From Elusimicrobiaceae bacterium (GTDB taxonomy: Bacteria; Elusimicrobiota; Elusimicrobia; Elusimicrobiales; Elusimicrobiaceae): a stretch of 43,486 nucleotides of DNA. The stretch spans positions 1 through 43,486 of the forward strand of contig JAEEIL010000001.1 in NCBI GenBank assembly GCA_016281355.1, read 5' to 3'. Below, piece after piece: positions 1 through 43,486 of the stretch (the stretch's first letter is position 1; every line of letters starts with the position of its first letter). The notes beneath the pieces were generated by a model that saw only the letters and a list, made by a program, of their open reading frames with translations, ran no database searches and was not told where the DNA came from. Both the position numbers and the translations under genes were made by a program.

Positions 1-75
1 GGCATCGTGTTTATTAACAATGCCATTATCAATATCATGCTTATCGCTTTTTTGAAATACTTTATACCCATATAA
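1..75 (+). CDS. C-terminal end of a membrane protein (partial at window edge)
   Basis: Frame 1 is open from the first base to a TAA at 73-75 and gives 24 residues that read like a hydrophobic membrane helix (FINNAIINIMLIAFLKYF). The pattern FIN..I.....IAF resembles the second transmembrane helix of MscL-type mechanosensitive channels. Normal MscL carries a longer cytoplasmic tail after that helix, so this could be a shortened relative or an unrelated membrane protein. The 5' part lies outside the window. The rest of the stretch up to the pilin terminator (76-174) holds nothing I can name. Confidence 0.3.
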   Translation, partial: GIVFINNAIINIMLIAFLKYFIPI

Positions 76-174
76 ATATATATTATGCATTTATATCGGC
101 TTTGACAAGGGTATTTGGGCCTAAAAGAAAAGGGCCAAAGGTCCTAGGATATTTTTGGAAGACTTTTTTTGGAC

Positions 175-204
175 AAAAAATACCCCTTGCTTTCGCAAGG
201 GGTA
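175..204 (-). terminator. Rho-independent terminator of the pilin gene
   Basis: A 9-bp perfect stem (TACCCCTTG at 181-189 with its complement at 196-204) encloses the loop CTTTCG. It is followed on the minus strand by a run of six T (175-180). It lies 18 bases beyond the pilin stop codon. Confidence 0.9.
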
Positions 205-222
205 TGTAAACTAAATAACTAC

Positions 223-639
223 TTAGTCGCCATAGCCAATAACGTCACAAGCATCATTGCTTCCACCATCACATTCTATACCACCATCGACAGCTCTTGT
301 AAGAGTATACGCACCGTATCTACCACGAGCATCTCTTGTAGCTACAAGAGTACCACTGTCACCAAATGTAATTGTATAGGACTGTGTTTTTATTTGACTA
401 CCAGTTGCACCGGCGAAATCTATGTCAAGTGCGGTAAAGCTAGTAGGCCAATTATCGTTTTGGAGCATAAATCTTTGTTGTGCACCACCGATGGTACCGA
501 ATAATGCTAATACTTCAGAAGCACGTGATCTTTCAACAGCTTTGAAGTACTGAGGTAAGGCAATTGATGCCAAAATGCCGATAATCAAGACGACTACCAA
601 CAATTCAATGAGGGTAAAACCCTTTTTATTCATTTTCAT
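223..639 (-). CDS. Type IV pilin / pseudopilin-like protein
   Basis: This 138-residue protein begins with a class III (prepilin) signal. A short basic leader ends in KKG, followed by FTLIELLVVVLIIGILA, with Phe at +1 and Glu at +5 after the predicted cleavage. The single hydrophobic helix spans about residues 8-28 and would be the assembly spine. A small globular domain follows, with two cysteines near the end (CDGGSNDAC) that could form the usual C-terminal disulfide loop. AAGGAG lies 6 nt before the chosen ATG, and a second in-frame ATG two codons later is less well placed. The gene stands alone with its own terminator. It could be a pilus subunit or a secretion pseudopilin; sequence alone does not decide. 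Confidence 0.92.
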   Translation of the reverse strand: MKMNKKGFTLIELLVVVLIIGILASIALPQYFKAVERSRASEVLALFGTIGGAQQRFMLQNDNWPTSFTALDIDFAGATGSQIKTQSYTITFGDSGTLVATRDARGRYGAYTLTRAVDGGIECDGGSNDACDVIGYGD

Positions 640-652
640 AATTTTCTCCTTT

Positions 653-670
653 TTGTACCAGTAGGTACAA
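653..670 (-). promoter_or_regulatory. Palindrome in the pilin 5' leader
   Basis: TTGTACC and GGTACAA form a 7-bp inverted repeat with a 4-base spacer. It sits directly upstream of the AAGGAG site of the pilin gene. It could be a leader hairpin or a repressor operator. A TATACT box at 680-685 (minus strand) lies just upstream, so the palindrome would fall within the first transcribed bases. Confidence 0.45.
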
Positions 671-679
671 TTACAGTTT

Positions 680-685
680 AGTATA
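680..685 (-). promoter_or_regulatory. Possible -10 box of the pilin gene
   Basis: TATACT on the minus strand is a good sigma-70 -10 hexamer about 40 bases before the pilin start. No convincing -35 hexamer stands at 16-18 bases, so the assignment is tentative. Confidence 0.4.
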
Positions 686-712
686 AATTCCCAATAATAT
701 CAATACTTTTTG

Positions 713-735
713 AGGGCCTAGATAATCTAGGCCCT
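713..735 (-). other. Strong intergenic hairpin downstream of argS
   Basis: A 10-bp perfect stem (AGGGCCTAGA at 713-722 with TCTAGGCCCT at 726-735) has a 3-base loop. It lies 30 bases past the argS stop. No T-run follows on either strand, so it is not a canonical intrinsic terminator. It may protect the 3' end of the operon mRNA or act as a protein site. Confidence 0.6.
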
Positions 736-764
736 ATTAAGTAAAAAGCAGATAAGGCTTTATT

Positions 765-2354
765 TTACATTTCCTCGGGGGAAGAAACGCCGATTAACTC
801 CAATCCTTTTGAAATACGCTCTTTAACCAAAGCACAGGTAAAAAGACGGGATGATGTTAATTCAAGGTTAGACTCATCAAGCACGCGGCAACTGTCATAG
901 AAAGAGTGGAATAAGCCTGCAAGTTCCGTTAAATAAGTGGTTAAATGGTGCGGGCTTAAATCGCGTACACAATTTTCAAGCACGGGTTTAAACCAAAGCA
1001 TTTTGCTGAGCAGGGCACGCTCCGCCGGGGCGAGGTTTGCAGTTAAAACTTTGGTAGCAATTTCAATATTCTTTTCCTTAGCGGTTTTAAATATTGAGCA
1101 TATACGCGCGTGTACATATTGAACATAAAAGACAGGGTTTTCATTAGTTCTTTTTTTAGCAATATTTATATCAAAGTTAAGGTGTGCATTAGGGGTACGG
1201 CTTGCAAAAAAGAAACGGCAAGCATCACGCCCCACATCATCCATAAGTTCCCTTAAGGTAATAAAGGTACCGGCGCGTTTTGACATTTTTACTTTTTCGC
1301 CGTTTTCAATTAAATGTACAAGCTGATGGATGATAGCAGTAAAACTTTCTTCTTTTTTACCAAGTGTTTTGACCGCTGCTTTCATGCGCGGAACATAACC
1401 GTGATGGTCTGCACCTAAAATATCTATAAGGTGCGTATAACCGCGGTCATATTTGTTTTTATGATATGCGATATCCGCTAAATAATATGTAGGGCGCCCG
1501 TCAGAGCGGACTAAAACACGGTCCTTATCATCATCTTCACTTGAAGTACCGAACCAGACAGCACCGTCTTTATCATAAACTTCACCGGTTTTTTTAAGGA
1601 AGTCTAAAGTCTTATCAAGTGCCTTTTCTTGGTGGAGTTCACTTTCCCTAAACCAGCGGGTAAATTCCACGCCGAAATCTTGCATGTCCTTTTGTTGGGT
1701 TTTGATAAGTTCTTCCATCGCAAAACGGCCATATTCATTTTTGGGTAAACCTTGCGGAATTTTTTTGGCAAGATCAACCAAATATAAACCGTGATAGCCG
1801 TTTTCAGGCGGCTCTTTCCCCTCAGCACGCGCTTGCAAAGACTGGCCCAAAAGTTCTGCCTGATTACCGGCATCATTTACATAATACTCTGCATCACAAG
1901 CATAACCTAAAGCACGAAATATTTTAACCAAACTATCACCCAAACTTGCACCGCGCCCGCTTGCAACATGCAAAGGCCCGGTGGGATTTGCGGAAACAAA
2001 TTCTATTAAAACCTTTTCGGTAGGAATAACGCCTTCATTTGATCTGTCTTTTAAACGGCGATCGCGGGAGGCATCGACTAAAAAATCATCACTCAAAACT
2101 ATATTTATAAAACCGGGCGGCAAAAATGTTGCGGAGGAAATTTCTTCAAAACCTTCCAAAATTTCACAAACTTTTTTTGCAATTTCAAGCGGATTTTTGC
2201 GCATCACTTTTGCGGCACTTAATGCCCAAGTTAACGAAATATCTGCTTTTACATGGCCGGGCGCCGGTGTAAAAACGACCTCCGGCAAACTTGAAAATTC
2301 TTTAAAACTGCCTGCTAAAGTATTTTGAATTTTATCTTTGAGTGTGTTTAACAT
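765..2354 (-). CDS. argS: Arginyl-tRNA synthetase
   Basis: This 529-residue class I synthetase charges tRNA-Arg with arginine in the cytoplasm. It has the N-terminal ArgRS additional domain (about 1-110) and the nucleotide-binding entry NPTGPLHVASGRGA (about 124-137). The KMSKRAGT signature and a C-terminal anticodon-binding helical domain follow. The position usually reading HVGH reads HVAS here, an unusual form of the HIGH signature. The start ATG directly abuts the rsfS stop (TAAATG), so translation is probably coupled. It is the last gene of an operon that also carries wecA-like, nadD-yqeK, lytR_C-like and rsfS genes. Confidence 0.97.
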   Translation of the reverse strand: MLNTLKDKIQNTLAGSFKEFSSLPEVVFTPAPGHVKADISLTWALSAAKVMRKNPLEIAKKVCEILEGFEEISSATFLPPGFINIVLSDDFLVDASRDRRLKDRSNEGVIPTEKVLIEFVSANPTGPLHVASGRGASLGDSLVKIFRALGYACDAEYYVNDAGNQAELLGQSLQARAEGKEPPENGYHGLYLVDLAKKIPQGLPKNEYGRFAMEELIKTQQKDMQDFGVEFTRWFRESELHQEKALDKTLDFLKKTGEVYDKDGAVWFGTSSEDDDKDRVLVRSDGRPTYYLADIAYHKNKYDRGYTHLIDILGADHHGYVPRMKAAVKTLGKKEESFTAIIHQLVHLIENGEKVKMSKRAGTFITLRELMDDVGRDACRFFFASRTPNAHLNFDINIAKKRTNENPVFYVQYVHARICSIFKTAKEKNIEIATKVLTANLAPAERALLSKMLWFKPVLENCVRDLSPHHLTTYLTELAGLFHSFYDSCRVLDESNLELTSSRLFTCALVKERISKGLELIGVSSPEEM

Positions 2355-2903
2355 TTATTTTGCACCTTTTTTGGTAGTTTTCTTCGCCGTTTTTTTGGTT
2401 GTTTTTTTAACAGCCTTTTTTACTGTTTTCTTGACGGTTTTTTTGGTTTTCTTAACTGTTTTTACAGCTTTTTTAACAGTTTTCTTAACTGCTTTTTTTG
2501 TAACTTTTTTTGTAGTTTTCTTTACAGGTTTCTTTGCAACTTTTTTAGCTACTTTTAAAACTGTCGGAATAATTTTTGCGAAATCAAACATTTTATCCAA
2601 AGCATAATAAGCGCGGGCTTCTTCCGTCATTAAATGCAAGATAAGGCCACCATAATCACTAACGCGCCAAATTTGGCTGCCGGAGCCGTCGCGATTCAAT
2701 TTAAAAAAGCCGTCCTCTTTTAACTTGATGGAAACTTCTTCCTCAAGAGCATTTAAATGCGGCGCTGATGTTGCGGTTGCAACTATAACATAATCACATA
2801 AAGAAGATTTATTACCCAAATCATACAAGGCAACGCCTTCACCTTTTTTATCTTCTAAAATACGCGCTGCTTTAATTGCCAGATCTTTTAAATTTTTATT
2901 CAT
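2355..2903 (-). CDS. rsfS: Ribosomal silencing factor RsfS with a lysine-rich tail
   Basis: Residues 1 to about 115 match the RsfS/Iojap family, which binds ribosomal protein uL14 and blocks subunit joining. Family hallmarks include DY.V..T.TS..H..A, G...W...D.G.....H and the ARAYYALD end. From about residue 117 to 182 the protein becomes an almost pure Lys/Thr/Val/Ala tail with KKTVKK and AKK repeats, like histone H1 C-termini. Ordinary RsfS proteins are about 105-130 residues without such a tail. GGAGG precedes the ATG. The gene follows the lytR_C-like gene by 30 bases and abuts argS. The nadD, LytR-type, rsfS order is a recurrent bacterial arrangement. Confidence 0.93.
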   Translation of the reverse strand: MNKNLKDLAIKAARILEDKKGEGVALYDLGNKSSLCDYVIVATATSAPHLNALEEEVSIKLKEDGFFKLNRDGSGSQIWRVSDYGGLILHLMTEEARAYYALDKMFDFAKIIPTVLKVAKKVAKKPVKKTTKKVTKKAVKKTVKKAVKTVKKTKKTVKKTVKKAVKKTTKKTAKKTTKKGAK

Positions 2904-2933
2904 AAGAAACCTCCGTCTAAGGAAATTGTATCA

Positions 2934-3845
2934 TTATTTTGCCACCTTTGGCAATTTAAAATCTTCACCTAAATAAATTTTTGCCTCACTTATAGCGTTT
3001 TTATCTTCCATATAGTGTATTTCCGTGTTAGTAAGGCCTAAATGTTTGCTTAATTCTTTTAAGGCATCAAGGCGCTTTGTTAAGGCAACTATCTTGGTCT
3101 TATTTTGGCGTTCGGCAGAAGTACCGAAATTTATTACGTCCACTTTAAAAATACCTTCATTACTTAAAGTCTGTAAATATTTTGTAACATCTGCGGCAAG
3201 GCCGTTATGGTCCGAGGCATTAAAAACTTCAACTACCAAAATTGTGTCTTCCTGCTGTTGATTTTCTAAAACTATTTGCCTCTCTTCCGGCTTTTGGGTT
3301 TTTTGTTTCGATTTGGTTTTTATCTTTTTTTGTTTTGGTGTTTCCTTAATTGTAAAATCAACACCACGCAAATGCGGAAGCTCGTGGCTGATTAAAATAA
3401 AATCGCCGATACTGACAAAAGTTTTTTTGGTTAAGCGCATCCTTATATAGGAATATATATAAGATAAAACTTTATAAGGTCTTTTAGGCCAGACAGATAA
3501 AGATTCTTTAAAATTGTCCCAAAATAATTTACGATCTTGGGTACTTGGCACAAAAATATAAGGTGCTTTTTCAAGTTTAAAATGCTTTATAATTTCTGCT
3601 ACCGGCATTTTGCTTTCTTTATCGGTTAAGTTTGTAATAACACCTTTTTGTAAAGACGGATTATAAGAAATAAGCATTGCCGGCTTTGTTAAAATTAAAA
3701 AATTTACCGTAGTATCTTGGCGTTTATGAAATATCGGTTCCAATGGGCTATTAAAATAACTTAATCCCCCCCACACTAAAAGGGCAAACGCAGCAAGAAG
3801 AACAAGATGCGAAATTATTTTTTCTTTAATACTGTTTCGTTCCAT
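2934..3845 (-). CDS. Membrane-anchored protein with LytR C-terminal (LytR_C) domain
   Basis: One membrane helix near the N-terminus (LVLLAAFALLVWGGLSYF) is followed by a weakly conserved region and a basic, Gln-rich linker. The last 95 or so residues begin VVEVFNASDHNGLA and resemble the LytR_C domain found at the end of LCP-type cell-wall ligases. No catalytic LCP domain is present, so no enzymatic role is claimed. I chose the ATG of MERNSI because it is followed by an ordinary membrane anchor. An in-frame ATG nine codons upstream (3872) also has a possible AGGACGG site. Either start overlaps the end of the nadD-yqeK gene. Confidence 0.75.
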   Translation of the reverse strand: MERNSIKEKIISHLVLLAAFALLVWGGLSYFNSPLEPIFHKRQDTTVNFLILTKPAMLISYNPSLQKGVITNLTDKESKMPVAEIIKHFKLEKAPYIFVPSTQDRKLFWDNFKESLSVWPKRPYKVLSYIYSYIRMRLTKKTFVSIGDFILISHELPHLRGVDFTIKETPKQKKIKTKSKQKTQKPEERQIVLENQQQEDTILVVEVFNASDHNGLAADVTKYLQTLSNEGIFKVDVINFGTSAERQNKTKIVALTKRLDALKELSKHLGLTNTEIHYMEDKNAISEAKIYLGEDFKLPKVAK

Positions 3846-4945
3846 AATTTTATACCCTGCGGTGCAAGCCATTTATCCGTCCTAACCGTATAAATAATTT
3901 TGACTTTTTCCGCAGCAAGTAAGCCTTCATCCAAAGATTTTTTTAAAGCACTTTTAATTAACTTTATATCTTGCGGGCGGCGGCCTTTGGCACACATATC
4001 GGCTATCATTAAAATTTTATCAAAAGTTGACATGTTTTGCCCACCCAAAGTGTGGCATGCTATTGCCTGCAAAATTGATTTATCTTGCACCTTAAATTGT
4101 TTTTGTGCAATATGGGCGGAAATATCTGCATGTAATAGTGCAGGTGCGTATTTGGCAAGTTCTTTAAAATTTTCAATTTTTAATTTGTGTTTCCTTGCAT
4201 AAACAATCATTTGGTCTTTAGTCATAGATTTGCCGGCATCATGCAATAAACCGGCAAGGGCGGCTTTTTCTGCGTCGATACCATAAATTCCGGCAAGTGT
4301 CGCCGCTTCTTTGGCAACTGCAAGGACATGGTTAAAACGCGGTGTCTTTAAATGTCCTTTAAGCCATTTGTGGATGTGTAAAGAGTAAAGCAAATTTTTA
4401 TTTATAATTATAGTGACTTCCGGCAAAATTATCTTTGGAGTTTTACCGTTTAACATAATTTGTAAGCGCAAAGCACTTGAAGAAATTTTAGGGAAAACAC
4501 CTTTCAAAATATGCGCTTTAAATGTTGGTTTTACTGTTTTAAAACCTGGCCTTAAACCGATAACGAAAGTTGCATTTTTAAAATTATATTCCGCATTTTT
4601 CCAAGCGGTGAGTGTTGCTGCACAATCGGTTCCGACCAAAATAAAAATTTCAGCTTTTGGGTATTTTTGCTTTATGTATTTTACGGTTTCAAAGGTGTAA
4701 ACCTTACGATGTCTTTTATACTCAAAATCATCAAAAATTATATTTTTGTGCAAGGATGCAAAAACTTTTTGGGCCATTGTTTTACGCAAGCTGTACGGAG
4801 TTTGGCTGATTTCTTTATAAGGGGAATTATAGGCGGTAAAAACATAACACAAATCGGGCTTAATTTCCTTAATTGCTGCAGAAAATAATTTTAAATGCCC
4901 GTTATGGACAGGGTCAAAAGTACCGCCGTAAATTAAGATTTTCAT
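3815..4945 (-). CDS. nadD: Fused nicotinate-nucleotide adenylyltransferase (NadD) and YqeK-like HD hydrolase
   Basis: The N-terminal half (about 1-185) is NadD, which makes deamido-NAD from nicotinate mononucleotide and ATP. It shows GGTFDPVHNGH (residues 7-17) with the HxGH nucleotidyl-transfer signature, and a KISSSALR motif near 155. The C-terminal half (about 190-376) is an HD-domain protein of the YqeK type. It contains the GLLHDAGK metal-binding motif and resembles symmetrical Ap4A hydrolases. The two are usually separate neighbouring genes; here they form one continuous 376-residue frame. The ATG overlaps the stop of the upstream transferase gene as ATGA. Confidence 0.93.
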   Translation of the reverse strand: MKILIYGGTFDPVHNGHLKLFSAAIKEIKPDLCYVFTAYNSPYKEISQTPYSLRKTMAQKVFASLHKNIIFDDFEYKRHRKVYTFETVKYIKQKYPKAEIFILVGTDCAATLTAWKNAEYNFKNATFVIGLRPGFKTVKPTFKAHILKGVFPKISSSALRLQIMLNGKTPKIILPEVTIIINKNLLYSLHIHKWLKGHLKTPRFNHVLAVAKEAATLAGIYGIDAEKAALAGLLHDAGKSMTKDQMIVYARKHKLKIENFKELAKYAPALLHADISAHIAQKQFKVQDKSILQAIACHTLGGQNMSTFDKILMIADMCAKGRRPQDIKLIKSALKKSLDEGLLAAEKVKIIYTVRTDKWLAPQGIKLWNETVLKKK

Positions 4946-5970
4946 TTAACTTTCTCCCTTAAAAAAACTGTAAAAAACAAAGCAAAAACAAGCACAAATA
5001 AATAAATTAAAATTGTTAACATCAAATTACTTTTTGTGACGGTGTAGGCTAAAATATCTAAAACTAATGCAGCAAAGATCAAGCAAATTAAAACTTGTTT
5101 TTTTGTTAAGCCCCGGCGGAAAAGGCGCAAAGCAACATGGTCCGGACTGCCGTGCAAAGGGGACATGCCTTTTAATAAACGAACTGCGGAAACATAAACA
5201 GTATCAAATATCGGCAAGGCCAAAATTAAAAGCGGGACAAAAACTGCCAAAGGGTTTTGGGCGGAATAATCAACCCCAAGCGCAAGAGCGGAAAGCAAAA
5301 AACCGAGCACGGTGCTACCGCTATCACCCAAAAAACTTTTAACTTTAAATAAACCGTGGTTATAAGGCCAAAAGGCTAAAGTTGCCCCGATTATTGCGAT
5401 AGCCAAAAAATTAACATAAATATTTTCAGAAGGTAAAGAAATAAATAAAAATGCCAAGCTTGCAATCAAGGCTTGGGAAATTGCAAGGCCATCTTGAATA
5501 TCAAGCAAATTAAAGGCATTTGTTAAACCGCATACCCACAAGATTGTTAGGAGTGAGGCAAAAGGCTTGGGCACAAATTGAATTTTGACATTAAAATAAA
5601 TTAAACACCCCGCCGCCAATGCCTGAAAAATAAGGCGGATTAACGCACTTAAACCTTTTGGCTTTCTTATATCATCAATTAAACCGAGAATAAAAATAAT
5701 GACAGTGCCTAAAAAAATACCGCGCAAATTACGGAGTGTTCCGGTAGGAAAATTAGTAGTAAAACGGATTATTGTCAAACTTGCCAAAAAGCCAAACATT
5801 ACGGAAATACCGCCGACAAGCGGAATAATACCCTGATGATTTTTTAAAGCGGTCGGCGTATCTTTTAAATATTTACCGAGGCTTTTGCAAAAAACGGGAG
5901 TCAAAATAAAAGTAAGAGCAAAAGACAGGGCAAAAGCCAAAGCAAAAAAATTTAGAGTTTGATAATCCAT
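4942..5970 (-). CDS. MraY/WecA-family polyprenyl-phosphate sugar-1-phosphate transferase
   Basis: A polytopic membrane protein of about 342 residues with the family motifs in order: the DDIR metal/substrate motif, NAFNLLDIQDGLA, and FLGDSGS. These enzymes move a sugar-1-phosphate from a UDP-sugar onto undecaprenyl phosphate to start envelope polysaccharide synthesis. The late cytoplasmic motif that is His-rich in WecA/TagO reads HGSPDHVALRL here, so the exact sugar is uncertain. I place the start at MDYQTLNFF; a longer frame from 6057 would run into the divergent lipoprotein gene. No Shine-Dalgarno site precedes the ATG. It is the first gene of the operon through argS. Confidence 0.88.
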   Translation of the reverse strand: MDYQTLNFFALAFALSFALTFILTPVFCKSLGKYLKDTPTALKNHQGIIPLVGGISVMFGFLASLTIIRFTTNFPTGTLRNLRGIFLGTVIIFILGLIDDIRKPKGLSALIRLIFQALAAGCLIYFNVKIQFVPKPFASLLTILWVCGLTNAFNLLDIQDGLAISQALIASLAFLFISLPSENIYVNFLAIAIIGATLAFWPYNHGLFKVKSFLGDSGSTVLGFLLSALALGVDYSAQNPLAVFVPLLILALPIFDTVYVSAVRLLKGMSPLHGSPDHVALRLFRRGLTKKQVLICLIFAALVLDILAYTVTKSNLMLTILIYLFVLVFALFFTVFLREKVK

Positions 5971-6005
5971 AATAATATGATATAAAATATAGAGAGGTTT
6001 ATAAA

Positions 6006-6557
6006 ATGAAATTTTTAAATTTAATTGTTTTATCTTTATGTTTTTGTGCTTGTGCAACTACTTCCGGCATAAAGGAATCAGCCCAAACAACCGGTAAAGT
6101 AATACCTGTATTTATGGCAAACGGGCAACATCGCACCGCCTTAAAAACCACACTTGAAACGAAGGGTAAAACCCATAACTTTTTATTGCTTGCTACCAAA
6201 AAAGAGGGTTACATAAATTTTAAACTGATAGGTGATTTTGCCGCTGTTTTGGCCTCATTGAATTTGCACGAAAATAATTTTGAATATGAAAATGTGGCGG
6301 AAATTTTCCCCCCGCAAGCCGTAACAACTTTTGAAGAGATTTTGCTTGCACTTTTTGCACCGGATAAGCAGGAAAATTTAAAACATAAATATTATTTTAA
6401 AGAAGGCGAAAATCTGCCTCACAAATTAAAACAAGAAGGGCAAGTAAACAAAACTTTTTTATTTGAAAATTATGACGGTAATATTCCGCAAAACATTACC
6501 GTTAAAACAAAATTTAATATAGTTAAAATTAACTTTGAACTTTTAGCACACGATTAA
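6006..6557 (+). CDS. Putative lipoprotein of unknown function
   Basis: The 183-residue product starts with a short signal peptide (MKFLNLIVLSLCFCAC) followed by a plausible lipobox cysteine, so it is probably lipidated and periplasmic. The mature part is about 165 residues of mixed strand and helix with no motif I recognise. The alternating pattern would suit a LolA/LolB-like or DUF3261-like fold, but that is only an impression. GAGAGG precedes the ATG. It is divergent from the WecA-like gene with only 35 bases between the two starts. Confidence 0.75.
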   Translation: MKFLNLIVLSLCFCACATTSGIKESAQTTGKVIPVFMANGQHRTALKTTLETKGKTHNFLLLATKKEGYINFKLIGDFAAVLASLNLHENNFEYENVAEIFPPQAVTTFEEILLALFAPDKQENLKHKYYFKEGENLPHKLKQEGQVNKTFLFENYDGNIPQNITVKTKFNIVKINFELLAHD

Positions 6558-6563
6558 AATTTA

Positions 6564-6569
6564 TATAAT
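6564..6569 (+). promoter_or_regulatory. -10 box placed for a leaderless TerC-family mRNA
   Basis: TATAAT ends 8 bases before the ATG of the TerC-family gene, which has no Shine-Dalgarno site. Transcription would start at or within a few bases of the start codon. The -35 region (TTTTAG at 17 bases) is weak. Confidence 0.45.
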
Positions 6570-6577
6570 ATATTCCT

Positions 6578-7498
6578 ATGCACCACTTATATTTATGGAT
6601 CTTATTTTGGGTTGTTGTTATAATAGCACTTGGGCTTGACCTTTTTATTTTAAATAAGCACCACGGGCATGTTTCAATTAAAGATGCTTCTGTAATGGTT
6701 GTGGCTTGGGTTACGCTTGCCCTTTGTTTCGGCGGTGTGATTTGGTTTGCATCAGGCATGCAAAGTGCACTCGAATTTTTTACAGGCTACGTTATAGAAT
6801 ACTCGCTTTCCATAGACAATATGTTTGTCTTCATTATGATTTTTACATACTTTGCAGTTCCCAAAGACCACCAGCCGAAAGTACTTTTATGGGGTATTTT
6901 GGGTGCAGTTGTGATGCGTTTTATTTTTATATTTATCGGCGTACAACTTATAACACGTTTTACTTTCATGATTTATGTTTTCGGTGCAATCTTGATTTAT
7001 ACTGCGATAAAAATGTTAGTCGGTAAAGATGAACAAATCGATCCGTCAAAAAACCCTGTTTTGAAGTTAATGAAAAAGATAATTCCCATAAATGAAAACA
7101 TAAGCAACGGTAACTTTTTTTGCCGGGAAAACGGCAAACTATTTGCTACAACTTTACTTGCAACGGTGGTTGTAATTGAAGCATCAGATTTGGTTTTTGC
7201 GGTTGATTCCATCCCCGCGGTTTTGGCAGTAACGCAAGATACTTTTATAGTGTACACATCCAATATTTTTGCGATTATCGGGCTTAGGTCACTTTACTTT
7301 TTGCTTGCAGGTATGGCAAACAAATTTGAGTATTTAAAATATGGTATTGCCGCTGTTTTGGCTTTTGTGGGTATAAAGATGTTGATATCGCATTATTACA
7401 AAATGCCGACGGTAATTTCCCTTCTTACCATAGTAATAATTCTAGGTATTGCGGTGTCGGCATCTGTAATAAAAAATAAGAAAGCAGTAAAAAACTAA
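6578..7498 (+). CDS. TerC/Alx-family integral membrane protein
   Basis: A 306-residue protein with about eight or nine hydrophobic helices. It carries the two hallmark acidic segments of the family, EYSLSIDNMFVF and EASDLVFAVDSIPA, each placing an Asp in the membrane. TerC/Alx proteins are linked to manganese or other metal handling, often coupled to secreted metalloenzymes. The length and order of motifs fit the Alx-type subgroup. No Shine-Dalgarno site precedes the ATG. The stop codon overlaps that of the convergent gene by four bases. Confidence 0.93.
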   Translation: MHHLYLWILFWVVVIIALGLDLFILNKHHGHVSIKDASVMVVAWVTLALCFGGVIWFASGMQSALEFFTGYVIEYSLSIDNMFVFIMIFTYFAVPKDHQPKVLLWGILGAVVMRFIFIFIGVQLITRFTFMIYVFGAILIYTAIKMLVGKDEQIDPSKNPVLKLMKKIIPINENISNGNFFCRENGKLFATTLLATVVVIEASDLVFAVDSIPAVLAVTQDTFIVYTSNIFAIIGLRSLYFLLAGMANKFEYLKYGIAAVLAFVGIKMLISHYYKMPTVISLLTIVIILGIAVSASVIKNKKAVKN

Positions 7499-9222
7499 TC
7501 TACGAACACAAATCCGGGTTGAACATCTAATTGAATATTATCTTCTATTGCTTGAAATAATTTCTCAGCTTTTTCAACACAATCCCCACGGGAAATACAA
7601 CCTCTAAATGTAGCAGAAGGGCTAAAATCAGACCACTGGACATCTCTGCGACAAAAAGGCTCCCCATGTAAGAACTGAAAGTTACTACTACCACCGTTTA
7701 CTTTTAAGGCATTTAAAGAGTCACAAGTATCTTTATGCTGATCCCTGCTATATACCATTTTACAAGATGAGGCATACTCTTCAGATATGTTATCCAATCT
7801 CTCACATTGTGATTTCATATCATCTACTATACTATTCCATTTATCTCTTAATTTAGCCGTTTTTTCCCCTAGGGTAACACCGAGAACGTTCTGTATCCTG
7901 CAAGATCCCGGGGCACCATTTTTCGCAACATTTTCTAAACCTTCAAAAGGTGTAACGCCAGCAGAAATGTCTGTTAATCTCTTTTTATGGCGTTCAAATG
8001 CTCGTCTGATTGATACAACCCTCTCCTCATAGCGTTGGCGGCCTTGCTCGCATTCCTTCATGTTTCGTTTTACTGTAAGAACAAGAGTTAACGGAGACAT
8101 TTCCGCCGGATCAAGCGTAGGAACTTTATCTTGTTTCTGATCTTTAGCAATTAAAACTTTATCTTGCGGTTCATCACCGTTAAAAGCAATTTCTGACAAA
8201 TGTTTTGAAGATTCTATATATTTCCTGCTGACAGAGGCATGGCTGTAAAAATAACTTGAAAACATATCTCTGCCTGTATTACCGAGAAAGTCAATCAAAT
8301 TTAAAGACGGTAAATCATCTTTGACATAATAACCCAGAGCACCGTCATAACCGCCAAAGTTACGCAAAGCGGCAAAGGTATCCGTAAAACTGCTATCCCC
8401 AATTAATTGTGAAATTACGCCTTCAGGTTTAACAACACTAAATTCCGGCCCGGAAACTATGGGCTTTACCATACGGCTGTTTTCCAAAGTTTGGACTTCC
8501 CCCTCATCTCCATCTGATTTATAAACTGATGAGGCAAAATCAGGCAACGGTTCGGGTTTTTGGGAAGCATTTACTTGCCCTTGTGCATTTTGACCGTCAC
8601 GGTCAAAACTGCCACGTACCTGACGGCGTTTGCTACCCATAACTTCATCCTGGTTTTGGGTTCTTGCTGTTGCTCTTTTATAACTGAAATCAGTAAAACC
8701 GTCATCTTCAAAATCAGTAAAAGAATCCCCTTTCGGCAAAGCACGTACGCCTTTTAAATCACCGTCAATTTCAGGAACGCTTACAGCGGTTTTATCCTGA
8801 TAAATACCGGCAATCTCTGCGGGGCGTTTATGGGTTCTTTCGTACTCATGATAATAAGTTACTTTTGCATTTATTAAACGATTAGCGCCTGCCTCTGCCG
8901 TATTAAAGCGGGATGTATAAAACACATCCGGTTCATATTCGGCTTGATATTTTTGGAAGGCACTTGCCATATTAGGTGTTTCTATGCCAAATGAATTTAA
9001 GGCTAAATCAATCAAAGTTAACTTCCTGGCGATATCTACTGATAAGCCATATCTGCCGGAGATATTTCTAAATAAAGGGATATAATAAACAGGTACCACT
9101 AAACTGATTAGCAAAACCAACAGGAACAAAAAGGACATCACCAAAAAAAATCTATTTTGGTTTTTTTGTTCTTTTTCCTGCTGTTGTGCAGATCTTACCT
9201 GATGTTTAATTTTTTGTGTCAT
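7495..9222 (-). CDS. Single-pass protein with Cys-rich C-terminal half, last gene of the six-gene unknown operon
   Basis: The 575-residue product has a charged N-terminus, one membrane helix (about 25-48) and a large, probably extracytoplasmic remainder. The middle (about 150-260) is polar and low in complexity. The C-terminal half holds about eight cysteines (for example MKEC, SSCKM, DTCDS, PFCRR, RGCIS, GDCVE), which suggests disulfides in an oxidising compartment. I recognise no family. AGAGG precedes the ATG, and the gene begins 27 bases after the coiled-coil gene at 9250-10005. The 3' end overlaps the TerC-family stop, with no intrinsic terminator visible between the convergent genes. 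Confidence 0.85.
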   Translation of the reverse strand: MTQKIKHQVRSAQQQEKEQKNQNRFFLVMSFLFLLVLLISLVVPVYYIPLFRNISGRYGLSVDIARKLTLIDLALNSFGIETPNMASAFQKYQAEYEPDVFYTSRFNTAEAGANRLINAKVTYYHEYERTHKRPAEIAGIYQDKTAVSVPEIDGDLKGVRALPKGDSFTDFEDDGFTDFSYKRATARTQNQDEVMGSKRRQVRGSFDRDGQNAQGQVNASQKPEPLPDFASSVYKSDGDEGEVQTLENSRMVKPIVSGPEFSVVKPEGVISQLIGDSSFTDTFAALRNFGGYDGALGYYVKDDLPSLNLIDFLGNTGRDMFSSYFYSHASVSRKYIESSKHLSEIAFNGDEPQDKVLIAKDQKQDKVPTLDPAEMSPLTLVLTVKRNMKECEQGRQRYEERVVSIRRAFERHKKRLTDISAGVTPFEGLENVAKNGAPGSCRIQNVLGVTLGEKTAKLRDKWNSIVDDMKSQCERLDNISEEYASSCKMVYSRDQHKDTCDSLNALKVNGGSSNFQFLHGEPFCRRDVQWSDFSPSATFRGCISRGDCVEKAEKLFQAIEDNIQLDVQPGFVFVD

Positions 9223-9249
9223 AAATCCTCTTTATTTTATGATAACAAA

Positions 9250-10005
9250 TTATTTCCTTAAAGTGTTTCTTTGTGTTTTTAAAGCCTCAACTTGTGCTTT
9301 AAGTTTGGCCGCTTTTGCTGCAGCTTCTTGCGCTGCTTTCATTTTAGCGGCACGTTCCTTTTCCGCTCTTTCTTGGGCAAGCCTGGCTTTATTTTCAGCA
9401 TCCCTTTGGGCTTGCTGTTGGGTATATTCGTTATTAAGGGATTGCCTTTCCCTCTCTTGGGCCAGACGCAATTGCTCTGCTTGCGCACGGGCTTTTTCCT
9501 TTTCTGCGGCTGCCGCTTCCGCACGGAGGCGTGCCTCTTTTGCCTGGACTTCCCTTAAGCGTGCATTATAAGCAGCAAGTTCAGAAGTATAATCAACACC
9601 TTGTGCCCCTGCCCTTAATTCCTGTTGTTTGGCAAGTTCTTGCTTCCTAAGTTGCTGGTTCAAAAGATCATTTTTTTGAACCGGCTTTGATATACCTTCA
9701 ATGCCAAGTTCTTTTAATCTCCTTTTCTTTTCAAGTTCCCTTTGCCTACGCGCTTCTTTAGCACGATATTCCTGCATCTGTGGGGAATTCACAACTGCAT
9801 CAACATTTGCCTGAACTTGCTTTTTGGTTTTTATATTATCTTTGACAATCAGAAAAATTGCAAATATTAAAAACAATGCCATTATAATGAACCAAGTAAT
9901 TTTAACAAGTTTGGCGAATTTGGAAAGTGCAGGCCTCCCTGCACTTTCCTGATTTGGAACTTGTTGAACTGTTTGCATTTTATTAAGGTTATTTAAATTC
10001 TGCAT
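9250..10005 (-). CDS. Single-pass membrane protein with long Ala/Glu/Arg coiled coil
   Basis: The 251-residue protein has a short N-terminal region and one helix (about 34-55). About 190 residues follow that are rich in Ala, Glu, Lys, Arg and Gln and almost certainly form long helices or a coiled coil (LREVQAKEARLRAEAAAAEK and similar). The look is that of TolA-like or periplasmic spacer proteins, but no conserved end domain is present. It contains no cysteine. The gene lies 14 bases after the downstream 550-residue paralogue gene and has GAGAGGG before the ATG. Function unknown. Low-complexity similarity to TolA should not be read as homology. Confidence 0.82.
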   Translation of the reverse strand: MQNLNNLNKMQTVQQVPNQESAGRPALSKFAKLVKITWFIIMALFLIFAIFLIVKDNIKTKKQVQANVDAVVNSPQMQEYRAKEARRQRELEKKRRLKELGIEGISKPVQKNDLLNQQLRKQELAKQQELRAGAQGVDYTSELAAYNARLREVQAKEARLRAEAAAAEKEKARAQAEQLRLAQERERQSLNNEYTQQQAQRDAENKARLAQERAEKERAAKMKAAQEAAAKAAKLKAQVEALKTQRNTLRK

Positions 10006-10019
10006 AGATTACCCTCTCA

Positions 10020-11672
10020 TCAAAAAGGCTTAAATCCTCCACCTAAAAATCCTCCTAAACCTTTCGTGGCAGCCTCTGAATTAATTAAAACTTCTCCTCC
10101 TGCAGCTGCACCACCGCCACCACCACTGCCTAATCCGCTTATCCAACTTGATATACTGGACCAAGGTAGCCAACATAAACCTAAAATTGCTGTTAAACCA
10201 CCGGCAATTAGACCAACTGTTGTAAGTTTTTCATCGATATCTATACCTTGATTAACCAAACCGAATCTTTCCTCATCACCCATCTGTTTTACCATGTCAA
10301 CTATACCGTTATCACCTGCCCACATCATACATGCTATGAAAACCAATGCTGCCGCGGATAATACACCTGCTGCAACCCATAACCACCATGCTGCCGGTGC
10401 CGCATAAGCTGCTTTTACTAAGAAATAAAGTGCTATAGCAGAAGCTAAAGTAACACCGATTAATATTCCTAGTTTTCTGTTAATATCATTTTGCAATGCT
10501 GCCATTTCTTCTTGCTGGCGTGCTGTTTCTTCCAATATTTGATTAACTTCATTTGCGGCAGCGGCTACCTCTGCAGCTACACCGTCCATGCTGGCACCAT
10601 CAAGCAAAGAATTTGCGACTTTACCTATGGTTGCCCCTTCCTCTATCGGGGAAACAATACCTTCCGGGTTACTACCGTCAAAGGCTGCTTCCGCTAAAGA
10701 TTTTTGACCTACGGCTTGCTGGCTGGCTAATGCTTTACCGGAATAAGCGGCCGCTAAATACATATCACCTGCTGCACCACGGCCTTTATCATTACCGCCT
10801 TTATAAGCCTGCCCCCTAAAACCTACATTAAAACCACCCATACCACCTGCACGGCCGAATTTAAAAGCTTCGCTGTTAGTATATTCAACACTGTTTTGCG
10901 GTAAAGCGCGGGTATTGCTATCACTGCCACCTATGCTACCACCGCTGAAAGAAGATGAACCTGCACCGCCACCGCTAGTACCACCGCCGTTTGCACCAAA
11001 AGATGAACCGCCGTTTGAAGATGCAAGTTTGTTTATTTGTGTTGAAGGCCTTACTTGATTTTTACCGCCTTTACCGTCTTTAGCACCTTTACCGGCTTTA
11101 CCACCTTTACCGGCTTTACCACCTTTACCGCCGGCGACATTACCTGCTGAGGCTGCAGCTGCTTGCATTTCCTGGAAAGCAGCCTCACCTTTAGCGGAAT
11201 TGTAAGCTAAAGCATCAGCTTCCGTCATACCTTCCACATCTTGTTCATAAGTAGAACCGAAAGGATTATAAGCATCACCATTGGCATAAGCACCGTTTGC
11301 ACCGGCACCATAAGCACCATCGGGGCCATAAACAAAACCTTCATCAGCGCGAACGCCTTCTGCATAAGCGCCATCTGAACTGAAAGCATCACCGGGTTCA
11401 GTTCCGTCAGATTTACCTTTTAAAAAGCGGGCACTGTAACCATCTTGCGTAGCTGCCATTTGCCTTTCAAGGTCACTGCGGCTAGCTGAATTACCACCCA
11501 TAAAATTATTATAAGCACTATCGCCAAAGCGGGATAAGGCCGCATCATTTGCGGCTTTTTGGTTATCGCCGCTGAAATTGTTTACAACACCTAAACCGAC
11601 CATAAGTGTTGCGCCAATCAACACGGCACCGGCCACTGTTTTAGTACCGAATTTAGATAACATGTTTTTCAT
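10020..11672 (-). CDS. Gly/Ala-rich four-helix membrane protein, paralogue 2 of the unknown operon
   Basis: The 550-residue product has an N-terminal helix (about 13-31) and a long soluble region. That region contains NGDAYNPFGST (131-141), a Gly-Lys low-complexity stretch (about 181-205) and a Gly/Ser linker. A conserved block with SNTRALPQ and EAFKFGRAGGMGGFNV (about 252-283) follows. A helical section leads to three more helices (about 401-419, 428-451, 485-502) and a Gly-rich end. The gene at 12092-13744 encodes a protein of exactly the same length, with the same motifs and helix positions. AGGAGG precedes the ATG. No known family recognised. Confidence 0.87.
   Translation of the reverse strand: MKNMLSKFGTKTVAGAVLIGATLMVGLGVVNNFSGDNQKAANDAALSRFGDSAYNNFMGGNSASRSDLERQMAATQDGYSARFLKGKSDGTEPGDAFSSDGAYAEGVRADEGFVYGPDGAYGAGANGAYANGDAYNPFGSTYEQDVEGMTEADALAYNSAKGEAAFQEMQAAAASAGNVAGGKGGKAGKGGKAGKGAKDGKGGKNQVRPSTQINKLASSNGGSSFGANGGGTSGGGAGSSSFSGGSIGGSDSNTRALPQNSVEYTNSEAFKFGRAGGMGGFNVGFRGQAYKGGNDKGRGAAGDMYLAAAYSGKALASQQAVGQKSLAEAAFDGSNPEGIVSPIEEGATIGKVANSLLDGASMDGVAAEVAAAANEVNQILEETARQQEEMAALQNDINRKLGILIGVTLASAIALYFLVKAAYAAPAAWWLWVAAGVLSAAALVFIACMMWAGDNGIVDMVKQMGDEERFGLVNQGIDIDEKLTTVGLIAGGLTAILGLCWLPWSSISSWISGLGSGGGGGAAAGGEVLINSEAATKGLGGFLGGGFKPF
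11063..11131. repeat. Short tandem repeat encoding the Gly-Lys stretch
   Basis: Near-identical units containing ACCTTTACCGGCTTTACC repeat here on the plus strand and encode GKGGKA-type repeats in the 10020-11672 gene. The array stays in frame. Such repeats can change length by slippage, so the linker may vary between strains. Confidence 0.7.
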
Positions 11673-11699
11673 AAGTCCTCCTGTTAATCTCTGTTAAAT

Positions 11700-12089
11700 T
11701 TATTTACCTTGATTTCTACCGGTTTGAGCCTGACGGTAAATTTCAAGCTTCTTTCTATAATCCATAGCTGCCTTAGTAGCCTTTTTAGAATCTTGCCTAG
11801 TTACACCGGATCCTTTAAATTGTGTTTCAAGATTCGCTAAATAAGCATCTTCTTCTTTTTGCCGTAAAGCACGGGCTGCTGCTAACTCTTTCTCTCTTAA
11901 AGCATTTCTTTGCTTTTCAATAGCTGCTATGCGTTTTGCTTTTGCACTTTCAATAAAATCACGGCTTGCTTTGGAAATGTGCCTATCTGCCGCTACTTGA
12001 AAAACTAAAATCAAAATCGTAAAAACACATAGTGCTATTGCAAAATAATCAGGCCCTTTTTCTTTCTTTAAGATTATATTATCATTCAT
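11700..12089 (-). CDS. Small single-pass protein with charged helical tail
   Basis: The 129-residue product has one membrane helix (about 14-34). It is followed by about 90 residues rich in Ala, Lys, Arg and Glu with heptad-like spacing (RIAAIEKQRNALREKELAAA). The design matches the 251-residue coiled-coil protein of the same operon on a smaller scale, so the two may be distant paralogues or partners. It starts two bases after the stop of the first 550-residue gene, with GAGGA upstream, so translation is likely coupled. No family recognised. Confidence 0.8.
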   Translation of the reverse strand: MNDNIILKKEKGPDYFAIALCVFTILILVFQVAADRHISKASRDFIESAKAKRIAAIEKQRNALREKELAAARALRQKEEDAYLANLETQFKGSGVTRQDSKKATKAAMDYRKKLEIYRQAQTGRNQGK

Positions 12090-12091
12090 AA

Positions 12092-13744
12092 TTATTTTTC
12101 CTCTTTTTCTTTAGCTGCTTTTCTATTTTTGCTTGAATTAATAGTGCCTGAAACAGCTTGCTTCATACGGCTAGCAGCCGCCGTAGTAGCAGTTCCCTGT
12201 AGCATTTTCACAAAACCGCTTGTAGCTGTTTTTGCTGCTTTCATACCTTGCCACCAAGCTATACCCAAAGCCGCGGGATATACACCACACATTAAGGTAT
12301 AGTAAATCCAATTTTGATTTGACATATTGGCTTTCTTTCGCAAATCCGCAAGTTCTGAAATGGTTTTGTAAATATTCATACCGTCGCCGTCATAATCAGC
12401 GCCAAAAATCGCAAATAAAGCCGCAGCCGTTATAAGGCCTGCAATAACATACTTAACCCAATGGTTAATTTTCATTGCTGCAGCAATTAAGAAACATGCT
12501 GCAACGGTAATTATACCGGCATTGATCATGTGATTCCAAACATTTCTTTGCAATCTGGCTTGTTTTTGCGCATCAGTTTCAACGGTTGTTTCAATTTTAT
12601 CTAAACCTAAATTTTTCTTGGTACGTTTAAAACCAAGTTTGTTACCGCTGATATCAATTGGGACATCACTGTTAAGAGTCATCCCCTCATCTATTTCTAC
12701 ACCACCGTCAAAGGCATTGGCTGCTTCCTGTGCACCTTGTGCAAGAGATTTTTCACCGTTTGTTTGTAAAGTAGCAACTGCTTTACTGGAAAGGGTATAA
12801 GCAGCTTGTAATTCTGATTTTGCACTGCCCCTGCCACCTTTTGTACCGTCAACTTCTCCACCACCTTTGGCGACATTAAAACCACCTTCATTACCGGCAC
12901 GGCCAAACCTAAAAGCATCAGCATTTGTTTGACCTGCATTTCCTTGCGGTATTGCACGGGTATTGCTATCTCTACCGCCTTTAGGGTTACCCCCCACCGG
13001 TACTGTACCAGTACCAATACCACCTGTTACTGAATTACCGCCTGCAACACCGCCACCTGCTACAGTGCCACCTTTTGCAGTTCCGAGTTTTGAACCGCCT
13101 TGTGAAGCCGTAAGTTTACCGACTTGCGTTGCTTGCCTGGATGATTTAGCACCTTTACCTTTTGAGCCGCTTGTTGCTGCCGCAGTAGCTTGTTGTGCTG
13201 CTTGAAATTGCCTTGCACCGGGGGCGGAACGTTGGCCCGGCTCTATCATTCCGCTTACGCCTTCTTCAAATGTAGAACCGAAAGGATCATAAACATCACC
13301 GTTACTGTAAGCACTGATTTCATTACCTTCGGCGTCATAAGAGGCGCCTTCTACGCCGGATCTTTGGGAATCAAGATAAGCGCGTGCCGCTTCAAAATTA
13401 GCCTGTTCTCTATCGGCATTGCTTCTTATTGTTCTTGAATCAACAAAACCATTTTGGGTACGGATTACACCCTTATTATTTTGAACTGCAGCGGGTAAAG
13501 TATCGTGGGTTTGTAAATCTAATCTCTCACCGTCAAAAGGATTAGTGTTTAAATTTAAACCTTCGCCGGTATAAATTGCACGACGTTCAGGGTTATAAGC
13601 AGGGGAATTATTATAAGCAGTATAAGTGTTATACCCAATAACTGCCGCAAAAACACCAAGGCCCAAACCCGTCATGACATTGGGTGATATTTTACCTTTG
13701 TTATTTAACAGAATATTTTTAAAAACTTTAATAATATTTTTCAT
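12092..13744 (-). CDS. Gly-rich four-helix membrane protein, paralogue 1 of the unknown operon
   Basis: The 550-residue product has an N-terminal helix (about 23-41) and an extracytoplasmic-type region with NGDVYDPFGSTFE (148-160). QVGKLTASQGGSKLG (207-221), a Gly linker, and SNTRAIPQ plus DAFRFGRAGNEGGFNV (259-291) follow. Three helices (about 407-424, 429-448, 479-497) precede a basic C-terminal tail that ends KAAKEKEEK, so N- and C-termini are both probably cytoplasmic. The motifs and layout match the 10020-11672 protein. GAGGAG precedes the ATG. No known domain was recognised. Confidence 0.87.
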   Translation of the reverse strand: MKNIIKVFKNILLNNKGKISPNVMTGLGLGVFAAVIGYNTYTAYNNSPAYNPERRAIYTGEGLNLNTNPFDGERLDLQTHDTLPAAVQNNKGVIRTQNGFVDSRTIRSNADREQANFEAARAYLDSQRSGVEGASYDAEGNEISAYSNGDVYDPFGSTFEEGVSGMIEPGQRSAPGARQFQAAQQATAAATSGSKGKGAKSSRQATQVGKLTASQGGSKLGTAKGGTVAGGGVAGGNSVTGGIGTGTVPVGGNPKGGRDSNTRAIPQGNAGQTNADAFRFGRAGNEGGFNVAKGGGEVDGTKGGRGSAKSELQAAYTLSSKAVATLQTNGEKSLAQGAQEAANAFDGGVEIDEGMTLNSDVPIDISGNKLGFKRTKKNLGLDKIETTVETDAQKQARLQRNVWNHMINAGIITVAACFLIAAAMKINHWVKYVIAGLITAAALFAIFGADYDGDGMNIYKTISELADLRKKANMSNQNWIYYTLMCGVYPAALGIAWWQGMKAAKTATSGFVKMLQGTATTAAASRMKQAVSGTINSSKNRKAAKEKEEK

Positions 13745-13760
13745 AAAATGCTCCTCATTA

Positions 13761-14957
13761 TTAACAACCTTTAACGCACTGCCATTCGCCTTCTTTGCCC
13801 ATCAACCAAGTTTTCTCACCGTCTTTAAAAACACCATTGCTAACAGAATCACCTTTCCAACCAGTCCAACAACCGCTTGTTACACAGTTAATGCCTGCAT
13901 CCAAAACTTTGTTAAATAAATTCATTCCAACACAACTCCAAACTAGATGGCCTTTGTTATCTAAACAGTTCTCATTTATATTATATTCATTCTCTTTCTT
14001 TTCTTTTTCCTTTTTCTCAGCTTCCTGTTTATTAACTTCATCACCGATGGAACGGGCTAAATCATTTTGTAGTTCTGAACTTACACCTAATGGTTCTTCA
14101 AGGCCAAGGTCTTGTTCGTCTTTCTCTAATCCTTCAGGTGTGACACCGTCTTGGAAGGCATTCATAGCCCCTACAGCGGCACTTTCTGCACTATCGGCAT
14201 TTGCACCTTTCATAGATTCCACACCGGCCCTATACAAATCTGCACTTCTACCTTTGACAAAAGCCATATCTTGTGCGGTTACATTATTAGTTACAGGAGT
14301 AGAATTAACTTGCCCGTTTTTATTACCACCTTCATTACGCCAAATTGAACCGGTAACGCTTGAACTACCGCCACCTGAACTAAAACCACCGCCCCTGCTG
14401 GCCAAACTGCCCGGAGTGGTTTTTTCATTTTGTTTACGTATAGACGCCTGTTTACCTGTAGTTTTATTATCTCTTTTATTTTTAATTCTTTTTGCTTCTT
14501 TATCAAAATCTTCTTTTGCTTGGCGTTTCCTTTGTATGCGGGATTCCCTGATACTTTGGGCTTCTTCGGCTTTTTCTTTTTCTTTGATTATTTCAGCATA
14601 CTCCGGATCCGGTGGAGGTGGAACACCTTCCGCTTTATCTTTGGCTTGGCGTTCCTCTTTATCTTCGGAAGAAAATAAAGAACCAAGGAGATCTGCATTA
14701 GATATGTTTGCATATTCCGGGTTATTACGTAAGAAATTGTCGGCATCGGCATCTGTACCGAACGGCAAGGCTGCAAGGTCTTGCTGCCTTTGCGAAGAAA
14801 ACTTACTATAATCAGGTTTATTTTCACCACCCATATTTGGTATAACGCTGATTAAAGTTAAAACCATAACCAACCCGCAACCAACCCAAGTATAGATTTG
14901 TTTTCTGTTATCACTTTGGTCTCTTCTTTGACCGCTACTTCTCATTATTATCGCCAT
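13761..14957 (-). CDS. First gene of the unknown operon: single-pass protein with Cys-rich end
   Basis: The 398-residue product has one N-terminal helix (about 22-40) and a charged helical section (about 97-165). A Gly/Ser block (LASRGGGFSSGGGSSS, about 185-200) is followed by DMAFVKGRSADLYRAG (230-245) and MNAFQDGVTPEG (265-276). These resemble the EAFKFGRAG and NAFDGG blocks of the two 550-residue proteins, so it is probably a divergent third paralogue. It lacks their C-terminal helices. Instead it ends in a domain with six cysteines (C331, C342, C358, C363, C394, C398). AAGGG lies 7 bases before the ATG. It is the promoter-proximal gene. Function unknown. Confidence 0.85.
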   Translation of the reverse strand: MAIIMRSSGQRRDQSDNRKQIYTWVGCGLVMVLTLISVIPNMGGENKPDYSKFSSQRQQDLAALPFGTDADADNFLRNNPEYANISNADLLGSLFSSEDKEERQAKDKAEGVPPPPDPEYAEIIKEKEKAEEAQSIRESRIQRKRQAKEDFDKEAKRIKNKRDNKTTGKQASIRKQNEKTTPGSLASRGGGFSSGGGSSSVTGSIWRNEGGNKNGQVNSTPVTNNVTAQDMAFVKGRSADLYRAGVESMKGANADSAESAAVGAMNAFQDGVTPEGLEKDEQDLGLEEPLGVSSELQNDLARSIGDEVNKQEAEKKEKEKKENEYNINENCLDNKGHLVWSCVGMNLFNKVLDAGINCVTSGCWTGWKGDSVSNGVFKDGEKTWLMGKEGEWQCVKGC

Positions 14958-15004
14958 ATAGATACCCTTTTATAAAATTTACTTAAAATTTTTTACCATA
15001 ATAC

Positions 15005-15063
15005 AAAAAAACTTTGCTCTTGCTGACCCGCCCCCCTACTTCAAGGGCGCTCACGCATAGAGC
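15005..15063 (-). promoter_or_regulatory. Structured leader with possible attenuator of the six-gene operon
   Basis: The predicted transcript start is near 15073, giving a leader of about 115 bases. Within it GCTCT (15059-15063, minus strand) can pair with AGAGC (15016-15020) around an inner C/G-rich hairpin. AAAG and a run of seven T (15005-15011) follow, the layout of an intrinsic terminator ahead of the first gene. The inner stem contains a mismatch, so strength is uncertain. Confidence 0.45.
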
Positions 15064-15079
15064 CAATACTTCTGCTAAT

Positions 15080-15108
15080 AGTATAGTGGTTTTTTTACAA
15101 TTTGTCAA
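15080..15108 (-). promoter_or_regulatory. Consensus sigma-70 promoter of the six-gene operon
   Basis: TTGACA and TATACT on the minus strand are separated by exactly 17 bases: a perfect -35 and a near-perfect -10. An inverted repeat (GGGGT at 15109-15113, ACCCC at 15126-15130) abuts the -35 and could be an operator. It is the strongest promoter in the window by inspection. Confidence 0.85.
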
Positions 15109-15138
15109 GGGGTAATTTTAATTAAACCCCAAAAATAG

Positions 15139-15144
15139 TAAAAT
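15139..15144 (+). promoter_or_regulatory. -10 box placed for a leaderless GtrA-like mRNA
   Basis: TAAAAT ends 7 bases before the ATG of the GtrA-like gene, which lacks a Shine-Dalgarno site. The -35 region is poor. Confidence 0.35.
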
Positions 15145-15151
15145 ATAGGTA

Positions 15152-15607
15152 ATGGAAAGTGTAAAAAATAAAGTTTTTGCGCCCGTTAAAACCGCCTATC
15201 AATTTATGATGTCTATCGTAGATAAAGTGGCGGAAAATATCGGCATAAGCAAATATTTTGCACGCTTTATGGTAAGCGGTGCGATAAATACTATCTTCGG
15301 TTATTTTGCTTTTGCGTTTTTTATTTTTATCGGCTGTGGGGATTTTACCGCCCCGCTATTTGCTAATATCGCAGGTACAATTTTTAACTTTAATACTATC
15401 GGCGGTATGGTGTTTGGCGATAGGTCAAAAAAATTATTTTGGCGTTTTTGTTTGGTTTATACAATAGTATACATCTTCCAAGTTGTAGGGCTTAAAATTT
15501 TTGCTGCATGTGGCGTGGAAAACCGATATTTATCAGGTTTTATTTTAACTTTCCCCGGCGCACTTTTATCTTATTATTTAAACAAAAAATTTGTTTTCAA
15601 GAAATAA
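15152..15607 (+). CDS. GtrA-like membrane protein
   Basis: The 151-residue product has four hydrophobic helices after an amphipathic N-terminus. It shows the GtrA pattern: FARFMVSGAINTIFGY at the first helix, a second helix with N and G positions, and a C-terminal LSYYLNKKFVFKK ending. GtrA-family proteins are small membrane proteins, proposed to flip lipid-linked sugars or support surface polysaccharide modification. There is no glycosyltransferase partner next to it. No Shine-Dalgarno site is visible. The gene converges on the MATE gene, with three bases between the stops. Confidence 0.88.
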   Translation: MESVKNKVFAPVKTAYQFMMSIVDKVAENIGISKYFARFMVSGAINTIFGYFAFAFFIFIGCGDFTAPLFANIAGTIFNFNTIGGMVFGDRSKKLFWRFCLVYTIVYIFQVVGLKIFAACGVENRYLSGFILTFPGALLSYYLNKKFVFKK

Positions 15608-15610
15608 AGT

Positions 15611-16984
15611 TTACTTTGTAATATCAATGTTGCGCCACTTACCACTAAGAAACCGCCACATCATCAATACCCCGGTGCCGACGCCGTAAATACACATCCA
15701 CGTCCACAAAGCAACTATTCCGCCATGGAAAACTTGCACAATTAAATAACTGCCAAGCATTAGTGCGGATGCACAAACTATCATAAGTTTCATTTGGAAT
15801 TTTGTGTCTCCGGCACCGCGCAAACCGTCACCGAAAGTTAAATAAACTGTATCCCCCAAAGTAAATATAAATAGGAAAGGAAGCAACACTATTGCACTTG
15901 CATATATCGCTTGCGTTTGCGGTGTTTGTGCGCCGATAAATGCACCAAGTATCGTTTCGGGAAATGCAAAAAAGCAGAAGAATAATGCCGCTTCATACAT
16001 AAGTGAAAGTTTAAAGACATTATAAAGTGCTTTTATGCCGACTTCTGTTTTACCTGCACCGCGGTATTGAGCAACTAAAATTTGCCCGGCGATAGTTAAA
16101 CCCATTAAAGGTAAAAATTCAAGCGTTTGAAGCGTCATAATAATATTGCTTGCAGCAAGTGAAATGCTGTCAATATTACCGACAAACAAAACAAAAATTG
16201 TAAAAGAAATTACGTCCATAAACATACCAAAACCGTTCGGTACGCCAAAACGCAAAAGTCTAACAAGCGCCGCCTTATTAAAACCAAAAAGTTTACCAAG
16301 GCGAAACTTTTTATTTACCGGGCGGAAAAGTAAATAAAGGAAAAATAATGTAACGCAAAAACCGCTGATTACCGTCGAATATGCAGCGCCTGCCATACCC
16401 ATTTTAGGCAGGCCGAGTTTCCCAAAAATCATAATATAAGAAAGTGCTACATTTATGATATTTCCGCCGATATTTGCAATCATTGTAATTGCAGTTCTGC
16501 CTTGCCCGGTAAAAAAACTTGCAAGCGCGTTATTAATGACCGCAAGCCCACCGAAAAGTGCAAGAATTGTAAAATAAGTAAGTTCGTATGTTTTAATTTC
16601 CGGTGCGTGGTTTGTTGTACTTATAAAAAATCTGCCAAGCGGTGTTAATGCAATTATCAAAAGCCAGGAAATTACGCCGAGCAAAACCCCTTGCCATAAA
16701 GCAACACTTAAGCGTGCATATTTTTTTTGACCGAAATAATTTGCAACAAATACCGCCGTATATCCGCATGAGCCCATAAAGAAAGAAATTATTGTAAACG
16801 ATAAAAGCCCCGCCGGAACACAGGCAGCTAAAGCCTCGGGCGAGTACCAAGAAAGAAACATTCTATCAGTAAATTGCATTAAACTTTGAGACGAATTTGT
16901 AATAATCAAAGGTAATGCAATTGTTAAAATTAACTTATAAGATGCCTCTTTACTTTTTTTGATTTTATTAAATAATTTCTTCAT
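15611..16984 (-). CDS. MATE-family efflux transporter
   Basis: The 457-residue product has about twelve membrane helices arranged as two homologous six-helix halves. It starts with the characteristic IALPLIITNSSQSLMQFTDRMFLSW and repeats similar features in the second half (LRFGVPNGFGMFMD, GQILVAQYRGAG). MATE transporters export drugs or metabolites using Na+ or H+ gradients. The substrate cannot be read from sequence. The gene lies 76 bases beyond cspA with the cspA terminator between, so it probably has its own promoter. Confidence 0.93.
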   Translation of the reverse strand: MKKLFNKIKKSKEASYKLILTIALPLIITNSSQSLMQFTDRMFLSWYSPEALAACVPAGLLSFTIISFFMGSCGYTAVFVANYFGQKKYARLSVALWQGVLLGVISWLLIIALTPLGRFFISTTNHAPEIKTYELTYFTILALFGGLAVINNALASFFTGQGRTAITMIANIGGNIINVALSYIMIFGKLGLPKMGMAGAAYSTVISGFCVTLFFLYLLFRPVNKKFRLGKLFGFNKAALVRLLRFGVPNGFGMFMDVISFTIFVLFVGNIDSISLAASNIIMTLQTLEFLPLMGLTIAGQILVAQYRGAGKTEVGIKALYNVFKLSLMYEAALFFCFFAFPETILGAFIGAQTPQTQAIYASAIVLLPFLFIFTLGDTVYLTFGDGLRGAGDTKFQMKLMIVCASALMLGSYLIVQVFHGGIVALWTWMCIYGVGTGVLMMWRFLSGKWRNIDITK

Positions 16985-17010
16985 TTTACTTCGGTAACTT
17001 AGCAGGGAAT

Positions 17011-17043
17011 AAAAAAACCTGCGGCTAGTAATAGACGCAGGTT
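17011..17043 (-). terminator. Rho-independent terminator of cspA
   Basis: AACCTGCG (17016-17023) pairs with CGCAGGTT (17036-17043) around a 12-base loop. On the minus strand the hairpin is followed by a run of seven T. Confidence 0.9.
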
Positions 17044-17059
17044 AGAACTCAAAAAACAA

Positions 17060-17263
17060 TTATTTCTTTGAGACTTTTACGGCTTTTGGCCCTTTTTCTG
17101 ATTCAACAACTTCAAAGGTAACTTCTTGACCTTCTGCTAAGGTTTTGAAACCGTCACCTTGAATTTCTTGATAGTGAACAAAAAGATCTTTTGATCCATC
17201 ATCCGGGGTAATGAAACCATAACCCTTTTGGTCGTTAAACCATTTTACTTTTCCGTTTGCCAT
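17060..17263 (-). CDS. Cold-shock domain protein (CspA family)
   Basis: The 67-residue product is a single cold-shock domain. It binds single-stranded RNA or DNA through the RNP1 motif KGYGFI (residues 13-18) and the RNP2-like LFVHY. It acts as an RNA chaperone in the cytoplasm. Length and motif spacing are typical of the family. The site AAGGAAG precedes the ATG. The transcript begins with two hairpins (see 17292-17319) and ends at a strong terminator, so it is a single-gene unit. Confidence 0.96.
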
Positions 17264-17291
17264 TACTAATTACTTCCTTATTATTAATCTT

Positions 17292-17319
17292 GTCTCAAAG
17301 AGACTGAGGCCTAGCCTCA
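17292..17319 (-). promoter_or_regulatory. Two abutting hairpins at the 5' end of the cspA leader
   Basis: TGAGGC pairs with GCCTCA (17305-17319, loop of three). GTCTC pairs with GAGAC (17292-17304, loop of three) immediately after it. They lie at or just after the predicted transcript start. The layout suits an RNA stability or temperature-responsive leader. Confidence 0.55.
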
Positions 17320-17324
17320 CAAAT

Positions 17325-17333
17325 ATTATAACA
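17325..17333 (-). promoter_or_regulatory. Extended -10 promoter of cspA
   Basis: The minus strand reads TGTTATAAT, a TG-n-TATAAT extended -10. A -35 of TTGTAA lies 19 bases upstream and is weak, as is usual for extended -10 promoters. Nothing else is recognised in 17340-17430. Confidence 0.65.
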
Positions 17334-17433
17334 TATTTTAGAAAAGATTTTACAAAAAAATTTTTTGCCACTTTATGTAAAAAATTATTTAAAATTTCAA
17401 AACCAATTTCTACGTCTGAAAATAAAAAAGTAT

Positions 17434-17462
17434 TTGCAAGTTAACTCTAATTTTCGTATAAT
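17434..17462 (+). promoter_or_regulatory. Promoter of the tRNA-tuf transcript
   Basis: TTGCAA and TATAAT are separated by exactly 17 bases, and the first tRNA begins 16 bases after the -10. It probably drives tRNA-Cys, tRNA-Gly, tRNA-Thr and tuf together. Confidence 0.8.
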
Positions 17463-17478
17463 TTTATAAAGTAAGTTT

Positions 17479-17550
17479 GGCGCGATGGCCAAGTGGTAAG
17501 GCGGCAGTCTGCAAAACTGCTATTCGGGAGTTCGATTCTCCCTCGCGCCT
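17479..17550 (+). tRNA. tRNA-Cys (GCA)
   Basis: The acceptor stem GGCGCGA pairs with TCGCGCC (17543-17549). The anticodon arm GCAGT-CTGCAAA-ACTGC carries GCA at 17511-17513. The T arm contains GTTCGATTC. The 3' CCA is not encoded. Confidence 0.97.
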
Positions 17551-17584
17551 AATGCTCTTTAAAACAAACCCTTTTGTACGCCTT

Positions 17585-17655
17585 GCGGGCGTAGTTCAAT
17601 GGCAGAACCTCAGTTTTCCAAACTGATGACGAGGGTTCGATTCCCTTCGCCCGCT
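17585..17655 (+). tRNA. tRNA-Gly (TCC)
   Basis: The acceptor stem GCGGGCG pairs with CGCCCGC (17648-17654). The anticodon TCC is at 17617-17619 in the loop TTTCCAA, and the T arm is GGTTCGATTCC. The 3' CCA is not encoded. Confidence 0.97.
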
Positions 17656-17680
17656 TTGGCGGAAACGTTGGGTTGATTTT

Positions 17681-17753
17681 GCTGGGATAGCTCAGTTGGT
17701 AGAGCATCTCCATGGTAAGGAGAAGGTCGTGGGTTCAAATCCCATTCCCAGCT
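17681..17753 (+). tRNA. tRNA-Thr (GGT)
   Basis: The acceptor stem GCTGGGA pairs with TCCCAGC (17746-17752). The anticodon GGT is at 17714-17716 between TCTCC and GGAGA. The T arm is GGGTTCAAATCCC. The CCA is not encoded. It lies 41 bases before tuf, a common bacterial arrangement. Confidence 0.97.
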
Positions 17754-17794
17754 TTTACTTTTTAAAAAACAAAAAAACACAGGAGAAATTAAAA

Positions 17795-18982
17795 ATGGCA
17801 AAGGAGAAATTCTCAAGAAGCAAACCACACGTTAACGTTGGTACAATCGGCCACGTTGACCACGGTAAGACGACCTTAACCGCAGCGATGACGAAAGTCT
17901 TAGCAAGCGAAGGTAAAAGTAAAGAAATGGCATACAGCGATATTGCAAAAGGCGGTGTAGTAAGAGACGCAAGCAAAATCGTAACAGTAGCCGTATCACA
18001 CGTTGAATACGAATCAGACAACAGGCACTATGCCCACATTGACTGTCCGGGCCACGCTGACTACATTAAAAACATGATCACCGGTGCCGCACAAATGGAC
18101 GGTGCAATCTTGGTAGTATCAGCAGTAGACGGTGCAATGCCACAAACCAAAGAACACGTATTGTTAGCAAAACAAGTTAACGTACCGAAGTTAGTCGTAT
18201 TCTTAAACAAAGTAGATTTAGTAGAAGACAAAGACATGTTGGACTTAGTTGAAGAAGAAGTCCGCGATTTACTCGTAAAATATGGCTTTGATAAAGAAAC
18301 CCCGATCATCCGCGGTAGTGCATTAAAAGCAATTGAAGGTGATACAAGCGAACTTGGTATACCTTCCATTAAGAAATTGCTTAATGCATTAGATACCTGG
18401 ATCCCTGAACCGAAACGCGAAACCGATAAACCTTTCTTGATGGCAGTAGAAGACGTATTCTCCATCACAGGTCGCGGTACAGTAGCAACCGGTAGAATTG
18501 AAAGAGGTAAGGTAAAAGTCGGTGATCCTTTGGAAATCATCGGTTTTAGAGACACATTAAATACCGTTGCAACAGGTATTGAAATGTTCCGCAAATTATT
18601 GGATGAAGGTTTAGCAGGCGATAACGTAGGTATCTTGCTCCGCGGTATTGATAAGAATCAAGTTGAACGCGGTCAAGTACTTGCAGCCCCCAAAACCATC
18701 ACCCCGCATAAGAAATTCACTGGCCAAGTTTATATCTTGAAGAAAGATGAAGGTGGCCGCCATACACCTTTAACACCGGGTTATAAACCGCAGTTCTACT
18801 TCAGAACAACCGATGTAACCGGTGAATTACAATTCAAAGGTGACATGATTATGCCGGGCGACAATGCCGAAATCGAAGTAACGTTGATTACCCCGATTGC
18901 AATGGAAGAAGGTGTAAGATTTGCAATCCGCGAAGGTGGTCATACAGTAGGTGCAGGTGTTGTTACAAAAATTATTGAGTAA
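17795..18982 (+). CDS. tuf: Translation elongation factor Tu
   Basis: The 395-residue GTPase delivers aminoacyl-tRNA to the ribosome. It shows the P-loop GHVDHGKT (residues 19-26), the switch [10 protein letters not shown], the guanine-recognition NKVD, and the full three-domain length. The start is the ATG of [20 protein letters not shown], with AGGAG 9 bases upstream. A longer open frame into the tRNA-Thr gene is not coding. A strong terminator follows the stop. The protein is highly conserved and would be a good phylogenetic marker for this contig. Confidence 0.99.
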
Positions 18983-19002
18983 ATAATTTTAAACACAAAA
19001 AG

Positions 19003-19034
19003 AACCCCCGAATAAAATCGGGGGTTTTTATTTT
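19003..19034 (+). terminator. Rho-independent terminator of tuf
   Basis: AACCCCCGA (19003-19011) pairs with TCGGGGGTT (19018-19026) around the loop ATAAAA. It is followed by a T-rich tract. Confidence 0.95.
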
Positions 19035-19068
19035 AGTACATTATCTTTTTATTTACGATATAAAAAGA

Positions 19069-19074
19069 TATAAT
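19069..19074 (+). promoter_or_regulatory. -10 box placed for a leaderless mRNA
   Basis: TATAAT ends 5 bases before the ATG of the downstream membrane protein gene, which has no Shine-Dalgarno site. No good -35 is visible. Confidence 0.4.
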
Positions 19075-19079
19075 TTATT

Positions 19080-20510
19080 ATGGAAAAATTGTTCAAAAAT
19101 ATAAATTTAAACCCAAAAATTTGTTTTGGTATAATTGCTTTTTGTTTTTGTATTTTTATATTATTATGCAGTTATTTATATCCTTTTACTTCCGATGATG
19201 TTAGGTTTTATATCATTACCAATGCAGATTTCTTTAGAGCAATCAAAACACAAGCTTTAGGGGAAGCCCCGCGTTTTTTTAATTTAGTAGCTGTAGCGGG
19301 TTTATATTTCGGATTAAAATTTAAAATGTTTTTTGTTTTGCTGAATCCTTTTGTTCAAATTTGTATACCTTACCTCTTATTCTATTTTGTGAAAGGCCGT
19401 AAATTGAATATAAATAATCAAGCAGATATTTTGCCTTTTTTACTTATCTGTTTCATGTATTTATTTGTGATACCGTCCCCTTCCACTACTTTGTTTTGGA
19501 CAGGTGGTGCCTTTAATTACAGTTGGCCTTTTTTATTTTGTTTATTAACTCTCTGCTTATTTAGATTTACTTATCTAGGTAACAAATTGAAAGATGCCTG
19601 GTATATCAATTCGCTTTGGTTATTTATAGGTTTTGTGTCCGGCATGTCTAATGAAAACACCGGTCCCATGATGTTTGGGGTATCGTTTTGTTTCATTTTA
19701 TTATGTAAATATAAAAAAATACAAATTCCTAAATATATTTATTTTGCTTTCTTTGGAATTATTTTGGGGGTGGCGCTACTCTTCGGATTAGGCGGAAGTT
19801 ATAGAAGATTACACGATAATTATGTTTATACCTTTTTTGTTGAATCTGATTTTAGTACCAGACTATTATTTTCCTTACATCGTTTTGATAAATTCCTCAA
19901 GGCACTATATTATTTGCCTGCTATAACATTTATTGCACTTTTGCTTATAGCTTATGATAAAAAGATGAAAGTTATAAAGCGGGAAAATTTTATATTAAGT
20001 TTCTTTCTTTTATTATGCGGATTAGTTTTAGCTTTTGTTTTATTTGCAGCCCCTTTGATTCCGTACAGGGCGTATTATTCGGCAGGTATTTTTTGTTTAA
20101 TAAGTTTTTGGTTATTCCTTGATTTGTTTAGAGATGTTTACAACTTATATATATTAAAATACATTACATTATTTTTTACGGTGTATTGTTTAATAATTTC
20201 CCCGTTGGTTATTATTCCTTATTTTAGTCTACATAAAAGTTTTAAAGACCGTGATGCACGAATATATTTAGCTAAAGAAAGAGGTAAAACAAAAATTTAT
20301 ATAGATGCTCTCCCTAAAATTCCTGGCCCTACCAAAAATTTAACTATAACTTATTTAGATATCGTTCGATATGATGACGAAAAATATTATGAAACAACTC
20401 TAAAAAAATGGTATGGCATAGAGGTCGTTGTACCGGATAAAACCAAATTCCTTATTCCCGTAATGCAACAAGCATTAAGAGACAAAGAACTTGACACACA
20501 GAGTAAATAA
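19080..20510 (+). CDS. Polytopic membrane protein, GT-C/DUF6056-like
   Basis: The 476-residue product has about ten to twelve hydrophobic helices. It has a TSDD motif just after the first helix (about residues 37-40) and WTGGAFNYSWP in a later loop. An early extracytoplasmic acidic pair and this motif are typical of the DUF6056 group of GT-C-fold proteins. By analogy these move sugars from lipid carriers on the outer face of the inner membrane. The catalytic role is inferred and not shown. The soluble end (about 395-476) is short. Codon use is more AT-rich than in neighbouring tuf, and the gene stands alone. Confidence 0.75.
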   Translation: MEKLFKNINLNPKICFGIIAFCFCIFILLCSYLYPFTSDDVRFYIITNADFFRAIKTQALGEAPRFFNLVAVAGLYFGLKFKMFFVLLNPFVQICIPYLLFYFVKGRKLNINNQADILPFLLICFMYLFVIPSPSTTLFWTGGAFNYSWPFLFCLLTLCLFRFTYLGNKLKDAWYINSLWLFIGFVSGMSNENTGPMMFGVSFCFILLCKYKKIQIPKYIYFAFFGIILGVALLFGLGGSYRRLHDNYVYTFFVESDFSTRLLFSLHRFDKFLKALYYLPAITFIALLLIAYDKKMKVIKRENFILSFFLLLCGLVLAFVLFAAPLIPYRAYYSAGIFCLISFWLFLDLFRDVYNLYILKYITLFFTVYCLIISPLVIIPYFSLHKSFKDRDARIYLAKERGKTKIYIDALPKIPGPTKNLTITYLDIVRYDDEKYYETTLKKWYGIEVVVPDKTKFLIPVMQQALRDKELDTQSK

Positions 20511-20566
20511 ATGCTAACCTAAATTAACTATTATATATAATATAAAATAGTTAATAGGGGGTAGTT

Positions 20567-21076
20567 ATGGGAAAGTTAGCAGTAAACATTGTAGATAAAG
20601 CAGGGGTAAGAGTTCCTTTGTTGGTAGAGGAATTAAACAAGGCTTACGCTGATGAATGGCTTGCTTATATTCAATATATGGCAGGGGCGCAAGTTGCAAG
20701 CGGTATGCCGCGGCCTAATTTATTGCCGGAACTTGAAGAACATGCAGCCGAAGAATTAGACCATGCCAAAAAACTTGCAAAACGCATCATTGAACTTGGA
20801 GGTACGCCGATAATAGAACCAAAAATGTGGTACAAATATTCCACTTGCGGTTTTGCGGCACCCAAAGACCACGATGCAAAAATTATTTTAGAACAAAACT
20901 TGCGTTCGGAACGTTGCGCAATATCTGTTTATAATAAACTTATTAATGTCCTTGACGGAAGGGATCCTGTTACGCACAAATTGCTTGTAAAAATTTTGGA
21001 AGAAGAAATTGAACACGAACAGGACCTTGAAGATATTTACGAAGATGTTAAGAGTTTAAACTGTAAAAAGAAGTAA
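20567..21076 (+). CDS. Ferritin-like diiron-domain protein (bacterioferritin/Dps-like)
   Basis: The 169-residue all-helical product has the ferritin-like carboxylate ladder. It has Glu in ADEWLAYIQY (helix A), EEHAAEELDHA (helix B), EQNLRSERCA (helix C) and EEEIEHEQDLED (helix D). Length and motif spacing fit the bacterioferritin/DPS-like subgroup that oxidises and stores iron or protects DNA. No haem Met is obvious. GGGGG sits about 7 bases before the ATG. It is probably a single-gene unit, closed by the hairpin at 21100-21129. Confidence 0.88.
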   Translation: MGKLAVNIVDKAGVRVPLLVEELNKAYADEWLAYIQYMAGAQVASGMPRPNLLPELEEHAAEELDHAKKLAKRIIELGGTPIIEPKMWYKYSTCGFAAPKDHDAKIILEQNLRSERCAISVYNKLINVLDGRDPVTHKLLVKILEEEIEHEQDLEDIYEDVKSLNCKKK

Positions 21077-21099
21077 ATATTATTTGTTCTAATCTTATT

Positions 21100-21129
21100 A
21101 CGGTAGCGTGTTATAAATCACGCTACCGT
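21100..21129 (+). terminator. Strong hairpin after the ferritin-like gene
   Basis: ACGGTAGCGTG pairs with CACGCTACCGT over 11 bp around an 8-base loop. Only a short T-poor tail (TCTAAATTT) follows, so termination may be inefficient. Position and strength suggest the 3' end of the ferritin-like transcript. Confidence 0.6.
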
Positions 21130-21192
21130 TCTAAATTTGCTACAATTCAAAATATAATGCAATAAAATTTAGGGGTTCTGCGTTTAACTAGT

Positions 21193-21738
21193 ATGAAAGA
21201 GATAAACGAGCAAGAAATTATAAAAACCGTAAAGAAAGGAAACACTGAAGCATTTGGCTTACTTATAGAACAATATAAAGAAAGTTTATATTCCTTTATA
21301 TTTTACAGCGTTAAAAATGAGGCTGCCGCACAAGATATCTACCAGGATACTTTAGTGAAAGCCTTAACAAAACTGAAAGATTATCACGAAGAAGGCAACT
21401 TTAAAGCGTGGCTCTTTACGGTAGCAAGAAATAATATAACGGATTATTTCCGCGCAAATTCGAAATTTGCAAGTTTGCCGGAGGACGAAAGCGCAGATAT
21501 ATTCCCGGCTAAAGAAAATACGGAAAAGGATGTAATATCTAAAATTTCTTTAGATAATATCCTTGCTAAAATTGAAGAATTACCGGAGAAAGATAAAGAA
21601 ATTATTTTACTCCGTCAATATTTAAGTTTTAAAGAAATTGCAGAAGTTTTAAATTGCCCGCTCGGAACAGCACTTGCACGGTTAAACAGAGCAATTAAAA
21701 AATTGCAAAACAGTTTGGGGGAAGAATATGCCTTGTAA
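21193..21738 (+). CDS. ECF-family RNA polymerase sigma factor
   Basis: The 181-residue product has region 2 (about 20-90; DIYQDTLVKAL and FKAWLFTVARNNITDYFR) and region 4 (about 125-175; LPEKDKEIILLRQYLSFKEIAEVL). It lacks regions 1.1 and 3, as expected for extracytoplasmic-function sigma factors. The next gene overlaps its end by 11 bases and encodes a zinc-finger anti-sigma factor. A third gene encodes an exported protein, so the three probably sense and answer an envelope signal. No Shine-Dalgarno site is evident. A TATAAT at 21153-21158 may serve as the -10. Confidence 0.95.
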   Translation: MKEINEQEIIKTVKKGNTEAFGLLIEQYKESLYSFIFYSVKNEAAAQDIYQDTLVKALTKLKDYHEEGNFKAWLFTVARNNITDYFRANSKFASLPEDESADIFPAKENTEKDVISKISLDNILAKIEELPEKDKEIILLRQYLSFKEIAEVLNCPLGTALARLNRAIKKLQNSLGEEYAL

Positions 21739-22165
21739 TCAAGAAAATAATGCTTTGCTTTATGCATACGGCGAACTTGAGGATGCAAAAACGCCGGCAT
21801 TTTTAGAGCATTTAAAGACTTGCAAAGAGTGTCAAAACATCTTGCATATTTGCGCATTGACAACAGCATCTTTGGCACCCAAGCAAGCCCCGGCCTTTTC
21901 AGTAGCCGAAGTAGTTGCAAAAGAAAAAACAACAAGTTTTAACTTCGGTTTCTTGAAAAGTTTCAAAGGTTTTAGATGGGTTTATCCGGCCTTGGTCTGC
22001 GGTGCTTTTGCACTTGCTATAGGCTTTACGGCTTTTGAGGTTACAACCAAAAAGCCAACGGTTATAGTTCAAACACCAATAACAGTATTTGAAGAAACGG
22101 ACAATAACCTGACAGATTTGGAAACAGAAATGGAAGATCTGTTTTATTATATGCAAGAAATATAG
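21728..22165 (+). CDS. Zinc-finger anti-sigma factor, membrane-anchored
   Basis: The 145-residue product has an N-terminal cytoplasmic domain with the HLKTCKEC pattern (HxxxCxxC of the ZAS zinc finger, about residues 29-36). One helix lies at about 88-108, and a short extracytoplasmic tail rich in acidic residues follows. ZAS proteins hold their ECF sigma factor inactive until the external part or a partner senses stress. The ATG overlaps the sigma gene, so synthesis is coupled and balanced. The acidic tail might interact with the basic exported protein encoded next. Confidence 0.85.
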   Translation: MPCNQENNALLYAYGELEDAKTPAFLEHLKTCKECQNILHICALTTASLAPKQAPAFSVAEVVAKEKTTSFNFGFLKSFKGFRWVYPALVCGAFALAIGFTAFEVTTKKPTVIVQTPITVFEETDNNLTDLETEMEDLFYYMQEI

Positions 22166-22175
22166 GAGAAAGAAA

Positions 22176-22751
22176 ATGAAAAAGTTAACACTCGCAGTAC
22201 TTTCCTTGGCATTATTGGTTGGCGGTGCTTCTTTTGTTAGTGCAAAAGATATAGCCAAAAATGATGTTAAGAAAAACATTGAAGAAATGAATAAACTTGT
22301 CGAGAAGTATAATAAAGCCTCAGACAAGAAGAAACCTGCTATTGAGAAAGAAATCAAAACCAAGGTTTCCGAAAATTATGAAAAGCATTTGAAACGCATG
22401 GAAGAACGCACCGCAAAACTTGAAGAACAAGTTGCGGAAATGAAAACAAAACTCGCCGAAATGAAAACCGAGGAAGCTAAAACCAAACATGTAGATGAAA
22501 TTACAAAGAAAATAATTTCCGGTGAAAAGCCCATGTTGTTTAGGCCTCCTTTTAAAGACGGGGAAAACTTTAAAGGCCCAAGAGCCGGCATGAAAGGCCC
22601 CGGTCATAGAGGTCATTTTAAAGGCCCGAAAGGTGAAGGTTGCCCTTGTGCTAAAGGGAAGAAAGGTGATAAAGGTGAAAAGGGTTGCCCTTTTGCGAAA
22701 GGTGAAATGTTACCTCCTCCACCGACACCGGTCGAAGAAGCAGCGAAATAG
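22176..22751 (+). CDS. Exported coiled-coil protein with Gly/Lys/Cys-rich end, ECF operon
   Basis: The 191-residue product has a signal peptide (MKKLTLAVLSLALLVGGASFVSA, cleavage near 23). A charged helical region (about 24-112) resembles a coiled coil. The end is a Gly/Pro/Lys/His-rich section with GCPCAKG and GCPFAKG, giving three cysteines. It ends with a short Pro stretch. The general layout recalls periplasmic helical chaperones such as Spy/CpxP, but their LTxxQ motifs are absent. The Cys/His content would suit metal or redox sensing; that is inference. AGGAGA precedes the ATG. Confidence 0.8.
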   Translation: MKKLTLAVLSLALLVGGASFVSAKDIAKNDVKKNIEEMNKLVEKYNKASDKKKPAIEKEIKTKVSENYEKHLKRMEERTAKLEEQVAEMKTKLAEMKTEEAKTKHVDEITKKIISGEKPMLFRPPFKDGENFKGPRAGMKGPGHRGHFKGPKGEGCPCAKGKKGDKGEKGCPFAKGEMLPPPPTPVEEAAK

Positions 22752-22770
22752 TTCTTATTAACTGACTACA

Positions 22771-22803
22771 AAAACTACCGCAAAAACTTGCGGTAGTTTT
22801 TTG
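22771..22803 (+). terminator. Rho-independent terminator of the ECF operon
   Basis: A 13-bp perfect stem (AAAACTACCGCAA at 22771-22783 with its complement at 22788-22800) has a 4-base loop. It runs into TTTTTT. Confidence 0.95.
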
Positions 22804-22827
22804 TTATAATATTGAAAGGAGAATTTT

Positions 22828-23148
22828 ATGGATATTAGTTTGACAGGTGTCATTTTTTTATGGGTAATTTTCTTTTTAAGTTTTTTTGTTAAAGTGATAT
22901 TACCAGTATTTTTAATAGTTTGTTTAATGATGATTTATTTATCATTTGGAAATAAAAATTTTAAAAAAATGAAAAAATGGTTGATTTTAATGTTAATGGC
23001 ACTACTTTTGTTGGTTCTAATAATTGCTACGTTTAAATATATGGAAAAAAATAGCCCTAGAGATTATACGACGATAGAACAAAGCAAAGAAACTCCCGTA
23101 TCAGAAATCTCTGAAATGCGGGAAGAAATAAAAACTAGTATTAAATAA
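22828..23148 (+). CDS. Small membrane protein of unknown function
   Basis: The 106-residue product has two hydrophobic segments (about 7-45, probably one or two helices, and about 52-70) and a charged tail of about 35 residues. AAGGAG stands 6 bases before the ATG, which supports it as a real gene. It converges on ybeY with one base between the stops. No family was recognised. Confidence 0.65.
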   Translation: MDISLTGVIFLWVIFFLSFFVKVILPVFLIVCLMMIYLSFGNKNFKKMKKWLILMLMALLLLVLIIATFKYMEKNSPRDYTTIEQSKETPVSEISEMREEIKTSIK

Positions 23149-23149
23149 T

Positions 23150-23584
23150 TTATTTTTTCTTCAAAAATTTACTTGCAATATTTTCGGCAACGGCGTTCAT
23201 TTCGTTGCGTTTTTTGATGGTGTTATCATCATAACCGATAAGATGTAAAATACCGTGAATTATAACCGTTAAAAATTCTTTGCGATAATGCTTTCCAAGT
23301 TCCCTTGCCTGTTTTTTTGCTTGCTCAAAACAAACAAAAATGTCTGCATAAATTTTATTGTTTATTGGTGATGGATTTTCAAAAGTAATAACATCCGTTA
23401 CATAATTGTGGCCTAAAAATTCTTTGTTTATTCTTAAAATTTCTTTAGGCGAAACGATAACAATATTTATATTTTCAAAGCTATTTTTTTGTTTGCCGAT
23501 TGCAAAAGAAACTGCCGCCCTATACAATTTTGTTTTTTTGTAATACGGCGGCAATTTTGTTTGATAAAAGAAATTTATTTCCAT
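23150..23584 (-). CDS. ybeY: Endoribonuclease YbeY-like, with an altered metal site
   Basis: The 144-residue product matches YbeY, a single-strand RNase in 16S rRNA 3' maturation and ribosome quality control. The zinc motif normally reads HGxLHLxGYDH. Here it is HGILHLIGYDD, so the first two His (H110, H114) are kept and the third ligand position is Asp (D120). The upstream TDVITFE segment is also typical. The ATG overlaps the glgC stop (TAATG), so the genes are coupled. Asp can bind zinc, so activity may remain. Confidence 0.9.
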   Translation of the reverse strand: MEINFFYQTKLPPYYKKTKLYRAAVSFAIGKQKNSFENINIVIVSPKEILRINKEFLGHNYVTDVITFENPSPINNKIYADIFVCFEQAKKQARELGKHYRKEFLTVIIHGILHLIGYDDNTIKKRNEMNAVAENIASKFLKKK

Positions 23585-24795
23585 TATAAAAATTTTGTTC
23601 TTCCGCGCGGAATAATTACAATACCCGACGGATCAATAAAATAATTTTGGCTGTCTTCTTCTTTATCTAGGCCTACTTTCATACCGTTTGGTAAAACATT
23701 AAAACGGTCAATAATTGCTTTTTTGATGTGGCAATTTTTACCGATAACGCAATTATCCATAATCACGCTGTCTTCAAGAACAGCACCTTCTTCTACTACG
23801 ATATTGCTTGCCAAAACACAGTTTTTAATTATGGTTTTTTTGCTAATACGGCAACCGTTACTGATAGTACTGTTTATAACTTCACCGCCTAAATAAGCCG
23901 TAGGCGGAAGGTTATGGACTGAGGTGTTTATCGGCCAAAGCGGATTATTTAAATCAAATTTAGGTTTTTCTCCAAGCAAATCCATATTGGTTTGCCAGAA
24001 AGATTGAATAGTTCCTACATCACGCCAATAGCCCTTTTCCTCATAACTTTTAACACCGGGCAATTTTTGGGAAGGGAAATCATAAGCGAAAGTCCTGTAT
24101 TGTTTTAAAATTACCGGGATAATATTTTTACCGAAATCCAGTGACGGAATATCACAATATTTTTGTTGTAAAATTTTAAGCAAAACATTTTTGTTAAAAA
24201 TGTAGTTACCCATGGAAGCATAAGCTTTTGTAGGGTGGCCTGGGATGCATTTTGGATTGTCGGGCTTTTCTTCAAAATTTATAATTCTGTTTTGATTATC
24301 TACGGTCATTACGCCAAAAGATCTTGCTTCTTTTATTGATACGACATTTGCGGAAACGGTAACATCAGCATTATTTTTAATATGAAACTCCACCATCTTG
24401 CTGATATCCATACGGTAAATATGGTCCGCGCCGAAAATGGCAATTAAATCCGGCTCAAAATCATTTATTAAACTGATATTTTGCCTGACGGAATCGGCTG
24501 TTCCCCTATACCAAATTTCACCAAGGCGCATTTGCGGAGGAACAACAGTCAAAAAGTGATCTTTACTGATACCTTGCGTTGGCCAAGAACTGCGGACATA
24601 TTCAATCAAAGATTGCGAAAGGTATTGCACTAAAATATAGCAGGAAAAGATATTTGAATTTACAAAGTTAGACAAAACAAAATCAATAATTCTGTATTTT
24701 CCACCGAAAGGAACTGCAGGTTTTGAACGCTCTTTTGTCAGCGGGAAAAGGCGCTCCCCTTTGCCGCCTGCCATAATTATGCCGAGTATTCGCAT
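23584..24795 (-). CDS. glgC: Glucose-1-phosphate adenylyltransferase
   Basis: The 403-residue enzyme makes ADP-glucose for glycogen synthesis. The N-terminal nucleotidyltransferase domain has GGKGERLFPLTKERSKPAVP (residues 10-29), GTADSVRQN and IFGADHIYRMD. The C-terminal part (about 290-390) is a left-handed beta-helix with hexapeptide repeats (GCRISKKTIIKNCVL). Its neighbours, thyX and ybeY, are not glycogen genes, so the glycogen pathway must be completed elsewhere. It begins 8 bases after thyX. Confidence 0.96.
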   Translation of the reverse strand: MRILGIIMAGGKGERLFPLTKERSKPAVPFGGKYRIIDFVLSNFVNSNIFSCYILVQYLSQSLIEYVRSSWPTQGISKDHFLTVVPPQMRLGEIWYRGTADSVRQNISLINDFEPDLIAIFGADHIYRMDISKMVEFHIKNNADVTVSANVVSIKEARSFGVMTVDNQNRIINFEEKPDNPKCIPGHPTKAYASMGNYIFNKNVLLKILQQKYCDIPSLDFGKNIIPVILKQYRTFAYDFPSQKLPGVKSYEEKGYWRDVGTIQSFWQTNMDLLGEKPKFDLNNPLWPINTSVHNLPPTAYLGGEVINSTISNGCRISKKTIIKNCVLASNIVVEEGAVLEDSVIMDNCVIGKNCHIKKAIIDRFNVLPNGMKVGLDKEEDSQNYFIDPSGIVIIPRGRTKFL

Positions 24796-24803
24796 AAAAA
24801 CTC

Positions 24804-25493
24804 CTATTTATCTTGTAATTTTAGATTTTCAAATGCTTGCCAGGTCCAGGGTAATTTTTCTTTAAAAATCTTTTTAATTGCTTCCGCATATTGGCGGATT
24901 TCATATTGGGCATGACTGTCTGCACGGAGTTTAATAAAATTAAGTAAAGCACGAGCATTTATAGTCCAATAAAATTGTGTATATTGGCTGACGGGCAAAA
25001 CACAACGTGCCATTTCGCGTGCGACGCCTGCCGCCAAAAGTTTTTTGTAACTTTCATAAGAGTTTTCAACGCTCTTATTATAAATCTCAAGCAAGGCTTT
25101 GTTATCAAGGTCTTTACTAACCACGCTACCCTGGCGGTTTGCGATATCTTGTACGCGGAATTCAGTGGGAATATAAAATTCGTCTTTAACTTCCGTATAA
25201 CGTGCACTGATTTCATTATAGGAACAAATGCGGTGGCGCATCCATTGACGTGCGACGAAAATAGGACATTTAATGTGAAATTGAAAACAACAATGTTCAA
25301 AAGGGGAGTGGTGATCGTGTTCAACTAAATACTTGATTAAAAGTTTATCTTTTTCTTCACCTTTACTTACACCGCCGAAGGAAACGCGAGCAGAACTTAC
25401 CGCCCTAAGATCAGAGCCCATAAAATCGACTAATTTAACAAAGCCTTTATCTAAAACTTCAATATAATTTTCTTGGGGGGTATTGTTTTGCAT
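24804..25493 (-). CDS. thyX: Flavin-dependent thymidylate synthase
   Basis: The 229-residue enzyme makes dTMP from dUMP using FAD, methylene-tetrahydrofolate and NADPH. The ThyX signature RHRICSYNEISARY is complete (RHRxxSxNExSxRY). Other family features are the HDHHSPFEH segment near the N-terminus and RADSHAQYEIR near the end. AAGGAG precedes the ATG. It is the first gene of the thyX-glgC-ybeY operon. Confidence 0.97.
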   Translation of the reverse strand: MQNNTPQENYIEVLDKGFVKLVDFMGSDLRAVSSARVSFGGVSKGEEKDKLLIKYLVEHDHHSPFEHCCFQFHIKCPIFVARQWMRHRICSYNEISARYTEVKDEFYIPTEFRVQDIANRQGSVVSKDLDNKALLEIYNKSVENSYESYKKLLAAGVAREMARCVLPVSQYTQFYWTINARALLNFIKLRADSHAQYEIRQYAEAIKKIFKEKLPWTWQAFENLKLQDK

Positions 25494-25523
25494 AATGTCT
25501 CCTTAAATGGTAATTCTAAACAT

Positions 25524-25552
25524 ATTGTATATTATTTATCGTACTTTTGCAC
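25524..25552 (-). promoter_or_regulatory. Possible thyX promoter
   Basis: On the minus strand GTGCAA and TACAAT are separated by 17 bases, about 30 bases before the thyX start. Both hexamers are imperfect. Confidence 0.4.
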
Positions 25553-25567
25553 ATGTTGTGCCGTATA

Positions 25568-25593
25568 AGGCCTTAATTTGCTAGAATAGTAGT
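25568..25593 (+). repeat. 26-bp direct repeat, copy 1, with extended -10 before the radical SAM gene
   Basis: This copy runs from AGGCCTTAAT to AATAGTAGT and is identical to 28734-28759. It contains TGCTAGAAT, an extended -10 element, whose last base is 6 nt before the GTG start of the radical SAM gene. It may therefore be a promoter for a leaderless mRNA and also one boundary of a mobile or duplicated module. Confidence 0.9.
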
Positions 25594-26913
25594 GTGAAAC
25601 AGAAGACAAAAGCAATATGCCCCGTCTGCTTAGAAACGGTAGATGCCGTAAAAGAGCAGAAAGGAAACAATGTTTGGTTGCATAAGAATTGCCCCAAACA
25701 CGGAACATTTTCAGTCCAAATAGCCAAAGACGCTCAACGCTTTTTTGATAAAACATATGACGTTGAAGGAAAACCGTTTAAAGCCATAACTTCTTTTAAC
25801 GGTAATTGCGGCGACGATTGCGGTTGGTGCGAAAAACATAAACAACATATTTGCACCGGTCTTATTGAAATAACCGATGCCTGTAATTTATCTTGCCCGA
25901 TTTGTTACTTCGGTAAAAAAGCACATAAACATATTCCCGCAGAAGAATTTGAGTCACGCTTACAAACTCTTCTTACCGTTGAAAAAGGGCATTTGGATGT
26001 CCTCCAAATCAGCGGAGGGGAATGTTTATTGCACCCTCAACTTAAAGAGATTTTGCAAATTGCTTTGAAGGAAGATATAGGCCGTATTTTAATTAATACC
26101 AACGGTATTAATTTGCTTACGGATACAGTAATATTTGATTTTATTAAACAGCATAAAGACCGTATAGAAATTTATCTGCAATTTGACGGATTTGATGACA
26201 ATGTTTATAAAACACTTCGCGGTAAAACACTCTTGAAACAAAAACAAGATATTTTAGAAAAATTAAACAAAGCCGAAATTAAAATATGCTTGGCAGTTAC
26301 CGTGTATCAAGAAAATTTAAAAGAAATACCTGCTATTTTACAGTTAGCGGTAGATTTAAAACATATATCGGGCATTACTTTTCAACGTTTAACAAAAGTG
26401 GGTAGTGCGACAGGCACAAAGATACCTTCCGTATTACAGGAAGATATTTTGTTGGCTATTGAAAATAGCGGATATATGAAGTATAAAGACTTAATCCCTT
26501 TACCTTGTTCACATGAAAACTGTACCAGTTTAGGTTTTTTGTTTTGCCAAGGTAAAAAGGTTTATTCTTTGGGCGATTATGTTGATTATTCCAAATGCAA
26601 AACACAAATATCTAACCGCATTGCTTTTGATAAAACAATTTTAGATTACATGAAAAAGAATGTTTGTAAATGTTTCGTCGGGCGTGTGTTGGGTGGAAAT
26701 TTTATGTTGGATAAATTGCAGGAATTTGCACAAGGGAACGGCTCTTGCCATAAAGATATGAAAATCGTACGCATCATAGTAAAAAATTTTATGGATGCCG
26801 ATACTTTTGATTGGCAACGCGCTCAAAAATGTTGTACGGGTGTAAGTGTCGGGAACGGTAAAGTTATTCCGTTCTGCATACACAACACATTAAAAGGAAA
26901 AATAAAATGGTAG
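25594..26913 (+). CDS. Radical SAM protein of the tetraether-lipid-synthase (Tes)-like group
   Basis: The 439-residue protein has the radical SAM cluster motif CNLSCPIC (C97, C101, C104). Before it come a zinc-finger-like segment CPVC...NCPKHG (C9, C12, C33) and CGDDCGWCEKHKQH (C72, C76, C79). After it come more Cys groups, including PCSHENC, CKCF and KCC near the end. The N-terminal Cys/His layout and the PCSHENC segment match my recollection of the family that includes archaeal tetraether lipid synthase, which joins lipid tails. GTG is taken as the start; no Shine-Dalgarno site is present. Neighbours are Lgt-like and ICMT-like membrane proteins. Substrate not known. Confidence 0.82.
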   Translation: MKQKTKAICPVCLETVDAVKEQKGNNVWLHKNCPKHGTFSVQIAKDAQRFFDKTYDVEGKPFKAITSFNGNCGDDCGWCEKHKQHICTGLIEITDACNLSCPICYFGKKAHKHIPAEEFESRLQTLLTVEKGHLDVLQISGGECLLHPQLKEILQIALKEDIGRILINTNGINLLTDTVIFDFIKQHKDRIEIYLQFDGFDDNVYKTLRGKTLLKQKQDILEKLNKAEIKICLAVTVYQENLKEIPAILQLAVDLKHISGITFQRLTKVGSATGTKIPSVLQEDILLAIENSGYMKYKDLIPLPCSHENCTSLGFLFCQGKKVYSLGDYVDYSKCKTQISNRIAFDKTILDYMKKNVCKCFVGRVLGGNFMLDKLQEFAQGNGSCHKDMKIVRIIVKNFMDADTFDWQRAQKCCTGVSVGNGKVIPFCIHNTLKGKIKW

Positions 26914-27125
26914 AAAAAAATAATCAATCTGAAGAACAAGATTATCAGGAATTACAGCGAATATTATCGCAAAAACCTAAAGATAATCGGATAAATACTC
27001 CGACGGAAAAAACTTCAACAGGCAAAAAGATAGGGATAGTTGTTTTAATTATACTTGGTGTAGTAATTGCAATACCTTTCTTATTGTTTATTGCTTGTTT
27101 GGGCATGATTGTAGTTTCTAATTAA
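26907..27125 (+). CDS. Small single-pass membrane protein of the radical SAM module
   Basis: The 72-residue product has a polar N-terminus of about 43 residues. One strong membrane helix (about 45-70) ends at the C-terminus. It overlaps the radical SAM gene by 7 bases, has AAGGA before its ATG, and is followed after 2 bases by the Lgt-like gene. The tight packing argues it is real and works with them, perhaps as a membrane tether. No family recognised. Confidence 0.7.
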   Translation: MVEKNNQSEEQDYQELQRILSQKPKDNRINTPTEKTSTGKKIGIVVLIILGVVIAIPFLLFIACLGMIVVSN

Positions 27126-27127
27126 TT

Positions 27128-27763
27128 ATGTTAGCATATGCAATTTGTTCTTCTATCGGTTTAGCGGTAGGCGGATTGGCTGCTTGGAAATTGCCCATGC
27201 AACGCCCTCCGCAAGAGGTACGTTTGCCTTATTATACTTGTGCTTTTATAGGGGCCATTTTAGGGGCAAAAATACCTATTTGGCTGTCTTACGGCTTTGC
27301 AGATTATATAATCCAAGGCAAAAGTGTGATGGGCGGTATTTTGGGGGCCTTTTTGGCAATAAATTTATATAAAGCATGTTCACGTCATAAAGGTGGTTTT
27401 GGGGGGCGTTTTGTGATTCCTTTAGCAATTGCTATCGGTTTCGGTAAAATAGGTTGTTATTTAAACGGATGTTGCGGTGGCACTTTAACTTTCCCGGTAC
27501 AACTTATAGAGAGTATGTTTCAGTTTATATCGGCAATTTGTTTATATAAATTTTATCAGCATACAAAAAGGCCTGATTTATTATTCCCCGTTTATTTGCT
27601 TGCTTATTTAAGTATGCGTTTTGTAATTGAATTTTGGCGTATAGAACCGCGTGTTTTGTTTGGGTTTACCGTATATCAATATTTAGCATTAATTTTCATC
27701 CCCGTATGTATTTTAATTATTTGGAGGCGTTCCCATGTTAACATGGTTGTTGCAGGCAAGTAA
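27128..27763 (+). CDS. Lgt-like (prolipoprotein diacylglyceryl transferase family) membrane protein
   Basis: The 211-residue product has about seven membrane helices and the general Lgt pattern, with MGGILGA (about 68-74) and GFGKIGCYLNGCCGG (about 104-118). Genuine Lgt transfers diacylglycerol from phosphatidylglycerol to lipoproteins and uses a His-Gly-Gly motif and a conserved Arg before GCF/GNF. Here the His is Met and the Arg is Lys (K107), and the protein is about 50-80 residues shorter. So it is probably not the housekeeping Lgt. A role in phospholipid handling with the radical SAM protein is inferred. Confidence 0.82.
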   Translation: MLAYAICSSIGLAVGGLAAWKLPMQRPPQEVRLPYYTCAFIGAILGAKIPIWLSYGFADYIIQGKSVMGGILGAFLAINLYKACSRHKGGFGGRFVIPLAIAIGFGKIGCYLNGCCGGTLTFPVQLIESMFQFISAICLYKFYQHTKRPDLLFPVYLLAYLSMRFVIEFWRIEPRVLFGFTVYQYLALIFIPVCILIIWRRSHVNMVVAGK

Positions 27764-28724
27764 AAATGCCCAGAACCCAATACTTTTTTTAATAGGTATT
27801 GCTTTGGTATATATAACCGGTGTTGTTCTTTTAGCTGCTGTTATATGGAAATTTTATCAATATGAAGAAGGCCAAACTCCGAGAGTTGAAAAGAAAAATA
27901 AACATTTCTTTTCAACACGGGAAATGTTGCTTTTGGTATTAATACTTTTTCCCTTTTGGATAGGTTCTTGGGGGCAAGTGTATTTACCGAAAATTGCTAA
28001 TTATTTCTTCTTTGCCATAGGTTCATTTTGTGTAATATTTGCTACCGCTTGGCATATTAGGGCTAAATTCAATATAGGTCTTTTATGGTCAGATGATATA
28101 GAAATTAAAGAAAAACACCCCTTGCAAACTACCGGTGCTTATGCTTTGGCAAGGCACCCTATGTATGCTTCTTTACTGTTGTGGTGTTGGGGTTGCAGTT
28201 TTGTTATGGCAAATGCCGTTACTATGATTCTTGTAAGTGCTTTGTTTTTGCCTTTAATGTATAGACGTGCTAAAGCGGAAGAAAAATTGCTTTTAGAGAA
28301 GAACCGTGATTATTTGTTATATCAAAAAAATGTGCGCATGTTAAGCATTACTTTAGGTGGTTTTAATAGCATAATAGTTCGCCTTATAATTGCTTTGATT
28401 TTGCTTTATTGCACGGCACTTAATTTGATAAATTTACCGGTTCTGTTCGGGTTTGTTTTTATCCATCTTTATTTGGGATATAGTTTAATACCGGAGAAAA
28501 CGGCCTTTTCTTATCGTTCTAAATCGGGGATGATGCTGATATTTGGGTTGCTCGGTTTATATTTTCATCACGCTTTCTTTTGCTTTTTTTACGTAATAAT
28601 TGCCATGTGCCTTTATGGTCTTAAGTGGAATTGCCCTTGTATGTTGGTATATGAAAAATACCATGGTTGCCCTTGTTTCGCTTTGCTGAAAAAATGCAGT
28701 TTGCGTAAAAAAGCGGACAGATAA
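27735..28724 (+). CDS. ICMT/PEMT-like membrane methyltransferase with Cys-rich C-terminal end
   Basis: The 329-residue product has an N-terminal helix. A four-helix methyltransferase domain follows, with GAYALARHPMYASLLLW (about 134-150) and EEKLLLEKNRDYLLYQ, the hallmarks of isoprenylcysteine carboxyl / phospholipid methyltransferases. After about residue 205 come additional helices and a short end with seven cysteines (CPCMLVYEKYHGCPCFALLKKC region and CSLR). GGAGG lies 7 bases before the ATG, and the start overlaps the Lgt-like gene by 29 bases. The substrate could be a lipid head group or an acidic end group; not determined. Confidence 0.82.
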   Translation: MLTWLLQASKNAQNPILFLIGIALVYITGVVLLAAVIWKFYQYEEGQTPRVEKKNKHFFSTREMLLLVLILFPFWIGSWGQVYLPKIANYFFFAIGSFCVIFATAWHIRAKFNIGLLWSDDIEIKEKHPLQTTGAYALARHPMYASLLLWCWGCSFVMANAVTMILVSALFLPLMYRRAKAEEKLLLEKNRDYLLYQKNVRMLSITLGGFNSIIVRLIIALILLYCTALNLINLPVLFGFVFIHLYLGYSLIPEKTAFSYRSKSGMMLIFGLLGLYFHHAFFCFFYVIIAMCLYGLKWNCPCMLVYEKYHGCPCFALLKKCSLRKKADR

Positions 28725-28733
28725 ACACGAAGC

Positions 28734-28759
28734 AGGCCTTAATTTGCTAGAATAGTAGT
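28734..28759 (+). repeat. 26-bp direct repeat, copy 2, with extended -10 before nadK
   Basis: This copy is identical to 25568-25593. Its TGCTAGAAT element ends 8 nt before the nadK ATG, and nadK has no Shine-Dalgarno site. It is probably the original nadK promoter. Confidence 0.9.
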
Positions 28760-28761
28760 AT

Positions 28762-29589
28762 ATGGAACTTAAGAATATAGCCCTATTTTTCAATTCAAAA
28801 CGCGAAAGTTGTTCTAAAGCAGCAAAAGAGTTAAAAGCAAGTTTTGAAAAAGAGCAGATAAAAACCAAAATACTATCTTACGATAACCCAAAGATTGATA
28901 AAAATATTGATTTAATATTTTCACTCGGTGGGGATGGTTCTTTGCTTAAAATAGTACGTAAATCCGCACACCATAAAATAAAAATACTTGGGCTTAACTT
29001 CGGGCATCTTGGGTTTTTAACTTACGATAAACAAGCAAATATAAAAGAACTTTTAAAGGCTTTAAAAGCAGATAAATTTTGCCTTCAGGAAAGGGCTTTA
29101 TTAGACGTGCAAGTTATAAGAAATAAAAAAATTGCTTTTAAAGGCATAGCACTAAATGAGTGTACAATAAAATCAAACAAAGCACGTGCCATACACTTAA
29201 ATACCTTTTATGAGAAGAGTGAACTTAAAGAATATTTTGCCGACGGCTTAATGCTTTGCACCCCAACAGGTTCCACCGCTTATAATTTGGCGGCCGGCGG
29301 GCCGATACTTGAACCTTCTTTAGAAGCCTTTACCTTAACACCTATTTGCCCGCATACTTTGGCACAAAGGCCTTTGGTTTTGAAATTGAATTCCCCTTTA
29401 TTTGTAAACGGGCAGGAAGAATCACATCTTTGTTTGGATGGGCAAGTGTTTTTTAAATTATCCAAAAAAGACAGGGTGCAAATAAAAAGAAGCCCATTAA
29501 ATGCTAAAATAATTTTTGCTAAAGATTATGATTTTTTTAAACTCTTAACCCAAAAATTAACTTGGGGCGGTAACTGTAAAAATGCTTAA
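28762..29589 (+). CDS. nadK: NAD kinase
   Basis: The 275-residue enzyme phosphorylates NAD to NADP. It has GGDG (residues 56-59), the FGHLGFL segment, LNECTIK, and the TPTGSTAYNLAAGGP signature near the middle. Length is typical of the bacterial enzyme. No Shine-Dalgarno site is present and the -10 is close to the ATG, so the mRNA may be leaderless. The end overlaps recN by 8 bases; nadK-recN is a common bacterial gene pair. Confidence 0.97.
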   Translation: MELKNIALFFNSKRESCSKAAKELKASFEKEQIKTKILSYDNPKIDKNIDLIFSLGGDGSLLKIVRKSAHHKIKILGLNFGHLGFLTYDKQANIKELLKALKADKFCLQERALLDVQVIRNKKIAFKGIALNECTIKSNKARAIHLNTFYEKSELKEYFADGLMLCTPTGSTAYNLAAGGPILEPSLEAFTLTPICPHTLAQRPLVLKLNSPLFVNGQEESHLCLDGQVFFKLSKKDRVQIKRSPLNAKIIFAKDYDFFKLLTQKLTWGGNCKNA

Positions 29590-31228
29590 AAATATTGCTA
29601 TAAAAAATTTTGCTTTAATTGATAATTTAACTTTGGAACTTTCCAAAGGGTTGAACATTTTTACAGGTGAAACAGGTGCCGGTAAATCAATAGTAATTGA
29701 AGCTTTAAGTTTTGTTTTGGGTGCGCGCGGCGATAGTGGCCTTATCAAGCAAGGTGCAAATAAAATGGAAGTTTCCGCCGCTTTCGAAGGGGTTGTTTGG
29801 CCGCAAAATATTAAACAAAAATATAATTTGGGAAGTATTTTAAATTTATACCGTTCTTTAGATTTACACGGTAAAAATACTGTTAAAGTTAACGGGAAAA
29901 ATTACAGTGTGCAGGCATTAAACGAAATCGGTAATTCTTTAATTGATTTCCACGGCCAGCACGAACACCAAAAACTTTTTAACTCGGCAGAACATTTAAC
30001 TTTGCTTGATAATTATGCTAAAAACGAAAAACTTTTAAAAGAAACCGAAGAAGTCTATAAAGAATATCAAATCTTAAAAGCCAAGGCCGATGCCGCTAAA
30101 ATGAGTGAGGAAGAAAAAGCACGCCTTTTAGATCTTTATTCTTATCAGTTAAAAGAAATTAAAGATGCCAATTTAAAACAGGGAGAGGAAGAAGAAATAA
30201 ATGAAAAACTTCCCTCTTTAAAATATGCCGGGCATTTAAAAGAAAGTGCAAAAGATTTATGTGACTTGCTTGATAGTGAAGGTGCCGCTTGCGAGCGTTT
30301 AAATAAAGCCGCGCAAATTTTGGAAGATATGGCCCAAACAGATAAAAGCCTTGAAGATCTTGCGAAAGAACTTGCACAAACCGCAAACAGTGCACAGGAA
30401 ATTACTTCCGCTTTGGTTGATTATGCGGAAACATTAGATATTGACCCTCAAGTTTTGGATAATCTTTTAAGCCGTCAGGAAGAAATTAAAAAAATAAAAC
30501 AAAAATATGGTCCGACTTTAGAAGACGTTTTTAATAAACAAACTGAGTTGGAAAACAAATTAAATGCTTTACAAAATGCCGAGGAAAATATTCAAACATT
30601 GAACAAAGCACTTGAAAAGCAGGCCCAAAAACTTATATCTTGTAGTGAGGGCTTAAGGAGTCAACGCAGGAAAGCCGCTAAGCTTTTAAGCGAACAAGTG
30701 GTTAAAGAAATTAAACCGCTCGGTTTCAGTGAAGTTCGCTTTGAAGCGGCGTTAGAACCTTTAGATTTCCCGGGCCCGAAAGGTTTTGATAAAGCGGAAT
30801 TTTTATTTTCCGCAAATGCCGGGCAAAGTTTACGCCCTTTAAGGAATATTGCAAGCGGTGGGGAAATTTCCCGTTTAATGCTTGGTTTAAAGGTGCTTTT
30901 GGCCGGGGATGTTCAAACCATGATCTTTGATGAAGTGGATACAGGTATCAGCGGAAATACAGCAAAACTTGTTGGTAAAAGTTTAGCCAAATTAGCTAAA
31001 AACCGCCAAGTACTTTGTGTTACACATTTAGCACAAGTGGCTGCCTTTGCAAATAAACATCTTAGGGTGGAAAAGTTTGCAAAACAGGGTAAAACCGCTA
31101 TCAGCGTTTTGGCTTTAGAGGACAAAGATAAAGCCCTTGAAATTGCCCGTATGATAGGTAGCACAGATGCAAACAGTGCAGGTTTTAAGCATGCCTGCGA
31201 ATTACTAAAAGAAGCAAATAATGCTTAA
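29582..31228 (+). CDS. recN: DNA repair protein RecN
   Basis: The 548-residue SMC-like ATPase helps repair double-strand breaks. The Walker A is GETGAGKS (about 31-38). It is followed by a two-arm coiled coil (about 145-380), the ABC signature ASGGEISRLML and Walker B TMIFDEVDTGISG. The fusion of head domains through a short coiled coil gives the usual RecN length. The ATG overlaps nadK. Confidence 0.97.
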   Translation: MLKNIAIKNFALIDNLTLELSKGLNIFTGETGAGKSIVIEALSFVLGARGDSGLIKQGANKMEVSAAFEGVVWPQNIKQKYNLGSILNLYRSLDLHGKNTVKVNGKNYSVQALNEIGNSLIDFHGQHEHQKLFNSAEHLTLLDNYAKNEKLLKETEEVYKEYQILKAKADAAKMSEEEKARLLDLYSYQLKEIKDANLKQGEEEEINEKLPSLKYAGHLKESAKDLCDLLDSEGAACERLNKAAQILEDMAQTDKSLEDLAKELAQTANSAQEITSALVDYAETLDIDPQVLDNLLSRQEEIKKIKQKYGPTLEDVFNKQTELENKLNALQNAEENIQTLNKALEKQAQKLISCSEGLRSQRRKAAKLLSEQVVKEIKPLGFSEVRFEAALEPLDFPGPKGFDKAEFLFSANAGQSLRPLRNIASGGEISRLMLGLKVLLAGDVQTMIFDEVDTGISGNTAKLVGKSLAKLAKNRQVLCVTHLAQVAAFANKHLRVEKFAKQGKTAISVLALEDKDKALEIARMIGSTDANSAGFKHACELLKEANNA

Positions 31229-31241
31229 ATAAGGAGAAATT

Positions 31242-31553
31242 ATGAAAGAAGAAAATCAAATAAACGAATCTAATAAATGCAATAAAAAACCTTGCCTTTG
31301 CCACAAAATTTTGGGGTTGAAAGGTTTATCAATGATATACAAAGTGTTAAGCATAATTGTAATCTTGGTAATGTTTTATATTTTAGGTACAGGCTGGTAT
31401 GAAATAATCAAGGAAAAATTACCTATGGGGCAAGCATTCTTATGGACATTCCAGGTTATTATTACTTATTTATTTTATGCACTCATATTATTTACTATCT
31501 CAAAAGTATTAAAAGTTCTTAAAAAAATTAAATACGCAGTAAGTAATAAATAG
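31242..31553 (+). CDS. Small two-helix membrane protein of unknown function
   Basis: The 103-residue product has a Cys-containing, basic N-terminus (KCNKKPCLCHK). Two membrane helices follow (about 34-54 and 62-85), then a lysine-rich tail. AAGGAG precedes the ATG, and it follows recN by 13 bases. No family recognised. The N-terminal cysteines may bind a metal or be chance. Confidence 0.65.
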   Translation: MKEENQINESNKCNKKPCLCHKILGLKGLSMIYKVLSIIVILVMFYILGTGWYEIIKEKLPMGQAFLWTFQVIITYLFYALILFTISKVLKVLKKIKYAVSNK

Positions 31554-31560
31554 TTGTTTA

Positions 31561-31585
31561 CCGCGCCTTGTTTATCAGGGCGCGG
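31561..31585 (+). other. GC-rich hairpin just before the barrel-protein start codon
   Basis: CCGCGCCTTG pairs with CAGGGCGCGG (one wobble pair) around TTTAT. It ends 6 bases before the next ATG. There is no T-run after it. It could terminate the recN transcript weakly, or control initiation of the downstream gene, which has no Shine-Dalgarno site. Confidence 0.55.
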
Positions 31586-31591
31586 ATTATT

Positions 31592-32872
31592 ATGAAAAAG
31601 ATTTTTATTTTTTTATTCGCTTTAAGTTTTGCGGCACCTGTTTTTTGTGAAGCTATCAAATTAAAAAACGGGTTGGTGGTTAACGGTTCAATTATTGACC
31701 GTAGTGAATATATTTTAAAAGTGCAGACTTCTTACGGCGTAATTTCTTTAAATCAAAGGGAAATTGAAAAAATTATGCCGGATCTCCACCGCGTATTTCT
31801 AAAAGGAGGGGGGGAATATGTCGGCACAGTAGTAGACTTAGACGATTTTAATTTGACTTTAAATACCGATAACGGCCTTGTGAATATTGATGTCGCACAA
31901 ATAACGTCAATGGAAATTTATGATTATGAAGAAGCTGCAAAACAAAAAAAATATGTTGAAACAAAAATAGAACAAGAAACCCAGAATAAAGCACAAGAGG
32001 AAGATAAAAAACAAAAAGCAGCAACCGAAACGACTTTAGGAACTTCCGGGTTAAGTTTCGATGAAGATTTAGAAAAAGTTTTCCCTTCAAAGCCTGAGGA
32101 ACAGGAAGAAATAAAGTATATTTATAAAACACATCAGGAAACCCCTGAGGAAATAAAAGCCGCCGAAGAAGAACAGGCAGCCGCGGAAGCCCTAACACCT
32201 ACTGAACAAGAACAAAAAGCAAAAGAAGAAGCAATATTTTTTGACCAAAATAAAAAGAGAAAAAACGGTAAAAATTATTTTGCTACTCAGATAGGTATGC
32301 TTAACACAAAATTAAATGTAGATATCTCTGATTTAGGTGGATCTACAGATTTTGAGGTATCCGGCTCCGGTGTTTATTTTGGGGTTGCTTATATGCGTAA
32401 ACTTACAAATCGTTTTTGGTGGGGCGGCGGAGTTGGCTTCGGGATGCTACCTAAAAAAAGTACGCGTTACAGTTATATGACCACTCCTTACGCTGGGGAA
32501 GAGCGTGATGTTCAAATAAGCGGTCAAATTTATGACTTAAATGCTTTATTTAATTTTTATCTCAATCCACAACATCCTGTGAGAGTTTATCTGACGGGAG
32601 GTGCGAGTGTAACTTCCTTAGGTATTGATAAAAGTATTGCGGACCTAGTTTATAATACCGCCAGTAGCAGTTTAGAATGGAATTCCCCGCAAACGCAAGA
32701 TACAACCCAAACAGTTTTCGGCGGCAATGTCGGGCTTGGGCTTGAGTGGACAGTGCAAGATATAAATATCGGCCTTGAGACACGCCTAAAATATACGACC
32801 CTGAAAAAAGAACTTTCAAATTCCCCAAAGAACAGTGTACTTGTAACTTTAAAAGCAAGTTGGTTTTTTTAA
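31592..32872 (+). CDS. Exported protein with C-terminal beta-barrel, probable outer-membrane protein
   Basis: The 426-residue product has a signal peptide (MKKIFIFLFALSFAAPVFCEA). An N-terminal region (about 20-105) has two short beta units of the form KLKNGLVVNGSIIDR and FLKGGGEYVGTVVDL, similar to Sm-like folds. A long Glu/Lys/Gln helix-rich linker (about 108-215) follows. The final 200 residues show the alternating pattern of an outer-membrane barrel and end in ASWFF, the expected terminal aromatic. I chose the ATG at the signal peptide; the longer frame begins at TTG inside a hairpin. The stop overlaps the glycerate kinase ATG (TAATG). Confidence 0.8.
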   Translation: MKKIFIFLFALSFAAPVFCEAIKLKNGLVVNGSIIDRSEYILKVQTSYGVISLNQREIEKIMPDLHRVFLKGGGEYVGTVVDLDDFNLTLNTDNGLVNIDVAQITSMEIYDYEEAAKQKKYVETKIEQETQNKAQEEDKKQKAATETTLGTSGLSFDEDLEKVFPSKPEEQEEIKYIYKTHQETPEEIKAAEEEQAAAEALTPTEQEQKAKEEAIFFDQNKKRKNGKNYFATQIGMLNTKLNVDISDLGGSTDFEVSGSGVYFGVAYMRKLTNRFWWGGGVGFGMLPKKSTRYSYMTTPYAGEERDVQISGQIYDLNALFNFYLNPQHPVRVYLTGGASVTSLGIDKSIADLVYNTASSSLEWNSPQTQDTTQTVFGGNVGLGLEWTVQDINIGLETRLKYTTLKKELSNSPKNSVLVTLKASWFF

Positions 32873-33942
32873 TGAAAACAATATTTTTTGTTAATGCTTT
32901 AAAAGGCTCTTTAAGCACGAGAGAAGTTTGTAAATTAAAAAGTAAATTTCCTTTAACTTTTGTGCCTTTAAGTGACGGTGGTGACGGTTTTTTAGAAACT
33001 GTTGTTTACGCTCTACCTGCTGCGAAAAAACATTTTATTCTTGCTAAAAATGCTTTAGGCAAAATTAAGAAAACACCTTATTTAATTTATAAAGATTCTG
33101 CTTTTATTGAGTGCGCAAAAATTGCCGGCCTTGCCGAAATTAAACCGGAGCAAAGAAAAGTTTTAAAAGCATCTTCCTTTGGTATAGGGACAGTTTTAAA
33201 AACCTTAAGTACAAAAGTTAAAACGATTTATATAGGGCTTGGCGGTGTTGCTTTTAATGACGGCGGAGCAGGTTGTTTGCAAGCATTAGGATATGAATTA
33301 CTTGATAATAAAAATAAACAAATTTCTTTGGGTATTTTAGGTTTATTAAAACTCAAAACAATTATTCCACCTAAAAATTTAAAAATGCCGAAAATAATTT
33401 GTTTTAGTGATGTGGAAAATAAATTATTCGGTCGTTTGGGGTCCGCACAAGTATATGGTCCGCAAAAGGGTGCAAACAAAAAAGAAGTTGTTTTGATTGA
33501 TAGCGCCCTAAAAAATTTCCAAAAAGTAATAGGTAAAAATTTAGATAAAAAATTTTACGGTGCAAGCGGTGCTTTACCTGCTGCATTATGCGGTGTTTTA
33601 AAAGCAAAAATAACAAAGGGAACACAAGAAATTTTTAAATTGATTAAAGCGGAAAATTTAATTAAAAAAGCAAATTTAGTTGTGACCTCAGAAGGTTGTT
33701 TAGACGAACAAAGTCTGTTTGGTAAAGCTCCTTTTGAAATTTTAAAACTTGCAAAAAAACATAAAAAACAAGTGCTTTTTATTTGCGGTAAGAATAAATT
33801 AAACAGTAGTGTGCTTAAAAAATATACAAATCTTACAGTGGCAGAACTTTGTGCTTTGGCAAAAAACAATAAAGACAGTTTTGTAAATGCAAAAGTTTAT
33901 TTGAAAAAAGTTCTGGGGGATTTGTATGAATATAAGCATTAA
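32872..33942 (+). CDS. Glycerate kinase (type I, GlxK/GarK family)
   Basis: The 356-residue product matches the glycerate kinase family. It has FKGS-like NALKGSLST at the N-terminus, LSDGGDGFLET (about 36-46), GLGGVAFNDGGAGCLQALG, VYGPQKGA and SEGCLDEQSLFGKAP. It phosphorylates glycerate to 2- or 3-phosphoglycerate in the cytoplasm. It is sandwiched by overlap between two envelope protein genes, an unexpected setting for a metabolic enzyme. The overlap upstream is 1 base and downstream 17 bases. Confidence 0.92.
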   Translation: MKTIFFVNALKGSLSTREVCKLKSKFPLTFVPLSDGGDGFLETVVYALPAAKKHFILAKNALGKIKKTPYLIYKDSAFIECAKIAGLAEIKPEQRKVLKASSFGIGTVLKTLSTKVKTIYIGLGGVAFNDGGAGCLQALGYELLDNKNKQISLGILGLLKLKTIIPPKNLKMPKIICFSDVENKLFGRLGSAQVYGPQKGANKKEVVLIDSALKNFQKVIGKNLDKKFYGASGALPAALCGVLKAKITKGTQEIFKLIKAENLIKKANLVVTSEGCLDEQSLFGKAPFEILKLAKKHKKQVLFICGKNKLNSSVLKKYTNLTVAELCALAKNNKDSFVNAKVYLKKVLGDLYEYKH

Positions 33943-35269
33943 AAAATATCTGATTTTCTGCACTGTCATAGTGCTTTCTCTTTCTGCTGCCTTGGCACAA
34001 AATACGCAAGATTTAGGTAAATATAACGGTAAGACTATCCAAAAAATTGAAATCAAAACAAAACGTGTAGATCCTGGAGTAGTGCGGCACAATTTTCTTC
34101 TCCAGGAAGGTGCTTTATTTGAAGAGGGCCGTTATAGGAGAGCAATAGAAAACTTGCATAATATGCGCATCTTCAAAAAACTTGATTTCAAAATTGATAG
34201 AACCCCACAAGATAATTTAATTATAAGGATTGAGGGTGATGACGGTGCCTATCTTTTCCCGCTTGCGTTTATTTCAGGCGGCGGACAAAAAGGCGTAGGT
34301 GTAACGTTGGTTGAAGGTAATTATCTTAAAAAAGGCGAAATGATTTATACATTTATGGGTTTTGGGGACGACGGTATAATGGCAATTTTAGGCGGGGCGT
34401 ATAAAGATTATTTCGCCAGTATTAAATTCGAAAACCTTAATTTTTACCGCCGTTTTTATGAACACAATTGGGTTAGTATGAAAGGTATTTTCGGTTCTGA
34501 CAAAGATAAAAAACATTTTCATAACCCTTTATCTGAAGTTTACCAAAAGCAAGACAAACTCTCCTTAACTCTTGCCAGGACTAAAAACGATTTTACAATC
34601 TTTTTAACACCGGAATATTTTTATTTAAATTCCGCAGATAATTTTAATGATGGTATACATTCCACGGTAACGGTTGGTGTAAATTATCAAAAAGATATGC
34701 GACGTGGAACTAATTTCGGCGCTTTATTTGGATATGGGCTTTCCGATAAAAAAGAGGCTTTAACAGATTTAACAAAGCGTAAATTCGGATACAGGTTGGG
34801 GAGTTCCTTCCAACAAGGATATAAATGGGCAGGTAACAGTTATAAAATTTTAAAACTTTATACTGAAATGCAAACCAATATTGAATTTAAAAACCGTAAT
34901 ATGCTTTTATTTTATTTGAAATGGCAAAACAGTTTTGGGTCACCTTTTGAAGATAAAGTTCAAACCCATGATTTGTTAGATTACGGTAAACACTTGCGTC
35001 AACGTTACGGCAGGCAAGGGCTGGGAACAGGGTTATCTTACGTTTGGTATCTTATTAGAGATAATGTCGGTCTTTTGAGTTTAAGCCCTTTTTATGAATT
35101 TGCTACTGTTTACGAGGGTAAACATTATTATAGTCAAAGCGGAGTTGGGGCGAATTTGGCTTATCAGTTTTGGCGTTTTCCTTTTCCTGTTGGGTTGAAT
35201 TATACTTATGGGATAAAAGACCATTGCCATCAGGTTTCCTTTACGATAGGGGCAAAATTTGGGCAATAG
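33926..35269 (+). CDS. Omp85/BamA-like outer-membrane protein with one POTRA-like domain
   Basis: The 447-residue product has a signal peptide (about 1-24). One POTRA-like domain follows (about 29-105: IQKIEIKTKRVDPGVVRHNF, YRRAIENLHNMRIFKKLDF). A beta-barrel of about 330 residues ends in VSFTIGAKFGQ. BamA has five POTRA domains and TamA three; a single one suggests a lineage-specific Omp85 member, perhaps a transporter for a dedicated partner. The barrel shows many aromatic girdle residues. GGGGGA precedes the ATG, which overlaps the glycerate kinase gene. Confidence 0.82.
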   Translation: MNISIKKYLIFCTVIVLSLSAALAQNTQDLGKYNGKTIQKIEIKTKRVDPGVVRHNFLLQEGALFEEGRYRRAIENLHNMRIFKKLDFKIDRTPQDNLIIRIEGDDGAYLFPLAFISGGGQKGVGVTLVEGNYLKKGEMIYTFMGFGDDGIMAILGGAYKDYFASIKFENLNFYRRFYEHNWVSMKGIFGSDKDKKHFHNPLSEVYQKQDKLSLTLARTKNDFTIFLTPEYFYLNSADNFNDGIHSTVTVGVNYQKDMRRGTNFGALFGYGLSDKKEALTDLTKRKFGYRLGSSFQQGYKWAGNSYKILKLYTEMQTNIEFKNRNMLLFYLKWQNSFGSPFEDKVQTHDLLDYGKHLRQRYGRQGLGTGLSYVWYLIRDNVGLLSLSPFYEFATVYEGKHYYSQSGVGANLAYQFWRFPFPVGLNYTYGIKDHCHQVSFTIGAKFGQ

Positions 35270-35288
35270 GAATTATTAATAATATTAT

Positions 35289-35492
35289 CTATTTTTCGAT
35301 AGATGTTTTCATACAAGACACATCGCCTTCTTTGTCTATAAAATAGGTGTATCCTGGTTGTTTTTTTATACCGACTTTTACGACTTTTTCTTGAGCTAAA
35401 TCTTTTATTCTTGAAACATCGCCCTCTTCATCTACGAAATAAAGATATTCTTTTTCAACATGTATGCCGAGTTTGTATATTTTTTCTATCAT
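35289..35492 (-). CDS. Small YLYF/GDVS-repeat protein, copy 1
   Basis: The 67-residue soluble product contains two copies of one unit: KLGIHVEKEYLYFVDEEGDVSRIK and, after a short linker, KVGIKKQPGYTYFIDKEGDVSCMK. The gene at 35614-35835 encodes a paralogue. I recall similar basic proteins with YLYFIDKDGDVSR in uncultured phyla, without assigned function. AGGAGA precedes the ATG, and a promoter (TTGTAA, 17 bases, TATAAT) stands upstream. The repeated beta-hairpin-like unit suggests a small binding protein. Confidence 0.75.
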   Translation of the reverse strand: MIEKIYKLGIHVEKEYLYFVDEEGDVSRIKDLAQEKVVKVGIKKQPGYTYFIDKEGDVSCMKTSIEK

Positions 35493-35531
35493 AATACTTC
35501 TCCTAAAATTTAAAGTAGATTTATTATTTTA

Positions 35532-35560
35532 ATTATATAAAATGTATTCTTATTTTACAA
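35532..35560 (-). promoter_or_regulatory. Promoter of small repeat protein copy 1
   Basis: TTGTAA and TATAAT on the minus strand are separated by exactly 17 bases. It lies directly before the terminator of the upstream paralogue. Confidence 0.75.
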
Positions 35561-35570
35561 TTTGGGCAAT

Positions 35571-35597
35571 AAAAAACCCCGCCTTGCGACGGGGTTT
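35571..35597 (-). terminator. Rho-independent terminator of small repeat protein copy 2
   Basis: AAACCCCG (35574-35581) pairs with CGGGGTTT (35590-35597) around an 8-base loop. A T-run of six follows on the minus strand. Confidence 0.9.
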
Positions 35598-35613
35598 AAA
35601 TTTTAATGCTTAA

Positions 35614-35835
35614 TTAAGCATTTTTCATTTTTGCGCGGGAAACATCACCTTTCTTATCTAAGAAATAGAGATATCCTTTTGCTTTTTTGATGCCGGCTTT
35701 TGCGACTTTTTTGGCTTTACCGCCTTTTTTGCCGCCGCGAGCCATTGCTACTTTTGCGACATCGCCGTCTTTATCAATAAAATAAAGAAAGCCTTCTTCA
35801 CGATCTACACCGAGTTTAAGTACTTTTTCTGCCAT
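35614..35835 (-). CDS. Small YLYF/GDVS-repeat protein, copy 2
   Basis: The 73-residue soluble product has two repeat units, KLGVDREEGFLYFIDKDGDVAK and KAGIKKAKGYLYFLDKKGDVSR. They are joined by a basic Gly-rich linker (ARGGKKGGKAKK) that recalls RNA- or DNA-binding tails. It is paralogous to the 67-residue protein and has its own promoter and terminator, so it is probably highly expressed. AGGAG precedes the ATG. Function unknown. Confidence 0.78.
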   Translation of the reverse strand: MAEKVLKLGVDREEGFLYFIDKDGDVAKVAMARGGKKGGKAKKVAKAGIKKAKGYLYFLDKKGDVSRAKMKNA

Positions 35836-35882
35836 GGTTTTTCTCCTAGGGTTTAAATAGGGGGTTTAACCCCGTTACCAAA

Positions 35883-35911
35883 AGTGTATTAAATATTTGC
35901 GTATTTTGCAA
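35883..35911 (-). promoter_or_regulatory. Promoter of small repeat protein copy 2
   Basis: TTGCAA and TACACT on the minus strand are separated by 17 bases. The leader then contains a GGGGT/ACCCC hairpin. The stretch 35912-36001 holds only AT-rich sequence. Confidence 0.7.
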
Positions 35912-36001
35912 GTATTTCTTTTGACGGGACACCCTCTAAGATTATTTTAGCACATTTTTAGCATATTTTTACAAGTATTTTTTAGACCTATTTTTTGAGG
36001 T

Positions 36002-36030
36002 TTTACACTTTAAATAATTTTTGATAAAAT
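36002..36030 (+). promoter_or_regulatory. Promoter of tRNA-Arg and the CCA-adding-enzyme gene
   Basis: TTTACA and TAAAAT are separated by 17 bases, and TGA before the -10 gives an extended element (TGATAAAAT). The tRNA begins 42 bases later. Confidence 0.7.
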
Positions 36031-36071
36031 TATTTATGGCTTTCGGCTGTGCCGATAGTCAAATTTGTGTT

Positions 36072-36143
36072 GCCCCGTTAGCTCAATGGATAGAGTACCG
36101 GTCTTCGGAACCGAGGATGTGGGTTCAAGTCCCTCACGGGGTA
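36072..36143 (+). tRNA. tRNA-Arg (TCG)
   Basis: The acceptor stem GCCCCGT pairs with ACGGGGT (36136-36142) with one G-T wobble. The D arm is GCTC...GAGT, and the anticodon TCG is at 36105-36107 in the loop CTTCGGA. The T arm contains GGTTCAAGTCC. The 3' CCA is not encoded. The downstream start codon is only 6 bases from the discriminator base. Confidence 0.96.
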
Positions 36144-36149
36144 ATTACT

Positions 36150-37250
36150 ATGAGTATAAAATTATTAAAAGAACTTGGGCAGGTAGCAGATAAACATAGC
36201 CTCAAAATTTGGGCTGTGGGTGGTTTTGCACGTGATTTTGTCTTGCATAAAAAAACAAAAGATATTGATATTTGTGTAGAGGATGATACTGCCCCCCTTA
36301 TAAATTATTGCCAAAAAACAAAAGGGGCAAGTGTACAAAAGTTTAATAATTTCGGTACTGCACGTGTAATCTTTAAAGATGGTTTTAAACTTGATTTTGT
36401 TTGTTGCCGAAAAGAAATTTACCCAAAACCGGCCGCTTTGCCTGTTGTCAGTAAAGCGACAATAAAAGAAGATTTATTCAGGCGCGATTTTACTTGTAAT
36501 GCCTTGGCTTTAAGTTTATTGCCCGACGAATTCTTTAAAGTTTACGATTTATATAATTCTTTAAAAGATATAAAAAATAAAAAAGTTTCTGTTTTGCATG
36601 CAAAAAGTTTTGAAGATGACCCAACCCGCCTTTACCGCGCTTTGCGTTTTGCCGCACGCCTTAATTTTAAACTTTCTAAAGACACGGAAAAATTATTTAA
36701 AACCGCTTTGCAAAAAAAGTATGCTTCACTTTTAAGCCCTGTTCGCAAAACAAATGAAATAATAAAGTTTTTGGAGGAAAACAAACCCTCGAAAGTATTT
36801 AATTTAATTAAAAAATACAAAGCACAAAATTTAATTTACCCTAATTTTAAAGCACCGAAAAATATAGATAAATTTAAAACTTTAGAGGAAAGATTTGCAC
36901 TTTTAATTTTAACTCAAAAAGCACCGGAATTATTTTTAAAGACTTTACAAATGCCTAAAAATAATTTGGCTTTAACACATAATTTACTTAAATTTTATAA
37001 CGAGAAACACTCCCCTTATAAAGCATTAACAAAACAGGAAATAAACCTTATAAAAACCTTAATGCCAAAAATCAACAAATTTGCTTACTTGCCTTGTTTC
37101 ATCGATGGTAAAACTTTGCAAAAAATGGGTGCAAAGGGTGCAAAGATAAGTGAAGTCTTAAATAAAATTGCCGTGGCGCAATTTGCCGGGAAGATAAAAA
37201 CAAAAAGGGCCGCAGAAACTTTGGCCCTTAAAATGATTAAAGAAAATTAA
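36150..37250 (+). CDS. CCA-adding enzyme / poly(A) polymerase family nucleotidyltransferase
   Basis: The 366-residue product has the class II tRNA nucleotidyltransferase core: AVGGFARD (GG at 24-25, RD at 28-29), the catalytic DID (38-40) and RRDFTCNALAL. It then has the Arg-rich DPTRLYRALRFAARL segment and an all-helical tail with no HD domain visible. It would add or repair the 3' CCA of tRNAs; poly(A) polymerases share these motifs. The open frame extends upstream through the tRNA gene, but the ATG at MSIKLL is the sensible start. Its only GGGG site lies in the tRNA acceptor stem. Confidence 0.9.
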   Translation: MSIKLLKELGQVADKHSLKIWAVGGFARDFVLHKKTKDIDICVEDDTAPLINYCQKTKGASVQKFNNFGTARVIFKDGFKLDFVCCRKEIYPKPAALPVVSKATIKEDLFRRDFTCNALALSLLPDEFFKVYDLYNSLKDIKNKKVSVLHAKSFEDDPTRLYRALRFAARLNFKLSKDTEKLFKTALQKKYASLLSPVRKTNEIIKFLEENKPSKVFNLIKKYKAQNLIYPNFKAPKNIDKFKTLEERFALLILTQKAPELFLKTLQMPKNNLALTHNLLKFYNEKHSPYKALTKQEINLIKTLMPKINKFAYLPCFIDGKTLQKMGAKGAKISEVLNKIAVAQFAGKIKTKRAAETLALKMIKEN

Positions 37251-38305
37251 AAATCGTAAACTTCTTCTTCCTCTTGTTCTTGGTAATATTCGGGTTCTTG
37301 TTGAAGTTGTTCTTGTACACTTTGTGTGGCGTTTTGTTTTTTAGTGTTCTTTAATAATTTTGTACATTTTTCTTTCAAACCGTCGTTTGCTTGGTTATAA
37401 CGTTTATCCGCATAGGTTTGGCGTTTTTCTGCGGGCATTTGTTCGATTTCATACATAAAATCATACCACTTTTCTTTAAGGCCCGGGAAAAATTGCCTGA
37501 TGCATTCGCCGTTTGTTTGGGTTAAACTTTCATATTTTTTAAGGAAAACAAATAAAATTTTCTCATCTTCCTGGGCTTTATTTAAAACTTGATTTATTTT
37601 GTTTTCATCGATATTTTTGCCTTGTAAAAAAGGTGTTATCGTTTTTCTTAAATTTTTGAAATTATTTTGTTCCAAGATATAAGTACCATACCCCGCCTTT
37701 TCAAGCGGATAGAAAATCTGACGTAATTTTTTATAAGGGATTAACGCTTTATTAAATATATTCGTGTAGTAATCATTGCTTGCCAAGATATTTTTTGCAT
37801 AATTTTCCACTACGGGTTTTGCATTTTCCATAAAACTGTCTTTAGTCTCAGAGGAATTTAAAATATATTGTAAATCTGCCAAAAAACTAGCACGTAAGGT
37901 AAAGACATTCGCACATTGTTCTTTAGCCAGGCTAAGGGCAAGCTTTTCTACTTCTGTACGTTGCCAAGATTCTGAAACAAAATCTGAACTGTAATCTGTT
38001 TGCAAAAGGGTTAAGAGACTTTTTTTAAATTCATCGCAGGAAAAGAAAATATCTTTTTGTGTGGAATTATCTAATGCCGTAACCAGATATTGTTTTTCCC
38101 CGTAGAAACGGGAATCATCTTTTAAAGCTCTTAAAGGTTCAAGCAAAACGGTGTTTGTAACTTTGTCTATTTGTATTTCAAGCGGAGTTTTTGTTTTTTG
38201 TTCAAAAGGTGATGCGGCGACAGGTTTTTTGCCTGAAGGTTCTTGATTGCAGGCAACCATAAAAAATGCTACAAATAATAAAACAAAACTCTTTAAATAT
38301 CTCAT
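37247..38305 (-). CDS. Putative lipoprotein, last gene of the amino-sugar operon
   Basis: The 352-residue product starts with a signal peptide and a clear lipobox (FFMVAC, lipidated Cys near 19). The mature part is mostly helical, rich in Lys, Gln and Glu, and ends in an acidic Gln/Glu stretch (QQEPEYYQEQEEEEVYDF). No known domain was recognised. It follows nagA by 19 bases and probably shares its transcript. Its stop overlaps that of the convergent CCA-enzyme gene by four bases. Confidence 0.78.
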   Translation of the reverse strand: MRYLKSFVLLFVAFFMVACNQEPSGKKPVAASPFEQKTKTPLEIQIDKVTNTVLLEPLRALKDDSRFYGEKQYLVTALDNSTQKDIFFSCDEFKKSLLTLLQTDYSSDFVSESWQRTEVEKLALSLAKEQCANVFTLRASFLADLQYILNSSETKDSFMENAKPVVENYAKNILASNDYYTNIFNKALIPYKKLRQIFYPLEKAGYGTYILEQNNFKNLRKTITPFLQGKNIDENKINQVLNKAQEDEKILFVFLKKYESLTQTNGECIRQFFPGLKEKWYDFMYEIEQMPAEKRQTYADKRYNQANDGLKEKCTKLLKNTKKQNATQSVQEQLQQEPEYYQEQEEEEVYDF

Positions 38306-38324
38306 ACGAAAATTATAACATAAA

Positions 38325-39431
38325 TTAGAATTTCTTTAAAGTTAAAGTCTTTTTATCAAGCATAATAAAGTTTGCCGGCCGGCCCGGTTTAATACTTAAA
38401 TCAAGCCCAAAACGTTTCGCCGGGTTTGTGCTTGCTGCTTGCAAAGCATATTCCAAAGGATAGCCCCATTTAACTAAATTTTGTACCGCTTTAAGCATGG
38501 TTAAGGCAGAACCTGCGATAACGCCATCATTAGTGCGGACAAATACACCGTTTTGTATTTTAACCTTTTGACCGTTTGAAAGCCCTTCTTTTTTACCGGT
38601 TGGTGTTAGAGCATCGGTGATAATAAAAACTCTTTCAGGTGCTTTTTGTTTTAGAAATAAATTTACGGCTTGTGGGCAGACATGAACGCCGTCTGCAATA
38701 ATTTCAGCCGAAAAATCTTTTAAATAAAATATTGTGCCGACAGCGCCCAAATCGCGGTGATGAAGGGCAGACATTGCGTTATATAAATGTGTTGCGTGAT
38801 TTATGCCTAGTTTAAAACCTTTAAGCATTTCCCCGTAAGTTGCGGAAGTATGGCCCGCTTGAAGCAAAATATTATGTTTTTTAGCGAATTTAACAAGTGT
38901 ATTTAAATTTTTAACTTCGGGTGCAACAGTCATGGAAACAATTTTCCCTTTTGCTGCCGTCCAAAGTGTTTGCAAAGTTTTTAAAGAAATTTGTTGCACA
39001 TCTTCTTTACGCATAAAGCCAAGTTTGTTTGGAGAAATAAAAGGCCCTTCTAAGTGAAACCCGATAATTTTTGCCCCCTTTTCTTTACCGATTGATGGAG
39101 CAAATTTTTTAAGTATCGCAACGGTTTGTTTTATAGGCGTTGTGAAAACCGTCGGGCAAAAAGCATAAACACCTTGTTTCTTAAGTTCTAAAGAAAGTTT
39201 AAGCAAAGCATTTTTATCATCACTATCCACACCATAACCATAAGAACCGTGAATATGTGTATCGACGAAAGGAGTGGTTAAAATATTATTTTTAAGATCA
39301 ACAACTTTTTGCGCTTTAGGCAAAGTACCTGCGGTAATTATTTTTTTAATTTTACCGTCCGCGACTAAAATACTTGCTTTAAATTTTTTACCACCGTCAA
39401 TAATTACGGCATTTTTATATAATATTTCCAT
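38325..39431 (-). CDS. nagA: N-acetylglucosamine-6-phosphate deacetylase
   Basis: The 368-residue amidohydrolase removes the acetyl group from GlcNAc-6-phosphate. It shows the metal site HIHG (about 58-61), the HLEGPF motif, QAGHTSA, NHATHLYNAM and the catalytic Asp in IITDA. The protein is near the usual length. It follows nagB by one base, giving a complete two-step route from GlcNAc-6-P to fructose-6-phosphate. Confidence 0.96.
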   Translation of the reverse strand: MEILYKNAVIIDGGKKFKASILVADGKIKKIITAGTLPKAQKVVDLKNNILTTPFVDTHIHGSYGYGVDSDDKNALLKLSLELKKQGVYAFCPTVFTTPIKQTVAILKKFAPSIGKEKGAKIIGFHLEGPFISPNKLGFMRKEDVQQISLKTLQTLWTAAKGKIVSMTVAPEVKNLNTLVKFAKKHNILLQAGHTSATYGEMLKGFKLGINHATHLYNAMSALHHRDLGAVGTIFYLKDFSAEIIADGVHVCPQAVNLFLKQKAPERVFIITDALTPTGKKEGLSNGQKVKIQNGVFVRTNDGVIAGSALTMLKAVQNLVKWGYPLEYALQAASTNPAKRFGLDLSIKPGRPANFIMLDKKTLTLKKF

Positions 39432-39432
39432 A

Positions 39433-40215
39433 TCAATTTATAAATGAGCAAAGCCCGCAATTTTGCTTTGTTGTTTTTGAAATTTCCGAGGTTGCTGCTT
39501 TATCTGCGATAATAAAAGTACGTGGATGTTTTTGCAAAACCGTTATAGGCCAGTCAGTATTTTGTTTATCTTCAAAAGCGTGATACAAAGCCTGCGATTT
39601 TTTATTGCCGGTCGCCATAATTATAACTTCTTTTGCGTCCATGATTGTATAAAGCCCCATAGTCAGTGCACGTGTAGGAACCTGTGAAATATCACCGTTA
39701 AAAAAACGTGCGTTTGCGGCAATTGTGTTTGATGTTAAATCTACCACGCGTGTTTTTGAATCAAACGCACTGCCGGGTTCATTGAAAGCAATATGCCCAT
39801 TTTGCCCTACACCGCCGATGAACAAATCAATGCCGCCGTAGTTTTTTATTTTTTCTTCGTAGTTTGCACATTCTTGCTCTAAATTTTTGGCGTTTCCGTT
39901 TAAAATATTTATTTGCTCTTTTGAAATTTTTATATGGTTAAATAAATTTTTTGCCATAAAAGAATGGTAACTTTCAGGATGATTTTCCGGCAAACCGGCA
40001 TATTCATCCAAATTAAAAGTTACCACTTTATCAAAATTTAATCCGTCTTGGTAAAACTTAACTAAATTCTTATACAAATCAACTGCCGTTCCACCTGTTG
40101 GGAATGCAAGCACTAAGTAAGGCTTGCTTTTTGTCGGAACAAAAGATTTGATTCTATTTTTTACATAGGATGCTGTTAAAAAACCGATATTATCTTCTGT
40201 TTCAATTAAGTACAT
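39433..40215 (-). CDS. nagB: Glucosamine-6-phosphate deaminase
   Basis: The 260-residue enzyme converts glucosamine-6-phosphate to fructose-6-phosphate and ammonia. Family motifs are FPTGGTAVDLY, FNLDEYAGLP..HPESYHSFM, GGVGQNGHIAFNEPGS and MGLYTIMDAKEV. The ATG directly follows the stop of the outer-membrane protein gene. The phosphate-loop segment reads PTGGT instead of the more common PTGST, a mild change. Confidence 0.95.
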   Translation of the reverse strand: MYLIETEDNIGFLTASYVKNRIKSFVPTKSKPYLVLAFPTGGTAVDLYKNLVKFYQDGLNFDKVVTFNLDEYAGLPENHPESYHSFMAKNLFNHIKISKEQINILNGNAKNLEQECANYEEKIKNYGGIDLFIGGVGQNGHIAFNEPGSAFDSKTRVVDLTSNTIAANARFFNGDISQVPTRALTMGLYTIMDAKEVIIMATGNKKSQALYHAFEDKQNTDWPITVLQKHPRTFIIADKAATSEISKTTKQNCGLCSFIN

Positions 40216-40971
40216 TTAAAAAACGTATCTCCATTTAATACCCCAATGGTTGTAGGTTTCAATATGCTTATTATGTCTTTCTGCACCGTAATAAATAACG
40301 AAAGCAGTTTTGTCTGGGTGAATTTCGTGGGTATAATTTATATCAAACCCGGCACCGATGTGATCGCGTATAAACCCAAAATAGTTTGAGGCATTGAAAG
40401 AAAGTTCAAAAGAATTTTTTTCATCGGCATAATATTTTGCACCGGCAAACGCTGTTACACCTGTTCCGGCAGAAATCAGTTTTGAATGCCCATAGTGTTT
40501 TACGGAAGCACCCCCATACAAAGTGAAGTTATTTGCTATTTCGGTGGAACCGATTTTAAATGTTACACCTAAATCTGTAGCCCCCTTTGCGCCACCTTCG
40601 TCACTTTGCCATGAATCAAAAGACTGAGGGCTAAAAAAACTTTCTATATCCATATAATATCCATCGATAAGAGCATCATGAATACGGTATCTTAAACCTA
40701 TAGTCGGATCTGTCATGCCTCTGGAATGATGGCGAATATTTGCCCAACCGATTCCTAAATCTAATACTAACCTGTCACTCATACCTAATTCAAAATTTCC
40801 CATAATGGCAAAAGATTCTTGGAAACGTGCATCTTCATTGGTAAGAGCAATGGCTAAATCGCCGATAACTTGGCCCTTTTCAGGCATATAAAAAGGGTCA
40901 GTCAAAGAAAAGGCCGAAGCGTTTACCGCCAGTAACCCTAAAGTGAATATAAGTACTGCTAACTTTTTCAT
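40216..40971 (-). CDS. Outer-membrane beta-barrel protein, first gene of the nag operon
   Basis: The 251-residue product has a signal peptide (about 1-20, ending NASA). The remaining 230 residues show alternating hydrophobic/polar strands typical of a barrel. It ends WRYVF, with the terminal Phe expected for outer-membrane insertion. AAAGGAG precedes the ATG. Its stop abuts the nagB start, so the two are cotranscribed. A role in bringing GlcNAc or peptidoglycan/chitin fragments across the outer membrane is inferred from context only. Confidence 0.78.
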   Translation of the reverse strand: MKKLAVLIFTLGLLAVNASAFSLTDPFYMPEKGQVIGDLAIALTNEDARFQESFAIMGNFELGMSDRLVLDLGIGWANIRHHSRGMTDPTIGLRYRIHDALIDGYYMDIESFFSPQSFDSWQSDEGGAKGATDLGVTFKIGSTEIANNFTLYGGASVKHYGHSKLISAGTGVTAFAGAKYYADEKNSFELSFNASNYFGFIRDHIGAGFDINYTHEIHPDKTAFVIYYGAERHNKHIETYNHWGIKWRYVF

Positions 40972-40993
40972 TTTAATACTCCTTTATCTCAAA

Positions 40994-41023
40994 ATTATGT
41001 ATACTTTAAATATATGATAGCAA
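40994..41023 (-). promoter_or_regulatory. Possible promoter of the nag operon in a divergent region
   Basis: On the minus strand TTGCTA and CATAAT are separated by 18 bases. The region also serves the divergent MscS-family gene. The plus strand carries TATACT at 41000-41005. Both assignments are tentative. Confidence 0.35.
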
Positions 41024-41038
41024 ATTTAGGAGGCTATT

Positions 41039-42226
41039 GTGAATATTTTGAATTATTGGAACATGTTATCTGACAACACTAAATTCTTTGTTGGTTTTTT
41101 AAGTTTATTACTTTTGATCCTTATTTTTAGGTACTCATCAAATTTAATAGAATTTGGTCTTTCTAAAGTTTTAAAAGCAAAAAAAGTTTCAAATAAAGCA
41201 TGGATTTACTTGGGAGTAAAAAATAAATTCTTTTCTTCAGCGTTATTTGCGGCATTGATTTGTTTCTTACCTGGTTTGACACCGATAGTTTTGGGTGAGA
41301 ATTTTCCAAGGTTAACTTTTGTTTGCGTAAGGATTTTTGCGGCCTTAAGCATAATTGTCGTAATGGTTGCCATTGGCAGTTTCTTGGATGTTTTAGCAGA
41401 CAAATTTCAGCGCTCAATTAAATTACCTGTTAAAGGCATAGTCCAAGCCTTAAAAATTGTTGCTTGGATAATAACTATAATTTTGGTGCTTTCCGCTTTA
41501 CTTAACAAAGAACCGCTTTACTTTTTGGGTGGTTTGACCGCGTTATCTGCCATCTTACTCTTAATTTTCAAAGATGCGATTTTGGGTCTTGTTTCCGGCG
41601 TACAACTTTCGATTAACGACTTAGTGCGTGTTGGTGATTGGATTACAATTTCCGGGCAAGATGTAGACGGTACTGTTATTGATATTTTGCTTACAACCAT
41701 CAGGGTACAAAATTGGGATAATACAATTGTAAATATTCCCGCTTATAATTTGGTTGCAAATTCATTTACAAACTGGCGCGGTATGCAAGAAGCCGGCGCA
41801 CGCCGTATAAAAAGGGCTATAAATATTGACCTTAAAACAGTACGTTTTTTAACTGACGAAGATATTGAAAGACTGAGCCGTTTAAATTTGCTTAAAGATT
41901 ATTTGGCAAAGAAAAAAGAGCAAATAGGTAAATTAAACAAAACGGCAGATGAATATAACCGCCATAAACTTAGCAATATCGGAACTTTTAGGGCTTATTG
42001 TTATGAATATTTAAAAAATAACCCATATATTTCAAAAGATTTTACTTGTATGGTACGCCAACTTGCACCGACTTCGGAAGGTGTTCCTTTGGAAATTTAT
42101 GCCTTTTCCAATGATACAAATTGGGAACATTATGAAGGTATACAGTCAGATATTTTTGACCATTTCCTTTCCATTATCGGTTTATTTGATCTTAAAGTTT
42201 ATCAAAGAATCAGCACAATGGAGTAA
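41039..42226 (+). CDS. MscS-family mechanosensitive channel
   Basis: The 395-residue product has five or so membrane helices in the first 170 residues. Next comes the MscS pore/beta-domain core (VGDWITISGQDVDGTVIDILLTTIRVQNWDNTIVNIPA), then a long cytoplasmic domain. The layout resembles the YbdG/mini-conductance subgroup, which helps during hypo-osmotic shock. The start is GTG with a full AGGAGG site 5 bases upstream. Confidence 0.93.
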   Translation: MNILNYWNMLSDNTKFFVGFLSLLLLILIFRYSSNLIEFGLSKVLKAKKVSNKAWIYLGVKNKFFSSALFAALICFLPGLTPIVLGENFPRLTFVCVRIFAALSIIVVMVAIGSFLDVLADKFQRSIKLPVKGIVQALKIVAWIITIILVLSALLNKEPLYFLGGLTALSAILLLIFKDAILGLVSGVQLSINDLVRVGDWITISGQDVDGTVIDILLTTIRVQNWDNTIVNIPAYNLVANSFTNWRGMQEAGARRIKRAINIDLKTVRFLTDEDIERLSRLNLLKDYLAKKKEQIGKLNKTADEYNRHKLSNIGTFRAYCYEYLKNNPYISKDFTCMVRQLAPTSEGVPLEIYAFSNDTNWEHYEGIQSDIFDHFLSIIGLFDLKVYQRISTME

Positions 42227-42241
42227 ATTGGCCGCATATCG

Positions 42242-42270
42242 TTTACAAACCATAAATAATATGCTATAAT
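42242..42270 (+). promoter_or_regulatory. Promoter of the rpmG-tRNA-Trp-secE-nusG transcript
   Basis: TTTACA and TATAAT are separated by exactly 17 bases, and TGC precedes the -10 (extended element). It lies 90 bases before rpmG. Confidence 0.85.
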
Positions 42271-42275
42271 AAATT

Positions 42276-42297
42276 AAGCCCTTGGAAACAGGGGCTT
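42276..42297 (+). promoter_or_regulatory. Leader hairpin with a GAAA tetraloop before rpmG
   Basis: AAGCCCTTG pairs with CAGGGGCTT (one wobble) around the loop GAAA, starting at the predicted transcript 5' end. It may stabilise or regulate the ribosomal/transcription-factor mRNA. The short TTTAT after it is a poor terminator. Confidence 0.5.
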
Positions 42298-42359
42298 TAT
42301 AATCGGTAAAATCGGCAGGCAAGTGTTTTATAGCATTTCCCGCCTAAAAGGATACAAAA

Positions 42360-42524
42360 ATGGCTAATGAGAGATTAACTTTTGTGCTTACTTGCACAGA
42401 ATGCAAAAGTAAAAATTATTACTACGCAAAAGGTAAAAAGAAAGAATATAAAGTAGAAGCTAACAAGTTCTGCAAAGCTTGTGGCAAAAAAACTTTACAT
42501 AAAGAAGCAAAAGCTTCAAAATAA
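42360..42524 (+). CDS. rpmG: 50S ribosomal protein L33
   Basis: The 54-residue product contains two CxxC pairs (CTEC at 12-15 and CKAC at 38-41), the zinc-binding form of L33. It has the usual YYYAKGKKK segment and a basic tail. The order rpmG, tRNA-Trp, secE, nusG, then probably rplK, is conserved in many bacteria. AAAGGA precedes the ATG. Confidence 0.95.
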   Translation: MANERLTFVLTCTECKSKNYYYAKGKKKEYKVEANKFCKACGKKTLHKEAKASK

Positions 42525-42533
42525 ATTTGGTGG

Positions 42534-42608
42534 GGGAGCGTCGGTTAACTGGCAAACCACCGGTCTCCAAAACCGGGACTGAAGGTTCGAGTCCTTCCGC
42601 TCCCGCCA
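42534..42608 (+). tRNA. tRNA-Trp (CCA), with encoded 3' CCA
   Basis: The acceptor stem GGGAGCG pairs with CGCTCCC (42598-42604), the discriminator is G, and CCA follows at 42606-42608. The anticodon CCA is at 42567-42569 between CCGGT and ACCGG. The T arm is GAAGG-TTCGAGT-CCTTC. Unlike the other four tRNAs in this window, its 3' CCA is in the DNA. Confidence 0.97.
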
Positions 42609-42630
42609 TAAATCAAGGAAAATAAATAAT

Positions 42631-42816
42631 ATGAACAAAGCTATAAACTTCTTCCGTGAAAGTTACATGGAACTCAAAAAAAGCATTTGGCTTTCACGTG
42701 CACAAATGGTGCAATCAACTATTTTTGTTTTCATAGTTGTTGGCCTTGTTGCCCTTTATATTGCGGTTATAGACTTGCTTTTAGGCAAAGGTCTTGGCCT
42801 TATCATAGGCGGTTAA
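42631..42816 (+). CDS. secE: Preprotein translocase subunit SecE
   Basis: The 61-residue product has the SecE amphipathic N-terminus (FFRESYMELKKSIWLSRAQ) and one membrane helix (about 28-50). It clamps SecY in the translocon. The single-helix length is typical outside enterobacteria. It lies 22 bases after tRNA-Trp and one base before nusG. Confidence 0.96.
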   Translation: MNKAINFFRESYMELKKSIWLSRAQMVQSTIFVFIVVGLVALYIAVIDLLLGKGLGLIIGG

Positions 42817-42817
42817 T

Positions 42818-43438
42818 ATGAGCGAAGAAAATAAAATACAGAATTCAGAAGTTCAAAATACTGCCGAACAAACAAATGCGGCACCTACCGAAAAAAAAGA
42901 AAATTTACCTGAAAAGGCTTGGTATGTTATTCATACACAAACCGGCCATGAAGACAAAATCAGGGAAAAGATTTTTATTCAAATTAAAATGCGCAACTTT
43001 GGCGACAGAGTTTTTGACGTTTTAGTTCCTACGGAAGATGTCGTCGAAGTAAAACATAATAAACAAAATTTAAGAAAACGCAAATTCTTCCCAAGCTATT
43101 TACTTGTTCAAATGATTATGACAAGCGAAAGTTATTGGTTCATACGCAATATTCCGGGTATTTCCGGTTTCTTGGGTGATCCTCGCCCGACGCCGCTTCC
43201 GGAAGAAGAAATTGCAAACATCATCACTTTAAGCAAAGAAACCGACGGTAAACCACGCCACGCCGTTCAATTTGAACGTGGTGAACAAGTACGTGTTATC
43301 GAAGGGCCTTTCAAACACTTTATCGGCACTATCGAAGAAGTTAACGAAGATAAAAATAAACTTAAAGTTATGGTTACTGTCTTTGACAGGGCAACCCCTG
43401 TTGAAGTGGACTACTTACAAGTAGAAAAAGTAAACTAA
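42818..43438 (+). CDS. nusG: Transcription termination/antitermination protein NusG
   Basis: The 206-residue product has the NGN domain (about 30-145: [36 protein letters not shown]). A C-terminal KOW domain (about 150-206: [21 protein letters not shown]) follows. It binds RNA polymerase and links it to Rho or ribosomes. An N-terminal extension of about 30 polar residues precedes the NGN core. It is cotranscribed with secE. Confidence 0.97.
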
Positions 43439-43449
43439 TTTTGCAGTAC

Positions 43450-43467
43450 CCCGCAATTTATTGCGGG
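43450..43467 (+). other. Hairpin between nusG and the next gene, followed by its ribosome binding site
   Basis: CCCGCAA pairs with TTGCGGG around TTTA. There is no T-run, so it is not a terminator. AAGGAG at 43474-43479 then precedes the start of the next gene, which begins just beyond the window and is probably rplK by conserved order. Confidence 0.6.
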
Positions 43468-43486
43468 CATATTAAGGAGTAATTAA

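What the first reader, a model, noticed from the sequence alone, without database searches (positions are those of the whole stretch)
7495..14957. Six-gene operon of unrecognised envelope proteins: candidate undescribed system
Six minus-strand genes with gaps of 2-27 bases form one transcript. Every product begins with a short charged tail and one membrane helix. Two are single-pass coiled-coil proteins, two are 550-residue Gly-rich four-helix proteins, and two are single-pass proteins with Cys-rich outer parts. None matches a family I know. Cysteines are concentrated in the predicted outer regions of the first and last products, while the coiled-coil proteins have none there. The pattern fits a multi-part machine or scaffold in the inner membrane and periplasm. 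Basis: architecture is seen; assembly into a complex is inference.
Basis: partly seen in the sequence, partly recalled or inferred. Interest (0 to 1): 0.88.

Follow-up and report, generated by a model that had tools for sequence, protein, structure and literature searches.

The report
Elusimicrobia Tad-pilus accessory membrane module
Six unrecognised membrane-protein genes in a gut Elusimicrobia genome are one end of a gene set, conserved across the class, that normally sits directly behind the genes for a Tad adhesion pilus; it is probably an undescribed add-on to that pilus, though nobody has shown what it does.

Summary
In detail: six minus-strand genes (A-F, 7495-14957), gaps 2-27 nt, each with a Shine-Dalgarno-like site, all membrane-anchored, no curated-family match. 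They are not six unrelated proteins: B and D are paralogues (35%), C and E are related (hhalign 96%), D and F share a ~90-residue element (96%), and A shares it weakly. So the order is A-[B-C]-[D-E]-F. The window shows part of a larger set. In 38 of 42 Elusimicrobiaceae loci where it could be checked, the order is TadG-TadE2-A-D-(small coil)-D-F-G-TPR, directly behind a Tad (Flp) pilus locus. G is a ~1250-aa, single-anchor, Cys-rich protein. TadG-TadE2 upstream of the module also occurs in another order of the class (f14). F is found in 141 of 341 Elusimicrobiota genomes and keeps five invariant cysteines across families. The window's species has its Tad locus and G on other contigs; synteny suggests A-F lies ~18 kb behind the Tad locus and that the window contig is misjoined at tuf. 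D, E, F and G lack a prepilin motif. Best reading: a class-specific, inner-membrane-anchored periplasmic accessory module of the Tad pilus. Association is well supported; mechanism is inferred.

The parts
13761..14957 (-). Gene A, 398 aa: charged tail, one N-terminal helix, Gly/Ser-rich middle, six C-terminal cysteines
   Evidence: profile finds it in 103 of 341 phylum genomes
12092..13744 (-). Gene B, 550 aa Gly-rich polytopic protein, paralogue of D
   Evidence: 35% identity, E 2.9e-31
11700..12089 (-). Gene C, 129 aa single-anchor coiled coil, related to E
   Evidence: hhalign 96%
10020..11672 (-). Gene D, 550 aa, 18% Gly, N-terminal helix plus three C-terminal helices
   Evidence: C-terminal helices 362-499 mostly at pLDDT above 85
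9250..10005 (-). Gene E, 251 aa single-anchor coiled coil, no cysteine
   Evidence: TolA model 30.2 bits, below its cut-off of 59.45
7495..9222 (-). Gene F, 575 aa, single anchor, Cys-rich C-terminal helical domain
10602..10880 (-). Shared element in D (residues about 265-357; FGR.G.MGG ... YS ... AAFDG)
   Evidence: D-F score 78 against a maximum of 16.7 in 40 column shuffles
8110..8397 (-). Shared element in F (residues about 276-371)
14100..14240 (-). Short form of the shared element in A (residues about 240-286)
   Evidence: D-A score 45 against a shuffle maximum of 17; hhalign probability only 42-67%
7696..8094 (-). F Cys-rich helical domain (residues 377-509); C391, C441, C473, C487, C500 invariant in the f1 and f2 sequences aligned
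15080..15108 (-). Promoter-like site for the operon (consensus match only)

Best explanation
A-F (with G and probably a TPR protein encoded elsewhere) is a class-specific accessory module of the Tad (Flp) pilus. SHOWN: a Tad locus with its main components exists in the same genome, and in most relatives and in another order of the class the module follows TadG-TadE2 in the order A-D...-F-G; proteins D, E, F and G lack the prepilin motif that the TadE and Flp proteins of the same locus have. INFERRED: the proteins stay anchored in the inner membrane by their N-terminal helix and project into the periplasm; duplicated Gly-rich D subunits and small coiled coils form a scaffold around the shared element; A, F and G contribute disulfide-stabilised parts, and G may reach toward peptidoglycan (weak OmpA-like signal). 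The scaffold would hold, guide or load the TadG/TadE2-tipped pilus. Likelihoods: Tad-linked function about 0.8; inner-membrane-anchored periplasmic scaffold, given that, about 0.6; exact role open.
For: Tad components in the linked locus by Pfam: class III signal pilin, TadE 2.7e-9, RcpC 1.8e-15, secretin 4e-41, T2SSE 5e-64, T2SSF 4.5e-20 and 1.4e-14. Own-genome Tad locus on C4. Linkage: TadE2 before A in 38 of 42 checkable loci, A before D 45 of 49, D before F 47 of 47 (orders). Linkage also in g5, g6 and f14. F in 141 of 341 phylum genomes, 136 of which also have TadZA (Fisher p 1.6e-11). Prepilin motif in 51/51 TadE2, 5/5 TadE1, 2/2 Flp but 0/128 D, 0/81 F, 0/74 G, 0/30 E, 2/81 A. Invariant cysteines in F. 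The Tad locus itself encodes a thioredoxin-like protein.
Against: In family f2 the module sits on contigs other than the Tad ATPase gene, and in the E. minutum-like genome G079 it is split, so linkage is not obligatory. Five F-positive genomes lack a TadZA hit (incomplete assemblies are possible). TadZA is almost universal in the class, so co-occurrence across the phylum is confounded by descent. TadG also lacks the prepilin glutamate (0/53), so absence of the motif does not by itself exclude a pilin-like role for the single-anchor proteins. No inter-protein contact was tested. The OmpA signal in G is below the curated cut-off.
Confidence: 0.6

Rival explanations
1. The module is cargo or tip material: A, F and G are exported surface proteins carried or displayed by the Tad pilus and vary with the surface they bind.
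For: Genes lie immediately downstream of TadG-TadE2, the minor-pilin position. Module proteins diverge far faster than the Tad core: TadZA is 84% identical to G099 while A, D and F are about 24-40%. Cys-rich exported domains. Custom Tad tips are known in Myxococcus (PMC12075869).
Against: No prepilin cleavage motif in D, E, F or G. D has three further C-terminal membrane helices, so it must stay in the membrane. The order and anchors are kept across the class.
Confidence: 0.2
2. An independent envelope complex (for example a peptidoglycan-anchored force or integrity system) whose genes merely sit beside Tad genes in some lineages.
For: Stand-alone operon in f2; split in G079. Single-anchor coiled-coil E scores to TolA at 2.6e-7 though below the cut-off. 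G has an N-terminal anchor and a weak OmpA-like stretch.
Against: Linkage and gene order are kept in two orders of the class and in dozens of species. No obvious ExbB/TolQ/MotA-like partner was seen beside it in the regions read. TolA similarity fits low-complexity coiled coil.
Confidence: 0.15
3. No shared function: unrelated hydrophobic ORFs kept together by chance or by hitch-hiking with the Tad locus.
For: Large parts of D and F are low-complexity and low-confidence in the models.
Against: Conservation over families with invariant cysteines, order kept, paralogous subunits.
Confidence: 0.03

Closest known systems
Tad (tight adherence, Flp, type IVc) pilus system
   Same: The module lies in or near Tad loci with Flp pilin, TadE, RcpC, RcpA, fused TadZ-TadA, TadB, TadC, TPR, TadG-like and TadE2. 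Tad systems in Elusimicrobia were already reported (PMC6668835).
   Different: A-G correspond to no Tad component by sequence or family model, and D, E, F and G lack the prepilin motif.
Myxococcus Kil system (Tad-like, with lineage-specific parts and interchangeable tips; PMC8460266, PMC12075869)
   Same: A Tad-type machine with additional clade-specific parts near the TadE/F/G-type minor pilin genes.
   Different: The published Kil tip proteins have a pilin fold and a predicted prepilin cleavage site; D, E, F and G do not have the motif. No sequence comparison with Kil proteins was made here.
TolA (TIGR02794)
   Same: E is a single-anchor, Lys/Ala/Gln/Glu-rich coiled coil (30.2 bits).
   Different: Below the cut-off of 59.45 bits; the match stops at profile position 241 of 362, so the C-terminal part of TolA is not matched.
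OmpA-like peptidoglycan-binding proteins (PF00691)
   Same: G has an N-terminal anchor and a weak C-terminal OmpA match in 2 of 8 members.
   Different: Below the gathering score in every case whose score was shown (18.0 against 27.2 bits at best).

Membership tests
Tad pilus locus (genome level) | TadA-type ATPase, TadB/TadC, RcpA secretin, RcpC, TadE and Flp pilin encoded together | tested here: met
   Window genome C4; domain assignments on the orthologous locus L087. A TadV-type prepilin peptidase was not looked for.
Tad minor pilin (TadE/F type) for A-F and G | Class III / prepilin cleavage motif with Glu at +5 before the helix | tested here: not met
   0/128 D, 0/81 F, 0/74 G, 0/30 E, 0/3 C, 2/81 A, against 51/51 TadE2. 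TadG-like proteins also fail this test (0/53).
Known Tad core component for A-F and G | Sequence or profile match to a described component | tested here: not met
   no match to a Tad family, none at a curated cut-off for the window's proteins
TolA (for E) | TIGR02794 score above the curated cut-off | tested here: not met
   30.2 against 59.45 bits
OmpA-like peptidoglycan-binding protein (for G) | PF00691 above the gathering score | tested here: inconclusive
   18.0 bits at best against 27.2
Accessory module of Tad | Genetic linkage to Tad genes in distant lineages | tested here: met
   (f1 and f14); not linked in the f2 genomes read
Accessory module of Tad | Physical interaction with, or requirement for, the pilus | not testable with these tools
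   Needs experiment or multi-chain prediction

The most novel reading that the evidence does not exclude
An undescribed envelope-spanning apparatus of the class Elusimicrobia, built from duplicated subunits that share one small element (A, D, F and possibly G), which couples to the Tad pilus and changes what that pilus does, for example anchoring it to peptidoglycan or turning it into a secretion or contact device.
Probability: 0.25. Interest if true: 0.8.

Novelty: new variant of a known kind. Interest (0 to 1): 0.6.

Why it matters
Tad pili drive adhesion, biofilm formation and, in some bacteria, contact killing. A whole class of bacteria, including many gut symbionts, carries a Tad locus extended by at least four or five protein families with no known relative, kept in order over great divergence. 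If they work with the pilus, the Tad machine has an unknown layer, and the gene set gives a concrete list of proteins to delete, tag and image. It also offers a placement for roughly six to eight hypothetical proteins per genome in a poorly known phylum.

Tried and rejected
(1) Single-sequence searches suggested that the module is genus-only (D in 7 of 341 genomes); profiles overturned this. (2) Low-scoring family hits (TAF4, TMEM156, GldL_N, Anthrone_oxy, SDF and others) were rejected as composition or membrane-helix matches: weak and inconsistent between family members. (3) TolA for E: below cut-off. (4) PDB sequence searches with four profiles (best E 0.053, coiled coils and unrelated chains) and Foldseek on the models of F and D (best E 0.24 and 1.2) gave nothing credible; both models average pLDDT below 60. 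(5) The idea that D, E, F and G are ordinary minor pilins: motif test failed. (6) The shared element between D or F and G: hhalign 0.4-5%, not claimed; A-G is suggestive only (49%). (7) Literature: Tad in Elusimicrobia is mentioned (PMC6668835); no description of this module was found in the open-access library, where subscription papers are missing.

Full report
OBSERVATION. The six genes are present as described. All are on the minus strand with gaps of 16, 2, 27, 14 and 27 nt and a ribosome site before each. No model in Pfam or NCBIfam reaches its cut-off and PHROGs gives nothing convincing; Pfam scans of 43 F and 62 D relatives found no family matched by more than two members.

INTERNAL RELATIONSHIPS. 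B and D are paralogues (35% identity, E 2.9e-31). C and E are related by profile (96%, E 2.5e-9). D and F share about 90 residues containing FGR.G.MGG ... YS ... AAFDG (95.9%). In a control with 40 column shuffles the D-F score was 78 against a maximum of 16.7; D-A 45 against 17; F-A 36 against 21; A-G 45 against 24. D-F is firm; the A links are suggestive. The operon therefore reads A-[B-C]-[D-E]-F, and sister species G086 has only A-D-E-F.

THE SET IS LARGER AND TIED TO A TAD PILUS. In other species of the genus the same genes lie behind a Tad locus: Flp-type pilin, TadE, RcpC, secretin, fused TadZ-TadA, TadB, TadC, TPR protein, HAMP protein, small membrane protein, thioredoxin-like protein, sensor kinase, kinase/receiver, LuxR regulator, TadG-like, TadE2, A', A, D, E, F, G, TPR. 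G is about 1150-1390 aa with one anchor and about 24-34 cysteines. The window's genome has the Tad locus on contig C4 with the same order up to TadE2, including two Flp-type pilins, and G on contig C38.

BREADTH. The conserved start of G was scanned against 84,980 bacterial and archaeal species: 69 loci, all in records titled Elusimicrobia/Elusimicrobiales/Elusimicrobiaceae or 'uncultured bacterium'. Gene orders in these give TadG-TadE2 in 38 of 38 checkable loci, TadE2-A in 38 of 42, A-D in 45 of 49, D-F in 47 of 47, F-G in 48 of 61, G-TPR in 41 of 42. These loci were found through G, so loci without G are under-represented. By profile, A occurs in 103 and F in 141 of 341 Elusimicrobiota genomes: nearly all of families f1 and f2, and a few in f14 and f15 of the same class. 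Five cysteines of F (391, 441, 473, 487, 500) are invariant across the f1 and f2 sequences aligned. In f2 the order A-D-D-F-G is kept as a stand-alone operon. In g5 (G082) and in f14, another order (G184, G186, G189), TadG-TadE2 again lies upstream of the D-F-G genes on the same strand. The Tad-linked arrangement therefore occurs on both sides of an old split and is likely ancestral; separation in f2, g3 and the window's clade is likely derived (inference). Of 141 F-positive genomes 136 have TadZA, but TadZA is so common in the class that this is weak evidence.

WHERE THE OPERON LIES IN THIS GENOME. The genome seems to have two tuf genes. Contig C4 ends inside one and C19 inside one, while the window runs straight through one. 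In G086 and G096, fusA-tuf is followed by the ferritin and sigma-factor genes that the window has after tuf. In G086 the tuf beside MATE and A-F is followed by the genes at the end of C4. The simplest reading is that the window contig crosses from one tuf copy to the other at 17795-18982, by assembly error or real recombination. If the G086 order holds here, A-F lies about 18 kb downstream of TadE2 in the same orientation.

HOW IT MAY WORK. D, E, F and G lack the prepilin motif that TadE and Flp of the same loci have, and D has further membrane helices, so D at least stays in the inner membrane. The AlphaFold2 model of F (mean pLDDT 59) is confident for the N-terminal helical part and for a C-terminal helical domain carrying the invariant cysteines. 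That of D (57) is confident only for a long helix entering a C-terminal membrane bundle. Neither matches a solved fold, and four profiles match no solved sequence credibly. I infer an inner-membrane-anchored periplasmic assembly that serves the Tad pilus. Other Tad pili are reported to have a periplasmic RcpC conduit (PMC12307814) and TadE/F/G-type tips (PMC12075869); RcpC and TadG/TadE2 are present here as well, so A-G would be an additional layer. Rapid divergence of the module (about 24-40% against 84% for TadZA between G000 and G099) leaves room for the rival that parts of it are exposed.

KNOWN OR NEW. Tad systems in Elusimicrobia have been noted (PMC6668835). I found no description of this module. 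It is best called a new variant of a known kind: a Tad locus with a class-specific module whose protein families are undescribed.

Noticed in passing
window 17795-18982: Probable assembly misjoin (or recombination) at tuf: upstream half belongs with contig C4 (Tad locus side), downstream half with contig C19 (rpoB-rpoC-fusA side), judged from G086 and G096.
   Followed up: yes
L262:1626-3272 (G079): A pilin-like gene of 548 aa (GFTLIE-type start) with 50 cysteines in an E. minutum-like genome.
   Followed up: no
window 223-639; also L013, L015, L150, L152, L273, L288: Many isolated single type IV pilin-like genes (GFTLIELLVVVLIIGILA...) scattered between housekeeping genes.
   Followed up: no
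L158:8140-9387 and equivalents in L157, L159, L161, L162: In family f2 a conserved single-anchor protein of about 410 aa precedes A and may be a further module member.
   Followed up: partly
L117:11296-12231: Thioredoxin/DsbA-like gene inside the Tad locus; in relative L017 the motif reads CPYG rather than CxxC.
   Followed up: no
L149:6380-13972 (G079): A 2530-aa predicted membrane protein with about eleven hydrophobic helices, about 4.5 kb upstream of gene A in the E. minutum-like genome.
   Followed up: no
L071:5866-8402 and equivalents: Gene A is duplicated in tandem (A' and A) in several species of the genus, while the window's clade instead carries two D-E pairs.
   Followed up: partly

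Follow-up and report, generated by a model that had tools for sequence, protein, structure and literature searches.

The window analysed here is a 43,486-nucleotide stretch of DNA from an Elusimicrobiaceae bacterium (assembly GCA_016281355.1, contig JAEEIL010000001.1, positions 1-43,486), and the cassette under study occupies positions 25594-28724. It comprises four tightly packed open reading frames (Table 1). The original prediction had described these four frames with the same spacings and had named Tes-, Lgt- and ICMT/PEMT-like families; the frames and spacings are reproduced exactly by the ORF coordinates, and the family links prove right on profile scores and structure matches. The radical SAM enzyme (rSAM) matches the Pfam families Radical_SAM (67 bits) and HMPTM zinc ribbon (57 bits), and the methyltransferase matches ICMT (PF04140, 43 bits) and PEMT (PF04191, 29 bits), each score exceeding its curated cut-off. 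The Lgt-like protein carries the LGT domain (PF01790) at 66.3 bits against a gathering cut-off of 24.9, and the small membrane protein matches no Pfam family above cut-off. In a scan for promoters and terminators, promoter-like matches did not exceed those in shuffled sequences (14 vs. 14.1) and terminator-like matches numbered 5 vs. 3.0 in shuffles (s.d. 1.7), so that neither was informative.

Table 1. Genes of the cassette, with positions in the window.
Feature	Coordinates	Strand	Remarks
Tes-like radical SAM enzyme (rSAM)	25594..26913	+	GTG start, 439 aa; Pfam, fold model, alignment
Small one-helix membrane protein	26907..27125	+	72 aa; 7-base overlap with rSAM
Lgt paralog (Lgt-like)	27128..27763	+	211 aa; 2-base gap after small membrane protein
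ICMT/PEMT-like membrane methyltransferase	27735..28724	+	329 aa; 29-base overlap with Lgt-like

The rSAM is predicted to have the tetraether synthase (Tes/GDGT-MAS) fold along its whole length. The structure model used, built from a deeper alignment (A5, pLDDT 88.8; a first model from the shallow alignment A1 had pLDDT 61 and was discarded), superposes on the Tes structure 7TOM with 415 of 439 residues aligned (Z 46.3 at an rmsd of 2.8; next entry Z 21.7), and 7TOM/7TOL are its top matches, far ahead of the rest. The metal sites likewise fall at the same positions as in Tes. Invariant in close homologues are a rubredoxin-like domain (C9, C12, C33 and H36; C9-X2-C12-X20-C33-X2-H36 in Tes), an N-terminal auxiliary cluster (C72, C76, C79 and H82/H85; C73/C77/C80 plus His in Tes) and the CX3CX2C motif (C97, C101 and C104), while a C-terminal auxiliary domain contains C413, C414 and C428, with K397 at the place of Tes Met439. 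Four further cysteines (C318, C335, C358 and C360) are specific to the clade, and 28 Cys/His/Met positions are invariant across 18 rSAM homologues. A Cys-rich protein with a Tes-like layout had been proposed from the DNA alone, and both parts of that description hold, the modelled Tes architecture being complete.

Canonical Tes membership of the rSAM is rejected on the basis of its score, its phylogenetic position and the residue at Met439. Against the Tes profile NF045702 the rSAM reaches 181.4 bits (cut-off 450); by way of control, the two bacterial rSAM proteins of the surveyed canonical Tes clade that were scored in this way reached 557 and 560 bits. In the rSAM tree, the close homologues form their own clade (100/100) on a long stem, separate from the Tes clade (100/100), with Mss and Grs sequences outside the comparison. 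Within the rSAM clade, no member with a demonstrated non-lipid substrate came up, an outcome that the original prediction had named as refuting it. The Met439 equivalent, located by sequence alignment only, is Lys in 17/17 close rSAM homologues and Met in 5/5 canonical Tes rows. According to the excerpted text of PMC9433317, this labile Met is completely conserved in 1000 archaeal homologues, and an M439A variant retains robust activity. Hence, loss of Met439 alone does not exclude coupling. The best NCBIfam match of the rSAM is TrsS (NF045646; named in Haft and Tolstoy 2025, mSystems, according to a table row in PMC13188914), and membership of this family is rejected as well, since 243.7 bits is about half of the cut-off of 490.

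The small membrane protein has KK ahead of its single helix, and near the far end lies Cys64 (LLFIAC), which is conserved. The Cys motif is present in 16 of 17 close loci, the remaining locus having the small protein as a tail of the rSAM gene, and in two related genomes the small protein is fused to the rSAM C-terminus. Of the 24 distant linked loci, just seven show the strict motif, and the body of the protein is poorly conserved (40-69%) even within Elusimicrobiaceae. As a control, the motif was counted in 29 of 52 small hydrophobic cassette ORFs vs. 7 of 101 outside (Fisher p 5e-11), where it should be noted that related loci are non-independent, that ORFs were called mechanically and that some outside matches resemble ordinary lipoboxes. 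The Cys motif is firmly supported in the close clade only, and the protein is a candidate membrane tether as well as a candidate lipid acceptor.

The Lgt paralog keeps Y235, R239, E243 and R246 of E. coli Lgt as Y160, R164, E168 and R171, and has K107 for R143 and M68 for H103. Among the linked Lgt proteins, the R239 and Y235 positions are kept in 34/34 and E243 in 33/34. The H103 position, the histidine of the HGGL motif, is His or Tyr in 18/18 housekeeping Lgt vs. 0/34 linked Lgt; because Tyr occupies it in 5 of the 18, including the housekeeping copy of this genome, only the absence of both residues is distinctive. In the excerpted text of PMC4728403, H103 is needed for prolipoprotein transfer and the active site of Lgt lies on the periplasmic side. 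Within the close clade, 11 of 12 sequences have Lys at R143, a residue that E. coli Lgt cannot do without, and transferase activity may therefore be lost. The paralog falls far below the Lgt equivalog cut-offs (TIGR00544, 29 vs. 118.9 bits; NF000778, 42.3 vs. 334 bits), and a separate housekeeping Lgt is present in this genome. A tree of 18 housekeeping and 34 linked Lgt, which left out three housekeeping sequences (L150, L151 and L156), splits the two groups with 100/100 support, and the enlarged tree that includes them separates 21 housekeeping from 35 linked-type rows (SH-aLRT 99). On sequence grounds, the linked Lgt is thus a separate subfamily that keeps the residues of the Lgt phospholipid site.

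The ICMT-like protein carries RHPxY (R140 H141 P142 M143 Y144) and EE (E182 E183), which we take to be ICMT motifs and which are invariant in 15 sequences. It scores 67 bits against the isoprenylcysteine methyltransferase model NF040696, below the cut-off of 160, and we know of no prenylated protein in this setting. The protein also has an extra C-terminal membrane domain ending CPC...CPC, for which no Pfam match was obtained at E 0.05. In one Elusimicrobiota locus (L062), a DUF4395 gene (47 bits) lies between the ICMT-like and Lgt-like genes; the idea that the C-terminal domain is a diverged DUF4395 received no support (hhalign probability 0.2%). The ICMT-like gene lies outside the core of the module, being present in just 5 of the 32 distant loci.

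Co-occurrence of the four genes, which the original prediction had offered as a check, is strong. Their order is the same in 18/18 close loci extending beyond the rSAM; two further loci (L036 and L037) end soon after it, and the neighbourhoods of four other close matches (G294, G296, G298 and G299) are outside the count. These loci come from MAGs titled Elusimicrobiaceae, Alphaproteobacteria and Kiritimatiellae, among others, and gut bacteria of several phyla carry the gene set. An Lgt-like gene lies close to the rSAM in 22 of the 32 more distant loci, and when the seven loci of the canonical Tes clade are excluded, the figure is 22 of 25; the canonical bacterial Tes loci in the same survey have no Lgt partner. 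On plasmids, it is present in three (Persicobacter, Nonomuraea and Mycobacterium branderi) of the six loci opened out of nine found, matches H6, H7 and H8 being outside those six. At the genome level, an extra, linked-type Lgt was found in 31 of 33 non-canonical Tes-like carriers, adjacent to the rSAM in 30, vs. 0 of 62 non-carriers; three non-carriers have two Lgt genes above cut-off, and these copies are housekeeping-type. The paralog is also absent from three canonical bacterial Tes genomes (three of six covered). Mantel correlations across 18 genomes are 0.86 between rSAM and linked Lgt (p=0.0001) and 0.27 between rSAM and housekeeping Lgt, with a partial value of 0.86. Both the presence and the divergence of the linked Lgt track this rSAM branch.

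Two carriers lack the paralog: G272, in which no Lgt was found at all, and G647, where the single Lgt place was reported in two pieces. Their four rSAM proteins form a clade of their own. Each of the two genomes has two rSAM genes, and these lie beside genes that look like fatty-acid-synthesis genes on a reading of the sequence with no family search.

Taken as a whole, the cassette suggests a pathway of lipid modification in bacteria that has yet to be characterised. Tes and Lgt, the two best-understood relatives, both bind phospholipid in the excerpted text of the sources, which favours a lipid role. We consider it fairly probable that the cassette is a mobile, membrane-bound lipid-modification module with a non-lipoprotein acceptor. 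In such a module, the small protein would anchor the rSAM to the membrane at its cytoplasmic face, where the enzyme, with SAM and its auxiliary clusters, would attack an unactivated carbon in a lipid tail. Phosphatidylglycerol would supply the diacylglyceryl group that the Lgt paralog transfers to some acceptor other than a regular prolipoprotein. This acceptor may be the small protein, by way of the conserved Cys at its outer end, and the product would be methylated by the ICMT-like enzyme. It counts against this arrangement that the Lgt site is periplasmic and the rSAM necessarily cytoplasmic, so that direct hand-over would need a flipped or spanning lipid. The scarcity of the ICMT-like gene and of the strict Cys motif in distant loci, and the Lys at R143 in the close clade, likewise count against it.

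A rather unlikely alternative is that the cassette encodes a bacterial synthase of tetraether or diabolic-acid type, in which the rSAM joins two tails by a C-C bond and its partners trim or methylate head groups. The whole-length fold and the coincident metal sites agree with this, as does the proposal by Zeng et al. (excerpted text of PMC8941075) that bacterial Tes homologues take part in brGDGT synthesis. Against it stand the low Tes score (181 of 450 bits) in a separate clade, the Lys at Met439 throughout the close homologues, and canonical bacterial Tes loci that lack the Lgt partner. The unusual, perhaps membrane-spanning, lipids of the original prediction are partly supported: the lipid role gains from kinship with Tes and Lgt, whereas the spanning product loses ground on the clade position, the missing labile Met and the canonical Tes without a paralog, and such lipids are a possible product of the pathway.

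Somewhat less likely again is maturation of the TrsS kind, in which the rSAM would modify a peptide, namely the small membrane protein, with the Lgt-like and ICMT-like proteins as further tailoring enzymes. TrsS as best NCBIfam match, a small protein adjoining and sometimes fused to the rSAM, and a Cys that is a plausible modification site are consistent with this, and the peptide-modifying enzymes SuiB and SkfB are among the next structural neighbours after Tes. These two align over only 236-249 residues vs. 415 for Tes, however, the TrsS cut-off is missed, the Cys is predicted to lie across the membrane from the rSAM, and the body of the supposed substrate is poorly conserved. A bacterial analogue of CAAX processing whose end product is an altered lipid anchor strikes us as more doubtful still; here the Lgt paralog would add diacylglyceryl to the small protein at its Cys, methylation of the lipidated product would fall to the ICMT-like enzyme, and the Tes-like rSAM, fused in some genomes to this very protein, would couple or otherwise alter the tails. 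Chance neighbours or hitch-hikers on a mobile element, with no common function, are most improbable: patchiness (within the genus, the cassette occurs in 4 of 18 genomes) and insertion sites that differ within the genus would suit them, but the order is constant across phyla, rSAM and Lgt paralog co-diverge, the 62 non-carriers lack the linked-type Lgt, and one carrier (G622) retains its paralog ~334 kb from the rSAM.

One consequence is that bacterial relatives of Tes divide into canonical ones without an Lgt paralog and a broad group with one. Tes homologues occur in bacteria not known for biphytanyl chains, and PMC9433317, in its excerpted text, leaves their reactions open. For the Lgt-linked group this question now becomes testable, as its members now have a specific partner that is predicted to bind lipid and to use a changed acceptor. 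Searches of the open-licence literature found no report joining Lgt, radical SAM and tetraether, and only the Tes structure paper for the InterPro family. We would like to emphasize that a Tes-like gene as such is an unsafe marker of tetraether producers. Should the CAAX-like reading be true in a wider form, most non-canonical bacterial Tes homologues, perhaps some of the listed brGDGT candidates among them, would work in a pathway with an Lgt paralog instead of in tetraether synthesis.

Among known systems, the closest is Tes/GDGT-MAS (MJ0619, PDB 7TOL/7TOM, NF045702), which shares the whole-length fold, the rubredoxin-like domain, both auxiliary cluster domains and CX3CX2C. The rSAM differs in that its C-terminal half is shorter, the labile Met439 is replaced by Lys and four Cys are specific to its clade, which is separate from that of Tes; it also has a dedicated Lgt paralog and an ICMT-like partner. 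The TrsS radical SAM (seleno)protein (NF045646), compared by profile only, is alike in length and layout, the match spanning positions 2-431 of the 441 in the profile, and differs in that the rSAM reaches half of the curated score and its gene has no in-frame stop. ICMT (PF04140; PDB 4A2N) and PEMT (PF04191) resemble the methyltransferase in the RHPxY and EE motifs, whereas the latter falls below the NF040696 cut-off and adds the CPC...CPC membrane domain. Lastly, prolipoprotein diacylglyceryl transferase (Lgt, PF01790) shares its fold family and the Y235/R239/E243/R246 set with the paralog, which, in contrast to housekeeping Lgt, lacks the HGGL histidine, has Lys for R143 and falls outside the housekeeping clade.

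The four open reading frames of the original prediction, with their overlaps and gap, are borne out at matching coordinates, all on the plus strand. They lie between a divergent upstream gene that we take to be thyX and a downstream, presumed nadK-recN pair (named by sequence recognition), in a 1.5 Mb assembly of 46 contigs whose near relatives in the genome collection bear the titles Elusimicrobiaceae or Elusimicrobium. Elsewhere in the window, minus-strand genes at 7495-10005, 10020-11672, 12092-13744 and 13761-14957 encode Gly-rich, membrane-anchored proteins; the second and third encode two 550-aa proteins that have stretches in common (YNPFGST/YDPFGST, DSNTRA) and appear to be paralogous components of a lineage-specific surface or secretion system.

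Genes of the radical SAM (rSAM) cassette in the window
Feature	Coordinates	Strand	Basis
rSAM gene	25594-26913	+	ORF
Small membrane protein gene	26907-27125	+	ORF
Lgt-like gene	27128-27763	+	ORF
ICMT-like gene	27735-28724	+	ORF

In Pfam, the rSAM protein matches Radical_SAM with 67 bits and, with 57 bits, the HMPTM N-terminal zinc ribbon. UniProt lists mj0619, the protein now called GDGT-MAS or Tes, as HMPTM_METJA (available text of PMC9433317). NCBIfam ranks TrsS first (243.7 bits) and Tes second (181.4 bits), both below their cut-offs (490 and 450 bits, respectively). The best match among solved structures is GDGT-MAS, 7TOL (E 1e-41), and for the structure model (mean pLDDT 88.8, from a 46-sequence alignment) 7TOL/7TOM were top by a wide margin in Foldseek and VIA-align (E 1e-34), with a VIA-align Z of 46.3 over 415 residues (rmsd 2.8) and a Z of 21.7 for the next entry. 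The Tes metal ligands described in the same available text (C9, C12, C33, H36; C73, C77, C80 plus His; CX3CX2C) all have counterparts in the window protein, invariant among close homologues. Met439 of the Tes C-terminal domain is reported there as completely conserved across archaeal homologues. In our alignment it is Met in 5/5 canonical bacterial Tes rows and Lys397 in 17/17 close homologues; since the M439A variant is described in that text as still active, Lys397 marks a subfamily and is no proof of a different reaction. Residues C318, C335, C358 and C360 occur in the close clade only and could form a further metal site. Two Elusimicrobiaceae genomes encode an rSAM protein with the small membrane protein fused at its C-terminus (L032:4612-6114 and L064:2977-4458).

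The co-occurrence of the four genes holds among near relatives, where the order rSAM, small membrane gene(s), Lgt-like, ICMT-like was found in 18/18 loci with enough sequence. It holds in part among 32 loci that are more distant (22-42% identical to the window): an Lgt-like gene lies about 6 kb or less from the rSAM gene on the same strand in 22, and an ICMT-like gene was detected in five. Other recurrent flanking families are mostly confined to one lineage each. No Lgt-like gene was found in the seven of the 32 that belong to the canonical clade, in which 2/2 members tested pass the Tes cut-off.

Lgt-family genes were counted in 36 carriers, comprising 33 genomes with non-canonical Tes-like rSAM and three canonical Tes genomes. 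At least two were present in 31/33 non-canonical carriers, one being close to the rSAM gene in 30 of the 31, and each canonical genome had one. The window genome has a housekeeping Lgt (176 bits) on a different contig from the cassette copy (65 bits). Two Lgt genes above cut-off occur in 3/62 non-carriers; because these extra copies cluster with housekeeping Lgt, and an unlinked extra copy in carrier G622 groups with the linked type, linked-type Lgt is present in 31/33 carriers versus 0/62 non-carriers. The housekeeping and linked types split at 100/100 (18 + 34 rows) and at SH-aLRT 99 in a tree with more rows. Across 18 genomes, tree distances of the rSAM correlate with those of linked Lgt at r=0.86 (partial correlation 0.86) and with those of housekeeping Lgt at 0.27; the p-values are indicative only because the genomes are related.

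According to the available part of PMC4728403, the lipid site of E. coli Lgt involves R143 and R239 with E243, R246 and Y235, and H103 of the HGGL motif, not replaceable by A, N, Q, R or Y, is the proposed lipobox-peptide binder. Mapped by motif spacing, R239 and Y235 are conserved in 34/34 linked paralogs, E243 in 33/34 and R246 as R or K in 34/34, and the R143 position is R in 22, K in 11 and S in one. The H103 position is M, L, V, A, E, T or F in 34/34 linked paralogs and H or Y in 18/18 housekeeping copies. Retention of the lipid-site residues with loss of H103 suggests that the paralog still binds phosphatidylglycerol and does not serve ordinary prolipoproteins. It should be noted that the window genome's own housekeeping Lgt has Tyr at this position, so the E. 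coli mutant data, as given in that part, are not valid for every lineage.

The small membrane protein has a KK pair, a single helix of strong hydrophobicity and, towards its far end, a Cys (LLFIAC); in close homologues the hydrophobic stretch ends in TC, AC or GGC. The strict motif occurs in 16/17 close loci (the 17th being a fusion) and 7/24 distant linked loci, and the Cys is retained in the two genomes where the protein forms the rSAM tail. Since fusion sets its N-terminus in the cytoplasm, the Cys is predicted to lie on the membrane's outer side, where the Lgt active site also is. The protein may serve as tether, as acceptor, or in both roles. The ICMT-like protein carries on an unassigned membrane domain a conserved C-terminal tail, WNCPCM...YEKYH.CPC (28614-28721), possibly a metal site.

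Close rSAM relatives (56-87% identical) come from MAGs titled Elusimicrobiaceae, Alphaproteobacteria, Kiritimatiellae or 'Bacterium', and the titles place most of them in the rumen, other parts of the gut or faeces. The gene is present in 4/18 genomes of the window's genus and, at E 1e-35 or better, in 13/247 sampled genomes of its phylum (10 of the 13 close); the phyla of three other carriers gave 13/44, 11/387 and 12/398. Two same-genus genomes lack the cassette at this site and have other genes between thyX and nadK, one genome (G002) has it at the window's site and another (G006) elsewhere. In a comparison with an Alphaproteobacteria MAG, the window's rSAM is 74% and its linked Lgt 55% identical, versus 29% for the housekeeping Lgt of the two genomes. 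This indicates that the cassette moved in one piece between distantly related gut bacteria, although single cases may be MAG binning errors.

Plasmids of Persicobacter, Nonomuraea and Mycobacterium branderi have an Lgt-like gene near the rSAM gene. None was found at the plasmid loci of Mycolicibacterium vanbaalenii, Haloarcula and Salinirubellus (L138, L140, L142), where a methyltransferase-domain gene directly follows; peroxiredoxin-like and DUF547 genes alongside the haloarchaeal loci, and CcdA and a disulfide oxidoreductase alongside the Mycolicibacterium locus, hint at thiol chemistry. Loci L118 (genome G647) and L108 (genome G272) each have two Tes-like rSAM genes of a clade of their own, beside short-chain dehydrogenase-like and dehydratase-like genes (plus a ketosynthase-like gene in L118) and with no Lgt paralog; they may form a cluster of polyene or fatty-acid type. 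In the phylum of genome G253, bacterial rSAM genes of the canonical Tes clade (L109-L113, L136; the two that were tested exceed the Tes cut-off) are candidate genes for genuine tetraether synthesis in bacteria; on the opposite strand, at a distance of about 2.5 kb, is a gene we take, by recognition, to be CDP-alcohol phosphatidyltransferase-like.

For the cassette itself, composition, fold, co-occurrence and residue pattern are established here, and we infer a mechanism in which the small-protein tether would carry rSAM to the inner leaflet, rSAM would generate a lipid-tail radical, the Lgt paralog, its acceptor altered, would use phosphatidylglycerol at the outer leaflet, and the ICMT-like enzyme would supply the methylation step. 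The rSAM and Lgt active sites are on opposite membrane faces, a separation that a spanning or flipped lipid would bridge. This argues, short of proof, for the possible membrane-spanning lipid of the original prediction. The observation made there was right and a lipid role is the favoured reading, but a membrane-spanning product is unproven. A literature search, with the TrsS source paper outside its reach, returned no report of a Tes-fold rSAM paired with a dedicated Lgt paralog.
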